A DNA stretch of 48,102 nt from Anaerolineae bacterium (GTDB taxonomy: Bacteria > Chloroflexota > Anaerolineae > Anaerolineales > Villigracilaceae). This document shows, one piece after another, positions 1 to 48,102 of the stretch (position 1 is the stretch's first letter; each line of letters opens with the position of its first letter). The notes under the pieces were generated by a model, which did no database searches, was not told the DNA's origin, and was given only the letters and a program-made list of their open reading frames with translations. The stretch lies in contig JASJYH010000010.1 of NCBI GenBank assembly GCA_030123675.1, positions 1 through 48,102 on the forward strand, given 5' to 3'. Position numbers and translations under genes: made by a program.

Positions 1-198
1 GAGGTTCATGAAAACATGACTATGGATGATGAACTAATCGAGGCGCTTCGTTTTCTTTCAAAGCAGGATTTCCAGATTGCTCTGGATGATGTAATTACTT
101 TTGACGATGTAAAACCCTTGATAGATATAATCAATATTGTAAATACTAATTTTACAAATAATTGGAATCAATCAACTCCTTTACAAAATGTTCTGTAA
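1..198 (+). pseudogene. 3' fragment of an EAL-domain (EAL/HDOD, YuxH-like) protein, truncated
   Basis: The frame is open from the first base of the window, so the gene starts outside it. The residues match the late part of an EAL domain of the EAL-HDOD (YuxH) type: a helix around DELIEALRFL, then the strand IALDDV, then a PLIDI segment where the family has a 'PLLELADIIK' stretch. The family continues for about 200 more residues with the rest of EAL and an HDOD domain. Here a stop follows about 25 residues later and ribF begins on the other strand 70 bp on, so the HDOD half is missing. The final residues are Asn/Thr-rich and look degraded. I call it a decayed or deleted gene. A naturally short protein is possible, because the upstream part is not visible. 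Confidence 0.55.
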
Positions 199-268
199 AT
201 TTATTAATTTGCCACATGACACATATACTTTAGGGGGATTTATATTTCGATCCTATCAAAAAAGATTG

Positions 269-1192
269 TTATCCTGAAAGGATTTTCCGCTTTTGTGCAA
301 TATCCCCGTGAATCTGCTCCATCAGGGCATCTACGCTTGAGAATTTCAATTCATCCCGCAAGCGCTGCACAAACTCTAATTTCAGCTCTTGCCCATACAG
401 GTCACGCTCAAAATCAAGGATGTGGACTTCAACATTGGGCGTTTGCTTATCGGGGGTAAAGGTCGGGTTTATCCCAACACTTGTTGCTGCGGGAAAACGC
501 TCGTCCCCCAACCAGGCCCAGGTGGCATAAATACCATTGGCCGGTAACACTTTATCATTGGGATAATCAACGTTTGCGGTAGGGATGTTAAGTTTGCGTC
601 CGCGCCCAGCCCCATGCAGCACTTGTCCGCTTAGTGAGTAATACCGTCCCAGAGATTTGGCCGAGTGGGCTACATCTCCGGAAGCGATTCGTTGGCGAAT
701 CAGGCTGGAAGAGAGCACCTCGCCTGCCTCCTTTACGGGCTCAATGGCAGCGACACTATATCCAAGTTCTTTTCCAATTTCAGTAAGGCGCTCGAAGGTG
801 CCTTCGCGATTGCGGCCCAGGCCAAAGTCGTGCCCTATCCATAACGAGCGCAACCCCAAGTGTGTGGAGATGAGGCGCATGAAGTCCAGGGCGGTGTACT
901 TGGCCATTTCGGTTGAAAACGGCTGGGTGATTAGGGCATCCACACCCAGCTTGTTAAGCAAATCCACTTTCTCATCCGGAGTGGTTAAGCTTTTTATCTC
1001 ATCAACTTTGCCCAGCACAACAGCGGGATGCGGCCAAAAAGTAAGCACAACAGCAGGAGCTCCGATTTCATGAGCGCCTGCTGTTAGTTTTGAGATTATT
1101 TCCTGGTGACCAAGATGTACGCCGTCAAAAACGCCAATTGTGAGCCAAGAATTTTGAAGGTTTACAGCTTCTAAAGAGCGGTAATTTTGCAT
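269..1192 (-). CDS. ribF: Bifunctional riboflavin kinase / FAD synthetase
   Basis: This cytoplasmic enzyme makes FMN from riboflavin and ATP, then FAD from FMN and ATP. The N-terminal nucleotidyltransferase half carries GVFDGVHLGHQ near residues 21-31, the nucleotide-binding HxGH-type motif. A second block with the ISSS/T-like SSSLIRQRI motif lies near residues 160-170. The C-terminal kinase half carries GRGRKLNIPTAN (about 196-207) and the GIYA segment. At 307 residues the length is normal for the family. It is the last gene of the nusA-infB operon, 69 bp after truB. Fusion of the two activities and the position next to truB are standard in bacteria. The start has only a weak ribosome site. 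Confidence 0.95.
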   Translation of the reverse strand: MQNYRSLEAVNLQNSWLTIGVFDGVHLGHQEIISKLTAGAHEIGAPAVVLTFWPHPAVVLGKVDEIKSLTTPDEKVDLLNKLGVDALITQPFSTEMAKYTALDFMRLISTHLGLRSLWIGHDFGLGRNREGTFERLTEIGKELGYSVAAIEPVKEAGEVLSSSLIRQRIASGDVAHSAKSLGRYYSLSGQVLHGAGRGRKLNIPTANVDYPNDKVLPANGIYATWAWLGDERFPAATSVGINPTFTPDKQTPNVEVHILDFERDLYGQELKLEFVQRLRDELKFSSVDALMEQIHGDIAQKRKILSG

Positions 1193-1261
1193 GCCTGTTG
1201 TAAACGAATCCGTTCAAGTTCGCCACATAGTGACGGTTTGCATAGCCGCTCGTTCAGTTTA

Positions 1262-2188
1262 TCAAGATTGAAAGAATACTTTTTTAGGCTGCCACTCGCG
1301 GGAACCTTCTTCTTCGCCTTCAACACATTGCAAAAGAGCTACCAGTTCACCCTGTGTACTGACACCCCGCACCCAGCTTTCCAATTCTCTGTCAGGTTCT
1401 GCTTGTACCCGATGGCCATGGCGGACACCTTCGACTTCGTCTGGATTTAATTCCCTGGCTTCCCAATCGCCGAGCGCATCGGCTGCTGGAATGAGATATT
1501 GGTACCAGTTTCCGGCCTGGAAGGCTTCTTCAAGCTTGCGCAGAGGCACGGCATCTCGCAGTGTAAATTGACCACTTTTCGTGCGGCGCAACCCAACCAG
1601 GTAGGCACCTATGCCGATTGTTTCACCCAGATCATTTGCCAACGAGCGCACATACGTGCCAGACGAGCAATGCACATCAACCACAACTTCGGGTGGCGCC
1701 CACTCTAACACTTCCAGATGATAAACTTTGATAATTCGCGGTTCAATTTCGACATGCTCGCCTTTGCGCGCCATTTCGTATGCCTTGCGCCCGCGCACCT
1801 TAACAGCAGAATATTGCGGTGGGGTCTGTTCAATCTCACCTTCAAAAGTCTTGAGAACTTTTTCAAATTCTTCTTCTGTAATGGTCACAGGCACTTCTTC
1901 GCTTGTAAACTTGCCTTCGGCATCATACGTATCCGTGGAACTCCCCATCCGAATAATGGCTTGATAGCGTTTATCAGACGCCGACACAAACTCACTCAAA
2001 CGTACAGCTGGACCAATCAAAATGACCAGCACCCCAGAAGCACGTGGGTCGAGCGTCCCTGTATGGCCGGCGCGCCGTATGCCCGTTCCTTTCCGAACAG
2101 CCTGGACTACATCGTGTGATGTCATACCTACAGGTTTATCAATTACCAACACACCAGATATTGCATTTTTTACTTCTTGACTATCCAT
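1262..2188 (-). CDS. truB: tRNA pseudouridine(55) synthase
   Basis: TruB converts U55 of the tRNA T-loop to pseudouridine. The N-terminus has the KPVGMTSHDVV signature. The catalytic Asp is in GHTGTLDPRASGVL, near residue 46. The RNA-binding segments RYQA and SGTYVRSLANDLG follow, and the C-terminus ends in a short charged tail. The start is taken at the ATG at 2188, 8 nt after AGGAGG; a TTG two codons upstream is also open but less well placed. It lies between nrnA and ribF in the RNA/translation operon, on the same strand. Length is about 308 residues, usual for TruB. Confidence 0.95.
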   Translation of the reverse strand: MDSQEVKNAISGVLVIDKPVGMTSHDVVQAVRKGTGIRRAGHTGTLDPRASGVLVILIGPAVRLSEFVSASDKRYQAIIRMGSSTDTYDAEGKFTSEEVPVTITEEEFEKVLKTFEGEIEQTPPQYSAVKVRGRKAYEMARKGEHVEIEPRIIKVYHLEVLEWAPPEVVVDVHCSSGTYVRSLANDLGETIGIGAYLVGLRRTKSGQFTLRDAVPLRKLEEAFQAGNWYQYLIPAADALGDWEARELNPDEVEGVRHGHRVQAEPDRELESWVRGVSTQGELVALLQCVEGEEEGSREWQPKKVFFQS

Positions 2189-2251
2189 CCTCAATTCCTC
2201 CTAAATCTAGCCGATCTTATCTAATTATCCCACAAATGTCTTACAATTAGA

Positions 2252-3229
2252 TTAAAGTCCCAGCATTTCCTTTGTGGTCTTAAGTACTATAGGCTGGACA
2301 TCATCCAAAGTACCCTGAATGTCGGCGCCGGCAGCGGCTGCATGCCCACCACCTCCAAAATGTTTTGCAATAAGCGCAACATCAATACCGGGTTCCAAAG
2401 CACGCCACGATATCTTAACATGATTGTCGTTTTGTTCGACAAAAATCATACCTACCTTATGGTTCTCAATTGCAGAAATCATATTGATCAGGTCGGCATC
2501 ATCATTGCCTGGATACAAGCTTGATTGACGATCTTCTAAGGAAAGCGCGCTCCAAACGATCCCGTTCGACGAATCAATTTTGGATAAGCCCACGCCCCAA
2601 TACCTAGCTGCTGCGAACGATCGTCGGACTAAGCCACGCATATATATTTCTGGCATATTTACGCCAGTATCCATCAAGGCTGCGGCCTGCCGTAATGCCT
2701 CAGAGGTCATATTTGATGTACGGAAACCGAGTGTATCGGTGATAATTCCTGTCAACAAAGCGGACGCAATCGGTTGGGTGATCTCATAACCCCACTCAGG
2801 AAGATGCTTGGTTAGTATAGCTGCGGTTGCGACTTCTTGCCCCTCGATTAAATTTAACGTACCAAAAAGCTGATTGGTTACATGGTGGTCAATATTTATA
2901 TCAGGCAATTCGATGGACCCCAGCACATTACCGAGACGTTTGAAATCTGCACAATCGACCGAAATAAACGTATCAAAGTCTTTATCCGGTTCTTTCCGGA
3001 CCTGGTCACTGCCTTCCAAAAACCGAAAGCTAGCGGGCACTCCATCGGCGAGCACCATCTGAACAGATTTACCGGAATTTTGAAGGGCCAATCCCAATCC
3101 AATTAACGAACCAATCGCATCACCATCCGGTCGGATATGGGATGCGATCAAGACATTTTGGGCTGTATCCAAGCGTTCCTTTATTTCTACATGTAACTTT
3201 TCGATTCTACTTATTTCAATTAACTCCAT
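2252..3229 (-). CDS. nrnA: DHH-family oligoribonuclease / pAp phosphatase (NrnA-like)
   Basis: This is a DHH/DHHA1 phosphoesterase expected to degrade nanoRNA (2-5 nt) and dephosphorylate 3'-phosphoadenosine 5'-phosphate. Motifs seen: HIRPDGDAIGS (about 31-41), an Asp in VDCAD (about 92), the DHH triad in NIDHHV (about 113-118), a second metal Asp in GIITDTLGF (about 165), and the DHHA1 glycine motif GGGGHAAAAG near residues 293-302. Length (325) matches NrnA of Bacillus. It starts 2 nt after the rbfA stop, so translation is probably coupled. The rbfA-nrnA-truB order is common in Firmicutes and Chloroflexota. Confidence 0.92.
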   Translation of the reverse strand: MELIEISRIEKLHVEIKERLDTAQNVLIASHIRPDGDAIGSLIGLGLALQNSGKSVQMVLADGVPASFRFLEGSDQVRKEPDKDFDTFISVDCADFKRLGNVLGSIELPDINIDHHVTNQLFGTLNLIEGQEVATAAILTKHLPEWGYEITQPIASALLTGIITDTLGFRTSNMTSEALRQAAALMDTGVNMPEIYMRGLVRRSFAAARYWGVGLSKIDSSNGIVWSALSLEDRQSSLYPGNDDADLINMISAIENHKVGMIFVEQNDNHVKISWRALEPGIDVALIAKHFGGGGHAAAAGADIQGTLDDVQPIVLKTTKEMLGL

Positions 3230-3231
3230 TA

Positions 3232-3618
3232 TTATTTTTTATCCTTCAAATCCAACAACAGCTTCTCGATATGATCGGCGTTTTCCGGGGTTGGGTCCCA
3301 GTGAAATCGCAAGCGTGGAAATGTACGCAAATCGATCCGCGCAGACAATGCCCGTCTCATATAGCCACTGGCGCTTTTCAATCCCGCCAGTACTTCACTA
3401 GAACGCTCAGAGCCTTCAATCGCTGAAACATAAATATGCGCAAAAGCCAATTCCTTGTCAACTCGAACATCTGTAATAAAAATTTGTTCAAGGCGTGGGT
3501 CATTGAGCTCCCGGATGAGTAATATTGAGGCTTCTTGCCGGATGCGGTCCGCGATGCGTTGAAGTCGAATTCCAGTGGGCATAGATTTTAATAAGGACGG
3601 AAGTTTGCTCCCGCCCAA
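3232..3618 (-). CDS. rbfA: 30S ribosome-binding factor A
   Basis: RbfA is a KH-fold factor for late maturation of the 30S subunit and 16S rRNA 5'-end processing. The region from RLQRIADRIRQEAS through LNDPRL, ITDVRVDKELAFAHIYVS and LRTFPRLRFHWD follows the family pattern closely. The longest reading begins at a TTG at 3618, in frame just after the infB stop. The ATG at 3582 gives a start closer to that of other RbfA proteins, but neither has a clear ribosome site, so the N-terminal 12 residues are uncertain. It sits between infB and nrnA, as expected. Confidence 0.92.
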   Translation of the reverse strand: MGGSKLPSLLKSMPTGIRLQRIADRIRQEASILLIRELNDPRLEQIFITDVRVDKELAFAHIYVSAIEGSERSSEVLAGLKSASGYMRRALSARIDLRTFPRLRFHWDPTPENADHIEKLLLDLKDKK

Positions 3619-3621
3619 CCA

Positions 3622-5403
3622 TCATTGCTCTGTTTCTTCAAGAATGTAGCACACAAGCTCGTCGCCTTCTTTTATATCGTGAAAGTTCTTTAGGCCTACA
3701 CCACATTCGAACCCGCTCCGAATTTCATTGACATCTTTCTTCTCTTGTTTGAGCGATGACATTTCGCCCTCGAATACGATGTCTTTACCCCGTAACAGGC
3801 GAACCTTGGCATTGCGCCGCAATTCGCCATCACGCACGCGACAACCGGCGATTTTGCCAACTTTTGAGATAGGGAAAACAGCCAATACTTCGGCTCGGCC
3901 TATTTCTTTTTCTGCAATAACCGGGTCTAACATGCCTTTGAGCGATTTTTCAATGTCTTCGGTGATGCGGTAGATAATATCGTATAGGCGGATTGAAACA
4001 CCCTCATTGCTCGCTAATTTGCGAGCGGGTACATCCGACTGCACATTAAACCCAATCACGATCGCTTTAGAGGCGGCCGCCAGCATAATGTCATTTTCAC
4101 TAATGTTTCCCGTATCCGCATGCAGTACACGGATTCTAATCTCACTTTTGCCAAGCTTTTCAAGTTCGGACACGATAGGTTCTAACGATCCTTGCACGTC
4201 AGCTTTGATGATCAAGCTGAGTTCTTTGGCTTTACCGGCCTTATAGGCAGCAAACAAATCTTCCAACGAAGTACTTTTGGTGGCTTGGCCACCACCCTTT
4301 TGTTCCTCAATCCGTTCAGCGACTAGCTCGCGAGCTTCTTTGCCCTTTGCAACTACCTGGAACAAATTGCCTGCTTCGGGTACTCGGTTAAACCCCAAAA
4401 CTCCCACTGGTGTGGATGGGCCTGCCTTCTCGATCGGCTTGCCTTGGAAGTCGAAAAGAGCGCGTATACGCCCATAGCTAGTTCCAGCAACCACAATGTC
4501 ACCGACTTTAAGCGATCCATTCTGGACCAACAAAGTTGTTACCGTGCCTTTAGTTTTATCCATCTCCGCTTCGATCACTGTACCAATGATAGTGCCATCC
4601 GGATTTGCTCGTATATCGGTATTTTCAGCCACCAACAAGATGGCCTCAAGCAAATCGTCAATACCTTCTTTTAGTTTGGCAGAGACTGGAATTACCATTG
4701 TGTTTCCGCCCCAATCATCTGGCACTAGATCCAGATCAGCCAATTGTTTCTTAACATTTTCAGGGTTTGCATTGGCTTTGTCAATTTTGTTGAGCGCCAC
4801 GATTATTGGTACCTGAGCTGCTTTGGCGTGGGAGATTGCTTCCTTAGTTTGAGGCATAACACCATCATCAGCAGCTACCACCAAAATGACGATATCGGCA
4901 CCCTGGGCGCCACGGGCTCGCATAGCCGTGAAAGCTGCATGGCCTGGGGTATCGAGAAATGAAATCATATGACCCTTCATTTCCACTTGATAGGCACTAA
5001 TGTGTTGGGTAATGCCACCTGCTTCGCCTTCCGCAACATTCGACTGGCGCACAACGTCCAAGAGCGAGGTTTTCCCATGATCGACATGCCCCAAAATGGT
5101 GACTACGGGAGCACGATCTACAAGTTTAGATTCGTCTTCATCTGCAATTAATTGGCGCCAAAGGGGAGATTCACCAACTTCTTCTATAACTTCTTCTTTA
5201 AGCTCTTCCGGAACAGCATCAAATCCGTACTCAGCAACGACAATAGCGGCGGTATCAAAATCCACCGTCTGATTGATGCTGGCCATAACTCCATTGCTCA
5301 TCAATTTTTTTATTAAATCTATCGGGCTTTGTTCAATTATCTGTGCCAGATCTCTGACGACGATGCTGGCAGGGAGTTCTAACTTATTCCCATTTGCACT
5401 CAT
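3622..5403 (-). CDS. infB: Translation initiation factor IF-2 (short form)
   Basis: IF-2 is the GTPase that places fMet-tRNA on the 30S subunit and promotes subunit joining. The protein begins almost directly with the IF2_N helical module (residues about 5-65). The GTPase domain follows: G1 GHVDHGKTS (about 105-113), G3 DTPGHAAF (about 152), G4 NKID (about 206). Domains II-IV then run to the C-terminal fMet-tRNA-binding domain. At 593 residues it lacks the long basic N-terminal extension found in E. coli (about 890). The ATG at 5403 is preceded by AGGAGGT at good spacing. The neighbours ylxR and rbfA are the usual ones. Confidence 0.97.
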
Positions 5404-5505
5404 ATGGCACCTCCTGATGAATTTTGCATAATCGCTTCGCTCCCCAATTCACGAAGCCAGGCCCGGTTGCGGGGAAACGTGCCAAGGGAGTCCTTTGTAA
5501 ATCGC

Positions 5506-5829
5506 TCACATTGTACTTGTTTCGTCCGCCATAATTTCGCCGGATTCTTCCGGGAGCGTTTCCAGGTATGCTTGCAAATGCTCTCGGGATTCAGCGACTA
5601 TTTCTGTTTTCAACGCGTGCGCTAGTGCGCCTTCGAGACCCCTTTTCCAGCATAAACGCCTGTTGTGCAAATAGGCACCTCTACCGGACAATTTACCTGT
5701 TAAATCTACTCGGACCCCAACGGGAGATCTAACAATGCGAATTAGCTGACGTTTCGGCATCACCGTTCTGCAGCCTACGCAAGTTCGCTGCGGGATATGT
5801 TTTGTGCGTTGAGCAGGTTTCTTAGCCAC
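5506..5829 (-). CDS. ylxR: YlxR (DUF448) RNA-binding protein
   Basis: YlxR is a small basic protein found between nusA and infB in most bacteria; in some it binds RNA or nucleoid proteins. The hallmark is RTCVGCR near residues 16-22, followed by KRQLIRIVR and the GRGAYLHNRRLCW segment typical of DUF448. The open frame reaches a TTG at 5856. The GTG at 5829 fits better: it gives the family-like start M(V)AKKPAQR and lies 7 nt after a GGAG. The product is about 107 residues with an acidic tail. A 6-bp inverted repeat (CTCCAC/GTGGAG) lies in the short gap after nusA. Confidence 0.9.
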   Translation of the reverse strand: MAKKPAQRTKHIPQRTCVGCRTVMPKRQLIRIVRSPVGVRVDLTGKLSGRGAYLHNRRLCWKRGLEGALAHALKTEIVAESREHLQAYLETLPEESGEIMADETSTM

Positions 5830-5896
5830 CTTGATCTCCGCGACCCTCCACTTCAAATGACAAAGAGGTGGAGCATGAGGGAGTTAAAATTAAAAA

Positions 5897-7843
5897 TTAC
5901 CAATCTTCTCCGAAGTCATCATCTCCCTTGCGTTTCTTCTGCGAGACAACTTCCCCGAGTTCTTCGTCATATTCCAACTTAACGTATTTCTTCTTTTTCT
6001 TCTTGCTCTTCTTATCCTTTTCGTCCGTTTCGGACTCTGTCTCGACTACAGTACCTGTTTTGAACATTTCTTTTAAAGCGAACAACTCATCAAGGGAAAC
6101 ATCATCTTTCACCATATCAGATGCTTCTGAAGTTGCTTGCTCTTCTTTCTTTTTGTCTTCGGCTGTCGGTTGAGCCTCTTTTTCTTCGGAGCCAGTTACG
6201 GCTTCGCTCACAGCTTCAGGCTGGCCATCTTCTGGGGTGGATTCAGCCGTGATTTCGGCATCCGGTGCATCAACCACAGCTTCTGGATCCTCTACCTGCT
6301 CAGATTCTGGGATTTCTTCAACAACTGGTTCAGGTTCCGGATCAGGAAACGTCAAGTCGGCCAATGTTTCTTCGATATTCTCGATGGCTTTCGGGCCAAT
6401 TCCGGCCAGGTCTAGAAGTTTTTCTTGGTGAATTTTTAAATCCAACAACAAATCACCAACAGATTCATAATGAGCTTCGGTCAATATATTGAAAATATGC
6501 TCTTTCAATCCAGCATCATTGATTTCCATTTTAAAAGCTGTCTCAGGTATATCAGCAAGAGCAGCGGCAACACGTTCCTCTTCCTCGCGAGCTACCTCTT
6601 CCTGTATTTGGTGAGAGCGTTGTTCGATGGAATCCACAAATTTAGATAGCTCTGTGTACTCTTCTGGAGTGATAGGTCGACCTTCAGATTTTTTGGTTAG
6701 AATTTTCTCGATCGCCGGAATTGTTTCGACCACGTCTGAGATTAACTCAATCAGCTCTTTGTCATCCTGTAATTTCTGGATAACGTCACCCGCCGCTTCA
6801 ACCAACGACTTAATATCAATCCGCCAGCCAGTCAGCTTAGCGGCCAAGCGCACATTTTGCCCATCTCGGCCTATAGCCAAACTTAATTGGTCTTCCAGCA
6901 CCACAACTGTAGCTGTACGACCTGAATTGGGCGGCTCAGAGAGATAAACTCCGTTGACGCGCGCCGGACTGATAGCCTTGGTAATATAAACTACAGGATC
7001 AGGGTCCCATTGAATAATGTCGATTTTCTCGTCGTGTAATTCCCTGACAATCGCCTGAATGCGAACACCTTTGATGCCCACACAGGCTCCCACCGGATCC
7101 ACGCCATCTTGGGTAGCCATGACAGCTACTTTCGCGCGTTGTCCAGGTTCTCGAGCGATGGCCCGGATTTCTACCACGCCATGATAAATCTCAGGGACTT
7201 CATTTTCTAACAAGCGACGTAAGAAATTGCGATGGGAACGTGAAAGAATGATTTGCGGGCCACGTGAACTGTCTTTTACTTCCAACACCACTGCTCGGAT
7301 GCGGTCGTGCAAGCGGAAGCGTTCACGCGCAATGCGTTGATTTGCGGGCATAATTCCCTCTGCCTTCATGTCCAATCCTACCGTAGTAGATTGGGCATTG
7401 CTGGCTTGAACCACGCCGCTGACAATCTCACCTGATTGCTTGTTGAAGTACTCCATTTGGGCAGAGCGTTCTGCTTCACGAATACGTTGCTGAATGACCT
7501 GCCGCGCAGTTTGTGCAGCAACGCGCCCAAAATTAATAGGGGTGGTTTCAACTATAGCCATATCACCCAGTTGGACCTCTGGGTTTCTTTTCTTGGCATC
7601 TTCCAATGTGACTTCAGTATGTTCGTCAATCACATCTTCTACCACTTCTTTTTCCGCGAAAATCAACATTTCCCCAGTATCTGATTCTACTTTGGCCTCA
7701 ATATGCTGAGCACTAGATGCATTCACAGCACGCCGATAGGCTGACACCATGGCATCTTCAATAGCTCCCAATATAACTTCTTTGGGCAGTTGTTTATCTT
7801 CTATGACTTCGTTGAACGCCAGGGCAAATTCGTTCTTCGCCAT
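5897..7843 (-). CDS. nusA: Transcription termination/antitermination factor NusA with long acidic/basic tail
   Basis: NusA binds RNA polymerase and nascent RNA and modulates pausing, termination and antitermination. Domains in order: N-terminal RNAP-binding domain (1-125), S1 (about 130-200), and KH1 and KH2 (about 230-345) with [14 protein letters not shown] and [20 protein letters not shown] helix-hairpin-helix-like module with [15 protein letters not shown] lies near residues 475-500. The last 130 residues are a low-complexity acidic stretch, then a Lys run, then an acidic end, which is unusual. Length 648 exceeds the roughly 350-500 common in bacteria. It is the first gene of the operon; rimP, its usual upstream partner, is missing. 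The ATG follows GGAG. Confidence 0.96.
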
Positions 7844-7874
7844 TTTCTTCTTACTCCAGTTCTGTATATGCAGA

Positions 7875-7895
7875 AAAGTGGGGGTTGCCCACTTT
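7875..7895 (-). promoter_or_regulatory. Leader hairpin before nusA
   Basis: In the nusA transcript an 8-bp stem (AAAGTGGG with CCCACTTT) closes a 5-nt loop and is followed by TTCT. It lies 32 nt before the nusA start, downstream of both promoter candidates. Similar GTGGG/CCCAC hairpins often precede rimP in other bacteria. Here rimP is absent and the hairpin stands before nusA. It could be an attenuator; the T-run is too short for a confident terminator. Confidence 0.5.
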
Positions 7896-7931
7896 CCGAT
7901 GCGTGCGATATTGGTATTACTTCCGATTTAA

Positions 7932-7960
7932 ATTCTAGCACAGCAACGATAAACGTGCAA
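7932..7960 (-). promoter_or_regulatory. Sigma-70-type promoter for the nusA operon (proximal)
   Basis: Read on the minus strand: TTGCAC, 17 nt, TAGAAT. The spacing is optimal and one or two bases differ from consensus in each box. The predicted start would give a leader of about 80 nt that contains the hairpin at 7875-7895. Confidence 0.55.
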
Positions 7961-7981
7961 GGTTAAGAAATTTAGACTTAC

Positions 7982-8011
7982 ATTATACGCCCCAAAAGGT
8001 GGAAATACCAA
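7982..8011 (-). promoter_or_regulatory. Sigma-70-type promoter for the nusA operon (distal)
   Basis: Read on the minus strand: TTGGTA, 18 nt, TATAAT. The -10 box is perfect. It lies 50 bp upstream of the proximal promoter and just after the end of arsC, so the nusA operon may have tandem promoters. Confidence 0.45.
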
Positions 8012-8045
8012 CTTTGGTATGTACCTAGTGTAATTATGTTCGCAG

Positions 8046-8459
8046 TTAAAATTGCTCCAACAGTTCCGGGACCTTTAGAATAATCGCGTCACGCACGGAC
8101 CGGAAAGCTGCTAGCTGCTCCTGATCAGTTCCCTGAGCTTTTGCAGGATCATCGAAACCAAGCTGAACACGTTTTCCCCGTACCAACCAAACTGGACATT
8201 TCTTTACCGCATCATCACAGACTGTGACAACCATATCGAAGTCCATGTCACGAAATTTCTCAGTGGATTTGGATTCGCCAATGTGTGTGATACCCACCTC
8301 GTCCAATGCTTGAATCGCTTTCGAATGGACGAAACCAGTCGGTTCTGTACCGGCAGAGAATGCCCGCCAATCAGCTGATAGGTGGGCATTAACAATTGCT
8401 TCTGCCATTTGCGAACGGCAGGAATTGCCTGTACAAAGGAAGAGTACCTTACGGGTCAC
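8046..8459 (-). CDS. arsC: Arsenate reductase, thioredoxin-coupled (LMW-phosphatase fold)
   Basis: This enzyme reduces arsenate to arsenite using thioredoxin. The N-terminal P-loop CTGNSCRS starts at Cys9. The redox pair of the Trx-type ArsC is present as CDDAVKKC, Cys81 and Cys88. The general-acid Asp-Pro is in FDDPA (about 112). This three-Cys set separates it from plain low-molecular-weight tyrosine phosphatases. Length 137 is typical. It overlaps phoU by 4 bp (ATGA), so arsenate detoxification is translationally tied to the phosphate genes. That is sensible because arsenate enters through phosphate transporters. No ArsR or arsenite pump is nearby. Confidence 0.9.
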   Translation of the reverse strand: MTRKVLFLCTGNSCRSQMAEAIVNAHLSADWRAFSAGTEPTGFVHSKAIQALDEVGITHIGESKSTEKFRDMDFDMVVTVCDDAVKKCPVWLVRGKRVQLGFDDPAKAQGTDQEQLAAFRSVRDAIILKVPELLEQF

Positions 8460-9145
8460 TTCTTTTTATTGGACCAGAATTCATCGTCTGAAGATTTGAT
8501 CTCTTCCATTTTACCGGTGACAATAAATACTGTACGTTCGCAAATATTGGTAACGCGGTCTGCAACTCGTTCTAAGTTGTGTGCTACCCACAGCAACCAA
8601 TTAACTCGCTCGATAGATTTAGGGTCTGAAATGATAAAGGTCATTAATTCACGATAAATCTGATTATAAAGGGCATCTACCTCATCATCTTCAACAGGAA
8701 TGGCCTTGGCAGCTTCCACATCTTCTTCGACAAAAGCGGTTAGTGCCCGTTGCAACATGTCGGTAGCTTTTTGTCCCATGCGAGGGATATCAATCAACGG
8801 CTTCAGCAATGGGCCGTCTCCCATTCGAATGCTGATATTCGCAATCCCTTTGGCGTAGTCACCCATTCGTTCCAACTCTGAAATGATTTCCATTGTTGAA
8901 GCCAACAAGCGCAAATCGTGAGCCATTGGCTGTTGTGTGGCGATCAGGATCATTAACTGGTTCTCAATTTCGAACCGCTTATCATTAATCTCTTGATCGG
9001 TTTTTAATATTTTCTTAGACTCCTTTAGATCTCGCTTTTTAAGCGCTTCAATCGAATCTAATAAGGCTTGTGCGACCATACTGCCAAGCCCCATGACATC
9101 ATCCTTAACTTGTTGAAGTTCGTTCTCAAATATTTTACGGGTCAT
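8456..9145 (-). CDS. phoU: Phosphate signalling complex protein PhoU
   Basis: PhoU is a cytoplasmic, metal-binding helical protein that links the Pst transporter to the PhoR/PhoB system and limits phosphate uptake. Two three-helix PhoU repeats are seen, with the motifs DQEINDKRFEIE (first half) and VDALYNQIYRELM (second half), and ERMGDYAKGIA / ERVADRVTNICE as the paired metal-binding E/DxxxD segments. The ATG at 9145 follows GAGG; a GTG two codons upstream is possible. It is on the same strand as pstSCAB1 but 588 bp downstream of pstB1, and it overlaps arsC. No phoR/phoB genes are in the window. Confidence 0.93.
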   Translation of the reverse strand: MTRKIFENELQQVKDDVMGLGSMVAQALLDSIEALKKRDLKESKKILKTDQEINDKRFEIENQLMILIATQQPMAHDLRLLASTMEIISELERMGDYAKGIANISIRMGDGPLLKPLIDIPRMGQKATDMLQRALTAFVEEDVEAAKAIPVEDDEVDALYNQIYRELMTFIISDPKSIERVNWLLWVAHNLERVADRVTNICERTVFIVTGKMEEIKSSDDEFWSNKKK

Positions 9146-9273
9146 AAGCACCTCGATTTGTAACTTATCGACTCATTATAACGGTAATCTGGTGCGTTAA
9201 ATCAAATAAAACGACTCGTCGCGATATTATCAGTGCAAGCTTTTCATTAGCGCAACACTTGGTTAAATAGCAA

Positions 9274-9314
9274 CCCGCCGAACAATGCCGGCGGGATGCG
9301 CCTCTTACAGAGGC
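9274..9314. other. Two adjacent strong stem-loops
   Basis: A 7-bp CCCGCCG/CGGCGGG stem (8-nt loop, 9274-9295) is followed after 4 nt by a 6-bp GCCTCT/AGAGGC stem (3-nt loop, 9300-9314). On the plus strand they form a leader directly before the strong ribosome site of the mini-ORF at 9331. On the minus strand the GC-rich stem is followed by TTGCTATTT and may end the transcript of the mini-ORF at 9453. The pair lies in the 588-bp gap between phoU and pstB1. Confidence 0.5.
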
Positions 9315-9330
9315 TTTCAAAGGAGGAGAT

Positions 9331-9417
9331 ATGTTAGAAGTTTTACTCTTTTATCTTGATGCGTTGTTTCAGAAACTCAAGACGTTTCTGTTTCAAGTCT
9401 ACGCTGAAGACCAATAA
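9331..9417 (+). CDS. Possible 28-residue amphipathic peptide
   Basis: An ATG lies directly after a near-perfect ribosome site (AAAGGAGGAGAT) and opens a 28-codon frame. The N-terminal half is rich in Leu/Phe/Tyr (EVLLFYLDALF) and could form an amphipathic or membrane-bound helix. No family is recognised. It overlaps, antisense, the 36-codon frame at 9343-9453. The strong ribosome site and structured leader favour expression, but a 28-codon frame can arise by chance. The ribosome-site-like sequence might instead be the reverse of a minus-strand element. Confidence 0.35.
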   Translation: MLEVLLFYLDALFQKLKTFLFQVYAEDQ

Positions 9418-9453
9418 CAACAAAACGAGTAATATGGAGAGAAATATATCCAT
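9343..9453 (-). CDS. Possible 36-residue single-span membrane peptide
   Basis: The ATG at 9453 follows CAGGAG at 9-10 nt spacing. The peptide has a textbook layout: residues 3-18 are an uninterrupted hydrophobic helix (ILLVLLLLVF), followed by a basic/charged tail (KQKRLEFLKQRIKIK). This resembles small holin-like or type I toxin peptides and small regulatory membrane proteins, but I recognise no family. It is on the same strand as pst/phoU, 281 bp after pstB1. Its 3' part is fully overlapped by the opposite mini-ORF at 9331. Confidence 0.45.
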   Translation of the reverse strand: MDIFLSILLVLLLLVFSVDLKQKRLEFLKQRIKIKE

Positions 9454-9519
9454 CAATTATAACTCCTGTAACATATTTCCATCATATCATTTTCGCTTAT
9501 GTTTGGACTTAAGAGCTAC

Positions 9520-9546
9520 TTAACAATGGGCACACAAAATTGTTAA
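9520..9546. promoter_or_regulatory. Inverted repeat TTAACAAT-N11-ATTGTTAA
   Basis: A perfect 8-bp inverted repeat with an 11-bp spacer lies 67 bp upstream of the membrane mini-ORF start (9453). Each arm resembles the TTAACA element of PhoP boxes, but the arrangement here is inverted rather than direct. It could be an operator, or simply AT-rich symmetry. Confidence 0.3.
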
Positions 9547-9733
9547 TTATTTTTCACCAATTTTCAACGAAAATACTTCGATTATAGGAAAGGAATACGG
9601 GATTATTATGAGCTTGGAGGAATCCAACTTTTGAGAATTTGGGAAAGGTAAGGTGCGACTATTTAATAGAAATTCCGCCTATGTATTTTCCTTTAGGTAC
9701 CTACAGAAAATCAAAGTATTCCCCCCCAACTAA

Positions 9734-10489
9734 TTATCCGAATCTTCCAGTAACGTAGTCTTCTGTTCGTTGTTCCTGTGGATTTGTGAATAGCTCATCA
9801 CCATTTCCGTATTCAACCAGCTCCCCTTGCAAAAAGAAAGCGGCATAATCAGCTGTGCGTGCAGCTTGTTGAACGGAGTGCGGCACAAGGATGATCGTGT
9901 AATCTTTCTTCAATTCCTGTAATGCCGCTTCAACCTTGCCTGTCGAAATAGGATCAAGGCCGGAAGTTGGCTCATCAAGCAGAATGACTTCAGGTTGCTG
10001 TGCAAGCGAACGCGCTAAGCAGATGCGTTGTTGTTGTCCACCGGATAGGGCAATTGCAGGCTCTTCGAGCCGGTCTTTCACCTCGTCCCAAATGGCAGCA
10101 AGCTTCAGGCTGCGTTCGACCGCTTCCTCCAGCTTTGATTTTCGTTTTTCGCCTGCCAGCTCCAATCCGTACGTCAGGTTTTTGCGGATCGACATCGGCA
10201 ATACCACTGGGCGTGCAAACACCATACCAACTTTACGGCGCAATGCAATCGTGTCAGTTGCCGGATTAAGGATGTCCTCCCCATCCATCATGATCCGACC
10301 CGACATCGTTTCGACATCTGTCAAATCATTTAGGCGGTTTATGCAACGTAACAATGTGGATTTGCCACCGCCTGCCGGGCCAAATAAAACTGTGATCGCG
10401 TTCTTAGCGATATCCATGTTGATATTGCTGAGCGATTCTGTGCCATCAGCGTATTGCAAGCTTAGATTTTCGATAACAAGTTTGTTCAT
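9734..10489 (-). CDS. pstB: Phosphate ABC transporter ATPase PstB, Q-loop-altered paralogue (PstB1)
   Basis: This is an ATPase subunit of the Pst phosphate importer. Walker A is GPAGGGKST (37-45), the signature LSGGQ (149-153), Walker B ends in the catalytic Glu173, and the switch His is H204. The Q-loop, VFQKPNPFP in ordinary PstB, reads VFARPVVLP here, so the Gln that contacts Mg and the membrane partner is Ala92. All other motifs are intact. At 251 residues the length is normal. It follows pstA by 108 bp on the same strand. A second PstB lies divergently at 13316 and has the complementary defect. The start has no clear ribosome site. Confidence 0.9.
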   Translation of the reverse strand: MNKLVIENLSLQYADGTESLSNINMDIAKNAITVLFGPAGGGKSTLLRCINRLNDLTDVETMSGRIMMDGEDILNPATDTIALRRKVGMVFARPVVLPMSIRKNLTYGLELAGEKRKSKLEEAVERSLKLAAIWDEVKDRLEEPAIALSGGQQQRICLARSLAQQPEVILLDEPTSGLDPISTGKVEAALQELKKDYTIILVPHSVQQAARTADYAAFFLQGELVEYGNGDELFTNPQEQRTEDYVTGRFG

Positions 10490-10495
10490 AAAGAC

Positions 10496-10556
10496 GATTG
10501 GCGATTTATGATTCTGGAATGGAGATGGGCGATTTGCGATTAGGGTTTATGATTCG
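10496..10556. repeat. Imperfect tandem repeat in the pstA-pstB1 gap
   Basis: GATTGGCGATTTATGATTC is followed by a longer variant, GATGGGCGATTTGCGATT plus TTTATGATTCG. The unit is AT-rich, non-coding and lies between two transport genes of one operon, so it must be tolerated in the mRNA. It looks like filler made by slippage or an intergenic repeat family. Confidence 0.4.
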
Positions 10557-10597
10557 TCTGTGGTCTCTTGGCCGTTGCCTATACCCGGTGGCCCGAA

Positions 10598-11443
10598 TTA
10601 CCATTGCCTGCGCGCCCTGGCTCTCGAACGGATAACGGTTGCAATTAAATTCATGCCTAATACAAAAATGAGCAAAACCAGTGCTGTGCCGTATTGGATT
10701 TGAATTGGCATCTCGGGAACCTGAGTTGAAATAACAAATAAGTGGTATGGCAACGCCATGGTCGCATCAAAAATCGACCCAGGCAAGCGTGGCAGGAAAA
10801 AGGCCGCACCTGTAAAGAGAATAGGCGCGGTCTCGCCTGCAGCCCGCTCTAAACCTAGAATTACGCCCGTCAGAATTCCAGGCAGACCTTGAGGAAGCAC
10901 GATGCGCCGAATGGTCTGCCAGCGGGTGGCGCCTAACGAAACGCTAACCGTACGAAAGGACTGTGGCACTGCGCGCAATGCTTCTTCTGAAGTGCTAATG
11001 ATGACAGGCAGGGTCATGATAGATAATGTAAGCGAGGCAGCCAGAATACTAGTACCAAATTTTAGGAACAATACGAAAAGCCCCAACCCGAATAAGCCGT
11101 ACACAACCGACGGGATTCCCGCTAAGTTAATGATTGCAAGACGGATGATGCGCGTCCAGGCGTTATCCGGGGCATACTCAGACAAATAAATTGCTGCCGC
11201 TATTCCAAGCGGAACTGAGAAGATGGCCGTTCCGATGGTCAGATAAAAGGTCCCGATGATGGCCGGAAAGATCCCGCCTTCACGCATCCCGGAACGTGGT
11301 ACAGCTAAGAGAAATTCCCGCGAAATGGCTGGGCTGCCTTGTAGAAAGATATAAACGATTACACTGATAATAGGAACAACTGTGATTATTGCGATGAGGG
11401 TCAAAAGCGAGAAACCAAGGCGCTGGGAAAGGTGGCGATTCAC
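10598..11443 (-). CDS. pstA: Phosphate ABC transporter permease PstA
   Basis: This is one of the two membrane subunits of the Pst importer. About six hydrophobic helices are visible, the first at residues 10-35. The cytoplasmic EAA-type loop that docks on the ATPase reads VSLGATRWQTIRRIVLPQGLPG near residues 168-189. Other PstA-like blocks are LSEYAPDN and SVVYGLFGLGLF. Length 281 is usual. It overlaps pstC by 4 bp (ATGA), so the two permeases are translationally coupled. It is followed by pstB1. Confidence 0.95.
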   Translation of the reverse strand: MNRHLSQRLGFSLLTLIAIITVVPIISVIVYIFLQGSPAISREFLLAVPRSGMREGGIFPAIIGTFYLTIGTAIFSVPLGIAAAIYLSEYAPDNAWTRIIRLAIINLAGIPSVVYGLFGLGLFVLFLKFGTSILAASLTLSIMTLPVIISTSEEALRAVPQSFRTVSVSLGATRWQTIRRIVLPQGLPGILTGVILGLERAAGETAPILFTGAAFFLPRLPGSIFDATMALPYHLFVISTQVPEMPIQIQYGTALVLLIFVLGMNLIATVIRSRARARRQW

Positions 11444-12336
11444 GATAATATCCTTTCAGAGCGTTTCTTCGACCGGAATATGACCGACGAAGCTGCGACG
11501 TTTACCGCCAAGGAGATTAGAAACAAAACAATACCGATAAAGAACAGGGTGTGATAGTGCACACTGCCACTGGCAACCTCACCCATTTCGGCAGCGATGG
11601 TGGCTGTCATCGTACGGGCAGGTTCAAACAAACTTCCGGGTCTAATTGCCATTACGGGCGCATTCCCTGTCACCATCATGACTGCCATGGTCTCCCCGAT
11701 CGCACGGCCAATTCCGAGCATGATGCCCGTCATCACACCGGAACGCGCCGCAGGTAAGGTCACTCGCCAGATAGTTTGCCAGTGTGTTGCGCCTATGGCC
11801 CATGCAGCTTCACGGTAAGATCGCGGAACTGTATCCAAAGCATCTTCAGCCACTGAGACTATTGTCGGGACGGCGATGGCAGCTAACAGCAGGGAGCCAG
11901 TAAAAGCCGTAAGCCCGGTAGGCAAATCAAAAGTAGTTCGCAGCCAAGGGGAGAGTACCAGAATGCCAAGGAACCCCAGCACAACGGAGGGCAATCCACC
12001 GAGCAGTTCCACAAGTGGCTTCAAGACTTCACGCACAGCTCGTGGGGCGATCTCGGATATATAAACCGCAGTCCCAATCCCAAAGGGAATTGCTACCAGC
12101 GCCGCGCCGAGCGTCACAATCAGGGAGCCAGTGATGAGCGGCAAGATACCAAAATAATCTTCAATTGGATACCAACGGACGCTGAACAGAGTGGAGAGAT
12201 CTACTTCCCCCAATGTTGGTAGTCCCTCGCGCAACAGGAAAATGAAAATAAGGGCTACAAAAACAATAGCAGAGTAGCCAGAGGCCTTGATAGCCCGGGT
12301 AATTATAAATTCACGCCAGTTTAGGTCTTTATCCAT
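11440..12336 (-). CDS. pstC: Phosphate ABC transporter permease PstC
   Basis: This is the second membrane subunit of the Pst importer. About six transmembrane helices are seen, the first near residues 17-35. The EAA loop reads EAAWAIGATHWQTIWRVTLP, near residues 177-196. The PstC-like blocks ISEIAPRAVREVLKPLVELL and GIGRAIGETMAVMMVTGN are clear. Length 298 is normal. It lies between pstS and pstA; the 66-bp gap to pstS holds a C/G-rich intergenic repeat. Confidence 0.95.
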   Translation of the reverse strand: MDKDLNWREFIITRAIKASGYSAIVFVALIFIFLLREGLPTLGEVDLSTLFSVRWYPIEDYFGILPLITGSLIVTLGAALVAIPFGIGTAVYISEIAPRAVREVLKPLVELLGGLPSVVLGFLGILVLSPWLRTTFDLPTGLTAFTGSLLLAAIAVPTIVSVAEDALDTVPRSYREAAWAIGATHWQTIWRVTLPAARSGVMTGIMLGIGRAIGETMAVMMVTGNAPVMAIRPGSLFEPARTMTATIAAEMGEVASGSVHYHTLFFIGIVLFLISLAVNVAASSVIFRSKKRSERILS

Positions 12337-12343
12337 TAGTCTC

Positions 12344-12399
12344 TCCCCCTCTCCCTTTTAGGGACGGGTGCCCGTTAGGGTAGAGGGTGGGGGTGAGGG
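12344..12399. repeat. C-rich/G-rich intergenic repeat between pstS and pstC
   Basis: The stretch begins CTCCCCCTCTCCCTTTTAGG and ends in GAGGGTGGGGGTGAGGG, with complementary C-rich and G-rich arms around ACGGGTGCCCGT. The RNA could fold into a long hairpin. Similar 'CCCTCACCCC...GGGGAGAGGG' boilerplate repeats are common between genes in Chloroflexota. Lying inside the pst operon after pstS, it could act as a 3' stabiliser that raises PstS relative to the permeases. Confidence 0.55.
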
Positions 12400-12402
12400 T
12401 CA

Positions 12403-13269
12403 TTACTTTATCGGCACAAATCCTAAGTCACCCACAATTCCTTGTGCCTCATCAGAGGTTATGATCCATTCCAGGTATATTTTCACTATGCCGGTCGGTT
12501 CCCCGGCAGTATACATATAAAGATCGCGGGCAATCGGGTAGGTGGCATCGTTTACCGTCTCGATCGAAGGCAGCACATATTCACCTCCGGCTTCCACCGC
12601 AATGCCAATCATCTTCAAATCAGAGGGTACATATCCCAAACCATCGTATCCGATTGCATTGGGGTTTTGGCGCACCTCAACAATAATACCCTCGGATGAG
12701 GGTAGCAGCAAAGTATTCCTTGAGAATAAAGTCTTGCTTTTCTTATCGCCCAGGCGCAGCACGTTTTCTAAGAAATATACGTGGGTACCAGAGTTGGTCT
12801 CTCGAGAAAGGCGCACGATGGGCCTGTCGTCACCGCCGACTTGATTCCAATTTGTGATCTTGCCACTATAAATGTCAGAGATTTGTTGTAGGGTCAGTTC
12901 GGAAACAGGATTTTCAGGATTGACGATTACGGCAATCGCATCACGGGCAATCACAAATTCGATTGGATCAATGCCATTGGACTGTGCTTTCTCGATTTCT
13001 TCAATTTTGATCTGACGAGATGCGTTGGCAATGTCTACTGTGTCATTTATAAGCGCAGCGATTCCCGTCCCGGACCCCCCGCCTGTTACCGAGATACGCA
13101 CGTCCGGGTACTCTAACTGGTAAAACTCGGCCCAAGCCAATGCCAAATTGACGATAGTATCGGAGCCTTTGTTCTCTAAAGTTTGTTCAGAAGGATCGGG
13201 GGATGAGCAGGAAACGCATACGACAACGAGGGCAAGCAAAAGCCCGGTAAGAAGCGGTCGTTTTTTCAT
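12403..13269 (-). CDS. pstS: Phosphate-binding lipoprotein PstS
   Basis: This is the extracytoplasmic phosphate-binding component of the Pst importer. The N-terminus is a lipoprotein signal ([11 protein letters not shown]..., probable lipid Cys21 in CVSC). Phosphate-binding blocks seen: [10 protein letters not shown] (about 35-44), [11 protein letters not shown] (about 64-74), DIANASRQI (about 79), and [11 protein letters not shown] (about 156), with the Ser/Thr and Arg ligands expected. Length 288 is typical of Gram-positive-type PstS. It is the first gene of pstSCAB1, and only 46 bp separate it from the divergent pstB2. Confidence 0.95.
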
Positions 13270-13315
13270 CTCGTTGAATTATATCGCATGTCTAAAGATG
13301 ATAAAATTTAGAGTG
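13270..13315. promoter_or_regulatory. 46-bp divergent intergenic region, pstS / pstB2
   Basis: The whole space between the two divergent starts is 46 bp. A TATAAT for pstS (minus strand, 13278-13283) lies only 8 nt from its ATG, so the mRNA would be nearly leaderless if it is used. A TAAAAT-like box faces pstB2. Any -35 elements would overlap the opposite gene or promoter, so the two directions probably interfere or share one activator. No clear Pho box is seen. Confidence 0.3.
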
Positions 13316-14077
13316 ATGACTGAGCCTGTCTTCTCTATCCAAAATCTTAATTTTTATTATGGGAGCGTAAAAGCTCTTACCGATATTAACATAGATATTA
13401 TGCCTCGTCAGGTAACCGCGCTGATCGGCCCATCGGGATGCGGCAAATCTACATTTCTGCGTTGCTTGAATCGCATGAACGATACGATTAGCGGGACACG
13501 CTTAGAAGGAAAAATAACCCTTAATGGAGAGGACATTTACGCCAAAGATGTAGATGTGGTCGACTTGCGGCAGCGCGTGGGAATGGTTTTCCAAAAACCC
13601 AACCCCTTTCCACAATCGATCTACGACAATGTTGCCTTTGGACCGCGTGTGCTGCATATGGCAAAGAGCAAAGCAGACCTGGAAGAGACAATTCAACGCA
13701 GCTTGCAACGGGCGGCCTTATGGGAGGATGTCAAAGATATTCTGAGTGAAAGTGCATTGGGGCTCTCACTTGGCCAACAACAACGATTGTGTATTGCACG
13801 CGTGTTAGCCGTACGTCCCGAGGTGATATTAATGGATGAATCCACTTCAGCGCTTGACCCAATTGCAACGTTAAAAGTAGAGGAACTAATCGCGGATTTA
13901 AAAAAGGAATACACTGTTGTTATCGTGACGCACAATATGCTACAAGCTGGCCGTGTTTCCGATGTCACTGGTTTGTTCTGGCTTGGGGAACTGGTCGAAT
14001 TATCGCCCACAAATGAGATGTTCACCCGCCCAAAACAAGAATTGACTGAAGCCTATATTTCAGGCAAGATGGGCTAA
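13316..14077 (+). CDS. pstB: Phosphate ABC transporter ATPase PstB, signature-altered paralogue (PstB2)
   Basis: This is a second ATPase of the PstB family. Walker [10 protein letters not shown] (38-46), Q-loop VFQKPNPFP with Gln93, catalytic Glu175 and switch His206 are all canonical. The ABC signature, however, reads LSLGQ (150-154) instead of LSGGQ, and DEPTSALDP is DESTSALDP. The ATG at 13316 gives a 253-residue protein with the usual PstB start; an ATG at 13298 is possible. It is transcribed away from pstSCAB1. Both ATPases keep the PstB-specific architecture, so a heterodimer on PstC/PstA is the simplest reading (inference). Confidence 0.92.
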
Positions 14078-14194
14078 AGCGCTGGGGAATGAGGACAGAA
14101 GACAAAGGGCGGGGGACGAAGATCCAGTCGAGCCAGACGAACGGTGCTACGCGTAACGGGCGTAGGTGTTGCTAACATAGCAGTAAAATATTTA

Positions 14195-14812
14195 ATGGCA
14201 AAACAAAAATACTATGTGGTCTGGCGGGGCCGAGGCCCCGGAATCTACGACTCATGGGCTGAATGTGAAGCACAGGTAAAAGGGTTTCCAGGCGCGAAAT
14301 ACAAATCCTTTGCCAGCCGCGAGTTGGCCAAGGTTGCCTTTCGCGGCTCATACGAAGATTACGAAGGCAAATCTGGCTCCTCTCAACTATGGCTCATTGC
14401 AAAGATTAAACCGATACTGCCCTCTATATGCGTGGATGCAGCTTGTTCCGGTTCGCCCGGTCCGCTCGAATACAGAGGTGTCTTGACAGAATCTGGCCAG
14501 CAAATTTTCCGCGTGGGGCCGCATCAGGATGGCACAAATAACGTTGGGGAATTTCTGGCGATCGTCAAAGCAAGGGATTGGATAGGTTCAAAAAAACGTG
14601 ATTGGCCAATTTATTCAGACTCGGCAAGTGCGATAAAATGGGTTGAAGCAGGCAGGAGCAATACAAAATTAAGGCGTTTGTCATCCAACAAACACTTGTT
14701 TGATCTAATCTCGAGTGCAGAGCAGAAATTAACCAAATATGGAAATTTCAAAGTATTGAAATGGGATACACAAGCATGGGGCGAGATCCCTGCTGATTTT
14801 GGAAGGAAATGA
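14195..14812 (+). CDS. rnhA: Ribonuclease HI with N-terminal viroplasmin (RNA/DNA-hybrid-binding) domain
   Basis: This enzyme cleaves the RNA strand of RNA-DNA hybrids. Residues 4-50 form the caulimovirus viroplasmin-like domain (KYYVVWRGRGPGIY, W21, GAKYKSFAS), which binds hybrids. The RNase H domain begins near residue 78. Its catalytic acids are visible: D81 in CVDAAC, E119 in NNVGEF, D142 in YSDSAS and D201 near the C-terminus. The start is the ATG at 14195; the frame is open further upstream but that part has no family match. Length about 205. It lies 13 bp before the hydrolase gene on the same strand. Confidence 0.9.
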   Translation: MAKQKYYVVWRGRGPGIYDSWAECEAQVKGFPGAKYKSFASRELAKVAFRGSYEDYEGKSGSSQLWLIAKIKPILPSICVDAACSGSPGPLEYRGVLTESGQQIFRVGPHQDGTNNVGEFLAIVKARDWIGSKKRDWPIYSDSASAIKWVEAGRSNTKLRRLSSNKHLFDLISSAEQKLTKYGNFKVLKWDTQAWGEIPADFGRK

Positions 14813-14824
14813 ATAAGGTAGATA

Positions 14825-15388
14825 ATGAAAACAGCATTACTCCTGATCGACATTCAGAATGATTACTTTCCCGGCGGTAAAATGGAATTAGAGGGGCCGC
14901 TTGAAGCAGCAAAACTGGCCAACGAACTGCTGCAATGCTTCCGTGACAACAATATGCCTACCGTGCATATACAACATGTTTCCCAAGAACCAGATGCCAC
15001 CTTCTTCATTCCTGGTGATCGCGGCACCGATATCAACGAGACAACTGTCCATTACGAAGGTGAGCCCTTGGTCCAAAAGCATTATCCCAATGCCTTCAGG
15101 GAAACCGATTTGTTGGATTTGTTGCAGAGTTGGGATATCGACCGTGTCCTCATCACTGGCATGATGACTCATATGTGTGTAGACGCCACTGCCCGAGCCG
15201 CTGTGGATTTAGGTTTTAAACTTTTGGTCGCTGAAGATGCTTGCGCTACGCGTGCACTAACATTTGGTGATACCACCATCCCGGTAGCACATGTCCACAA
15301 AGCCTTTTTAGCGGCTTTGAAATCATATGGTCAGGTCCTACCGGTTACGAAAATCCTCGCCCAATTGGGATTGGAACAGGGTAACTAA
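14825..15388 (+). CDS. Isochorismatase-family cysteine hydrolase
   Basis: A cytoplasmic amidohydrolase-type enzyme of the isochorismatase/nicotinamidase superfamily. The triad is visible: Asp in LLLIDIQNDYF (about residue 9), Lys in QKHYPNAF (about 83), and Cys in MMTHMCVDATAR (about 118), with the preceding cis-peptide region. Length 187 is usual. The substrate cannot be told; nicotinamidase is possible, but the metal site typical of that branch is not obvious. It shares one base with the M48 protease gene that follows (TAATG), so the two are co-translated. Confidence 0.88.
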   Translation: MKTALLLIDIQNDYFPGGKMELEGPLEAAKLANELLQCFRDNNMPTVHIQHVSQEPDATFFIPGDRGTDINETTVHYEGEPLVQKHYPNAFRETDLLDLLQSWDIDRVLITGMMTHMCVDATARAAVDLGFKLLVAEDACATRALTFGDTTIPVAHVHKAFLAALKSYGQVLPVTKILAQLGLEQGN

Positions 15389-16509
15389 TGACAACTATCG
15401 ATGCTGCTCGACAAGAACAAGCCAAACAATATGCCCAAATCCGACGCCGTTTGTGGTTGGTAAGCAATGTTCTCGGTGGCGCCTATGCGCTGACCTGGAT
15501 TTTTTCAGACTGGGCTATAAATTTACGCGATTGGCTATCAACAATTTCCTCACATCCCTGGTTCACAGTTGCCGGATTCATTACCATCTTCGGTGGAATG
15601 TATGCCATTGCCACTCTGCCGTTGACCTACTACAGTGGATTTTTCTTGCCCCACCATTTTGACCAATCTGCCCAGTCGTTCAAAGACTGGATCATCGACC
15701 AGCTGAAAGGATTAGCGATCGGTCTACCGCTTGGCTTGCTGCTGCTCGAATTGCTCTACCTGGCCTTACGCCTCACCGGCGATCTATGGTGGCTGTGGGC
15801 TGCAGGAGGCATGTTGATTTTCAGCGTAATTTTGTCAAATCTTGCTCCGGTTCTCATAATGCCTCTCTTTAACAAATATGTTCCTTTGGATGATGAACAT
15901 CAAGATCTTGCAAATCGTTTGCTCAAGCTCGCAGAGAAGGCCAATACCAAAGTCCGCGGGGTCTTCAAATTTGACTTGTCCCGTCAGACAAAATCTGCCA
16001 ATGCCGCGCTGACTGGTATCGGCAACACGCGCCGCATTATTCTGGGCGACACGCTCATCAATGAATTTAGCGCCGACGAGATCGAGACCATACTTGCCCA
16101 TGAATTAGGCCATCACGTCCACAAGGATATACCCGTCATGATCACGTTCGGCACCTTGTCGATAACCTTGGGCTTATTTTTGGCTTCCCTGGCATTGAAT
16201 GTTGCAATTGGATTTTTTGGCTTCACAGGCCCAGCCGATGTAGCCGCAATGCCTGCATTAGGACTTATCCTGGGCATATATGCAGTTGTCACTATGCCGC
16301 TGGAGAATGCGGTTTCTCGTTGGCGTGAGAATATGGCGGATGATTATGCCTTGAGAAGTACAGGCAAACAGGAGGCCTTTGCATCCGCTTTTAAGCGACT
16401 CGCGAATCAGAATTTAGGTGAAGTTGATCCGGAGAAATGGGTGGTATTCTTATTTTATTCACATCCGCCGCTGGGGAAACGCATAGCCAAGGCGGAAAAC
16501 TGGAAATAA
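15388..16509 (+). CDS. M48-family zinc metalloprotease, Ste24/CAAX-protease-like
   Basis: An integral membrane zinc protease. The zinc motif HELGHH lies near residue 230 in ILAHELGHHVHKD, and the third ligand Glu is in ENMADDYAL near 310. About six to seven hydrophobic segments surround them, the first near residues 45-60, with a large N-terminal portion like that of Ste24. Length 373 is close to bacterial Ste24-like proteins (about 400). The role is probably membrane-protein quality control, since prenylation is not known in this group. It is coupled to the hydrolase gene by a 1-bp overlap. Confidence 0.9.
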   Translation: MTTIDAARQEQAKQYAQIRRRLWLVSNVLGGAYALTWIFSDWAINLRDWLSTISSHPWFTVAGFITIFGGMYAIATLPLTYYSGFFLPHHFDQSAQSFKDWIIDQLKGLAIGLPLGLLLLELLYLALRLTGDLWWLWAAGGMLIFSVILSNLAPVLIMPLFNKYVPLDDEHQDLANRLLKLAEKANTKVRGVFKFDLSRQTKSANAALTGIGNTRRIILGDTLINEFSADEIETILAHELGHHVHKDIPVMITFGTLSITLGLFLASLALNVAIGFFGFTGPADVAAMPALGLILGIYAVVTMPLENAVSRWRENMADDYALRSTGKQEAFASAFKRLANQNLGEVDPEKWVVFLFYSHPPLGKRIAKAENWK

Positions 16510-16640
16510 CTTCGAGCGCGTAAAGAGGCCCGGCTGCGCAACAAGTACCCTGCCTATATTTCTAGGTACAAAACCAGCCATTTCGGCGATACACTCCTGA
16601 ATGGTCAGAGCTATACTGACCTCGTATATAGGAGGCACAT

Positions 16641-17540
16641 ATGAGTAAGAATATATTGATCGAACTATCTGACGCACTAGCCGATGCAGCTGAGCGCGCA
16701 GGTCAATCGACGGTTTTGGTCAACGCCCGTCGACGAATTCCTGCCAGTGGGATTGCCATAGCAGCCGATTTGATTTTGACCGCCAACCATGTTGTCGAGC
16801 GAGATGAAGACCTGAACGTTACGCTTCCAGACGGGAGCGAGTTGTCTGCTACCGTTGCCGGGCGCGATCCAGGCTCCGACCTGGCACTACTTAAATTAGA
16901 GCGTGCGGCGGCCACAGCGGCCGAACCGACAAAGACCCCAGCTCGTGTTGGGCAAATCGCTTTGGCTCTCGGACGGCCTACCACTGGAGGCATTCAGGCT
17001 AGCCTTGGGGCAGTCAGCGCCATCGACGGTCCCTTCCGGACCCATCACGGCGGACTGCTTGAGCGAACCATGCGTACCGACTGCATTCCCTATCCTGGCT
17101 TTTCAGGCGGCCCACTGATCGCAGCCGATGGCACAGTGCTTGGTCTCAACACCTCTGGCCTGACGCGCGGTGCGGCGATTACCATCCCGACTGACATTGC
17201 CTGGAGTGTAGCGGAAACGCTAGAAAAACACGGGCATATTCGCCGTGGCTATTTGGGTATCCGCAGTCAAACGGTAGAAATTCCTTCTGATGCGCAAAAA
17301 TCTTTGAAACGGAAGCAAACTAGTGGTCTGCTTATTGTAGGCGTTGAGAAGAAAAGTCCCGGTGCCAAAGGCGGTTTAATAGTCGGTGATATTCTCGTGG
17401 GTGTCAAGGGCTCTCCAATCAGTCATCACGATGAGCTGTTTACCCATCTTACCGGTGAGGTGATAGGGAAGTCTACAGCCATTGACGTGCTACGCGGCGG
17501 CAAGCTTGAATCTATCGATGTGGTAATAGGGGAGCGTTAA
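16641..17540 (+). CDS. Trypsin-like serine protease with PDZ domain (HtrA-like, no signal peptide)
   Basis: The HtrA/DegP-type catalytic triad is intact: H50 in LTANHVV, D80 in GSDLALL and S155 in GFSGGPL. A PDZ domain follows from about residue 210, with RGYLGIRSQ and the carboxylate-binding-like GLLIVGVEKKSPGAKGG segment. No signal peptide or membrane helix is visible at the N-terminus, unlike ordinary DegP, so it should act in the cytoplasm. Length 299 is short for HtrA. The ATG at 16641 follows TAGGAGG. The next gene, a second protease, starts 1 bp after the stop. Confidence 0.88.
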   Translation: MSKNILIELSDALADAAERAGQSTVLVNARRRIPASGIAIAADLILTANHVVERDEDLNVTLPDGSELSATVAGRDPGSDLALLKLERAAATAAEPTKTPARVGQIALALGRPTTGGIQASLGAVSAIDGPFRTHHGGLLERTMRTDCIPYPGFSGGPLIAADGTVLGLNTSGLTRGAAITIPTDIAWSVAETLEKHGHIRRGYLGIRSQTVEIPSDAQKSLKRKQTSGLLIVGVEKKSPGAKGGLIVGDILVGVKGSPISHHDELFTHLTGEVIGKSTAIDVLRGGKLESIDVVIGER

Positions 17541-17541
17541 G

Positions 17542-18174
17542 ATGGACTTGACCACAACTTTCACTCAATCTTTGGATGAGCTCATCCAGCAGGTAATGCC
17601 GTCATTGGTCGTCGTGCGTGGCCGTCGCAGGGGCGCAGGCGCGGGGTTCATTTGGAGCTCCGACGGACTGATCCTGACAAACAGCCATGTAGTCGGCCGG
17701 CATGCGCCCAAGTTGATATTACAAGATGAACAAGAGTATAAATCCCAACTGCTAGCACGCGACCCCAACGTAGATCTGGCCTTGCTGTCAATTAAAGCCT
17801 CGGGCCTAACTCCACTCGAACCTGCTTCTGTCTCGCCCCGTGTGGGTGAGATGGTATTTGCTTTCGGCCACCCATGGGGTCAGCGCAACTCCGTTACAAA
17901 GGGCATTGTCAGCGCATTGATGAGCGCACATACCCGCCGGAAAAAGCAGCAATTCCCTGTTATTCGTTCTGATGTGCCTCTGGCTCCCGGTAACTCGGGA
18001 GGCCCATTGGTCAACATGCGTGGTGAGATGATCGGTATAAACGCAATGATCATGGGTGGCGACCAGAGTATCGCCATCCCTGCATCCGTAGTAGTCGAAT
18101 TTGTAGACCGATTCATTTCGAAAAAAAGTGGGAAAGCACATCGAGATAAGTACATCCCGGAAGGCGTGCTTTGA
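17542..18174 (+). CDS. Trypsin-like serine protease without PDZ domain
   Basis: A compact HtrA-type protease domain: H49 in LTNSHVV, D78 in NVDLALL and S152 in PGNSGGPL. It stops shortly after the protease fold, so the PDZ domain is absent. There is no signal peptide. Length 210. It follows the PDZ-bearing protease by 1 bp and shares its stop region with the TTG start of the next gene, so the three are almost certainly co-translated. It may be a partner or a substrate-independent copy of the first protease (inference). Confidence 0.87.
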   Translation: MDLTTTFTQSLDELIQQVMPSLVVVRGRRRGAGAGFIWSSDGLILTNSHVVGRHAPKLILQDEQEYKSQLLARDPNVDLALLSIKASGLTPLEPASVSPRVGEMVFAFGHPWGQRNSVTKGIVSALMSAHTRRKKQQFPVIRSDVPLAPGNSGGPLVNMRGEMIGINAMIMGGDQSIAIPASVVVEFVDRFISKKSGKAHRDKYIPEGVL

Positions 18175-18782
18175 TCCGTGTCACGATCGTCTCACCTAAT
18201 CCTGCGCTACGGATTGGTTTGAGAGAACTACTGAGCGACAATACAGATATCAATGTTACTGGCGAGTCGGCAGACCTGGACGAATTAGATCTGATGTCCA
18301 AAAAGACCGAGGTTCTTATTTTGGCCTCGGTCTCTCCTTTTCCCGAATTAGAAGAAGAAAGTCCTGCTATTCTATTACTTACAGATGATTTTGAAGATGT
18401 ACAATTAATGGTAGGGAAATCGGAACGTGTCTGGGGTGCCTTATCTCCACAAGTTGGCGAGGACGAATTGGTTGCTGCGATTAAGGCACTGGGAGAAGGA
18501 CTATGGGTAGGCTCACCCGCTCTCGTTAAAGGTTTGATGAACATTTCAAATCAGATTGAACTGGTCAATGAGGGAGAATTGCCAGAACCCCTAACGCCCC
18601 GCGAGATTGAAGTGTTGCAATTGGTCACACAAGGGTTAGCCAATAAACAGGTTGCATTGTCTTTGAACATTAGTGAACACACGGTAAAATTTCACCTTTC
18701 CTCCCTTTTTTCGAAATTGAATGCGGCCAGCCGTACCGAAGCGGTTCGGGTCGGTCTGAGCATGGGCTTGATTTCTCTCTAA
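18171..18782 (+). CDS. NarL/LuxR-type regulator with degenerate receiver domain
   Basis: The C-terminal LuxR helix-turn-helix is canonical: LTPREIEVLQLVTQGLANKQ and ISEHTVKFHLSSLFSKL, near residues 142-186. The N-terminal half keeps the receiver length and pattern but not its chemistry. The acidic pair is Ser-Pro (IVSPNP), the phospho-Asp position is Ala (LILAS), and the switch Lys is replaced in WGALSPQ; only the Thr (LLTDD) remains. It should therefore not be switched by phosphorylation. The TTG start overlaps the stop of the protease gene. The output gene set is unknown. Confidence 0.85.
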   Translation: MIRVTIVSPNPALRIGLRELLSDNTDINVTGESADLDELDLMSKKTEVLILASVSPFPELEEESPAILLLTDDFEDVQLMVGKSERVWGALSPQVGEDELVAAIKALGEGLWVGSPALVKGLMNISNQIELVNEGELPEPLTPREIEVLQLVTQGLANKQVALSLNISEHTVKFHLSSLFSKLNAASRTEAVRVGLSMGLISL

Positions 18783-18813
18783 ATAAGCGCCCATTCAGGC
18801 AAAATGAACATAT

Positions 18814-19098
18814 TCATTTTTTGCGCTTGCCGTTCAACCAAACCTGTCGTCTTAGTAGGATCGGGACAGCAATAATTAACACAATCACACTTGTTATTAA
18901 AACTATTTCATCTGTTGAACCCAATTCATGACGTACACCTGGGGTTGGGGTAGTTGCGGGTGGTGTCACAGCAGTTTGGGTACCTGTGGCTTCTTGTCCC
19001 ACTCTTTCAGAATCACGCAAAGCCAAGCTTGAAGTTGTTAAGATAACCCCCACCAAAATCCAGAAAACAATACGAACAATTTTTGATTTTATTAGCAT
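18814..19098 (-). CDS. Small two-helix membrane protein, function unknown
   Basis: A short protein with an N-terminal signal-like hydrophobic helix (IVRIVFWILVGVIL), a Thr/Pro-rich outer linker, and a C-terminal helix (IVLITSVIVLIIAVPILL) followed by a basic tail. This layout fits an envelope protein with the linker outside. The ATG at 19098 is chosen because it directly precedes the first helix; an ATG at 19128 is also open, and neither has a good ribosome site. No family recognised. It is convergent with the regulator gene. Confidence 0.45.
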   Translation of the reverse strand: MLIKSKIVRIVFWILVGVILTTSSLALRDSERVGQEATGTQTAVTPPATTPTPGVRHELGSTDEIVLITSVIVLIIAVPILLRRQVWLNGKRKK

Positions 19099-19511
19099 AG
19101 AGTTAAAGGAGGGTGATAAGTATAACATCCCATATTCGCATGTGTATATTTGTACCTAGATAATGTTAAAATCCTTGATTGAAAATTAACAAAAACATTA
19201 AGTAGTAAAGGCCCAAGCATATATTAAATAGCAATAATTTTTCTATGCAATAAAACGCGTTTAGATTGATTTCTCTCAATAAAGGCATAGTTTTCTACCA
19301 AGATTAAGGCAAGGATTCTTGAAATCTTGGCGCTAGGGATTGTCTTTTAAATTTCAACCAATCCACATGTACTTTATTTCACTTTTGAATTATAATCTGC
19401 GGGCTGCGGTGGGGTAAACCTTTTTTTTCTTGAGGGAAGAGTAATTATGATACAGATTATTCCAAAAAATAATTCTTGTCTGACTTGTGGGAAATCGGGA
19501 AAAGTAAACCA

Positions 19512-19549
19512 TTCCCTATGAATGAAACTTGGTATTGATTCCCTATGAG
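19512..19549 (+). repeat. Direct repeat ATTCCCTATGA x2, overlapping the actA -35 box
   Basis: Two perfect 11-bp copies lie at 19512-19522 and 19539-19549, 27 bp apart start to start (about 2.5 helical turns). The second overlaps the -35 element of the actA promoter. This arrangement suits a regulator that binds as a dimer of dimers, but no known factor is recognised. Confidence 0.35.
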
Positions 19550-19565
19550 CAGCTTTGATATAATA
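19536..19565 (+). promoter_or_regulatory. Promoter for the ACIII operon
   Basis: TTGATT, 18 nt, TATAAT. The -10 box is perfect and the actA start is 70 bp downstream. It is the best sigma-70-type candidate in the region and is flanked by repeat elements. Confidence 0.5.
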
Positions 19566-19569
19566 AAAT

Positions 19570-19581
19570 ATTGGCCAATAA
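19570..19581. promoter_or_regulatory. Palindrome TATTGGCCAATA at the expected transcription start
   Basis: A perfect 12-bp palindrome begins 4 bp after the -10 box of the ACIII promoter, exactly where a repressor would block initiation. No regulator is assigned. Confidence 0.35.
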
Positions 19582-19635
19582 ATGGTGAATTATCTTAACG
19601 TATTATGCTATCTATACTAAATTTAGGAGACCCAT

Positions 19636-20190
19636 ATGGTCAAGAAAATTTTTAGTTGGTTGATTTCGCCTCTTGGTTGGATTAGCCTTCTAATTCTTGC
19701 TTTGATCGTTTTTAGCGGCATTATTTGGGGAATCAACCTAACACAAATCACACCTGAACAGCCAATCGAGTTTCCACATGATCGCCATATTAGTTTCGGC
19801 ATTCAATGTTTGTATTGTCATCAGGGCGCCTCGCGCGGACCAGTAGCTGGCTTGCCGACCCAAACGAAATGCTGGGGCTGTCATCAACAATTGGGTATCA
19901 CCAAAACCAGTGTGCTTTTGAAGCCGCTGGTTCAGGCAATTGAAAAGAATGAGCCAATTCAGTGGATACCAGTAGCGACTGTACCAGACTTTGTAAAATT
20001 TAATCACCGTCCACATATTGCTGCGAGCCTTAATTGCGAGGCCTGTCATGGTGATTTGAGCAAGTTAACTATCTATGAGAATCCGCAAATCTTGAATATG
20101 GGTTGGTGTTTGGACTGTCACGTAGAGAAAGCTGGCGACGATTATGAAAAACTTGTCAAACTTACAGACTGTGGAACCTGTCATTATTAG
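19636..20190 (+). CDS. actA: ACIII subunit A, membrane-anchored pentaheme cytochrome c
   Basis: This is an electron-carrying subunit of Alternative Complex III, a quinol:electron-acceptor oxidoreductase. One N-terminal membrane helix (about residues 10-32) is followed by five CxxCH heme sites: CLYCH, CWGCH, CEACH, CLDCH and CGTCH. Additional His residues (FPHDRH, FNHRPH) can serve as distal ligands. Length 184 and five hemes match ActA. It is the first gene of the operon, 21 bp before the B1 subunit. The ATG follows TAGGAGA. Confidence 0.9.
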   Translation: MVKKIFSWLISPLGWISLLILALIVFSGIIWGINLTQITPEQPIEFPHDRHISFGIQCLYCHQGASRGPVAGLPTQTKCWGCHQQLGITKTSVLLKPLVQAIEKNEPIQWIPVATVPDFVKFNHRPHIAASLNCEACHGDLSKLTIYENPQILNMGWCLDCHVEKAGDDYEKLVKLTDCGTCHY

Positions 20191-20211
20191 ACCGGGCGAA
20201 AGGATTTATTA

Positions 20212-22389
20212 ATGAAAAAGAAGATTTCCCGGCGTGATTTTCTAAAACTGGCTGGCGCAAGCGCGGCAACTGGGGCCGCATTAACTGGTTGTGGTCCTTC
20301 ATCGCGTTTCGTGGTGCGTGAGCCATATACCCAAATGCCAGAATATGCGTTAATCGGGGAAAGTACTTTTTATGCCACCACCTGCCGTGAATGTGCGGCG
20401 GGCTGTGGCTTGATCGTTAGGACCTTTCAGGGACGCGCCATCAAGGTCGAAGGCAACAAAAATAATCCCGTCAATCTAGGCAAAACTTGTGCGCGAGGCC
20501 AGGCTACGTTGCAGGGGCTTTACAATCCAGACCGCGTTACCGATCCTCTCAACCAAGGCCGCCGAAAAACCCTTGGAACCGATGGCATGAATTGGGATGA
20601 TGCCATTAAAGTAGTATCCGATGCTCTGGCAAACACCGACCCTGCTGGAATTGGATTCTTACTGGGTATGGCTCCTGATCATCTTTTCGACCTGGTTTCT
20701 GACCTGACCGCAGGCATCGGTGCCCCTGCACCTGTCCGTTACGGGGCCTTGAGCGCATTTGAAGCACGTGCCACGCTAGTAAAAGCTGCGGAAAACGTAC
20801 TCGGACAGAGCGGCCTACCTTTCTTTGACCTGGCTAATGCCGAGCTAACCTTCTCATTTGGTGCAAACTTCCTAGAGACTTGGCTTTCACCCGTGGCATA
20901 TACTCGTGGATTTTCAAAAATGCGTAAACAAGGTAAACGGGGCTATCTCGTGCAATTCGAACCACGAATGTCGCAGACGGGCGCCAAGGCAGACGAATGG
21001 ATTCCGGTTCGTCCAGGCACCGAAGGCATGGTTGCACTGGCATTGGGTAAGCTAATCGCTGAATCCAAAAAACAAACCGTACCTAGGGCGTTTGTGAATG
21101 TAGACGTAAAAGCTGTTGCAAAAGAATCTGATGTAGATGAAGAGAAGCTGCATTATCTGGCAGATCTCTTTGCTGACGCGGATCGTGCTCTTGCTATTCC
21201 TGGTGGCGCGGCTCTCGGGCAAAGCAATGGATTAGGCACAGCCGAAGCTGTTTTGGCACTAGACGCCCTAGCTAATAATTTTGGCCAGCCTGGGGGCGTG
21301 TTCCTATCCCCTGCTGCCCCAACAGAAGATAATGTTCATCGGCCAGCGAGTTTGCAAGAAATGGCGGTTTTCATTAATAAGATGAACACTGGTGAGATTA
21401 AAACCCTCCTCATACATGGCGTCAACCCAGTCTTTGAACTACCCAAGTCGCTGGGATTTGAAGCAGCCTTAAAAAATGTTCCATTGGTTATTTCGTTTTC
21501 GACCTTCCCTGACGAAACCGCCATACTATCTGACTATATATTCCCAGATCATCATGGATTGGAATCATGGGGTTATCAGCGTGTTGCAACCGGGACTAGC
21601 CAATCAACGCTCTCGGGTGCACAGCCAGTAGTCTCTCCGTTCTACAATACACAGTCCACTGCTGATGTACTCCTAGCGGCCTCGGCTATTGCGGGTGGCA
21701 AGCTGGCTTCAGTACTGCCCTTCAAAGACGAAGTTGAATACATTCAGGCACAGTTAATCCCATTAATTGAGAATAAGGATGCTAATTTCAACGCAGGTGA
21801 GATCAACTCATTTTCAGCTTATTTCCAGCAATTCGGTGGTTGGTGGACAAACGAAGCAGCCCTTCTAGCCCCAACCCAAAATACCTTAAACGAGACACTC
21901 TCGGTGGAATCCCCCACATATGAAGGCGAAGGTGATTTCTTCTTGGTGCCATTTGTCTCACCTGTTTTAGGGGAGGCAGGGGCCAATAAACCCTCGTTAC
22001 AGGAAGTCCCAGACCCGACCACTACTGTTATGTGGAATTCATGGGTTGAAATCAACCCCGAAACAGCCCATGAATTTGGGATCAAAAGTGGCGATATTAT
22101 AAAAATTGTCTCAAATGTCGGCGTAATTGAGACATCTGCTTATTTGTACCCGGCAATTCGTCCGGATACAATCGCGATCCCCTTCGGGCAAGGTCATAAG
22201 GCGTACGGCCGTTACGCGGCAGGACGTGGCGTAAATCCTTTCGACTTGCTTGGTCTAAAGTTTAACGCAGCCGGAGATATAGCTTTTGCTGGTATGAAAG
22301 TGCAAATCATAAAGACTGGCAAGAAATTTGAGCTCGCCAGGATGGAAAGCGAAATTGGTGTGTATGGCGAAGGTTTGGGAGAGGAATAG
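20212..22389 (+). CDS. actB1: ACIII subunit B1, molybdopterin-oxidoreductase-like protein with intact 4-Cys motif
   Basis: This is the large exported subunit of ACIII, related to the DMSO-reductase family. A Tat signal (SRRDFLKLAG, residues 6-15) ends in a lipobox, LTGC27. Residues 58-93 carry C58-x2-C61-x3-C65-x27-C93, the [4Fe-4S] motif of catalytic family members. In the ACIII B1 proteins I know of, this region has lost the Cys residues. The C-terminal Moco-type beta domain (NPETAHEFGIKSGD, about 617-630) is present. Whether pterin is bound cannot be told. Length 725. It is separate from the Fe-S subunit, which follows by 10 bp, unlike the fused ActB of Flavobacterium. Confidence 0.87.
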   Translation: MKKKISRRDFLKLAGASAATGAALTGCGPSSRFVVREPYTQMPEYALIGESTFYATTCRECAAGCGLIVRTFQGRAIKVEGNKNNPVNLGKTCARGQATLQGLYNPDRVTDPLNQGRRKTLGTDGMNWDDAIKVVSDALANTDPAGIGFLLGMAPDHLFDLVSDLTAGIGAPAPVRYGALSAFEARATLVKAAENVLGQSGLPFFDLANAELTFSFGANFLETWLSPVAYTRGFSKMRKQGKRGYLVQFEPRMSQTGAKADEWIPVRPGTEGMVALALGKLIAESKKQTVPRAFVNVDVKAVAKESDVDEEKLHYLADLFADADRALAIPGGAALGQSNGLGTAEAVLALDALANNFGQPGGVFLSPAAPTEDNVHRPASLQEMAVFINKMNTGEIKTLLIHGVNPVFELPKSLGFEAALKNVPLVISFSTFPDETAILSDYIFPDHHGLESWGYQRVATGTSQSTLSGAQPVVSPFYNTQSTADVLLAASAIAGGKLASVLPFKDEVEYIQAQLIPLIENKDANFNAGEINSFSAYFQQFGGWWTNEAALLAPTQNTLNETLSVESPTYEGEGDFFLVPFVSPVLGEAGANKPSLQEVPDPTTTVMWNSWVEINPETAHEFGIKSGDIIKIVSNVGVIETSAYLYPAIRPDTIAIPFGQGHKAYGRYAAGRGVNPFDLLGLKFNAAGDIAFAGMKVQIIKTGKKFELARMESEIGVYGEGLGEE

Positions 22390-22399
22390 GAGAGATGTT

Positions 22400-23143
22400 A
22401 TGAAACCTATAGATTTGAATATCATCGGTGCCAAGGGCGCTATTGCTGAAGAAGCTGAGGGAAAATGGGGCATGGCAATAGACGAAGATTTATGCACGGG
22501 TTGTCAGGCTTGTGTGGCAGCCTGCGCAATGGAAAACAACATTTCATTTGTTGGAGAAGAAGATGCTGCATATGGACGTACAATGCATTGGATACGGATT
22601 GAACGCTTTTGGGAAGGGGAATATCCAGATGTCAGGACGACTTCCTTCCAACCTATGCTGTGCCAACAATGCGGACATGCGCCCTGCGAACCGGTTTGCC
22701 CAGTATTTGCAACTGTTCATAGTCAGGCAGACGAGTTGAATTTGCAGGTGTACAACCGCTGTGTTGGTACCCGCTATTGTGGCAACAACTGCCCCTATCA
22801 AGTGCGTGCGTTCAACTGGCGCGATTACGAGCGACCGGAACCCTTGAACAACCAATTGAACCCGGATGTAACTGTCCGCCAGCGTGGCGTCATGGAAAAA
22901 TGTACTTTCTGCATCCAACGGATCCATCAGGCAGAAGATACCGCAAAATCTGAAGGTCGCGAGTTGCAAGACGGTGAATTTGATCCCGCCTGTGCTCAGG
23001 CTTGCCCAGCAGATGCGATTGTGTTTGGCCGTGTGGATGATCCCGATAGCAAAGTCAGCCAGCTTTCTCGTCAAAAACGAGGGGTAAAACATCTCGAAGA
23101 CCTTGCCACTCTTCCACGTATAACCTACCTCAAGGAAAGCTAA
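22400..23143 (+). CDS. actB2: ACIII subunit B2, ferredoxin-like iron-sulfur protein
   Basis: This subunit carries the chain of Fe-S clusters between quinol and the cytochromes. Cys groups in order: CTGCQACVAAC (about 25-35), CQQCGHAPCEPVCP (about 86-99), CVGTRYCGNNCP (about 123-134) and CTFC...CAQACP (about 170-206). In the third group Thr replaces one Cys, the pattern expected for the [3Fe-4S] cluster reported in ACIII. The start at 22400 follows GGAGAG and gives 247 residues; the open frame extends into actB1. The protein has no signal and probably travels with B1 through Tat. Confidence 0.9.
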   Translation: MKPIDLNIIGAKGAIAEEAEGKWGMAIDEDLCTGCQACVAACAMENNISFVGEEDAAYGRTMHWIRIERFWEGEYPDVRTTSFQPMLCQQCGHAPCEPVCPVFATVHSQADELNLQVYNRCVGTRYCGNNCPYQVRAFNWRDYERPEPLNNQLNPDVTVRQRGVMEKCTFCIQRIHQAEDTAKSEGRELQDGEFDPACAQACPADAIVFGRVDDPDSKVSQLSRQKRGVKHLEDLATLPRITYLKES

Positions 23144-23146
23144 ATT

Positions 23147-24574
23147 ATGGCCTTTAAGAATCATATTGAAGAGACACATGGAGAGCAGCATTTACGCCAG
23201 AAACATTTAATGCTAGACCCGAAACCGCGGGGCGAGATGAATGCTATGGTCATGGAAGCCATGCACACTACAACTTGGAAATTTTGGGTAGTGGTGGCCT
23301 TACTGAGTGCGGTAGTATTGTTTGGATTGTTTTGGTCATGGGGAATTTTGATTGCAGAAGGCATGGGAGTCGCGGGTGTAAACCGTCCTTCCTATTGGGG
23401 TATCTTTCTCGTAAACACAGTATTTTGGATCGGTATCAGCCATGCCGGCACGTTTATTTCAGCCATACTCCGGGTATTCAAGGCCGAGTTTCGACGACCA
23501 TTCACACGCGCGGCGGAACTGATGACTACTTTTGGACTTATACAGGCAGGGTTCAGCATTTTTATGCACATGGGCCGTGTCTGGCGCATGTACTGGCTCA
23601 TGCCCTACCCGAACCAGCGTTTGCTTTGGCCAAACTTTCACTCCCCCTTGACCTGGGATTTACTGGCTATCACTACATATTTATTATCGTCTACCATGTA
23701 TCTTTACTTGCCTCTCATCCCAGATTTGGCTATGGCCCGAGATCGCACCAAAGGAGGCTGGCAAAAGATTTTTTACCGTGTACTGGCGCTAGGTTTTCGG
23801 GGTACTGAAGGGGAATGGAAACATTTACGTAGTGCAATGAATATCTTCGCATGGGCTATCATTCCAATTATGTTCTCGGTGCATACCATTGTATCCTGGG
23901 ATTTCGCTGTTGCGACCCGCCCTGGCTGGAACTCGACAATATTCGGCCCGTATTTTATTATTGGTGCGTTGCATTCTGGTATGGGTGCAGTAATTATGGT
24001 CCTGGCAGTGGTACGTGGCACGATGAAGAACATGAAATATTTTATTCGTCCCGAACATTTCGAGGCGATAGGCAAATTAATGCTCATTATATCGATGGGC
24101 TGGGCTTATTTCTTCTTCAATGATTTCATTGTACAGTGGTATGGTGGAGACAAATGGACTCAAACTCTACTTCATTATCATGAATCTGGCCCGCTAGGCT
24201 ATTTATGGTTCTTCATGTTATTCGTTAATATAGTCATTCCCTGGTCAGTCCTTTGGAATAAGAGATGGCGCTCCACACCTTGGATTGTGTTTATCGTGGG
24301 CTTACTTATTAACGTTGGTATGTGGATTGAACGCTACATCATCATCCCTATTTCGCTTACAATCAACCGCAGCCCATTTACCTGGAAATTATATCAGCCT
24401 GGAATAGAGATACCGCTAGGAATTGGGACAGTTGCTTTATTCATCTTACTTTATTTGGCGGCCTCAAAACTCATACCGCTCATCCCAGTTTGGGAAGTGC
24501 AAGAAGGTCAGATGGCTCATTCCTTAAAGAAATATGGACGGGAATCTGTTGTAACCGTCAGCGAATTAGAATAG
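23147..24574 (+). CDS. actC: ACIII subunit C, NrfD/PsrC-type quinol-binding membrane protein
   Basis: This is the NrfD-family membrane subunit that oxidises the quinol. About ten hydrophobic helices are visible between residues 40 and 450, with the family blocks NRPSYWGIFLVNTVFWIG and GISHAGTFISA near the second helix, and PLTWDLLAI / WDFAVATRPGWNSTIFGPYF further on. Length 475 is normal for ActC. It starts 3 bp after the B2 stop. Typical ACIII operons encode a second NrfD protein, ActF; none is found here. Confidence 0.93.
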   Translation: MAFKNHIEETHGEQHLRQKHLMLDPKPRGEMNAMVMEAMHTTTWKFWVVVALLSAVVLFGLFWSWGILIAEGMGVAGVNRPSYWGIFLVNTVFWIGISHAGTFISAILRVFKAEFRRPFTRAAELMTTFGLIQAGFSIFMHMGRVWRMYWLMPYPNQRLLWPNFHSPLTWDLLAITTYLLSSTMYLYLPLIPDLAMARDRTKGGWQKIFYRVLALGFRGTEGEWKHLRSAMNIFAWAIIPIMFSVHTIVSWDFAVATRPGWNSTIFGPYFIIGALHSGMGAVIMVLAVVRGTMKNMKYFIRPEHFEAIGKLMLIISMGWAYFFFNDFIVQWYGGDKWTQTLLHYHESGPLGYLWFFMLFVNIVIPWSVLWNKRWRSTPWIVFIVGLLINVGMWIERYIIIPISLTINRSPFTWKLYQPGIEIPLGIGTVALFILLYLAASKLIPLIPVWEVQEGQMAHSLKKYGRESVVTVSELE

Positions 24575-24584
24575 GAAACGTGTA

Positions 24585-25115
24585 ATGGCTGAAAATATTT
24601 CCCTGTTAGCGCTCTTTTCGGACCTCGAGCCTGCTGCCGATGCCATAGACAAGCTTCGTGACCTCGGTGTGGCCGAAGAACAAATGAATGTAATATCTGG
24701 AGTACCATTAAACGAAGCCATGCTTGGGCGAAAAGAACAAGAATCTAATGTCCCAAAACTAGCATTCGCTGGGGCCATAACTGGTTTCTTAGTAGGCTCA
24801 TTCCTGGCATTCGTGACTCCATATTGGTATCCTGTTCCCATTCAGGTAGGGCGTCAGGCCATCATTCCCGGTCCTCCTACAATCATTGTATTATTCGAGA
24901 TGACAATGCTATTCTTATTATTGGCTACTTTTCTTGGTGTATTTCTGGATAGCTTTTTTCCATATTACCGTCCTTTAAAATATGTGCCAGAAATTAGTGA
25001 CGGGAAAATAGCAATATTTTTTTCCTGTCCGGAAAATCAAAAAGATACAATGATTAATAGCATGACTATCCTGGGTGCAGAAAAGGTTGAGGTTGCAGAG
25101 GCGAAGCAACTATGA
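24585..25115 (+). CDS. actD: ACIII subunit D (DUF3341)
   Basis: A two-helix membrane subunit, and the marker protein of ACIII. The N-terminal soluble part (LLALFSDLEPAADAIDKLRDLG) is followed by two hydrophobic helices near residues 62-82 and 100-125, separated by the YWYPVPIQVGR loop, then a C-terminal soluble part. Length 176 is typical of DUF3341. Its presence separates this operon from Psr or Qrc complexes. It overlaps actE by 4 bp (ATGA). Confidence 0.9.
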   Translation: MAENISLLALFSDLEPAADAIDKLRDLGVAEEQMNVISGVPLNEAMLGRKEQESNVPKLAFAGAITGFLVGSFLAFVTPYWYPVPIQVGRQAIIPGPPTIIVLFEMTMLFLLLATFLGVFLDSFFPYYRPLKYVPEISDGKIAIFFSCPENQKDTMINSMTILGAEKVEVAEAKQL

Positions 25116-25621
25116 GATTAGCAAAACAACTTGCTGTCATATTTGTTACCCTTGCAATACTCGGCGGTGGAATATTGATATTTAGCTATGACGTGATACG
25201 GTTCGAATGGACCTCCTTTATGGAACAGCAAGCATCTTTCAGAGCCCAAGAGCAACCGTTGCCTGTACCCGCGCTTTCGATCCCGGTAGATGGTCCTGCT
25301 TTTATACCGAACCTTGGCGCACCAACCAATCCTGTTCCACCTGATGAAGTTTCAATCGCACGCGGTGAAAATCTTTTTGCCATTAATTGTGTTATGTGTC
25401 ATGGTATAACGGGTGAAGGAAACGGTCAAATTGCTGCGTTGCTGGAAAACCAACCAGCCAACCTGACTCAAGATATTGTACAAAGCAAGAGTGACGGCTC
25501 ACTCTTTTTAACCCTGACGAACGGGGTAACGGATCGCATGCCCCCATTGATCGAGAATTTGACAGTGCGCGATCGGTGGGATGTAGTTAACTACCTTCGC
25601 ACTCTGCACTCAGCACAATAG
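25112..25621 (+). CDS. actE: ACIII subunit E, monoheme cytochrome c
   Basis: A membrane-anchored cytochrome with one heme site, CVMCH (about residue 93), inside NCVMCHGITGEGNG, and a Met in DRMPPL (about 146) as the probable sixth ligand. One N-terminal helix (residues 8-28) anchors it; a Pro-rich linker follows. Length 169. ActE in characterised complexes faces the same side as ActA. It is coupled to actD by overlap and followed after 17 bp by a second monoheme protein. Confidence 0.88.
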   Translation: MRLAKQLAVIFVTLAILGGGILIFSYDVIRFEWTSFMEQQASFRAQEQPLPVPALSIPVDGPAFIPNLGAPTNPVPPDEVSIARGENLFAINCVMCHGITGEGNGQIAALLENQPANLTQDIVQSKSDGSLFLTLTNGVTDRMPPLIENLTVRDRWDVVNYLRTLHSAQ

Positions 25622-25638
25622 GGAAGGAGATAATAGCT

Positions 25639-26307
25639 ATGAATGAATTTCGCAAATTTATTTACTCGACACTAATAGCGTTTGTGCTGATCCTTGTTGT
25701 CTGGTTTGGGATTATTTTCCTCTCAGCTTGTGGCCTTAATTTAAGCTGTCAACAGGCCAAACCTATAGCAGCCCGCACGCCAATTCCAACTCTAGCAGCA
25801 GCTACTTTGCCTGCCATTGATTTTTCGATATCCCATCCGACCACAGCCCGCTGCCGGATTGCTACAGTGGACCTGATCGGCGCGTGGGTATCATCCGGCT
25901 ATTCCGATAGTGATGTATTTACGTTCACGGATGTTGAAGGGACATCATGCCAAGCAAACTTTGCAGACGATGTCCAACCGCTCTTTATAGAATCAAACCT
26001 TTGGTACCCGGGCTCCTTGTCTTGTGCTTCTTGTCACCAACCTGATTTGACAACAGCCTCAGCCCAGCTGGATTTGAGCAGCTATGCTGGCATGTTACTC
26101 GGTTCGCGTCGCGAAACTCCCGAGGATCCCGGTGATGATATTTTCGGTGCAGGTGTATGGGAAAATTCATTGCTCTACGATAATCTATTTGTAAAGAGAA
26201 TTATGCCTTTGGGTCGACCGCCTGATGTCCCCGCAGAAGGCCCGATTGTTTTTGCCGGTGTCGCGCTTGAACCTGAAATCCCCCCAACTGAGACCTCAAC
26301 AGAGTAA
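25639..26307 (+). CDS. Membrane-anchored monoheme protein, additional ACIII-operon subunit
   Basis: A protein with an N-terminal helix (residues 9-30) and one heme site, CASCH, near residue 131 within LSCASCHQPDL. The flanks (VQPLFIESN, LDLSSYAGMLLGSR, IMPLGRPP) resemble planctomycete-type cytochrome C domains in which the heme Cys sits after a 'DVQPIF' start. It is the last gene before the operon terminator. The function is probably electron transfer out of the complex, taking the place of the missing oxidase-linked cytochrome (inference). It is not clearly ActG of other species. Confidence 0.75.
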   Translation: MNEFRKFIYSTLIAFVLILVVWFGIIFLSACGLNLSCQQAKPIAARTPIPTLAAATLPAIDFSISHPTTARCRIATVDLIGAWVSSGYSDSDVFTFTDVEGTSCQANFADDVQPLFIESNLWYPGSLSCASCHQPDLTTASAQLDLSSYAGMLLGSRRETPEDPGDDIFGAGVWENSLLYDNLFVKRIMPLGRPPDVPAEGPIVFAGVALEPEIPPTETSTE

Positions 26308-26316
26308 TATAATCCT

Positions 26317-26346
26317 ACCCCCGTTCTTTCGGGGGTATGCTTTTTT
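26317..26346 (+). terminator. Rho-independent terminator of the ACIII operon
   Basis: A 7-bp ACCCCCG/CGGGGGT stem with a 6-nt loop, followed by ATGC and a T6 run. It lies 10 bp after the last gene, so the seven genes from actA on form one unit. Confidence 0.85.
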
Positions 26347-26378
26347 CCATACCTTGGTCCAGATTGTAAATGTACCAA

Positions 26379-26693
26379 ATGAATAAATTTCTGAAACCAA
26401 CCAAAAGTAAATTGTCCACCTTTATAATAATTTCCGCCTCAATACTTATTGGGGTGATATTTCTTTTAAAGATAAACGAACCTGACATAGCAGGTATATT
26501 GATATATCCGTTTGCTACAGTACCTGTAAAAATATTTGATGCTATTACCGGTTCTGCATTTGCGCCCAATGAATGTTATTTACTATGTTTTCCGACTTTT
26601 CCCCAAGTATCTTTCCTTATTCTATTTGATATAGTTTTCATCTATCTAATTTCTTGTGTTGTTGTGAATGCACAAGAGAGTCGAACTGAATAA
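26379..26693 (+). CDS. Small membrane protein of unknown function
   Basis: A 104-residue frame with hydrophobic helices near residues 14-34, 41-55 and 79-99. No family is recognised. The ATG at 26379 directly precedes a basic stretch (KPTKSK) and the first helix. No ribosome site is visible, and an ATG at 26370 is also open. It lies between the ACIII terminator and the tRNA region, so it is not part of that operon. Confidence 0.4.
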   Translation: MNKFLKPTKSKLSTFIIISASILIGVIFLLKINEPDIAGILIYPFATVPVKIFDAITGSAFAPNECYLLCFPTFPQVSFLILFDIVFIYLISCVVVNAQESRTE

Positions 26694-26747
26694 CAAATGC
26701 AAACCCTGGTACAAAATAAAATGCCCCTTTGATAAGCGCGTTTTCCA

Positions 26748-26807
26748 GCGGAGAGGGTGGGATTCGCATCGTCCCGTGAGGGGAAACCCACGAACCCTTG
26801 CAGGTTA
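26748..26807 (-). pseudogene. Partial tRNA-Ser copy with an 18-nt insertion in the T-loop
   Basis: Two blocks are identical to the functional tRNA-Ser nearby: 26748-26766 (acceptor 3' strand and T-stem, matching 26874-26892) and 26785-26807 (T-stem and variable arm, matching 26893-26915). An 18-nt insertion at 26767-26784 splits the T-loop. The 5' half with acceptor, D-arm and anticodon is replaced by unrelated sequence. The DNA just before each copy on the plus strand (GCCyCTTTGAT) is also similar, so the tandem duplication was larger than the tRNA itself. Confidence 0.75.
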
Positions 26808-26871
26808 TATCATCCCCTTAGGGGGCACACTTTTCAACAATAACACGCCTCTTTGATCAATGGGCGCTTTA

Positions 26872-26961
26872 TGGCGGAGAGGGTGGGATTCGAACCCACG
26901 AACCCTTGCAGGTTACACGCTTTCCAAGCGTGCGCGCTAAGCCAGACTACGCGACCTCTCC
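26872..26961 (-). tRNA. tRNA-Ser (GGA)
   Basis: On the minus strand a full class II tRNA folds: acceptor GGAGAGG/CCTCTCC, anticodon stem CACGC/GCGTG with loop TTGGAAA (anticodon GGA), a long variable arm, and T-arm GTGGG-TTCGAAT-CCCAC. Discriminator G is followed by an encoded CCA (26872-26874). It reads UCC and UCU codons. A broken partial copy lies 65 bp downstream. Confidence 0.95.
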
Positions 26962-27149
26962 ATTTGCAAACGATATTGTTGCGGCGCGTATTATACCGTA
27001 TTTTTTAGTAGCTCACTGGAAATTAAAAATGATAATTCCCGATTGATTTTCACACCTTACATAACAGTATAATAAGCTCACAAGAAATACTCAGTAGTTT
27101 TGTTTGTAGCTAGACAATATAGTTTCTTTCAGGTATTATTACCCGAACC

Positions 27150-27165
27150 TGTGACTAAGTTCACG
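27150..27165. promoter_or_regulatory. CRP/FNR-like palindrome TGTGA-N6-TCACG
   Basis: TGTGACTAAGTTCACG matches the TGTGA-N6-TCACA site of CRP-family regulators at all but one base, and partly the Rex site. It lies 423 bp before the mreB-like gene. With a cyclase encoded elsewhere in the window, a cAMP-type regulator is conceivable, but the site may be chance. Confidence 0.3.
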
Positions 27166-27216
27166 ATCGCACAATTAAGATTCTCGAAGAAATTCAAGGG
27201 TATTCTCCCCTAGTGC

Positions 27217-27241
27217 GCCCGGATATGAAAAAGATCCGGGC
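27217..27241. other. Isolated strong hairpin GCCCGGAT/ATCCGGGC
   Basis: A perfect 8-bp stem with a 9-nt A-rich loop. Neither side is followed by a T-run, so it is not a simple terminator. It could be part of a leader or small RNA. Confidence 0.4.
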
Positions 27242-27389
27242 AGTTGTATGTAAACGGATGAGTATAGTAGTGGGCTACTAATAATATCATTTCACCACAT
27301 TGGTGTGGAGGCAAACAGTCGAATCTGATACAGAATATTACCCGCGAAAATCATCCCTTTAATAATCATTCAAAGTAGCTAAATTCGAT

Positions 27390-27557
27390 ATGAACGAATT
27401 AAGTGAAGATGGCTGGGTGATCGATATCCAAACCTGGATGATTTGCAATTTTATCCTTATCGAAGCAAAATTTGCTATAAATCCAACAATCGGGCATGCC
27501 AGCATTTGCATGGATGTATTTGATTGTTATCAAGAAAAACTTACACGTACAAAATAA
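27390..27557 (+). CDS. Possible 55-residue protein upstream of the mreB-like gene
   Basis: An ATG frame of 55 codons ends 15 bp before the GTG start of the mreB-like gene. The product is acidic at the start and has three Cys residues, but no recognisable domain or helix pattern. No ribosome site precedes it. It is listed as a candidate only because of its tight spacing to the next gene. Confidence 0.22.
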   Translation: MNELSEDGWVIDIQTWMICNFILIEAKFAINPTIGHASICMDVFDCYQEKLTRTK

Positions 27558-27572
27558 GAGATATTCGAAACT

Positions 27573-28580
27573 GTGGCTATATTTTCTAAAGACCTAGGAA
27601 TCGACCTGGGGACAATGTTTATCCGTTTGGCCGACAGTACTCAGGTGCTGCTCGAAGAACCGACGATCGTTGCTATTGATGATGAAGAACAAAAAATAGT
27701 TGCCCTCGGCCAAGAAGCTCTGGATATGGTGGGGCGCGTACCAGAAAGTATTGAAATTGCTCGGCCGCTCGTAAACGGTGTGATTGCAGATTACGAAATC
27801 ACTGAAACCCTCCTGGCATATTTTATGCGCAGAGTCAGCGGGACAATGCGCATCTTCCGCCCGCGTACAATGGTTTCAGTTCCCTACGGTGTCACAAGTG
27901 TGGAGCGGCGTGCTGTTTACGAGGCTGTCATGGAAGCCGGCAGCCGCGAAGCCTACTTGATCCAACAAACCCTGGCTGCAGCGCTTGGCATTGACCTTCC
28001 AATTCGATCACCCTCAGGGAACATGGTTATTTATCTTGGTGGAGGCGGGACAGAGGCATCCGTGATGGCTATGTATGCAATTGTTTCAGCAGAAACTTTG
28101 CGGGGGGGTGGCATTGAATTGGATAAAGCCATTATCAATTATATCCGGAAAAAATACGGAGTTATTATCGGCCAGGTAACCGCAGAAAAATTAAAAATTC
28201 GGATTGGCGCGGCGGTTCCCCAGGATTTGGAACAAAGTATGGAAGTTCAGGGGCAGGACCAAGTCACTGGCTTGCCCAGTCCAATTACATTAACAACAGG
28301 TGAAATTGTAGAAGCTTTGCAAGATCCCCTTAAAGATATACTTGAGACTTGTCGGCGAGTGCTTGAAAAAACCCCTCCCGAATTGGTGGCGGATATCATC
28401 GACCGCGGCGTTGCCCTATGCGGCGGCGGCGCACTTTTACGAGGTATTGACAAACTACTTACTCAATCTCTTGGCATTCCCGCATACTTGGTGGATAACC
28501 CCCTGACTTGCGTGGTAGAGGGCACAGTGCGTGGGTTGGGTATGTACAATCTGCTGCGGCGCAACTTACCCCAAGTGTAA
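27573..28580 (+). CDS. mreB: MreB-like actin homologue with altered active-site residues
   Basis: A member of the MreB family of bacterial actins that organise cell-wall synthesis. The N-terminus KDLGIDLGT, the block RPRTMVSVPYGVTSVERRAV (about 97-116) and the C-terminal VALCGGGALLRGID (about 281-294) are clear. Two nucleotide-site positions deviate. The phosphate-2 motif VVDIGGGTTE of MreB reads VIYLGGGGTE, with Tyr154 for Asp. The EEPxAAAIG helix reads QQTLAAALG, with Gln131-Gln132 for the Glu pair. ATP hydrolysis may be weak or lost. Length 335 is normal; the start is GTG. No mreC, mreD or rod genes are adjacent. Confidence 0.85.
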   Translation: MAIFSKDLGIDLGTMFIRLADSTQVLLEEPTIVAIDDEEQKIVALGQEALDMVGRVPESIEIARPLVNGVIADYEITETLLAYFMRRVSGTMRIFRPRTMVSVPYGVTSVERRAVYEAVMEAGSREAYLIQQTLAAALGIDLPIRSPSGNMVIYLGGGGTEASVMAMYAIVSAETLRGGGIELDKAIINYIRKKYGVIIGQVTAEKLKIRIGAAVPQDLEQSMEVQGQDQVTGLPSPITLTTGEIVEALQDPLKDILETCRRVLEKTPPELVADIIDRGVALCGGGALLRGIDKLLTQSLGIPAYLVDNPLTCVVEGTVRGLGMYNLLRRNLPQV

Positions 28581-28600
28581 TTAGCAAACTCGGAGAATCA

Positions 28601-28635
28601 AAAATGCGTCTCAACTTGATGAGACGCATTTTTTT
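28601..28635. terminator. Bidirectional terminator between mreB-like gene and rex
   Basis: A stem of at least 11 bp (AATGCGTCTCA/TGAGACGCATT) with a 6-nt loop is flanked by A5 on one side and T7 on the other. It serves the two convergent genes; its right end overlaps the rex stop region. Confidence 0.9.
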
Positions 28636-29254
28636 ATACCATGTAATATGTCATTCGTTGAAGGTGTGTAGCCGGGTCGATGTATTGAACACGTACATCT
28701 TCTGGAAGATTAAGGCTGACAGGCGCATAATTTAAAATGACTTTTGCTCCAGCTTTTACCAGCAGATCAGTCACTTTTTGAGCTGCAGGTGCCGGAACGG
28801 TCAACATCGCAATCTTTATATTTCTCGTTTTCAATTCTTCAGTCATATTTTCCATATCCTGAATGACAAATTCACCAATAGCCTGCCCAATCTTGGACTT
28901 GTCATTATCAAAAACCATAACCACACGAAAGCCTCGATTGACAAAGCCCTGATAGCGAGCCAGCGCACGGCCCATGTCACCTGCCCCTATGATTGCCACA
29001 TCCCAAATACGATCAATTTTTAAGATTTCCTTTAACTTGTCAATTAAGAAGGTAATTTTGTAGCCTGTCCCTTGCTTGCCAAACTCACCGAATTGGGAAA
29101 TGTCTTTTCGGATTTGGGCAGCAGAAATCCCGACGTGTGCCCCCAACTCTTGGGACGAAGTTGTTTGAATGTTCTCTTCAACCATGAGCTGCAATGCTCG
29201 CAAATAAATAGGAAGACGTCCGATAATAATGTCGGGGATTTTAATCGCATTCAT
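28634..29254 (-). CDS. rex: Redox-sensing transcriptional repressor Rex
   Basis: Rex senses the NADH/NAD+ ratio and represses fermentation and respiration genes when NADH is low. The N-terminal winged helix has SSQELGAHVGISAAQIRKDISQFGEFGKQGTGY (about 33-65), strongly conserved in the family. The Rossmann domain begins with VAIIGAGDMGRAL (about 86-98), followed by the VFDND Asp that reads NAD(H). Length 206 is standard. A perfect-spacing Rex operator lies 55 bp upstream, so autoregulation is likely. It is convergent with the mreB-like gene. Confidence 0.95.
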   Translation of the reverse strand: MNAIKIPDIIIGRLPIYLRALQLMVEENIQTTSSQELGAHVGISAAQIRKDISQFGEFGKQGTGYKITFLIDKLKEILKIDRIWDVAIIGAGDMGRALARYQGFVNRGFRVVMVFDNDKSKIGQAIGEFVIQDMENMTEELKTRNIKIAMLTVPAPAAQKVTDLLVKAGAKVILNYAPVSLNLPEDVRVQYIDPATHLQRMTYYMV

Positions 29255-29308
29255 AAATTGCCTCGCCTGTGGAAATATATTCGTATTACTCTACCATAAA
29301 ATAAACCT

Positions 29309-29326
29309 TTGTGCAATTAGCCACAA
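29309..29326. promoter_or_regulatory. Rex operator (ROP) upstream of rex
   Basis: TTGTGCAATTAGCCACAA keeps the TTGTG-N8-CACAA outer halves and 18-bp length of the Rex box (TTGTGAAATTATTCACAA-type). Read on the minus strand, TTGTGG of the site plus 17 nt leads to TATTTT, so it overlaps the likely -35 box of rex. It could also affect the divergent gene at 29498. Confidence 0.75.
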
Positions 29327-29497
29327 TTAACATATTTCCTAAAGTCTCATTTCGTCCACCTTCAGACAGATCAGGGAGCCCTAATGTATAAATATTCTCT
29401 GCAACTAAATAGAGACCTAATGGCCTATAATCTTGCAATATTGATAAATAGCTAGTTTGTATGATTGTGTTAGAATTAGCGTCCCCTGGAGCCTTTT

Positions 29498-30088
29498 ATG
29501 TCTGATATGATAGAAGTTGTCATCGATAGCGTTCGAGTAAGTCTGATGTCACCTCAACGAGTGGTGGTTTTAAAGCAAACAGACGCAGATCGCTTTATTC
29601 CAATTTGGGTCGGTCCTTACGAAGCTGAGGCCATCACCGTCGCCTTGCAAGAGATTGAAATGATCCGACCACTTACTCACGATCTTCTAATAAATCTTTT
29701 TGGCACGCTGGATGCAAAGGTTAAACAAGTGGAAATTGTTTCCCTGCGCGATGAAATATTTTATGGAAATATCGTCGCCGAGAAAAACGGCGAGTTGCTG
29801 AATATCGATTCGCGGCCTTCTGATGCTATTGCCATTGCGGTTCGCGCACATGTGCCTATCTATGTTCATCAGAGTGTATTAGATGAGGCAGGAACGACAC
29901 CCGAATCTGATATGCAGACTGAGGGTCAGATTTCTTCCGAAAGTACCGGCTTTCAAATGTCCGAGGATGGAAGTGATAGATTATCCATTTTCAAGGATTT
30001 TATCGATAAGTTGGATATGGGCAAACTAGACGACAAAAAAAAACCTGATAGCACCTCAAGCGATAAAAAACCCGACAATGATAAATGA
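29498..30088 (+). CDS. Bifunctional nuclease family protein (DUF151)
   Basis: The DUF151 domain covers residues 4-130, with FIPIWVGPYEAEAI (about 31-44), RPLTHDLL (about 61-68) and the family hallmark RPSDAIAIAVRAHVPIYV (about 107-124). Members have been shown to act as DNase/RNase in plants, and in Thermotoga the fold is known, but the bacterial role is unclear. After the domain comes a 65-residue acidic then Lys/Asp-rich tail. The ATG follows TGGAG. It overlaps dnaB by 4 bp (ATGA), which ties it to replication. Confidence 0.88.
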   Translation: MSDMIEVVIDSVRVSLMSPQRVVVLKQTDADRFIPIWVGPYEAEAITVALQEIEMIRPLTHDLLINLFGTLDAKVKQVEIVSLRDEIFYGNIVAEKNGELLNIDSRPSDAIAIAVRAHVPIYVHQSVLDEAGTTPESDMQTEGQISSESTGFQMSEDGSDRLSIFKDFIDKLDMGKLDDKKKPDSTSSDKKPDNDK

Positions 30089-31458
30089 CTGAATACTCTC
30101 CCACAGATCAATCCCCCGCCCCCACAACGCCCGTAATTCCTCACAATCGAGAAGCCGAAGAAGCAGTCGTAGGGGCGGTATTAATTAACCCCGAAGTCTA
30201 TTACGATGTAGCCCAATTTCTGCAGCCTGATGATTTTTACATTCATCGGCACAAATGGATCTGGGAGGCATTTACTCGTTTACACGAGCAGCGCACTCCT
30301 GTAGATATGCTGACTTTGTCAGAAGAACTCGATCGAGTAGGTCAGTTAGAGGAGCTAGGAGGCCCGGCCTATCTGACAGCCCTGATCAACCAGGTTCCAA
30401 CATCATTAAACGCTGATTCCTATGGGCGCATCGTAGAAGCACATTCCATACGACGCAAGATGATCAACGCCGCCAATCAGATCGCTACTCTTGCGTACAA
30501 TGAGGAAACCCTGGTTGAGACAGTGATGGATGAGGCTGAAAAGACAATATTTAATGTCAGCGAGCGGCGGTTGAAACATGACGTTTTGCCTATCTCTTCG
30601 GTATTGAGTGAATATTATGACCGCATAGATGATCTTGCAAAACGTTCTGATGAAGTCTTTGGTGTCCCTACAGGTTTCTTGGATCTGGATAAATTACTGA
30701 GTGGTTTGCAACCCTCTGATTTTCTGATCATAGCCGGCCGCCCTGGACAAGGAAAAAGTGGGTTTTTGCTATCGGTTGCCAAAAATGCGGCCCTCACTCA
30801 TAAAAAACATGTTGCAGTGTTTTCACTGGAAATGTCAAACGAACAAGTAGTGCAGCGTCTGATTTCGCAAGAAACCGGTATCGATTCACAGCGTTTGCGA
30901 ACCGGGAAATTGGCCGATGAAGAGTGGCCGCTTTTTGCACACTCAATTGAAGTGTTATCTGATACCAAGATATTCCTGGATGATACTCCTGCCCTAACTC
31001 CGCTCCAAATACGTACGAAGTGCCGCAGACTGCATATGGAATACGGTCTTGACCTAATTCTCGTCGACTATCTCCAGCTGATGGGTGGTGATACGCGCAA
31101 TGAGAATCGTGTGCAAGAAGTTTCTTACATCTCCCGAAATCTCAAGGTGTTGGCTCGTGAATTGAATGTGCCTGTATTGGCTGCAGCACAACTATCCCGT
31201 GCTGTTGAGCAACGTTCAGACAAACGCCCGGTGCTCTCTGACTTGCGCGAATCCGGATCATTAGAGCAGGACGCTGATATCGTGATGTTCATCTATCGTC
31301 CTGATCAGTATGAGAAAGATACCGTCAAGCAAAATGTAGCTGAGATCATCGTCGCAAAACACCGTAATGGCCCTGTTGGCAGTGTAGAATTGATCTTCCG
31401 TAGCTCATTGGCAAAGTTCGAGAATGCCGCTACGAAGCATATGAGTTTAAACGAGTAA
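30085..31458 (+). CDS. dnaB: Replicative DNA helicase DnaB
   Basis: The hexameric helicase of the replication fork. The N-terminal DnaB domain (about 20-125, NREAEEAVVGAVLINPE) binds primase and loader. The RecA-like domain has Walker A GRPGQGKS (about 218-225), Walker B LDLILVDYLQLM (about 324-335) and the arginine finger region KVLARELNVPVLAAAQLSR. Length 457 is typical. No intein is present. It overlaps the DUF151 gene and precedes, after 205 bp, genes for a DnaD-like protein and a DnaC-like loader, so the segment is a helicase-loading cassette. Confidence 0.97.
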   Translation: MTEYSPTDQSPAPTTPVIPHNREAEEAVVGAVLINPEVYYDVAQFLQPDDFYIHRHKWIWEAFTRLHEQRTPVDMLTLSEELDRVGQLEELGGPAYLTALINQVPTSLNADSYGRIVEAHSIRRKMINAANQIATLAYNEETLVETVMDEAEKTIFNVSERRLKHDVLPISSVLSEYYDRIDDLAKRSDEVFGVPTGFLDLDKLLSGLQPSDFLIIAGRPGQGKSGFLLSVAKNAALTHKKHVAVFSLEMSNEQVVQRLISQETGIDSQRLRTGKLADEEWPLFAHSIEVLSDTKIFLDDTPALTPLQIRTKCRRLHMEYGLDLILVDYLQLMGGDTRNENRVQEVSYISRNLKVLARELNVPVLAAAQLSRAVEQRSDKRPVLSDLRESGSLEQDADIVMFIYRPDQYEKDTVKQNVAEIIVAKHRNGPVGSVELIFRSSLAKFENAATKHMSLNE

Positions 31459-31498
31459 ATACCAAATGCCATTGCGAAAAACAAAACGACTACCTGTG

Positions 31499-31632
31499 CC
31501 CCAAATGGGGTAAGCAATCTCCTGATAACATAAGATTGCCAATCTGCCCCGAAAGGGGTACGCCACCTTTGGCGGCTCGCACGTGTGGCCTTCCTAGAAG
31601 TACACGTTCATTGTGCCGGGAGCACTTCGGCA
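31499..31632. repeat. Cluster of six short stem-loops, including two copies of TGCCCC-N4-GGGGTA-N-GC
   Basis: In 134 bp between dnaB and the dnaD-like gene, six perfect inverted repeats follow each other: CCCC/GGGG (31499-31510), CAATCT/AGATTG (31515-31538), CCCC/GGGG (31547-31558), CGCC/GGCG (31561-31574), ACGTGT/ACACGT (31581-31607) and TGCCG/CGGCA (31614-31632). The first and third share a 19-nt pattern. It may be a structured RNA leader or an intergenic repeat element. Confidence 0.5.
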
Positions 31633-31663
31633 GTCCGCACCGCGCAGGCAATGACAAATAAAA

Positions 31664-32323
31664 ATGTCAAATTTCAAAGGCTTTACTAATTCCGAATCTT
31701 TCACCCAAATTCCCGATTCGTTTTTTCATAAGCTTTTAACAGAAATCGATGATGCGCTGGAATTAAAGTTGACCTTATTCTTCTTGTGGCGTGTAGAGCA
31801 CATTGAAGGATCATTTCGGGCATTGTGCGAGACCGATTTCGAGGAAAAGGCTCTCGGTTTGAATGCGGAAGAAGTCGCTGTCGGGCTAGAAAAAGCTGTC
31901 CTGCGGGGTAGCATACTCAAGTCACAGTATGAGGCGAATGTATTCTACTTCCTAAACTCGCCACGAGGACGCGCCGCTGCTGAAGCCTTTGAGAAAGGAA
32001 ATTGGCGCGAATCCGCAAAGATTATGAATGCGCCCGTAGTGGAACGGCCCAATGTTTTCAAACTCTACGAGGAGAATATTGGGCCCCTAACACCTTTGAT
32101 CGCGGACTTGCTGAAAGACTCTGAAGAAATGTATTCACAGGAGTGGATCGCCGAAGCCCTGGAGATTGCGGTCACGAGGAATATCCGCAACTGGAAGTAT
32201 GTGGAAGCGATTTTAAAGCGTTGGAAAGAGAAAGGGAAACATCAATATGAAAGAAAAGATCGACAAGACGCTGGTAAGGGTTCAGAAAAATATACCAAAA
32301 GCGAGTTCGAAGAATATCTCTAG
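31664..32323 (+). CDS. DnaD-domain protein (primosome component)
   Basis: The C-terminal third (about residues 135-195) matches the DnaD/DnaB_2 domain: YEENIGPLTPLIADLL, then EWIAEALEIAVTRNIRNWKYVEAILKRW, followed by a tail with EKYTKSEFEEYL like the 'Y-x-G' end of DnaD. The N-terminal 120 residues look like a winged-helix region. In Firmicutes, DnaD brings the helicase and its loader to DNA during initiation and restart. Length 219. Its last 77 bp overlap the start of the loader gene, so the two proteins are made together. Confidence 0.82.
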   Translation: MSNFKGFTNSESFTQIPDSFFHKLLTEIDDALELKLTLFFLWRVEHIEGSFRALCETDFEEKALGLNAEEVAVGLEKAVLRGSILKSQYEANVFYFLNSPRGRAAAEAFEKGNWRESAKIMNAPVVERPNVFKLYEENIGPLTPLIADLLKDSEEMYSQEWIAEALEIAVTRNIRNWKYVEAILKRWKEKGKHQYERKDRQDAGKGSEKYTKSEFEEYL

Positions 32324-33776
32324 CCCAGATGTGCCAATAGTTGAATCGTTAGGCAAGCCCGATTGTAAGGTTTGCGGTGGGGTTGGTTTTTTGCGTACGG
32401 ATGTTCCAGTAGGGCATAAGAATTTTGGGCAATTGGAGCCCTGTGTGTGCAGAAGCAGCGAGGTGGCTCAAAACGCCAGCCAGCGCTTGTACGAAATGAG
32501 CAACCTGGATCAATTGAGCCATTTGACATTTGAGAACTTTATAACTTCTGGAAACCCAAAAGCTGAGTTTGTTACCCCTCAGGAAATTGCCAGTTTACAA
32601 GATGCCAAAGATGTTTGTGAAGAATTTTCCAACGCTATGAAAGGATGGCTGTTGTTGGAAGGGGCTTATGGCTGCGGAAAAACTCATTTGGCGGCGGCCA
32701 TTGCAAATGCTGCCGTTCAAAGAGGCCTGCCAACATTGTTTATTACCGTTCCCGATTTGTTGGATTCTCTTCGGTTTGCCTATGGAAACCCTGAGACCAC
32801 ATTCGAGGCCCGCTTTGACGAAATCAAGAATGCGAATTTGTTGGTGATGGATGATTTTGGCACCCAGAACGCGACCAACTGGGCACAGGAAAAACTTTTC
32901 CAAATCATCAACTATCGTTATATCAACAATTTGCCCACGGTGATAACGACCAACCTGATATTAGATGAGATCGAAAGCCGCATCCGTTCCAGGTTGCAAG
33001 ATTCCGATTTCGTTCAGCATCTTCGGATCTTTGCGCCAGATTATCGTCGTCCCAAAGAGACTAGTAACCCGGGCATTTCGATGCTGTCCATGCCGGATAT
33101 TCAAAAAATGACGTTTGGGAATTTTGAAACCAGGGATGGTGAAGTCGGTAAGGAAATTGTTACAACTATCATTGAAGAAAAGAAGGATAAATATGGCAGG
33201 CTATATAAAGATAAAGAGATCATCCGTGAAAAAGTGACCAGCGACCATATCAAAAGATTGAATACTGCCTTGAAGTCTACCGTTCAATTTGCCGAAGATC
33301 CCAAAGGCTGGCTGGTTATCCTGGGGGGCTCATTTTCAGGAAAAACCCACTTGGCCGCCGCGATTGGAAATTACCGGCTGCTGTTGGGCGGGCAAGTTGT
33401 TCTCGTTCAAGTTTCCAGTTTATTGGATTATCTGAAATCCACATTTAGTCCCAACTCGGATGTTTCATTTAATCGCCGCTCTTATGAGATACGGACGACG
33501 CCTCTGTTGATGCTGGATGATTTCAAGGAAAGCGGCGTGAGTTCTGTTTGGGCGGAAGACAAATTACACCAGATTTTGACTCACCGCTACTACAACGATC
33601 TTCCTACTGTCATCACATCGACAATGGACCCGGATAGTTTTGCAAAAAATTATCCCAGCCTGTGGAACCGAATATTGGATACTTCCAAGTGCGAGGTTTG
33701 TGTTGTGGATATGCCCCCCTACCGCCGTGCTAGGATTAAAAACCGTCAGGGCCAACGCGCCAAACGCAAAAAGTAG
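32247..33776 (+). CDS. Tandem DnaC/DnaI-type AAA+ helicase loader
   Basis: A 509-residue protein with two DnaC-like ATPase domains. After a 38-residue start comes a zinc-finger-like C40-x2-C43...C66-x-C68, as in DnaI-type loaders. Repeat 1 starts at LTFENF (93): Walker A GAYGCGKT (139-146), Walker B Asp202-Asp203, sensor TVITTN and an arginine-finger region SRIRSRL. Repeat 2 starts at MTFGNF (288): Walker A GGSFSGKT (360-367), Walker B Asp424-Asp425, sensor TVITST, with the Arg region altered to SLWNRIL. DnaC/DnaI loaders normally have one such domain and about 250-310 residues. It overlaps the dnaD-like gene by 77 bp; no better start is visible. Confidence 0.85.
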   Translation: MKEKIDKTLVRVQKNIPKASSKNISSPDVPIVESLGKPDCKVCGGVGFLRTDVPVGHKNFGQLEPCVCRSSEVAQNASQRLYEMSNLDQLSHLTFENFITSGNPKAEFVTPQEIASLQDAKDVCEEFSNAMKGWLLLEGAYGCGKTHLAAAIANAAVQRGLPTLFITVPDLLDSLRFAYGNPETTFEARFDEIKNANLLVMDDFGTQNATNWAQEKLFQIINYRYINNLPTVITTNLILDEIESRIRSRLQDSDFVQHLRIFAPDYRRPKETSNPGISMLSMPDIQKMTFGNFETRDGEVGKEIVTTIIEEKKDKYGRLYKDKEIIREKVTSDHIKRLNTALKSTVQFAEDPKGWLVILGGSFSGKTHLAAAIGNYRLLLGGQVVLVQVSSLLDYLKSTFSPNSDVSFNRRSYEIRTTPLLMLDDFKESGVSSVWAEDKLHQILTHRYYNDLPTVITSTMDPDSFAKNYPSLWNRILDTSKCEVCVVDMPPYRRARIKNRQGQRAKRKK

Positions 33777-33819
33777 CCATCACGCATTTCGAAATCCACG
33801 ATTGCCATGGGCATTACGC

Positions 33820-33825
33820 TATAAT
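33820..33825 (+). promoter_or_regulatory. TATAAT -10 box upstream of the sulfatase gene
   Basis: A perfect -10 hexamer 67 bp before the sulfatase ATG in a 116-bp gap. No convincing -35 box is found at 16-18 nt. Confidence 0.3.
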
Positions 33826-33892
33826 ACCATCACGGTCCCAGCTTATCACAGTGCTCGAAAGAAAAGGGACGGAAATTAATCTAGGAGAGATA

Positions 33893-35248
33893 ATGCCTGT
33901 TAGATCAATGAGCCGTCGGGAATTTTTACGGCTAAGCGCCATAACAGCCAGCGGTGTTGCACTTAATTCGTGTGATGCCAAATGGCTGGGTTTTTCTGAT
34001 GACGAGAGACCTAATTTCGTTATTATCGTAACCGATGATCAACGCTTTGATACGATGCAATATATGCCCTGGACGCAGAAACTTATTTTCGAACAAGGTG
34101 TCACTTTCGAGCATGGATATATCACGACACCGTTATGCGGCCCCAGTCGGAGTAGTATTTTTACCGGTATGTATGCCCATACACACGGGGTTACGGAGAA
34201 TTACGTAAAAGAATCTAAGGAAGTTACATTCCCCGAACATTTGAAGAAGAACGGTTATTACACTGGCCTGGTTGGAAAGTATTCCAACACCTGGAAAGGT
34301 GAGCACCGCCCAGAGTTTGATTTTTGGGTTTCTTTCCCGAGAGGACAACATCGATATAATAACGCACTGCTCAATGTAAATGGGAATTGGATCCGGCATG
34401 AACGTGAATACATTACATATACATTTGGTAACTATGCACTCGAGTTTATCGATAAGGCTTCAAAAAAACGAAAACCGTTTTGCCTGTGTTTTACACTCAC
34501 CGCACCACACGAGCCGGCTATTCCAGCAACGGAAGATAAGTATATTGAACTTGAATTGCCAGAGCGGCCTCCAAACTTCAATGAAGAAGATATATCTGAC
34601 AAGCCTGACTGGATGAAAAAAGATGGGCCGATCCAGGGGGAAGCTCTTGAAACCCTAGATGCATTCAGACGAAAGCAAATCTTAACGCTGTATGCTGCAG
34701 ATCGCGTCATTGAACAAATAATGAAATAACTGGAAGAAAAGAACATACTGGAGAATACCGTTGTAATCTTTTTATCAGATAATGGAAAATTCTGGGGGGA
34801 ACATCGCATGATCTCCAAAAATAGCCCGTATGAAGAGACCGCACGTGTGCCATTTGCATTGCGCTACCCACCGCTTGTCCCAGTACCGTATGTTGAAGAA
34901 AGAGTGATTGCCAATATTGACATTGCACCTACATTATATGATCTTGCAAAAATTCCTATCCCGGAAAAAGTGGATGGGGAATCGTTGGTACGACTGTTCA
35001 ATAACGAAGATAATTGGAGAGAAGGCATCCTAATAGAGGGTTGGCCGGGTAGAGGGATTTATTCTGCATATCATGCTGGCCGATACGTGTATATAGAAAC
35101 CGAAGGCGATAAATCCGAGTTTTATGATTTGGATGAAGATCCTTACCAATTAGATAATGCAATTGACATCCTTGAATATCAGCAAATCATAGAGCATATG
35201 AAATCCAAGCTTGCCGAACTCAAAGCAAAAGCTGGGGAGCCTCTTTAA
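33893..35248 (+). pseudogene. Tat-exported sulfatase, interrupted by one in-frame TAA
   Basis: A sulfatase of the alkaline-phosphatase superfamily. It has a Tat signal (SRREFLRLSA, residues 7-16) with a lipobox-like LNSC27. The metal-site Asp pair is D48-D49. The formylglycine motif is C82 in CGPSRSSIFTG, the Cys-type (CxPSR) matured by an anaerobic enzyme, which is encoded next door. At 34727-34729 a TAA stop breaks the frame after 278 codons. The same frame then continues with LEEKNILENTVVIF and the metal-binding SDNG, to a normal end at 35248 (451 codons in all). The first part alone lacks a complete metal site. I read this as a recent nonsense mutation or a base error. Confidence 0.85.
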
Positions 35249-35282
35249 ACGGCTTCTTTGGAAAACGAATATGAGATGAGAG

Positions 35283-36485
35283 ATGCCCGCTTCTAAACTA
35301 ATTCCGGTTCCATATCACATTCTGTCTAAACCAACGGGCGCAATCTGTAACCTTGATTGCGCTTATTGTTTTTATCTCTCCAAGGAGAAGCTATATCCGG
35401 GTAGCAAATTTCGTATGCCTGCGGAAGTTTTGGAGCAGCATATTCGCCAACAACTTGACTCACAACATGGATATACTGTTTCACTAGCCTGGCAAGGCGG
35501 AGAGCCAACATTGATGGGGCTTGATTTTTTCAAACAGGCAGTACGTTATGCCGAACAATATAAGCGACCAGACCAGAAAGTCGAATACACAATACAAACC
35601 AATGGGGTTTTAATAAATGATGAGTGGGCAGTGTTTTTTAAAAAATACCGCTTTTTAGTTGGGATAAGTTTAGATGGTCCGCCTCAAATGCATAATGCCC
35701 ACCGTGTTGACAAAGAAGGCCAGCCAACCCATGATCGTGTTATCAAAGGATTGGGTTACCTTAATAAACATCAGGTAGACTTCAATATTTTATGCACGGT
35801 CAATGCAGTAAATAGCCAACATCCATTAGATGTATATCGTTACTTCCGCGATAAGCTCGAAGCACAGTATATTCAGTTTATTCCGATTGTAGAACGTGTA
35901 AACGAAACAGGTTTTCAAGAAGGCAACACCGTAACCGAAAATTCTGTTCAGTCAGAACAATGGGGGCTCTTTCTCAGTACTGTATTCGATGAATGGGTTC
36001 GGAACGATGTGGGTAAAGTTTTTATTCCCACATTTGAATCTGCATTAGCAAACTGGCTCGGCGTTCCTGCGGGTATGTGTGTGTTTAACCCCACATGTGG
36101 GAATGCCCTAGCTCTCGAACATAACGGCGATCTATACTCATGCGACCATTTTGTTGAGCCCAAATATTTATTGGGCAATATCCGCAAAAAGCGTATCGAC
36201 GAAATGGTTACATCCGATCAGCAACGAGATTTTGGCCAGGCAAAACTCACAACCCTGCCTCGTTATTGCCTTGAATGCCCGGTTCAGTTTGCCTGCCATG
36301 GGGAGTGCCCAAAAAATCGTTTCATCAACACCCCCGATGGCGAACCAGGCTTAAATTATTTGTGCAGTGGATATAAACACTTCTTTCAACACATTGACAT
36401 GCCAATGCGTTATATGGCAAACATGATTCGTAACCACAGTTCACCAACCAGTGTGATGACTTACCTTAGCTCAATTCGTAAATGA
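35283..36485 (+). CDS. Anaerobic sulfatase-maturating enzyme (radical SAM/SPASM)
   Basis: This enzyme oxidises the active-site Cys of sulfatases to formylglycine without oxygen, using SAM and three [4Fe-4S] clusters. The radical-SAM motif is C22-x3-C26-x2-C29 (CNLDCAYC), followed by WQGGEPTLMG. The C-terminal SPASM-type Cys groups are GMCVFNPTCG, YSCDHF, CLECPVQFACHGECP and YLCSGY. Length 400 is typical for anSME. It starts 34 bp after the end of the sulfatase, its evident substrate. Its last 25 bp overlap the convergent lipoprotein gene. It may serve other sulfatases in the genome. Confidence 0.93.
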   Translation: MPASKLIPVPYHILSKPTGAICNLDCAYCFYLSKEKLYPGSKFRMPAEVLEQHIRQQLDSQHGYTVSLAWQGGEPTLMGLDFFKQAVRYAEQYKRPDQKVEYTIQTNGVLINDEWAVFFKKYRFLVGISLDGPPQMHNAHRVDKEGQPTHDRVIKGLGYLNKHQVDFNILCTVNAVNSQHPLDVYRYFRDKLEAQYIQFIPIVERVNETGFQEGNTVTENSVQSEQWGLFLSTVFDEWVRNDVGKVFIPTFESALANWLGVPAGMCVFNPTCGNALALEHNGDLYSCDHFVEPKYLLGNIRKKRIDEMVTSDQQRDFGQAKLTTLPRYCLECPVQFACHGECPKNRFINTPDGEPGLNYLCSGYKHFFQHIDMPMRYMANMIRNHSSPTSVMTYLSSIRK

Positions 36486-38443
36486 TAGCCATCTTCCAAA
36501 CTTGCCTCCACGATCGCCATCGGGAATGGGACGCGAAAACCGGGCGGATAGTTGAAGTCCGGGTCTTCGGGGGACGATAGTAAAGAGAGCGACTCATTGA
36601 AGGCTCGCATCGTGACCGGACCCTTCGCCAAGCTCAGGACAACGCCCTCAGCGTGCAGGTCGACCATCAAGCTATTTCCCAACCCCCAGCGGATTCCGTT
36701 GGGGGTGATTTCATATACATAGTTCTCCGCCCAGCCGGGAGTGAAACGCATCCACGGGTCAACCAGCAACGGAATTTGGGTCCTGACTGTTTCTTGGGTT
36801 GCGTAAACCACCTCGAGCCCAATATTCGTTATTTTGAAAGTTTTGGAGCGTGTGCCATCCAGAGAAGTAAACACAAGCGACTCACCCTCGATCCTGGGCT
36901 CGTACGGTCGGAAGGGGTCATCCAGATCTGCAAACGCACCAGGATAGGCACCCGGGTCTGCGGCCTCGCCAGCGGAAATATCCCATAGAGCTGGGTTACT
37001 CAATCCCACAGCAACTTGCCAGGAAGGGCCGATGAGTTGATGCCTGTATCCCGAGAACCTATCTCGCTTTACGGAGAACAGATACACCAAGCGTGCGCCT
37101 TGGGGATCGAGGATGGCGAGATATTGATCATTGGCAAGGATGCATTCGGGCAGCTGGTCCTTGTCAATGTCATTGCCGCAGCTGGAAAGATGAGCGCCGT
37201 CCCAGTTTTCGGCGAACTCCAGTACTGGCTGGGTCATATTTTGGTAATGCATTTCGAGACTTTCGGCAAACCCATCGATAGGAGGAGATTGTAACTTCGG
37301 CTTGCCGTATTTTGACGGGAATCGAATTAAATCATCTGCTGTCAGGATGTGGATATAAGGCCGGCTGGCGAAGTAAGCCATCGTCGCCCCCACCATATCG
37401 GGGCTGCCCCAAGTTGTATGCCTCAAGCTGCCGCCCAAAACAAGGATATCTTTTTCATCAGGATTGAGGGCGGTTTCAAGCAGCTGCCTGCGTACATCCA
37501 GGGAGGGTCCGTTGGGATAAGGCTCGGTGGTCTGGGTCTCTTTAACAACTGGTATGATCGTCGTTTTGGAAAGAATGGGCTGGTAGAAGTGGGTTGGCTC
37601 GCTGGAAAAGGCGAATGTAAGTTGGGGTGACAAAGTGCCCCAACGGGAATTTCCGCCCCACGAGAAGGGACTGGTTGGAAAACCGAAGATAGGTTCTTCT
37701 TCAGATTGGTCAGGAAGAACGAGCAAATCGCTGGCCTGTAAGTGCTGGATATGTGCCAGGACACCCATCGCATCTAACGCAGATAGGTTTTCTGGTTCTT
37801 TCAGGTCAAGCAATACGACTGGAACCTGATATTTCTCAACTGCCTCCAGCAGGTGTTTCAAACCGTGACGTTCGCCACGCGGCCCGGTATGGGCCCCATC
37901 CCAACTGCGCAGGGCTTCGGCAGGGGTGCGAGCGCCAAAGGTGTCGTAAAATGTCAGCAATAATGGAGCGGTTTGGGCAGGGTATGGACCATCCAAGGTC
38001 AAGCCCTTTATCTCATCTTCAGGCGTAGTTACGTCAAGGGTGAAATGGGTTGGTATTTGAGAAAGGGGAATTTCTACAATAACGGTAGCAAGCTCAGGGT
38101 CGAGGCTGAAGCGAATTGCAATGGATTGAGTGGGAATATGGATGATGAGCGCAGACTCTTGAAGGGCAGCATCATCTGCAATCCTGATATCTAAATAAAT
38201 ATCGTTTGGGTTTTTAAAATCGAGCAGGTCAATCCGAATTTGCAGCGCGTCTTCAGCCTGGCGCAAGTACACGGCAGTGATGTCATAGGCCGGGGTGGGG
38301 CTATCCGCCAGATCAATGACGCGCAGTGCGCTCGCCCAGGGGGAATTATTGTTTCCAATATCGGGATGGGAATCAGCATTGGCCTGAGGTATGCAAGCAG
38401 TGAGCAGAAGCACAAAAATCAGGAGCTTTGGCATACCGAACAT
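36461..38443 (-). CDS. Large lipoprotein with deacetylase/GH57-like barrel, function unknown
   Basis: A 660-residue exported lipoprotein (LLIFVLLLTAC, lipid Cys17 from the first ATG). Residues 30-150 look like a beta-sandwich (substrate-binding or DOMON-like) module. From LLTFYDTFGARTPAEALRSWD (about 163) the sequence resembles the (beta/alpha) barrel of polysaccharide deacetylases and GH57-type proteins: RHGLKHLLEAVEKYQVPVVLLDL, then IHILTADDL. The C-terminal 280 residues form a further beta-rich domain. I do not recognise the family and assign no reaction. It ends the five-gene minus-strand cluster, 31 bp after the cyclase gene. Confidence 0.7.
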   Translation of the reverse strand: MFGMPKLLIFVLLLTACIPQANADSHPDIGNNNSPWASALRVIDLADSPTPAYDITAVYLRQAEDALQIRIDLLDFKNPNDIYLDIRIADDAALQESALIIHIPTQSIAIRFSLDPELATVIVEIPLSQIPTHFTLDVTTPEDEIKGLTLDGPYPAQTAPLLLTFYDTFGARTPAEALRSWDGAHTGPRGERHGLKHLLEAVEKYQVPVVLLDLKEPENLSALDAMGVLAHIQHLQASDLLVLPDQSEEEPIFGFPTSPFSWGGNSRWGTLSPQLTFAFSSEPTHFYQPILSKTTIIPVVKETQTTEPYPNGPSLDVRRQLLETALNPDEKDILVLGGSLRHTTWGSPDMVGATMAYFASRPYIHILTADDLIRFPSKYGKPKLQSPPIDGFAESLEMHYQNMTQPVLEFAENWDGAHLSSCGNDIDKDQLPECILANDQYLAILDPQGARLVYLFSVKRDRFSGYRHQLIGPSWQVAVGLSNPALWDISAGEAADPGAYPGAFADLDDPFRPYEPRIEGESLVFTSLDGTRSKTFKITNIGLEVVYATQETVRTQIPLLVDPWMRFTPGWAENYVYEITPNGIRWGLGNSLMVDLHAEGVVLSLAKGPVTMRAFNESLSLLSSPEDPDFNYPPGFRVPFPMAIVEASLEDGYHLRIELR

Positions 38444-38474
38444 GGCGTACTTTTTTACGAGTGCGGGTTGTTGT

Positions 38475-40346
38475 TTATTTAATTTTCCAGGGCTGAATGA
38501 GTTTGTCCTTTGGCGTTTTCTTCTTCCCCCGAACGGTATACAGATTTACGGCGTTTGTTTTGCCTTTAACCACGACTGAATCGACCAACTCGCAAACAAA
38601 ATCTTCCCTGACTTGTTGATAGGTCACTTCGCTAATCAGGATTGGCCATTTATACTTCTTGGTCAGGTCTTGGATACGAGCAGCCAGATTGACGTTGTCG
38701 CCGATAACCGTGTAATTAATACGTTGCGCGGAACCGAGCAGACCCACAAAAACGTCACCCGAGTTGATACCGACACCCATTTCAAATCCCTCACTGACGC
38801 GTCCTTCCTGGACCCATTGTGTGCGCAAGGTTTCGAGGGCTGTTCTCATTTCGACGGCGGTATGCACGGCGCGGGCCGCGTGATCAGGGTAGGGGTCTGG
38901 CTCACCATAAAAGGCCAAGATTGCGTCACCTTCGTACTTGTCGACCGTACCGCCATATTTGTAAATAATCTTTGTCATGGCTTCCAAATAAGGGTTGAGT
39001 AAGGCAACCACTTCTTCTGGCGGCAGCTTCTCAGACAAGGTGGTGAAACCACGAATATCAGAGAAAAGTATGGTTAAGTTTGTACGCTTGTTAAGTGAAT
39101 TTATGTCTTGGGTGGAGATCAATTTGTTGACCATCTCTGGTGAGATAAAGCGGGAGAACATACTCCGAACGCGGCGTTTTTCAAGTTCCTGTGATACGGC
39201 TTGTTCAAGGGTGGGCAATATCACACCCAGAACCAACATCAACTCTGGGCCAGTGAAAGGCAGGTACAGCCCATTTCTGATAAAAACAATATACACACCG
39301 GCAGCATAAGCTAGGGTGGAGATTGCCATCAGGGCGATAGTTCTACCTGGCCGCTTGGATAATGTGATCAAAGTTGCGATCAAGGCAGCCAGCAGGATGA
39401 ATAGCAGTGAACTCCAAGGCGCTGCCTCTCGTAAATACCGGTTGTTGATGATCGTATCGATTGCATTTGCAATAATCTCAACCCCTGGGGTTGTCCTTGT
39501 CGAGGAAAATGAGGTCGGATGTACATCTTGCAGCGTGTCGGTGGTCGCCCCAACTAGTACGATTTTATCTCTAAAAACATCCGGGTTTTCTTCCAGCACA
39601 ATCCCATCGGCTACATTGGCAGCGGAATAGGTTGGGTAGGTCCCGGCCGGACCTAAATAATTGATTTGCATTCGCCCTTGAGAGAGTGGTATATTCTGGC
39701 CATTGAAAGTTAGACCATTTGGGCTTACGTTTGTTGGGGGCTCAACGCCCAAAAACAGGCGGGCAGTTTCGAAAGCCCAGTTGAAATACCGTTGATTATC
39801 GTATTTTTCAGCAACCCACAGTTCGCGCACAATCGCATCTTCCGACCGCTGGATACTAGCAATCCCAATCCCATCCAGCACATCCAGGTAAGGAGCTATG
39901 GGCAGGCTTAGGGTCCACTGAGAGTCGCCTGTTTTGAAAATCTGCATATTGGAAACGGCATTTTGCGATTCACCTAGGGCGCGTGCCAAGGCTTCATCGC
40001 CTCCCGGGGTTGGGTCAGGCTCGAAGAAATATATATCCAGTTCTATTACACGTGCGCCCCCCAGGTTGATTTGGTCAACGATTTCGGCCAAATATGTGCG
40101 TGGCCAGGGCCATTGAAAGCCGGTCCATTTGAAGGAAAAGTCGTCAATTGCGACAATGACGATATCTTCAGATGGTTTTTGAGGTCCACGCAGGCGGAAC
40201 ATCGAGTCACGGGTCAACAAGTCTAAACGTTCGATTGGGGTGGTGATGTTCGGTGAGAACCCCACGAGCTGGGTGATGAGCAGCAACAGCAGGGTGCCGA
40301 CGATCAGGACAAAACGCAGGTTGGGAAGTTTTCTTTGTTGTTTCAT
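38475..40346 (-). CDS. CHASE2-domain adenylate/guanylate cyclase
   Basis: A membrane sensor that makes a cyclic nucleotide. One N-terminal helix (about 12-29) is followed by the extracellular CHASE2 domain (about 40-310, with DIVIVAIDDFSF and FRDKIVLVGATTD), three membrane helices (about 325-395), and a class III cyclase domain (about 430-605). The metal Asp residues are in LFSDIRGF and YEGDAILAFYG, and the substrate/transition-state segment is GDNVNLAARI. Asp at the purine-specifying position favours ATP. Length 623 is normal. It lies 5 bp after the FecR gene; the CHASE2-cyclase/FecR pair is a recurrent pairing. Confidence 0.92.
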   Translation of the reverse strand: MKQQRKLPNLRFVLIVGTLLLLLITQLVGFSPNITTPIERLDLLTRDSMFRLRGPQKPSEDIVIVAIDDFSFKWTGFQWPWPRTYLAEIVDQINLGGARVIELDIYFFEPDPTPGGDEALARALGESQNAVSNMQIFKTGDSQWTLSLPIAPYLDVLDGIGIASIQRSEDAIVRELWVAEKYDNQRYFNWAFETARLFLGVEPPTNVSPNGLTFNGQNIPLSQGRMQINYLGPAGTYPTYSAANVADGIVLEENPDVFRDKIVLVGATTDTLQDVHPTSFSSTRTTPGVEIIANAIDTIINNRYLREAAPWSSLLFILLAALIATLITLSKRPGRTIALMAISTLAYAAGVYIVFIRNGLYLPFTGPELMLVLGVILPTLEQAVSQELEKRRVRSMFSRFISPEMVNKLISTQDINSLNKRTNLTILFSDIRGFTTLSEKLPPEEVVALLNPYLEAMTKIIYKYGGTVDKYEGDAILAFYGEPDPYPDHAARAVHTAVEMRTALETLRTQWVQEGRVSEGFEMGVGINSGDVFVGLLGSAQRINYTVIGDNVNLAARIQDLTKKYKWPILISEVTYQQVREDFVCELVDSVVVKGKTNAVNLYTVRGKKKTPKDKLIQPWKIK

Positions 40347-40351
40347 TAGGG

Positions 40352-41557
40352 TTAGAAACCCTCAAAATAGCATTCGCCCTCTATCTCATTTGGATCCCAG
40401 GGTGGTTCTGTCGGTGTTGGTGTTGGTGCATCTTTTGGTGCATCTTTTTTCTTCTGCTTCTGTTTTTGCTGTTCTAACCAGGCATCTGTATCTGCCTTGG
40501 TAAAGACCAAACTATCGGAAGTGCAAATCGATGAACCATTTGCATCATACGCGGTTACATCCCAAGTATAGCTGCCTCCGGCAGGCATCGATTCTATAAA
40601 ACGGGTCATATCTGTTCCGGTGGTTTCAAATTGAACCACTTGACCACCTGGGTATGTGAATTGAAGCACATATGTGGCAGCCCCAGCCTGTGCTCCCCAG
40701 GAGAAATTGACGCCTCCAAACGTGAAAAAATCTGATCCCCCGGTGGGCTCAAGCAGGCTGAAGCAACCAGATCCACCTGAGCCTGAAGAAGAACCACCGT
40801 TTTGCGGGGCAAAAACTCCTTGGGCTGCCAAGGCTGTTATGGTGGCTATGGCCGAATTTATGATCGCTGCCGCTTCCGGATTTTCCTGCAACCACTTTTG
40901 ATAATCTTCATCACTCATCGGTGATACTGTCGGTGGCAGAAACTGACCAGTTTCCGGATCAAAGGCGAACAAGACTGTCTTTTCTCCATCCGTAAAGTTG
41001 ACGGTTCCGGCCTGGTTGCTGGCCGAGCAATTCCCTTCCAGACAGGTAACCAGAATATTGAAAGTATTCGGGTCTACCTCCACCATCATAAGGGAACCCC
41101 GGACAGAGGCTACCCCCGAGGGAGTGTCCACGGCCAGGGAGCCACCGCTCAGGATGATGAAAATGCGTCCAAAGTCAAGTTTCAATTTTGTATCCAGGCC
41201 GTCTCCAGCCTCTTCATTAGAAACCAGAGTGAAGAGCGAAGAGGGCGATACGCGGACGATCGTACCTGTCGAAAGGTCGAGACGTGCCTTGCCATTCTGA
41301 CCTGTTCGGATTTGGCCATTTAGTCCAAGGATTGATTTGGAATTTGCTTCTGAAAATTCTTGTTCATCAACTTGTTTGATCTCAACTAGGCCTTGTAATT
41401 CGCTCAAGCGGGCGGAAAGTGAGGTGGCTACCGCAGTTTCTTTAGGTACTTCAGCTACTTCAACTTCACTTACTTCCGCTTCCTGACTACAGGCCGTAAC
41501 GAGAAATACAACAGCTATTAAGATCCAGACCAAGGTTTTATACTTTTTGACGAACAT
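40352..41557 (-). CDS. FecR-domain lipoprotein
   Basis: An exported lipoprotein (MFVKKYKTLVW..., lipobox VTAC23). The FecR domain covers about residues 45-185: GQIRTGQNGKARLDLSTGTIVRV, VDTPSGVASVRGS and an EGNCSASN segment with a likely disulfide. A fibronectin/Ig-like beta domain (about 265-365) and a Lys then Pro/Thr tail follow. The start at 41557 precedes the signal helix; the frame is open to 41617. FecR domains transmit periplasmic signals, classically to sigma factors; here the adjacent partner is a CHASE2 cyclase, so the two may form one sensor (inference). Confidence 0.85.
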   Translation of the reverse strand: MFVKKYKTLVWILIAVVFLVTACSQEAEVSEVEVAEVPKETAVATSLSARLSELQGLVEIKQVDEQEFSEANSKSILGLNGQIRTGQNGKARLDLSTGTIVRVSPSSLFTLVSNEEAGDGLDTKLKLDFGRIFIILSGGSLAVDTPSGVASVRGSLMMVEVDPNTFNILVTCLEGNCSASNQAGTVNFTDGEKTVLFAFDPETGQFLPPTVSPMSDEDYQKWLQENPEAAAIINSAIATITALAAQGVFAPQNGGSSSGSGGSGCFSLLEPTGGSDFFTFGGVNFSWGAQAGAATYVLQFTYPGGQVVQFETTGTDMTRFIESMPAGGSYTWDVTAYDANGSSICTSDSLVFTKADTDAWLEQQKQKQKKKDAPKDAPTPTPTEPPWDPNEIEGECYFEGF

Positions 41558-41666
41558 GTTAGCTAGTTCTCCTACTGCTTCATGCATAAACAGATGAATT
41601 CTGAACGACCAAAACACAAATAAATTACAGCTATTGGAGTTCAGATTTTAATACAGCACACAGTAA

Positions 41667-42593
41667 TTACAGCAATTGCACTATTACAGTAAACGCGACA
41701 TAATTCAAAGGGCTAATACCTTGCACAGGCAGCAAGCGCAAGGAATATGGCGCTCCTGCATAGAGGCCTAATTGTAACTGACTTCGCTGTCCACAGGAAA
41801 TATTATCCCAAGCCTGTAAGACAACATTATTTTGAATAAGTTCTATATTCAAATTACTGCTGCCTGAACAATCCAATATTACCAATACATTTGTTTGCTG
41901 CCCAACAACTCCATCAAGCTTGAATTGTACCCAGTCCTCAGCATCTCCTTCGGGAGATGAAATGTCGCTGCTGAAATTGAACGACTTCAAGGAAGATGGC
42001 GAAAGCACCACGCTGACTCCCGGCGACTGAGCCGAATCACCATCTGGGTAGGCTGTTGCGAGAACCAGAGTAGGCGCTATCGAGGCTTCTGGCACGCTCG
42101 TTGAACCTGTTTGGGTTGAACCAAGCTCCAATGTGGGTTTATTTTCCAGCTTTGGTGTTGGTTCACTAATGATAGGTACAGCAGACGTATCTGTCACTTG
42201 CACGAACTCAGCAGTAATCCAGCCCAAACCGGAGGGGCTTTCCGGGTAAACGATCATCCACCAGCTGCTGGTAGGGTCTTGCCCAACGATTTGCACTTTG
42301 TCAAAAATCTGAACCGTTCCTAACAAGTCACTGCCTGCAGCAGGCCGGTCTCTCACATTCAGTTTTGAGGTTGTTTGACCCTCAGCGGGGGTCATAATCG
42401 GTGTAGCGCTAGCAGGCGCCGAGGTCTGAGATGGACGCGGGGTTTGGGTCGGTGGCAGGGTAGATGTGATGATTGTCAGTGGTGTCGCTGTAACCGTTTC
42501 CATTGAGATCGCTTCCGTGAGACAAGCTGTACAAATAAGACCTAGCAGCACGAACATAAGAAGCAATAAGAATTGCGGTGGAGTTCGTTTCAC
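41667..42593 (-). CDS. SH3-domain lipoprotein
   Basis: An exported lipoprotein (lipobox ICTAC24) with a Thr/Pro-rich linker (about 30-72), a bacterial SH3 domain near residues 74-132 (LNVRDRPAAGSDLLGTV, WWMIVYP, GWITAEFVQV) and a C-terminal beta-sandwich (about 195-308) that resembles pre-peptidase C-terminal domains (DAEDWVQFKL, GLYAGAPYSLRLLPV). SH3b domains often bind peptidoglycan. It lies upstream of the FecR gene on the same strand, 109 bp away, and is probably part of the same envelope-signalling unit. Confidence 0.85.
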   Translation of the reverse strand: MKRTPPQFLLLLMFVLLGLICTACLTEAISMETVTATPLTIITSTLPPTQTPRPSQTSAPASATPIMTPAEGQTTSKLNVRDRPAAGSDLLGTVQIFDKVQIVGQDPTSSWWMIVYPESPSGLGWITAEFVQVTDTSAVPIISEPTPKLENKPTLELGSTQTGSTSVPEASIAPTLVLATAYPDGDSAQSPGVSVVLSPSSLKSFNFSSDISSPEGDAEDWVQFKLDGVVGQQTNVLVILDCSGSSNLNIELIQNNVVLQAWDNISCGQRSQLQLGLYAGAPYSLRLLPVQGISPLNYVAFTVIVQLL

Positions 42594-42681
42594 AGTCTTA
42601 TTGTACCTAAGAATTATGTTGATCTTCGGATCGAATATGGGTTGAAAAATCTTGTTGAGGATAATTTACCCCAAGATGAAA

Positions 42682-44082
42682 CTAGCTGGCTTTTTTAATA
42701 CTCGAAAGTTTTTTCCAAAGACTCACATAATCTTTCCGCAAGTACAATCCACTAAATGAATCTAGATGCATTATTGCTTGCTCATGGGTCATGGCCAAGC
42801 GATATGCACGGTCGGAAGTAAGGGCGTCATAAACGTCTACAACAGCCATAATTTGGACAAGCATTGGAATCTGATTCCCTGGAATTGAATCCGGGTAGCC
42901 GCGCCCATTAACTCTTTCATGATGCCAGCGGATGATTTCCAATTCCGCTTCCATGAAACCTAAGTACTTACAAATATCGTAGCCGAATATGGGATGTTTT
43001 TCAATAGCATGACGTTCAACAGGAGTTAATGGTCCCGGTTTGTTTAGGATCGTATCCGATATGGAGATTTTGCCAATATCATGTAAAAGACTGCCCTGGG
43101 CTATAGCTCGTAGTTCTTCTGGTGATAACCCAAGGTTTTCCCCCATCCGAACAGCATTCAAGGCGACGCGCTGGGCGTGCCCGGCTGTGTACGAATCATG
43201 TGCTTCTGCTGCTGTGATCAATGCCTGGACTTTGGGTGATATACCCGCCATTATGCGATCGGTGGGATTATTGGTTAAAAGACCCTGAAGAGCCAGCCCG
43301 ATCGTATCCCCAAAAGTAAATTGGGACGTCAGGATGAAGATGGTAATTAGTACAGACAGCAATAAAAGGAAATGATAGAACCACCAACTTATGTGCCAGA
43401 CGTTACTGGTGATGACAATTAATTGGGCCACTGCTACAAGAATTGCTACGTGCGCCAGCCCAGCTTGAAGTGGAAATTGCGAATGACGATATGATACCCA
43501 ATAGTGAGCGCTGGAAGTAATTACCAGAAAAATAGTGATAATGGCCGATATCCAGTTCAAAGGGATAGAAGTTAATGGGATCCATTCGACCAATTCATTA
43601 TTGAAAAAAATTACGGTTGCCGCTGCAATTAGAAATAAGGTCCATCCGCCCAAAAGTAATCGGCTTCGATGGCCTAACTTGGAAATGAATCGGTTATCAC
43701 TAGGCTGCGTTGAAAGCATCAAGAATAAAGCCAAAAACAGAAAGCTTAATTGGACTGAGACGCCAATCACCATATTTTCTCCTAGGAGGAACCCGGGGGT
43801 GCTTAACCCGTGCAGGGAGAATAATAAGGTTAACGAAATAAATCCCAGAGAAACAAATAATACCTGAAGATTTCGCAATCGAATACCACTGACCCCCATT
43901 CCGTAAGAGATGATAGCGGCAATGATCGAGGTTAGGGAAACTATATAGAAATGTTCAGTGGGAAGCGCATAAATGGCGTTCGAAAAAGCAGGGAGCGAAA
44001 GAATTCCGTAAATCCCCAAAGCAATAGCTAAACTCCAAAGAGGATTATAAACACGCTTGCGAATATTCGAAGTTTTTTCCAT
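42682..44082 (-). CDS. Membrane HD-GYP phosphodiesterase
   Basis: The N-terminal half has about eight hydrophobic helices (residues 15-250), a MASE-like membrane sensor. The C-terminal HD-GYP domain has HDSYTAGHAQR, the HD pair in LLHDIGKISI, EKHPIFGYDICK, WHHERVNGRGYPD (the GYP motif) and DVYDALTSDRAYR. Such domains hydrolyse cyclic di-GMP or related cyclic dinucleotides. The ATG at 44082 has an upstream AAGAG; a TTG at 44166 would add 28 residues. It leads the five-gene minus-strand signalling cluster, 88 bp before the SH3 lipoprotein gene. Confidence 0.9.
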   Translation of the reverse strand: MEKTSNIRKRVYNPLWSLAIALGIYGILSLPAFSNAIYALPTEHFYIVSLTSIIAAIISYGMGVSGIRLRNLQVLFVSLGFISLTLLFSLHGLSTPGFLLGENMVIGVSVQLSFLFLALFLMLSTQPSDNRFISKLGHRSRLLLGGWTLFLIAAATVIFFNNELVEWIPLTSIPLNWISAIITIFLVITSSAHYWVSYRHSQFPLQAGLAHVAILVAVAQLIVITSNVWHISWWFYHFLLLLSVLITIFILTSQFTFGDTIGLALQGLLTNNPTDRIMAGISPKVQALITAAEAHDSYTAGHAQRVALNAVRMGENLGLSPEELRAIAQGSLLHDIGKISISDTILNKPGPLTPVERHAIEKHPIFGYDICKYLGFMEAELEIIRWHHERVNGRGYPDSIPGNQIPMLVQIMAVVDVYDALTSDRAYRLAMTHEQAIMHLDSFSGLYLRKDYVSLWKKLSSIKKAS

Positions 44083-44271
44083 GAATATTATCTCTTTATT
44101 ATAACTATTATCCTTCCCTATCGGAGCTATATGAGCGGAAAACTTCTTTTCATTTTCCAAAATCAAAGAAAAAATATTAACAAGCGGTTGGTGCTTTTAT
44201 CATTCCCGATGTTGGAGCATATATATACACTATGATATTGAGTTATATGAAAACACCATCAAGTATACTAA

Positions 44272-44415
44272 AATAAATTTCAGGATCTAAAACGACAAAC
44301 TTTTTTTTCAAGAAAATCTGAATTACATGTCCCCGTTGTGGTCCCGTACGTTCCTGATCAGGTCAAGGATGCATTAAAGACCTTTGGCGACTCGCTTAAA
44401 GTGTCAGTCAAGTAA
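44272..44415 (+). pseudogene. Orphan C-terminal coding fragment before the AOR gene
   Basis: A frame open from 44272 has no start codon but ends in a protein-like segment, VPVVVPYVPDQVKDALKTFG then LKVSVK and a TAA, 10 bp before the AOR ATG. Base composition rises in GC from about 44330 on, like the AOR gene and unlike the AT-rich DNA before it. It looks like the 3' end of a gene cut off by a rearrangement. No family is recognised; chance is possible. Confidence 0.35.
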
Positions 44416-44425
44416 GGATTAGATT

Positions 44426-46153
44426 ATGGCAGAATATAAATCACAAATCTGGCGCGTCAATACCCGGACCCGCAGCCTGCTACGGGAACCCGTGCCGGAT
44501 TCATGGCTGCGACTAGGTGGCCGCGGGTTGTCAGTCCGGATTTTGCTCGATGAAATAGATGCGACCTGCAACCCGTTTGGACCGGGCAACAAACTCATCT
44601 TTGCGCCCGGGTTGATAGTAGGACATATGCTCTCTTCTGCCGACCGCATTTCGATCGGGGGCAAGTCTCCGCTTACAGGCGGCATAAAAGAAGCCAACGC
44701 AGGTGGACGCACTGGCCTGCATATGGCAAAGCTAGGCATCAAAGCCCTTATTATCGAAGACCAGCCTAAAGATGATGGGATGTGGGTACTACAACTTTCT
44801 TTGGAGGGCGCCAATTGGGAAAAAGCTGACGATTTGGTCGGCCTGGGGGTCTACGCCACGGCCCCAAAGCTGTTAGAAAAATACGGTGATAGAGTTGCGA
44901 TTGCATTGATCGGCCCTGGCGGAGAGATGCGTATGAAGTCCGCAGGCATCCAAAATATAGACAAAGACCGAGTGCCCTCCCGGATCGCTGCTCGGGGCGG
45001 ACTCGGTTCGCTGATGGGCTCGAAGGGCTTGAAAGCCATCGTGTTCGATGACGCTGGAGGGCAGAAGCCACATATCGTCGATCCCGAAGCGTTCAAAATC
45101 GCCAAAAAGGATTACACCAAAGCCGTCCTGGAACACCCGCAATCGGTTACTTATCGTGACTATGGTACCGCGGCAATGGCGCACATGTCCGATGGCTTCG
45201 GTGCATTGCCAACACGTAATTTCTCAAACGGTCATTTTGAAAAGGTGGATGAGATCTCCGGTGAGACGCTGCGCGAGTTTATGCTAACCCGCGGCAAGCC
45301 CTCCCACACGTCACACGCCTGCATGGCCGGCTGCACAATTAAGTGCTCGAATATCTTCGGTGGTGAGGATGGCAAGATCATCGTCTCGCCGCTTGAATAC
45401 GAGACTATCGGTCTGATGGGTTCAAATCTGGGCTTGTCGTCACTGGATACTGTCGGCCGTATGAATTGGGAAGTCAATGACTTAGGATTAGACTCGATTG
45501 AGATTGGAGCAGCCTTGGGCGTAGCCGCAGATGCAGGCCTGATGGAATTCGGAGACGGCGATAAAGCGCTGGAACTGATCAATGAGATCCGGGCAGGCAG
45601 TGAACTCGGACGTGTGCTCGGTGATGGAGCGGCAGCAACTGGTGAGAAGTACCACATCGAGCGCGTGCCGGTTGTCAAAAGGCAGGCCATGTCGGCTTAT
45701 GAGCCGCGCGCTCTTAAAGGAACCGGCGTGACCTATGCCACCAGCCCCCAAGGAGCGGACCACACTTGCGGACTGACCATCCGGGCTAAGGTAGATCACC
45801 TCGACCCACATGCTCAGCTCGATGTTTCGCGTGACGCACAATATAATATGGCTGGTTACGACAGCCTAGGGGCATGTATCTTTGCGGGCTTCGGCTTTGC
45901 CGCCACGCCCGACGGTGTGGTTAAGCGCCTTTTGAGCGCCCGCTACGGATGGCAAGATCTGTCCGACAAAATTTTACGCGAATTAGGCAAAGAGACCATA
46001 AAAATGGAGCGTGAGTTCAACCGCCGGGCCGGATTCACCGTCAAAGACGACCGTTTGCCTGAGTGGATGACAAAAGAGCCGCTGCCGCCGCACAACACGG
46101 TCTTCGATGTGCCCGAGGAGACCTTAGACAGCATTTTTAGTGAACTTGAATAA
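44426..46153 (+). CDS. Aldehyde ferredoxin oxidoreductase-family protein (tungsten/molybdenum pterin)
   Basis: An AOR-family enzyme that oxidises aldehydes or related substrates with a bis-pterin metal centre and one [4Fe-4S] cluster. The N-terminal domain has GGRGLSVRILLDE (about 32-44) and SSADRISIGGKSPLTGGIKEANAGG (pterin binding, split in two motifs near 72-95). The cluster Cys residues are in HACMAGCTIKC (about 295-305) and GACIFAG (about 484). Length 575 is close to the usual 600. The aldehyde cannot be told. No ferredoxin or MoaD gene is adjacent. Its codon use is richer in G/C than that of its left neighbours. Confidence 0.9.
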   Translation: MAEYKSQIWRVNTRTRSLLREPVPDSWLRLGGRGLSVRILLDEIDATCNPFGPGNKLIFAPGLIVGHMLSSADRISIGGKSPLTGGIKEANAGGRTGLHMAKLGIKALIIEDQPKDDGMWVLQLSLEGANWEKADDLVGLGVYATAPKLLEKYGDRVAIALIGPGGEMRMKSAGIQNIDKDRVPSRIAARGGLGSLMGSKGLKAIVFDDAGGQKPHIVDPEAFKIAKKDYTKAVLEHPQSVTYRDYGTAAMAHMSDGFGALPTRNFSNGHFEKVDEISGETLREFMLTRGKPSHTSHACMAGCTIKCSNIFGGEDGKIIVSPLEYETIGLMGSNLGLSSLDTVGRMNWEVNDLGLDSIEIGAALGVAADAGLMEFGDGDKALELINEIRAGSELGRVLGDGAAATGEKYHIERVPVVKRQAMSAYEPRALKGTGVTYATSPQGADHTCGLTIRAKVDHLDPHAQLDVSRDAQYNMAGYDSLGACIFAGFGFAATPDGVVKRLLSARYGWQDLSDKILRELGKETIKMEREFNRRAGFTVKDDRLPEWMTKEPLPPHNTVFDVPEETLDSIFSELE

Positions 46154-46175
46154 AAGTTTTTTTGACGAAATTGAA

Positions 46176-46201
46176 AAGAGCCCCAGGTACTTGGGGCTCT
46201 T
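46176..46201. terminator. Bidirectional terminator between AOR and flavoprotein genes
   Basis: A 10-bp stem AAGAGCCCCA/TGGGGCTCTT with a 6-nt loop, flanked by AAAA on the left and TTGTTATT on the right. It serves the two convergent genes. Confidence 0.8.
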
Positions 46202-46241
46202 GTTATTCCGAAACTAATCATTGAATCGATTGTCTTGGTCG

Positions 46242-47378
46242 TTAGGGAGATAAGATATCTAATAGCTCCCGTTCCACCTTTTCCTTTTCCTGGACTAATT
46301 CAGTCGATGGCTCACTTAGGGAAACTTGCGGTTTGGGTTCCGCCAAAAATTTTCCTTCGATCATCATAGCCTGGCCGCCTCCGATCTCGAGGTAGCAGCC
46401 CCCCTCTCCTGAAAAAGTATGTTCCGGCTTGCGACCCTGAAAAGCAGCCGCAATGTGTTCAGAGGCTGCCTGAGCTTGCGCTTGGGCGAAAACGCCCGCC
46501 ATCGGCAGCCGCTTTCCATTGGCCATCATCACCTTAGCCAGATCGCCGACCGCATACACACCTTCGAATTCTGTTTGCAATGAGCCAGGGTCCACTGGGA
46601 CCCAGGGTTGGCCGGCCGTCAGCCCGCTCTCTTTAACCACGTCCGGACAGCGGTGGGGAGGGATACCGAGCAGCAAGTCGAATTTTCTTTCACCTTTCTC
46701 AAATGTTACTTTCCCAGATTGCACCCCAGTTGCTTTGTGGTTGGGGAAGAAGCCGATACCATGCTCGTCCATGCGTCCTTCGATAACGGAGCAGCCGGCA
46801 TCTCCCAATATAGGTAACGACATCGGTTTGGGTGTGAAGACCTCTATCTGCACATCTATTTTGCGGGCTTGAAACATTTCATGCACCAGGATAGCGATCT
46901 CAAAAGGGGCGGGAGGGCATTTATACGCTTCCCCAAAGATGCCTACCATTATGCGGCCGCCGGAAAATTCTTGCAGGCTTTGGGCAGCACGCGGGATATC
47001 CTCCGGATCATACACGTTGAGCGCGTGATCTTGGAAGCCGGGTATCATTTCTGGAGCCAACTGGGCGCCAAGCGCGATGATGAGTGCATCGGCTTGATAG
47101 CGTTTTCCAGATACCACAGCAGACCGCTCTTTGGGGTCGATAGATTCTATATTTCCCAGGATAACATTAACATTATGTTTTTCCAACGCGGCCAGCGGGC
47201 GTTGACCTGATTCCAAGGAAGTCTTGCCGATCAGCGTCCAGGTTTTGTGAAACCCGACCATAAAGTAAGGCCGCCGATCGACGAGCGTGATCTCAACTTC
47301 AGTCCCCAGCTTATCTCGCAATGATAATGCTGCAGCCAAACCACCAAAACCGCCACCAAGTATAAGTACACTGTTCAT
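46242..47378 (-). CDS. FAD-dependent oxidoreductase, sulfide:quinone reductase-like
   Basis: A flavoprotein of the SQR/NDH-2 group. The FAD-binding GGGFGG is at residues 8-13, the second dinucleotide region is near 95-104 (LIIALGAQ), and YAVGDLAKV is near 275-283. Cys154 in YKCPPAPFE and Cys328 in GGCYLE match positions that carry redox-active Cys in SQR-like proteins. The usual first Cys near residue 125 is absent, and C-terminal membrane helices are not clear. It may pass electrons from sulfide or another donor to quinone. The ATG at 47378 follows GGAG; a TTG one codon upstream is possible. Length 378. Confidence 0.82.
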   Translation of the reverse strand: MNSVLILGGGFGGLAAALSLRDKLGTEVEITLVDRRPYFMVGFHKTWTLIGKTSLESGQRPLAALEKHNVNVILGNIESIDPKERSAVVSGKRYQADALIIALGAQLAPEMIPGFQDHALNVYDPEDIPRAAQSLQEFSGGRIMVGIFGEAYKCPPAPFEIAILVHEMFQARKIDVQIEVFTPKPMSLPILGDAGCSVIEGRMDEHGIGFFPNHKATGVQSGKVTFEKGERKFDLLLGIPPHRCPDVVKESGLTAGQPWVPVDPGSLQTEFEGVYAVGDLAKVMMANGKRLPMAGVFAQAQAQAASEHIAAAFQGRKPEHTFSGEGGCYLEIGGGQAMMIEGKFLAEPKPQVSLSEPSTELVQEKEKVERELLDILSP

Positions 47379-47824
47379 CAAATTCTCCGTTGTAATTGAT
47401 TAATCTAACCGGGATTTCCCGCGGACCTTTATCCATTTAAACCATATTCAATTGAAACATAGTTGGGTGTAGTCGTCAAGAAATCGATGTGAAAGGGGTC
47501 TGAGAATATTGTCTTCGGGAGAAACTCGAAATGTCCAACCGCTGAACAAAATTAAATTCCCTTATGAAAATCATTGATACAATACTACCTCGGTGCAGTA
47601 TTGGGCGCATTCGGATCACCCGCCCGGAATCTTACGAGAAGTGTTATATTACATAATACTTAACAACAAACAGGAAAATCATAAAAGTCCCTGGTTAAGT
47701 AAACTTGGATAACCGTGACCTCCTCCAAAATCTTAGAATCAATTTTAGGTGTAGTTTATCCAAATGACGCGAACTTGAACTTACCCCAGTCAAAAAGAAT
47801 ATTAATTAGTAAGGAGGTCAGACA
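47379..47824. other. 446-bp intergenic region between the flavoprotein and pilin genes
   Basis: No gene is seen on either strand. It separates two divergent genes and should hold both promoters. A TTGAAC at 47775-47780 followed by TATTAA at 19 nt is a weak candidate for the pilin gene. No riboswitch is recognised. Confidence 0.4.
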
Positions 47825-48102
47825 GTGAAGTGGCCTTACGTTTCTGGAAAACGGGTTACTGAAGACGGCCAAGGGCTGGTTGAATATGCGCTTATTCTTG
47901 TATTAGTCGCAATAGTAGTCATCGCTATTTTGCTATTACTTGGTCCGACTATTGGCAACGTTTTTAGTGAGATTAATAGTAATCTTGAGCAACTTGAGCA
48001 AACTGGAGTGGTTGAAGAGGGGGATAGCGATGTGGTTGTCATTACCAGAGCAACCTTCAACTCTGGCGAACTACACTTCGCCGCTACTTCTGATGGCACT
48101 TA
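47825..48102 (+). CDS. Flp/Fap-type pilin, incomplete at the window edge
   Basis: A GTG start at 47825 lies 7 nt after AAGGAGGT. The first residues lead to EDGQGLVEYALILVLVAIVV (residues 13-32), the Flp pilin signature: a Gly before the cleavage site, a Glu at +5-like position, and a long hydrophobic helix. The helix is followed by GPTIGNVFSEI and then an acidic, extended C-terminal part not found in minimal Flp pilins (about 55-70 residues). The frame is open to the last base, so the protein is longer than 92 residues. Flp pilins are exported and assembled by Tad systems; no tad gene is visible here. Confidence 0.8.
   Translation, partial: MKWPYVSGKRVTEDGQGLVEYALILVLVAIVVIAILLLLGPTIGNVFSEINSNLEQLEQTGVVEEGDSDVVVITRATFNSGELHFAATSDGT

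Follow-up and report, generated by a model that had tools for sequence, protein, structure and literature searches.

A three-gene operon in the window (the whole stretch of DNA analysed here, a contig of 48,102 nucleotides from a 2.83-Mb Chloroflexota genome) encodes a protease with a PDZ domain, a PDZ-less protease and a NarL-type regulator. This gene cluster recurs together with its operator in Chloroflexota and two other phyla, suggesting that protein quality control is tuned here by a circuit not yet described. All features of the cassette lie on the forward strand. The gene of the first protease (299 aa) occupies positions 16641..17540 and follows a ribosome-binding site read from the sequence (AGGAGG, 16630..16635). 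The gene of the second protease (210 aa) occupies positions 17542..18174, and that of the regulator (203 aa, with a TTG start) positions 18171..18782. The open reading frame coordinates give a 1-bp gap followed by a 4-bp overlap, in agreement with the tight packing described in the sequence-only reading of this DNA. In the part of the literature that was covered, no account of the protease-regulator pair was found.

The Pfam matches of the two proteases, Trypsin_2 and PDZ_2 in the first and Trypsin_2 alone in the second, bear out the initial assignment of both as HtrA-type enzymes, one with a PDZ domain and one without. The trypsin fold with the His-Asp-Ser triad, a criterion of HtrA/Do proteases (MEROPS S1C), is present, and the C-terminal PDZ domain, another criterion of this group, is found once in the first protease and not in the window's second. 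The triad of the first protease (H50, D80 and S155 in the window) is intact in 88/88 family members, a set that three loci of one family (f30) entered via the second protease, with the triad intact there too. The triad of the second protease is intact in the window and in 61 of 62 members overall, the remaining one being truncated. The PDZ binding loop, RRGYLGI in the window, is conserved in the first protease. Ser155 of this enzyme stands in the context YPGFSGGPL, compared with the usual GNSGGP, and its Phe is almost invariant among family members.

HtrA proteases are known chiefly as exported or membrane-anchored enzymes. Inspection of the window proteases and their orthologues showed no signal peptide, as had been proposed from the window alone, and no export signal or membrane anchor. 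In many orthologues the open frame starts just 10-16 aa ahead of the protease core and thus leaves no room for a signal peptide, and no strongly hydrophobic N-terminal stretch was seen in the orthologues examined. Scores against NCBIfam TIGR02037 are 170 and 154 bits, short of the curated cut-off of 416 bits. Judged by their sequences, both proteases are divergent HtrA relatives. The AlphaFold2 model of the first protease had a pLDDT of 49 and was left out of the analysis.

The only Pfam match of the regulator is the GerE domain (PF00196, E 1.8e-22); neither Response_reg nor an autoinducer-binding N-terminal domain was matched in this protein. Its best sequence and structure matches are regulators of the NarL/FixJ types (ChrA, LiaR, VraR and NarL), and its top Foldseek matches are likewise NarL-type regulators. 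In the AlphaFold2 model (pLDDT 80) the core strands of the receiver are retained, helices 2 and 3 are absent, and the six C-terminal residues are without secondary structure. On this model, the N-terminal part of the regulator is predicted to be a degenerate receiver. Alignment of the window receiver showed that the Asp pair is replaced by S-P (IVSPNP), the phospho-Asp by A (VLILAS) and the Lys by S (WGALSP), while the Thr position is retained. The receiver described at the outset as dead is therefore dead in the window by all three replacements, and the suggested loss of phospho-control extends to the family, in which the full phosphorylation-site set was found in none of the 81 regulators examined (0/81).

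The cassette regulators form one clade, separate from 43 other NarL-type proteins (SH-aLRT 97). In the early branches of this clade the regulator lies upstream of the protease, and a few of these early members retain either an Asp pair, whose alignment register is uncertain there, or the phospho-Asp. Thus, decay of the receiver seems to have come after the association of regulator and protease arose. A regulator of the same clade, ending in GLIIL, was also observed at L282 1535-2188, with no HtrA within the surrounding 9 kb.

The association of the genes was analysed in 400 Chloroflexota genomes, which were searched with the regulator and with the first protease; the latter was found in 112 genomes at E <= 1e-50. 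Eighty fetched loci, seven from a separate genome scan and the window made up 88 first-protease loci. The regulator is adjacent in 79/88 of these (72 downstream, 7 upstream and 9 not found), counts that, like those of the regulator tails given below, are not independent because the regulators form one clade. Three of the nine loci without a regulator stop at a contig edge soon past the second protease, and five of the remaining six belong to family f30. These five loci (L101, L108, L110, L112 and L121) carry the HtrA pair with no adjacent regulator, and the palindrome described below is strong in two of them and weak in three. A regulator acting in trans in f30 was considered and rejected, as the nearest NarL proteins of these genomes have intact receivers. 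From the regulator side, all of the top 30 homologues in the phylum (30/30) adjoin an HtrA gene; elsewhere, too, the genes are not independent. The protease-regulator association is far from chance. The genes therefore belong together across Chloroflexota, as the initial reading had expected. The order of the trio, which it had called fixed, is not strictly so: the second protease is optional and absent in about a quarter of the loci (those of the genera nearest to the window, among others), and in seven of the 79 loci the regulator is upstream.

A translated search of plasmids also recovered this pair from Deinococcus sp. KNUC1210 and Rubrobacter indicoceani. The regulators of both lack the full phosphorylation set and end in GLLSV and GLITL, respectively, and the palindrome before the HtrA gene is strong in Deinococcus and weaker in Rubrobacter. 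The HtrA-type protein of the Rubrobacter plasmid (NZ_CP031116, L289 3483-4442) has lost the His, the Asp and the Ser and keeps the PDZ loop RRGYLGI, and an intact trypsin-like protease follows the regulator. This triad-less, PDZ-bearing protein, a single case, is what would be expected if the first HtrA protein had a binding function.

A conserved operator, which had been suggested as something to look for near the trio, was found in the form of a 20-bp, lux-box-like palindrome, ACCTRSYCRWWYGRSYAGGT, which in most loci lies ~100 bp ahead of the protease gene. Palindromic EM of 70 upstream regions, a set that included the window and left out its closest relatives, gave 563 bits, compared with 50-58 bits for shuffled sequences. 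The palindrome scores above all 100 shuffles in 73/87 loci, a count that takes in the loci used to train the matrix, and it is also present in loci outside the motif search, namely in 11 close relatives of the window, in Deinococcus and in Rubrobacter. The window copy, site 1 (CCCTGCCTATATTTCTAGGT), lies at 16548..16567 and was identified by the palindromic EM with its shuffle control. A degenerate site 2 (ACCAGCCATTTCGGCGATAC) lies 25 bp past site 1, at 16573..16592. When the window's upstream region was aligned with those of 12 relatives, a strongly conserved block emerged, which takes in site 2 and has a CTATACT -10 box at its end (TATACT, 16612..16617). In other loci a weaker second site is often present at about +23/+24, and a TAnnnT box lies 63-65 nt past the start of site 1 in 35/80 loci. 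The palindrome stands between the regulator and the HtrA gene in 6/7 of the loci with an upstream regulator, which assigns the site to the promoter of HtrA.

The two sites would be centred near -66 and -42, assuming the usual start about 7 nt past the -10 box, and no good -35 hexamer is recognisable in the promoter. Because of these two features, we infer that the layout is that of an activator. A 20-bp palindromic box at the target promoter is thus present, as in LuxR-type systems, and the cassette regulator is its putative binder. Counts of the operator pattern in the window's genome and 26 relatives were near those of a reversed-pattern control, and therefore no wider regulon is claimed; the other tandem-block matches inspected are apparently intragenic or lack the first site.

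The C-terminus of the regulator is a candidate PDZ ligand. All cassette regulators (79/79) end at one fixed distance from the recognition helix, the tail length measured from an anchor pattern being 33, with 5/79 read as 15 where the anchor also matches a later TEAVH. The tail G-[LWIVY]-[ILV]-x-hydrophobic occurs in 78/79 cassette regulators vs. 1/42 other NarL-type proteins, and the single control with such a tail is itself a degenerate-receiver relative (L202/L282). In the window this tail reads G-L-I-S-L-COOH (codons 18765..18779). Position 0 is L in 66/79 and hydrophobic in 78/79, position -1 is variable, and position -2 is I, L or V. As GL[IV] ahead of the end is general among NarL proteins, what sets the cassette apart is only where the protein stops and which residue comes last. 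Recognition of hydrophobic C-termini by HtrA PDZ domains depends chiefly on positions 0 and -2 (PMC8545111). The frozen hydrophobic tail of the regulators fits such a ligand by its sequence, and it might instead pack on another partner.

Taken as a whole, the cassette is best explained as a self-contained circuit that regulates cytoplasmic protein quality control by feedback, an explanation that we hold to be evenly poised between right and wrong. The data support the gene coupling, the lost phosphorylation residues, the intact triads, an operator that precedes the HtrA gene with constant spacing to the -10 box, and the frozen C-terminus peculiar to the cassette. The regulator, which would not respond to phosphorylation, would bind the tandem palindromes at about -66 and -42 as a dimer, and the bound regulator would activate the HtrA promoter and hence the whole operon where the genes are co-transcribed. 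Through its PDZ domain, the first HtrA protein would recognise the regulator by its free hydrophobic C-terminus and sequester or degrade it, so that the putative effect of this binding is inhibitory. Misfolded or cleaved proteins would fill the PDZ domains and free the regulator, resulting in more HtrA, and their clearance would turn the circuit off. The earlier proposal that proteolysis or protein binding drives the regulator has gained support from the hydrophobic C-terminus, the operator before the protease gene and the triad-less, PDZ-bearing Rubrobacter protein, and we still infer it from sequence.

The same operator and gene coupling alone could account for the co-occurrence if the regulator controlled the HtrA operon and took its own signal from elsewhere, either from something that the degenerate receiver binds (a small ligand or a partner) or simply from its own abundance. 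The proteases would then be mere output and the tail would have no PDZ role. Degenerate receivers can serve as ligand or partner domains, and the receiver core strands are retained in the model. However, the frozen stop and the hydrophobic last residue, which are absent in ordinary NarL proteins, are left unexplained, as is the PDZ domain kept in the triad-less Rubrobacter protein, and we consider this account unlikely, if worth keeping in view. It is distinctly improbable that the tail is instead an activating ligand, by which the C-terminus of the regulator would turn on the protease to cleave another target or the engaged regulator itself. Such a signal would be permanent, because the regulator is usually made from the protease's own operon, and the first Rubrobacter protein has no triad, although in that plasmid an intact second protease lies after the regulator. 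The chemistry is nevertheless known from DegS and AlgW, for which the C-termini of outer-membrane proteins are activators (PMC8545111), and the triads are invariant in Chloroflexota. That the genes are functionally unlinked, two generic HtrA genes that happen to adjoin a NarL gene in decay, is hardly credible: both families are common, but the association is kept across many families and three phyla, with one regulator clade and a conserved operator. An anti-phage system was also considered and set aside, as PADLOC gave only domain-level matches, and a search for an RNA element found none.

As a putative feedback circuit, the cassette has its closest functional analogues in DegS and AlgW (with RseA and MucA), in which a single-PDZ HtrA protease is tied to a transcription response, as proposed for the cassette, and its PDZ domain reads hydrophobic C-termini. 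However, those proteases are membrane-anchored and periplasmic and act on an anti-sigma substrate, whereas the cassette protease is predicted to be cytoplasmic and is co-encoded with a DNA-binding regulator. The cassette protease shows no membrane anchor, and the partner conserved beside it is a regulator with a GerE domain instead of an anti-sigma factor. The regulator resembles the NarL/FixJ proteins (ChrA, LiaR, VraR and NarL) in its predicted fold and its GerE DNA-binding domain, but it has neither the phosphorylation-site residues (acidic pair, phospho-Asp and Lys) nor, in the model, receiver helices 2 and 3; its C-terminus is fixed and hydrophobic, and the cassette contains no histidine kinase. 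The sequences place the cassette proteins among divergent relatives of HtrA and NarL, which lack certain hallmarks of their families: export in the former and the phosphorylation site in the latter.

The lux box is a 20-bp ACCTG-N10-CAGGT-like dyad bound by GerE-domain dimers. The cassette shares with LuxR systems the 20-bp dyad geometry and a site near -42, but its regulator has no autoinducer domain. Several heat-shock regulators are under feedback from their own protease or chaperone, such as sigma32 with FtsH/DnaK, HrcA with GroEL and CtsR with ClpC. The proposed logic of the cassette is similar, with a quality-control machine titrating its own regulator. However, the proteins are unrelated, and the proposed contact in the cassette is between the HtrA PDZ domain and a C-terminal tail. 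Tentatively, and with somewhat less than even confidence, the cassettes may represent an undescribed class of cytoplasmic stress sensor that three or more phyla possess and whose HtrA PDZ domain would read the C-terminus of a phosphorylation-independent regulator and report the misfolded load to its own promoter, the HtrA protein of some lineages being a pure sensor without protease activity. The cassette offers a complete candidate circuit (sensor/protease, regulator and operator) from a phylum that is large and little studied, with signatures precise enough for in vitro tests, and shows how a response regulator may trade phosphorylation for protein binding.

Two further gene groups were observed around the cassette. 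Genes for a multihaem cytochrome c and molybdopterin/Fe-S oxidoreductases at window positions 19636-22389 resemble an alternative complex III cluster and apparently have no relation to the cassette. Directly 5' of the cassette, at 15388-16509, lies a gene for an M48 (CAAX-type) membrane protease.
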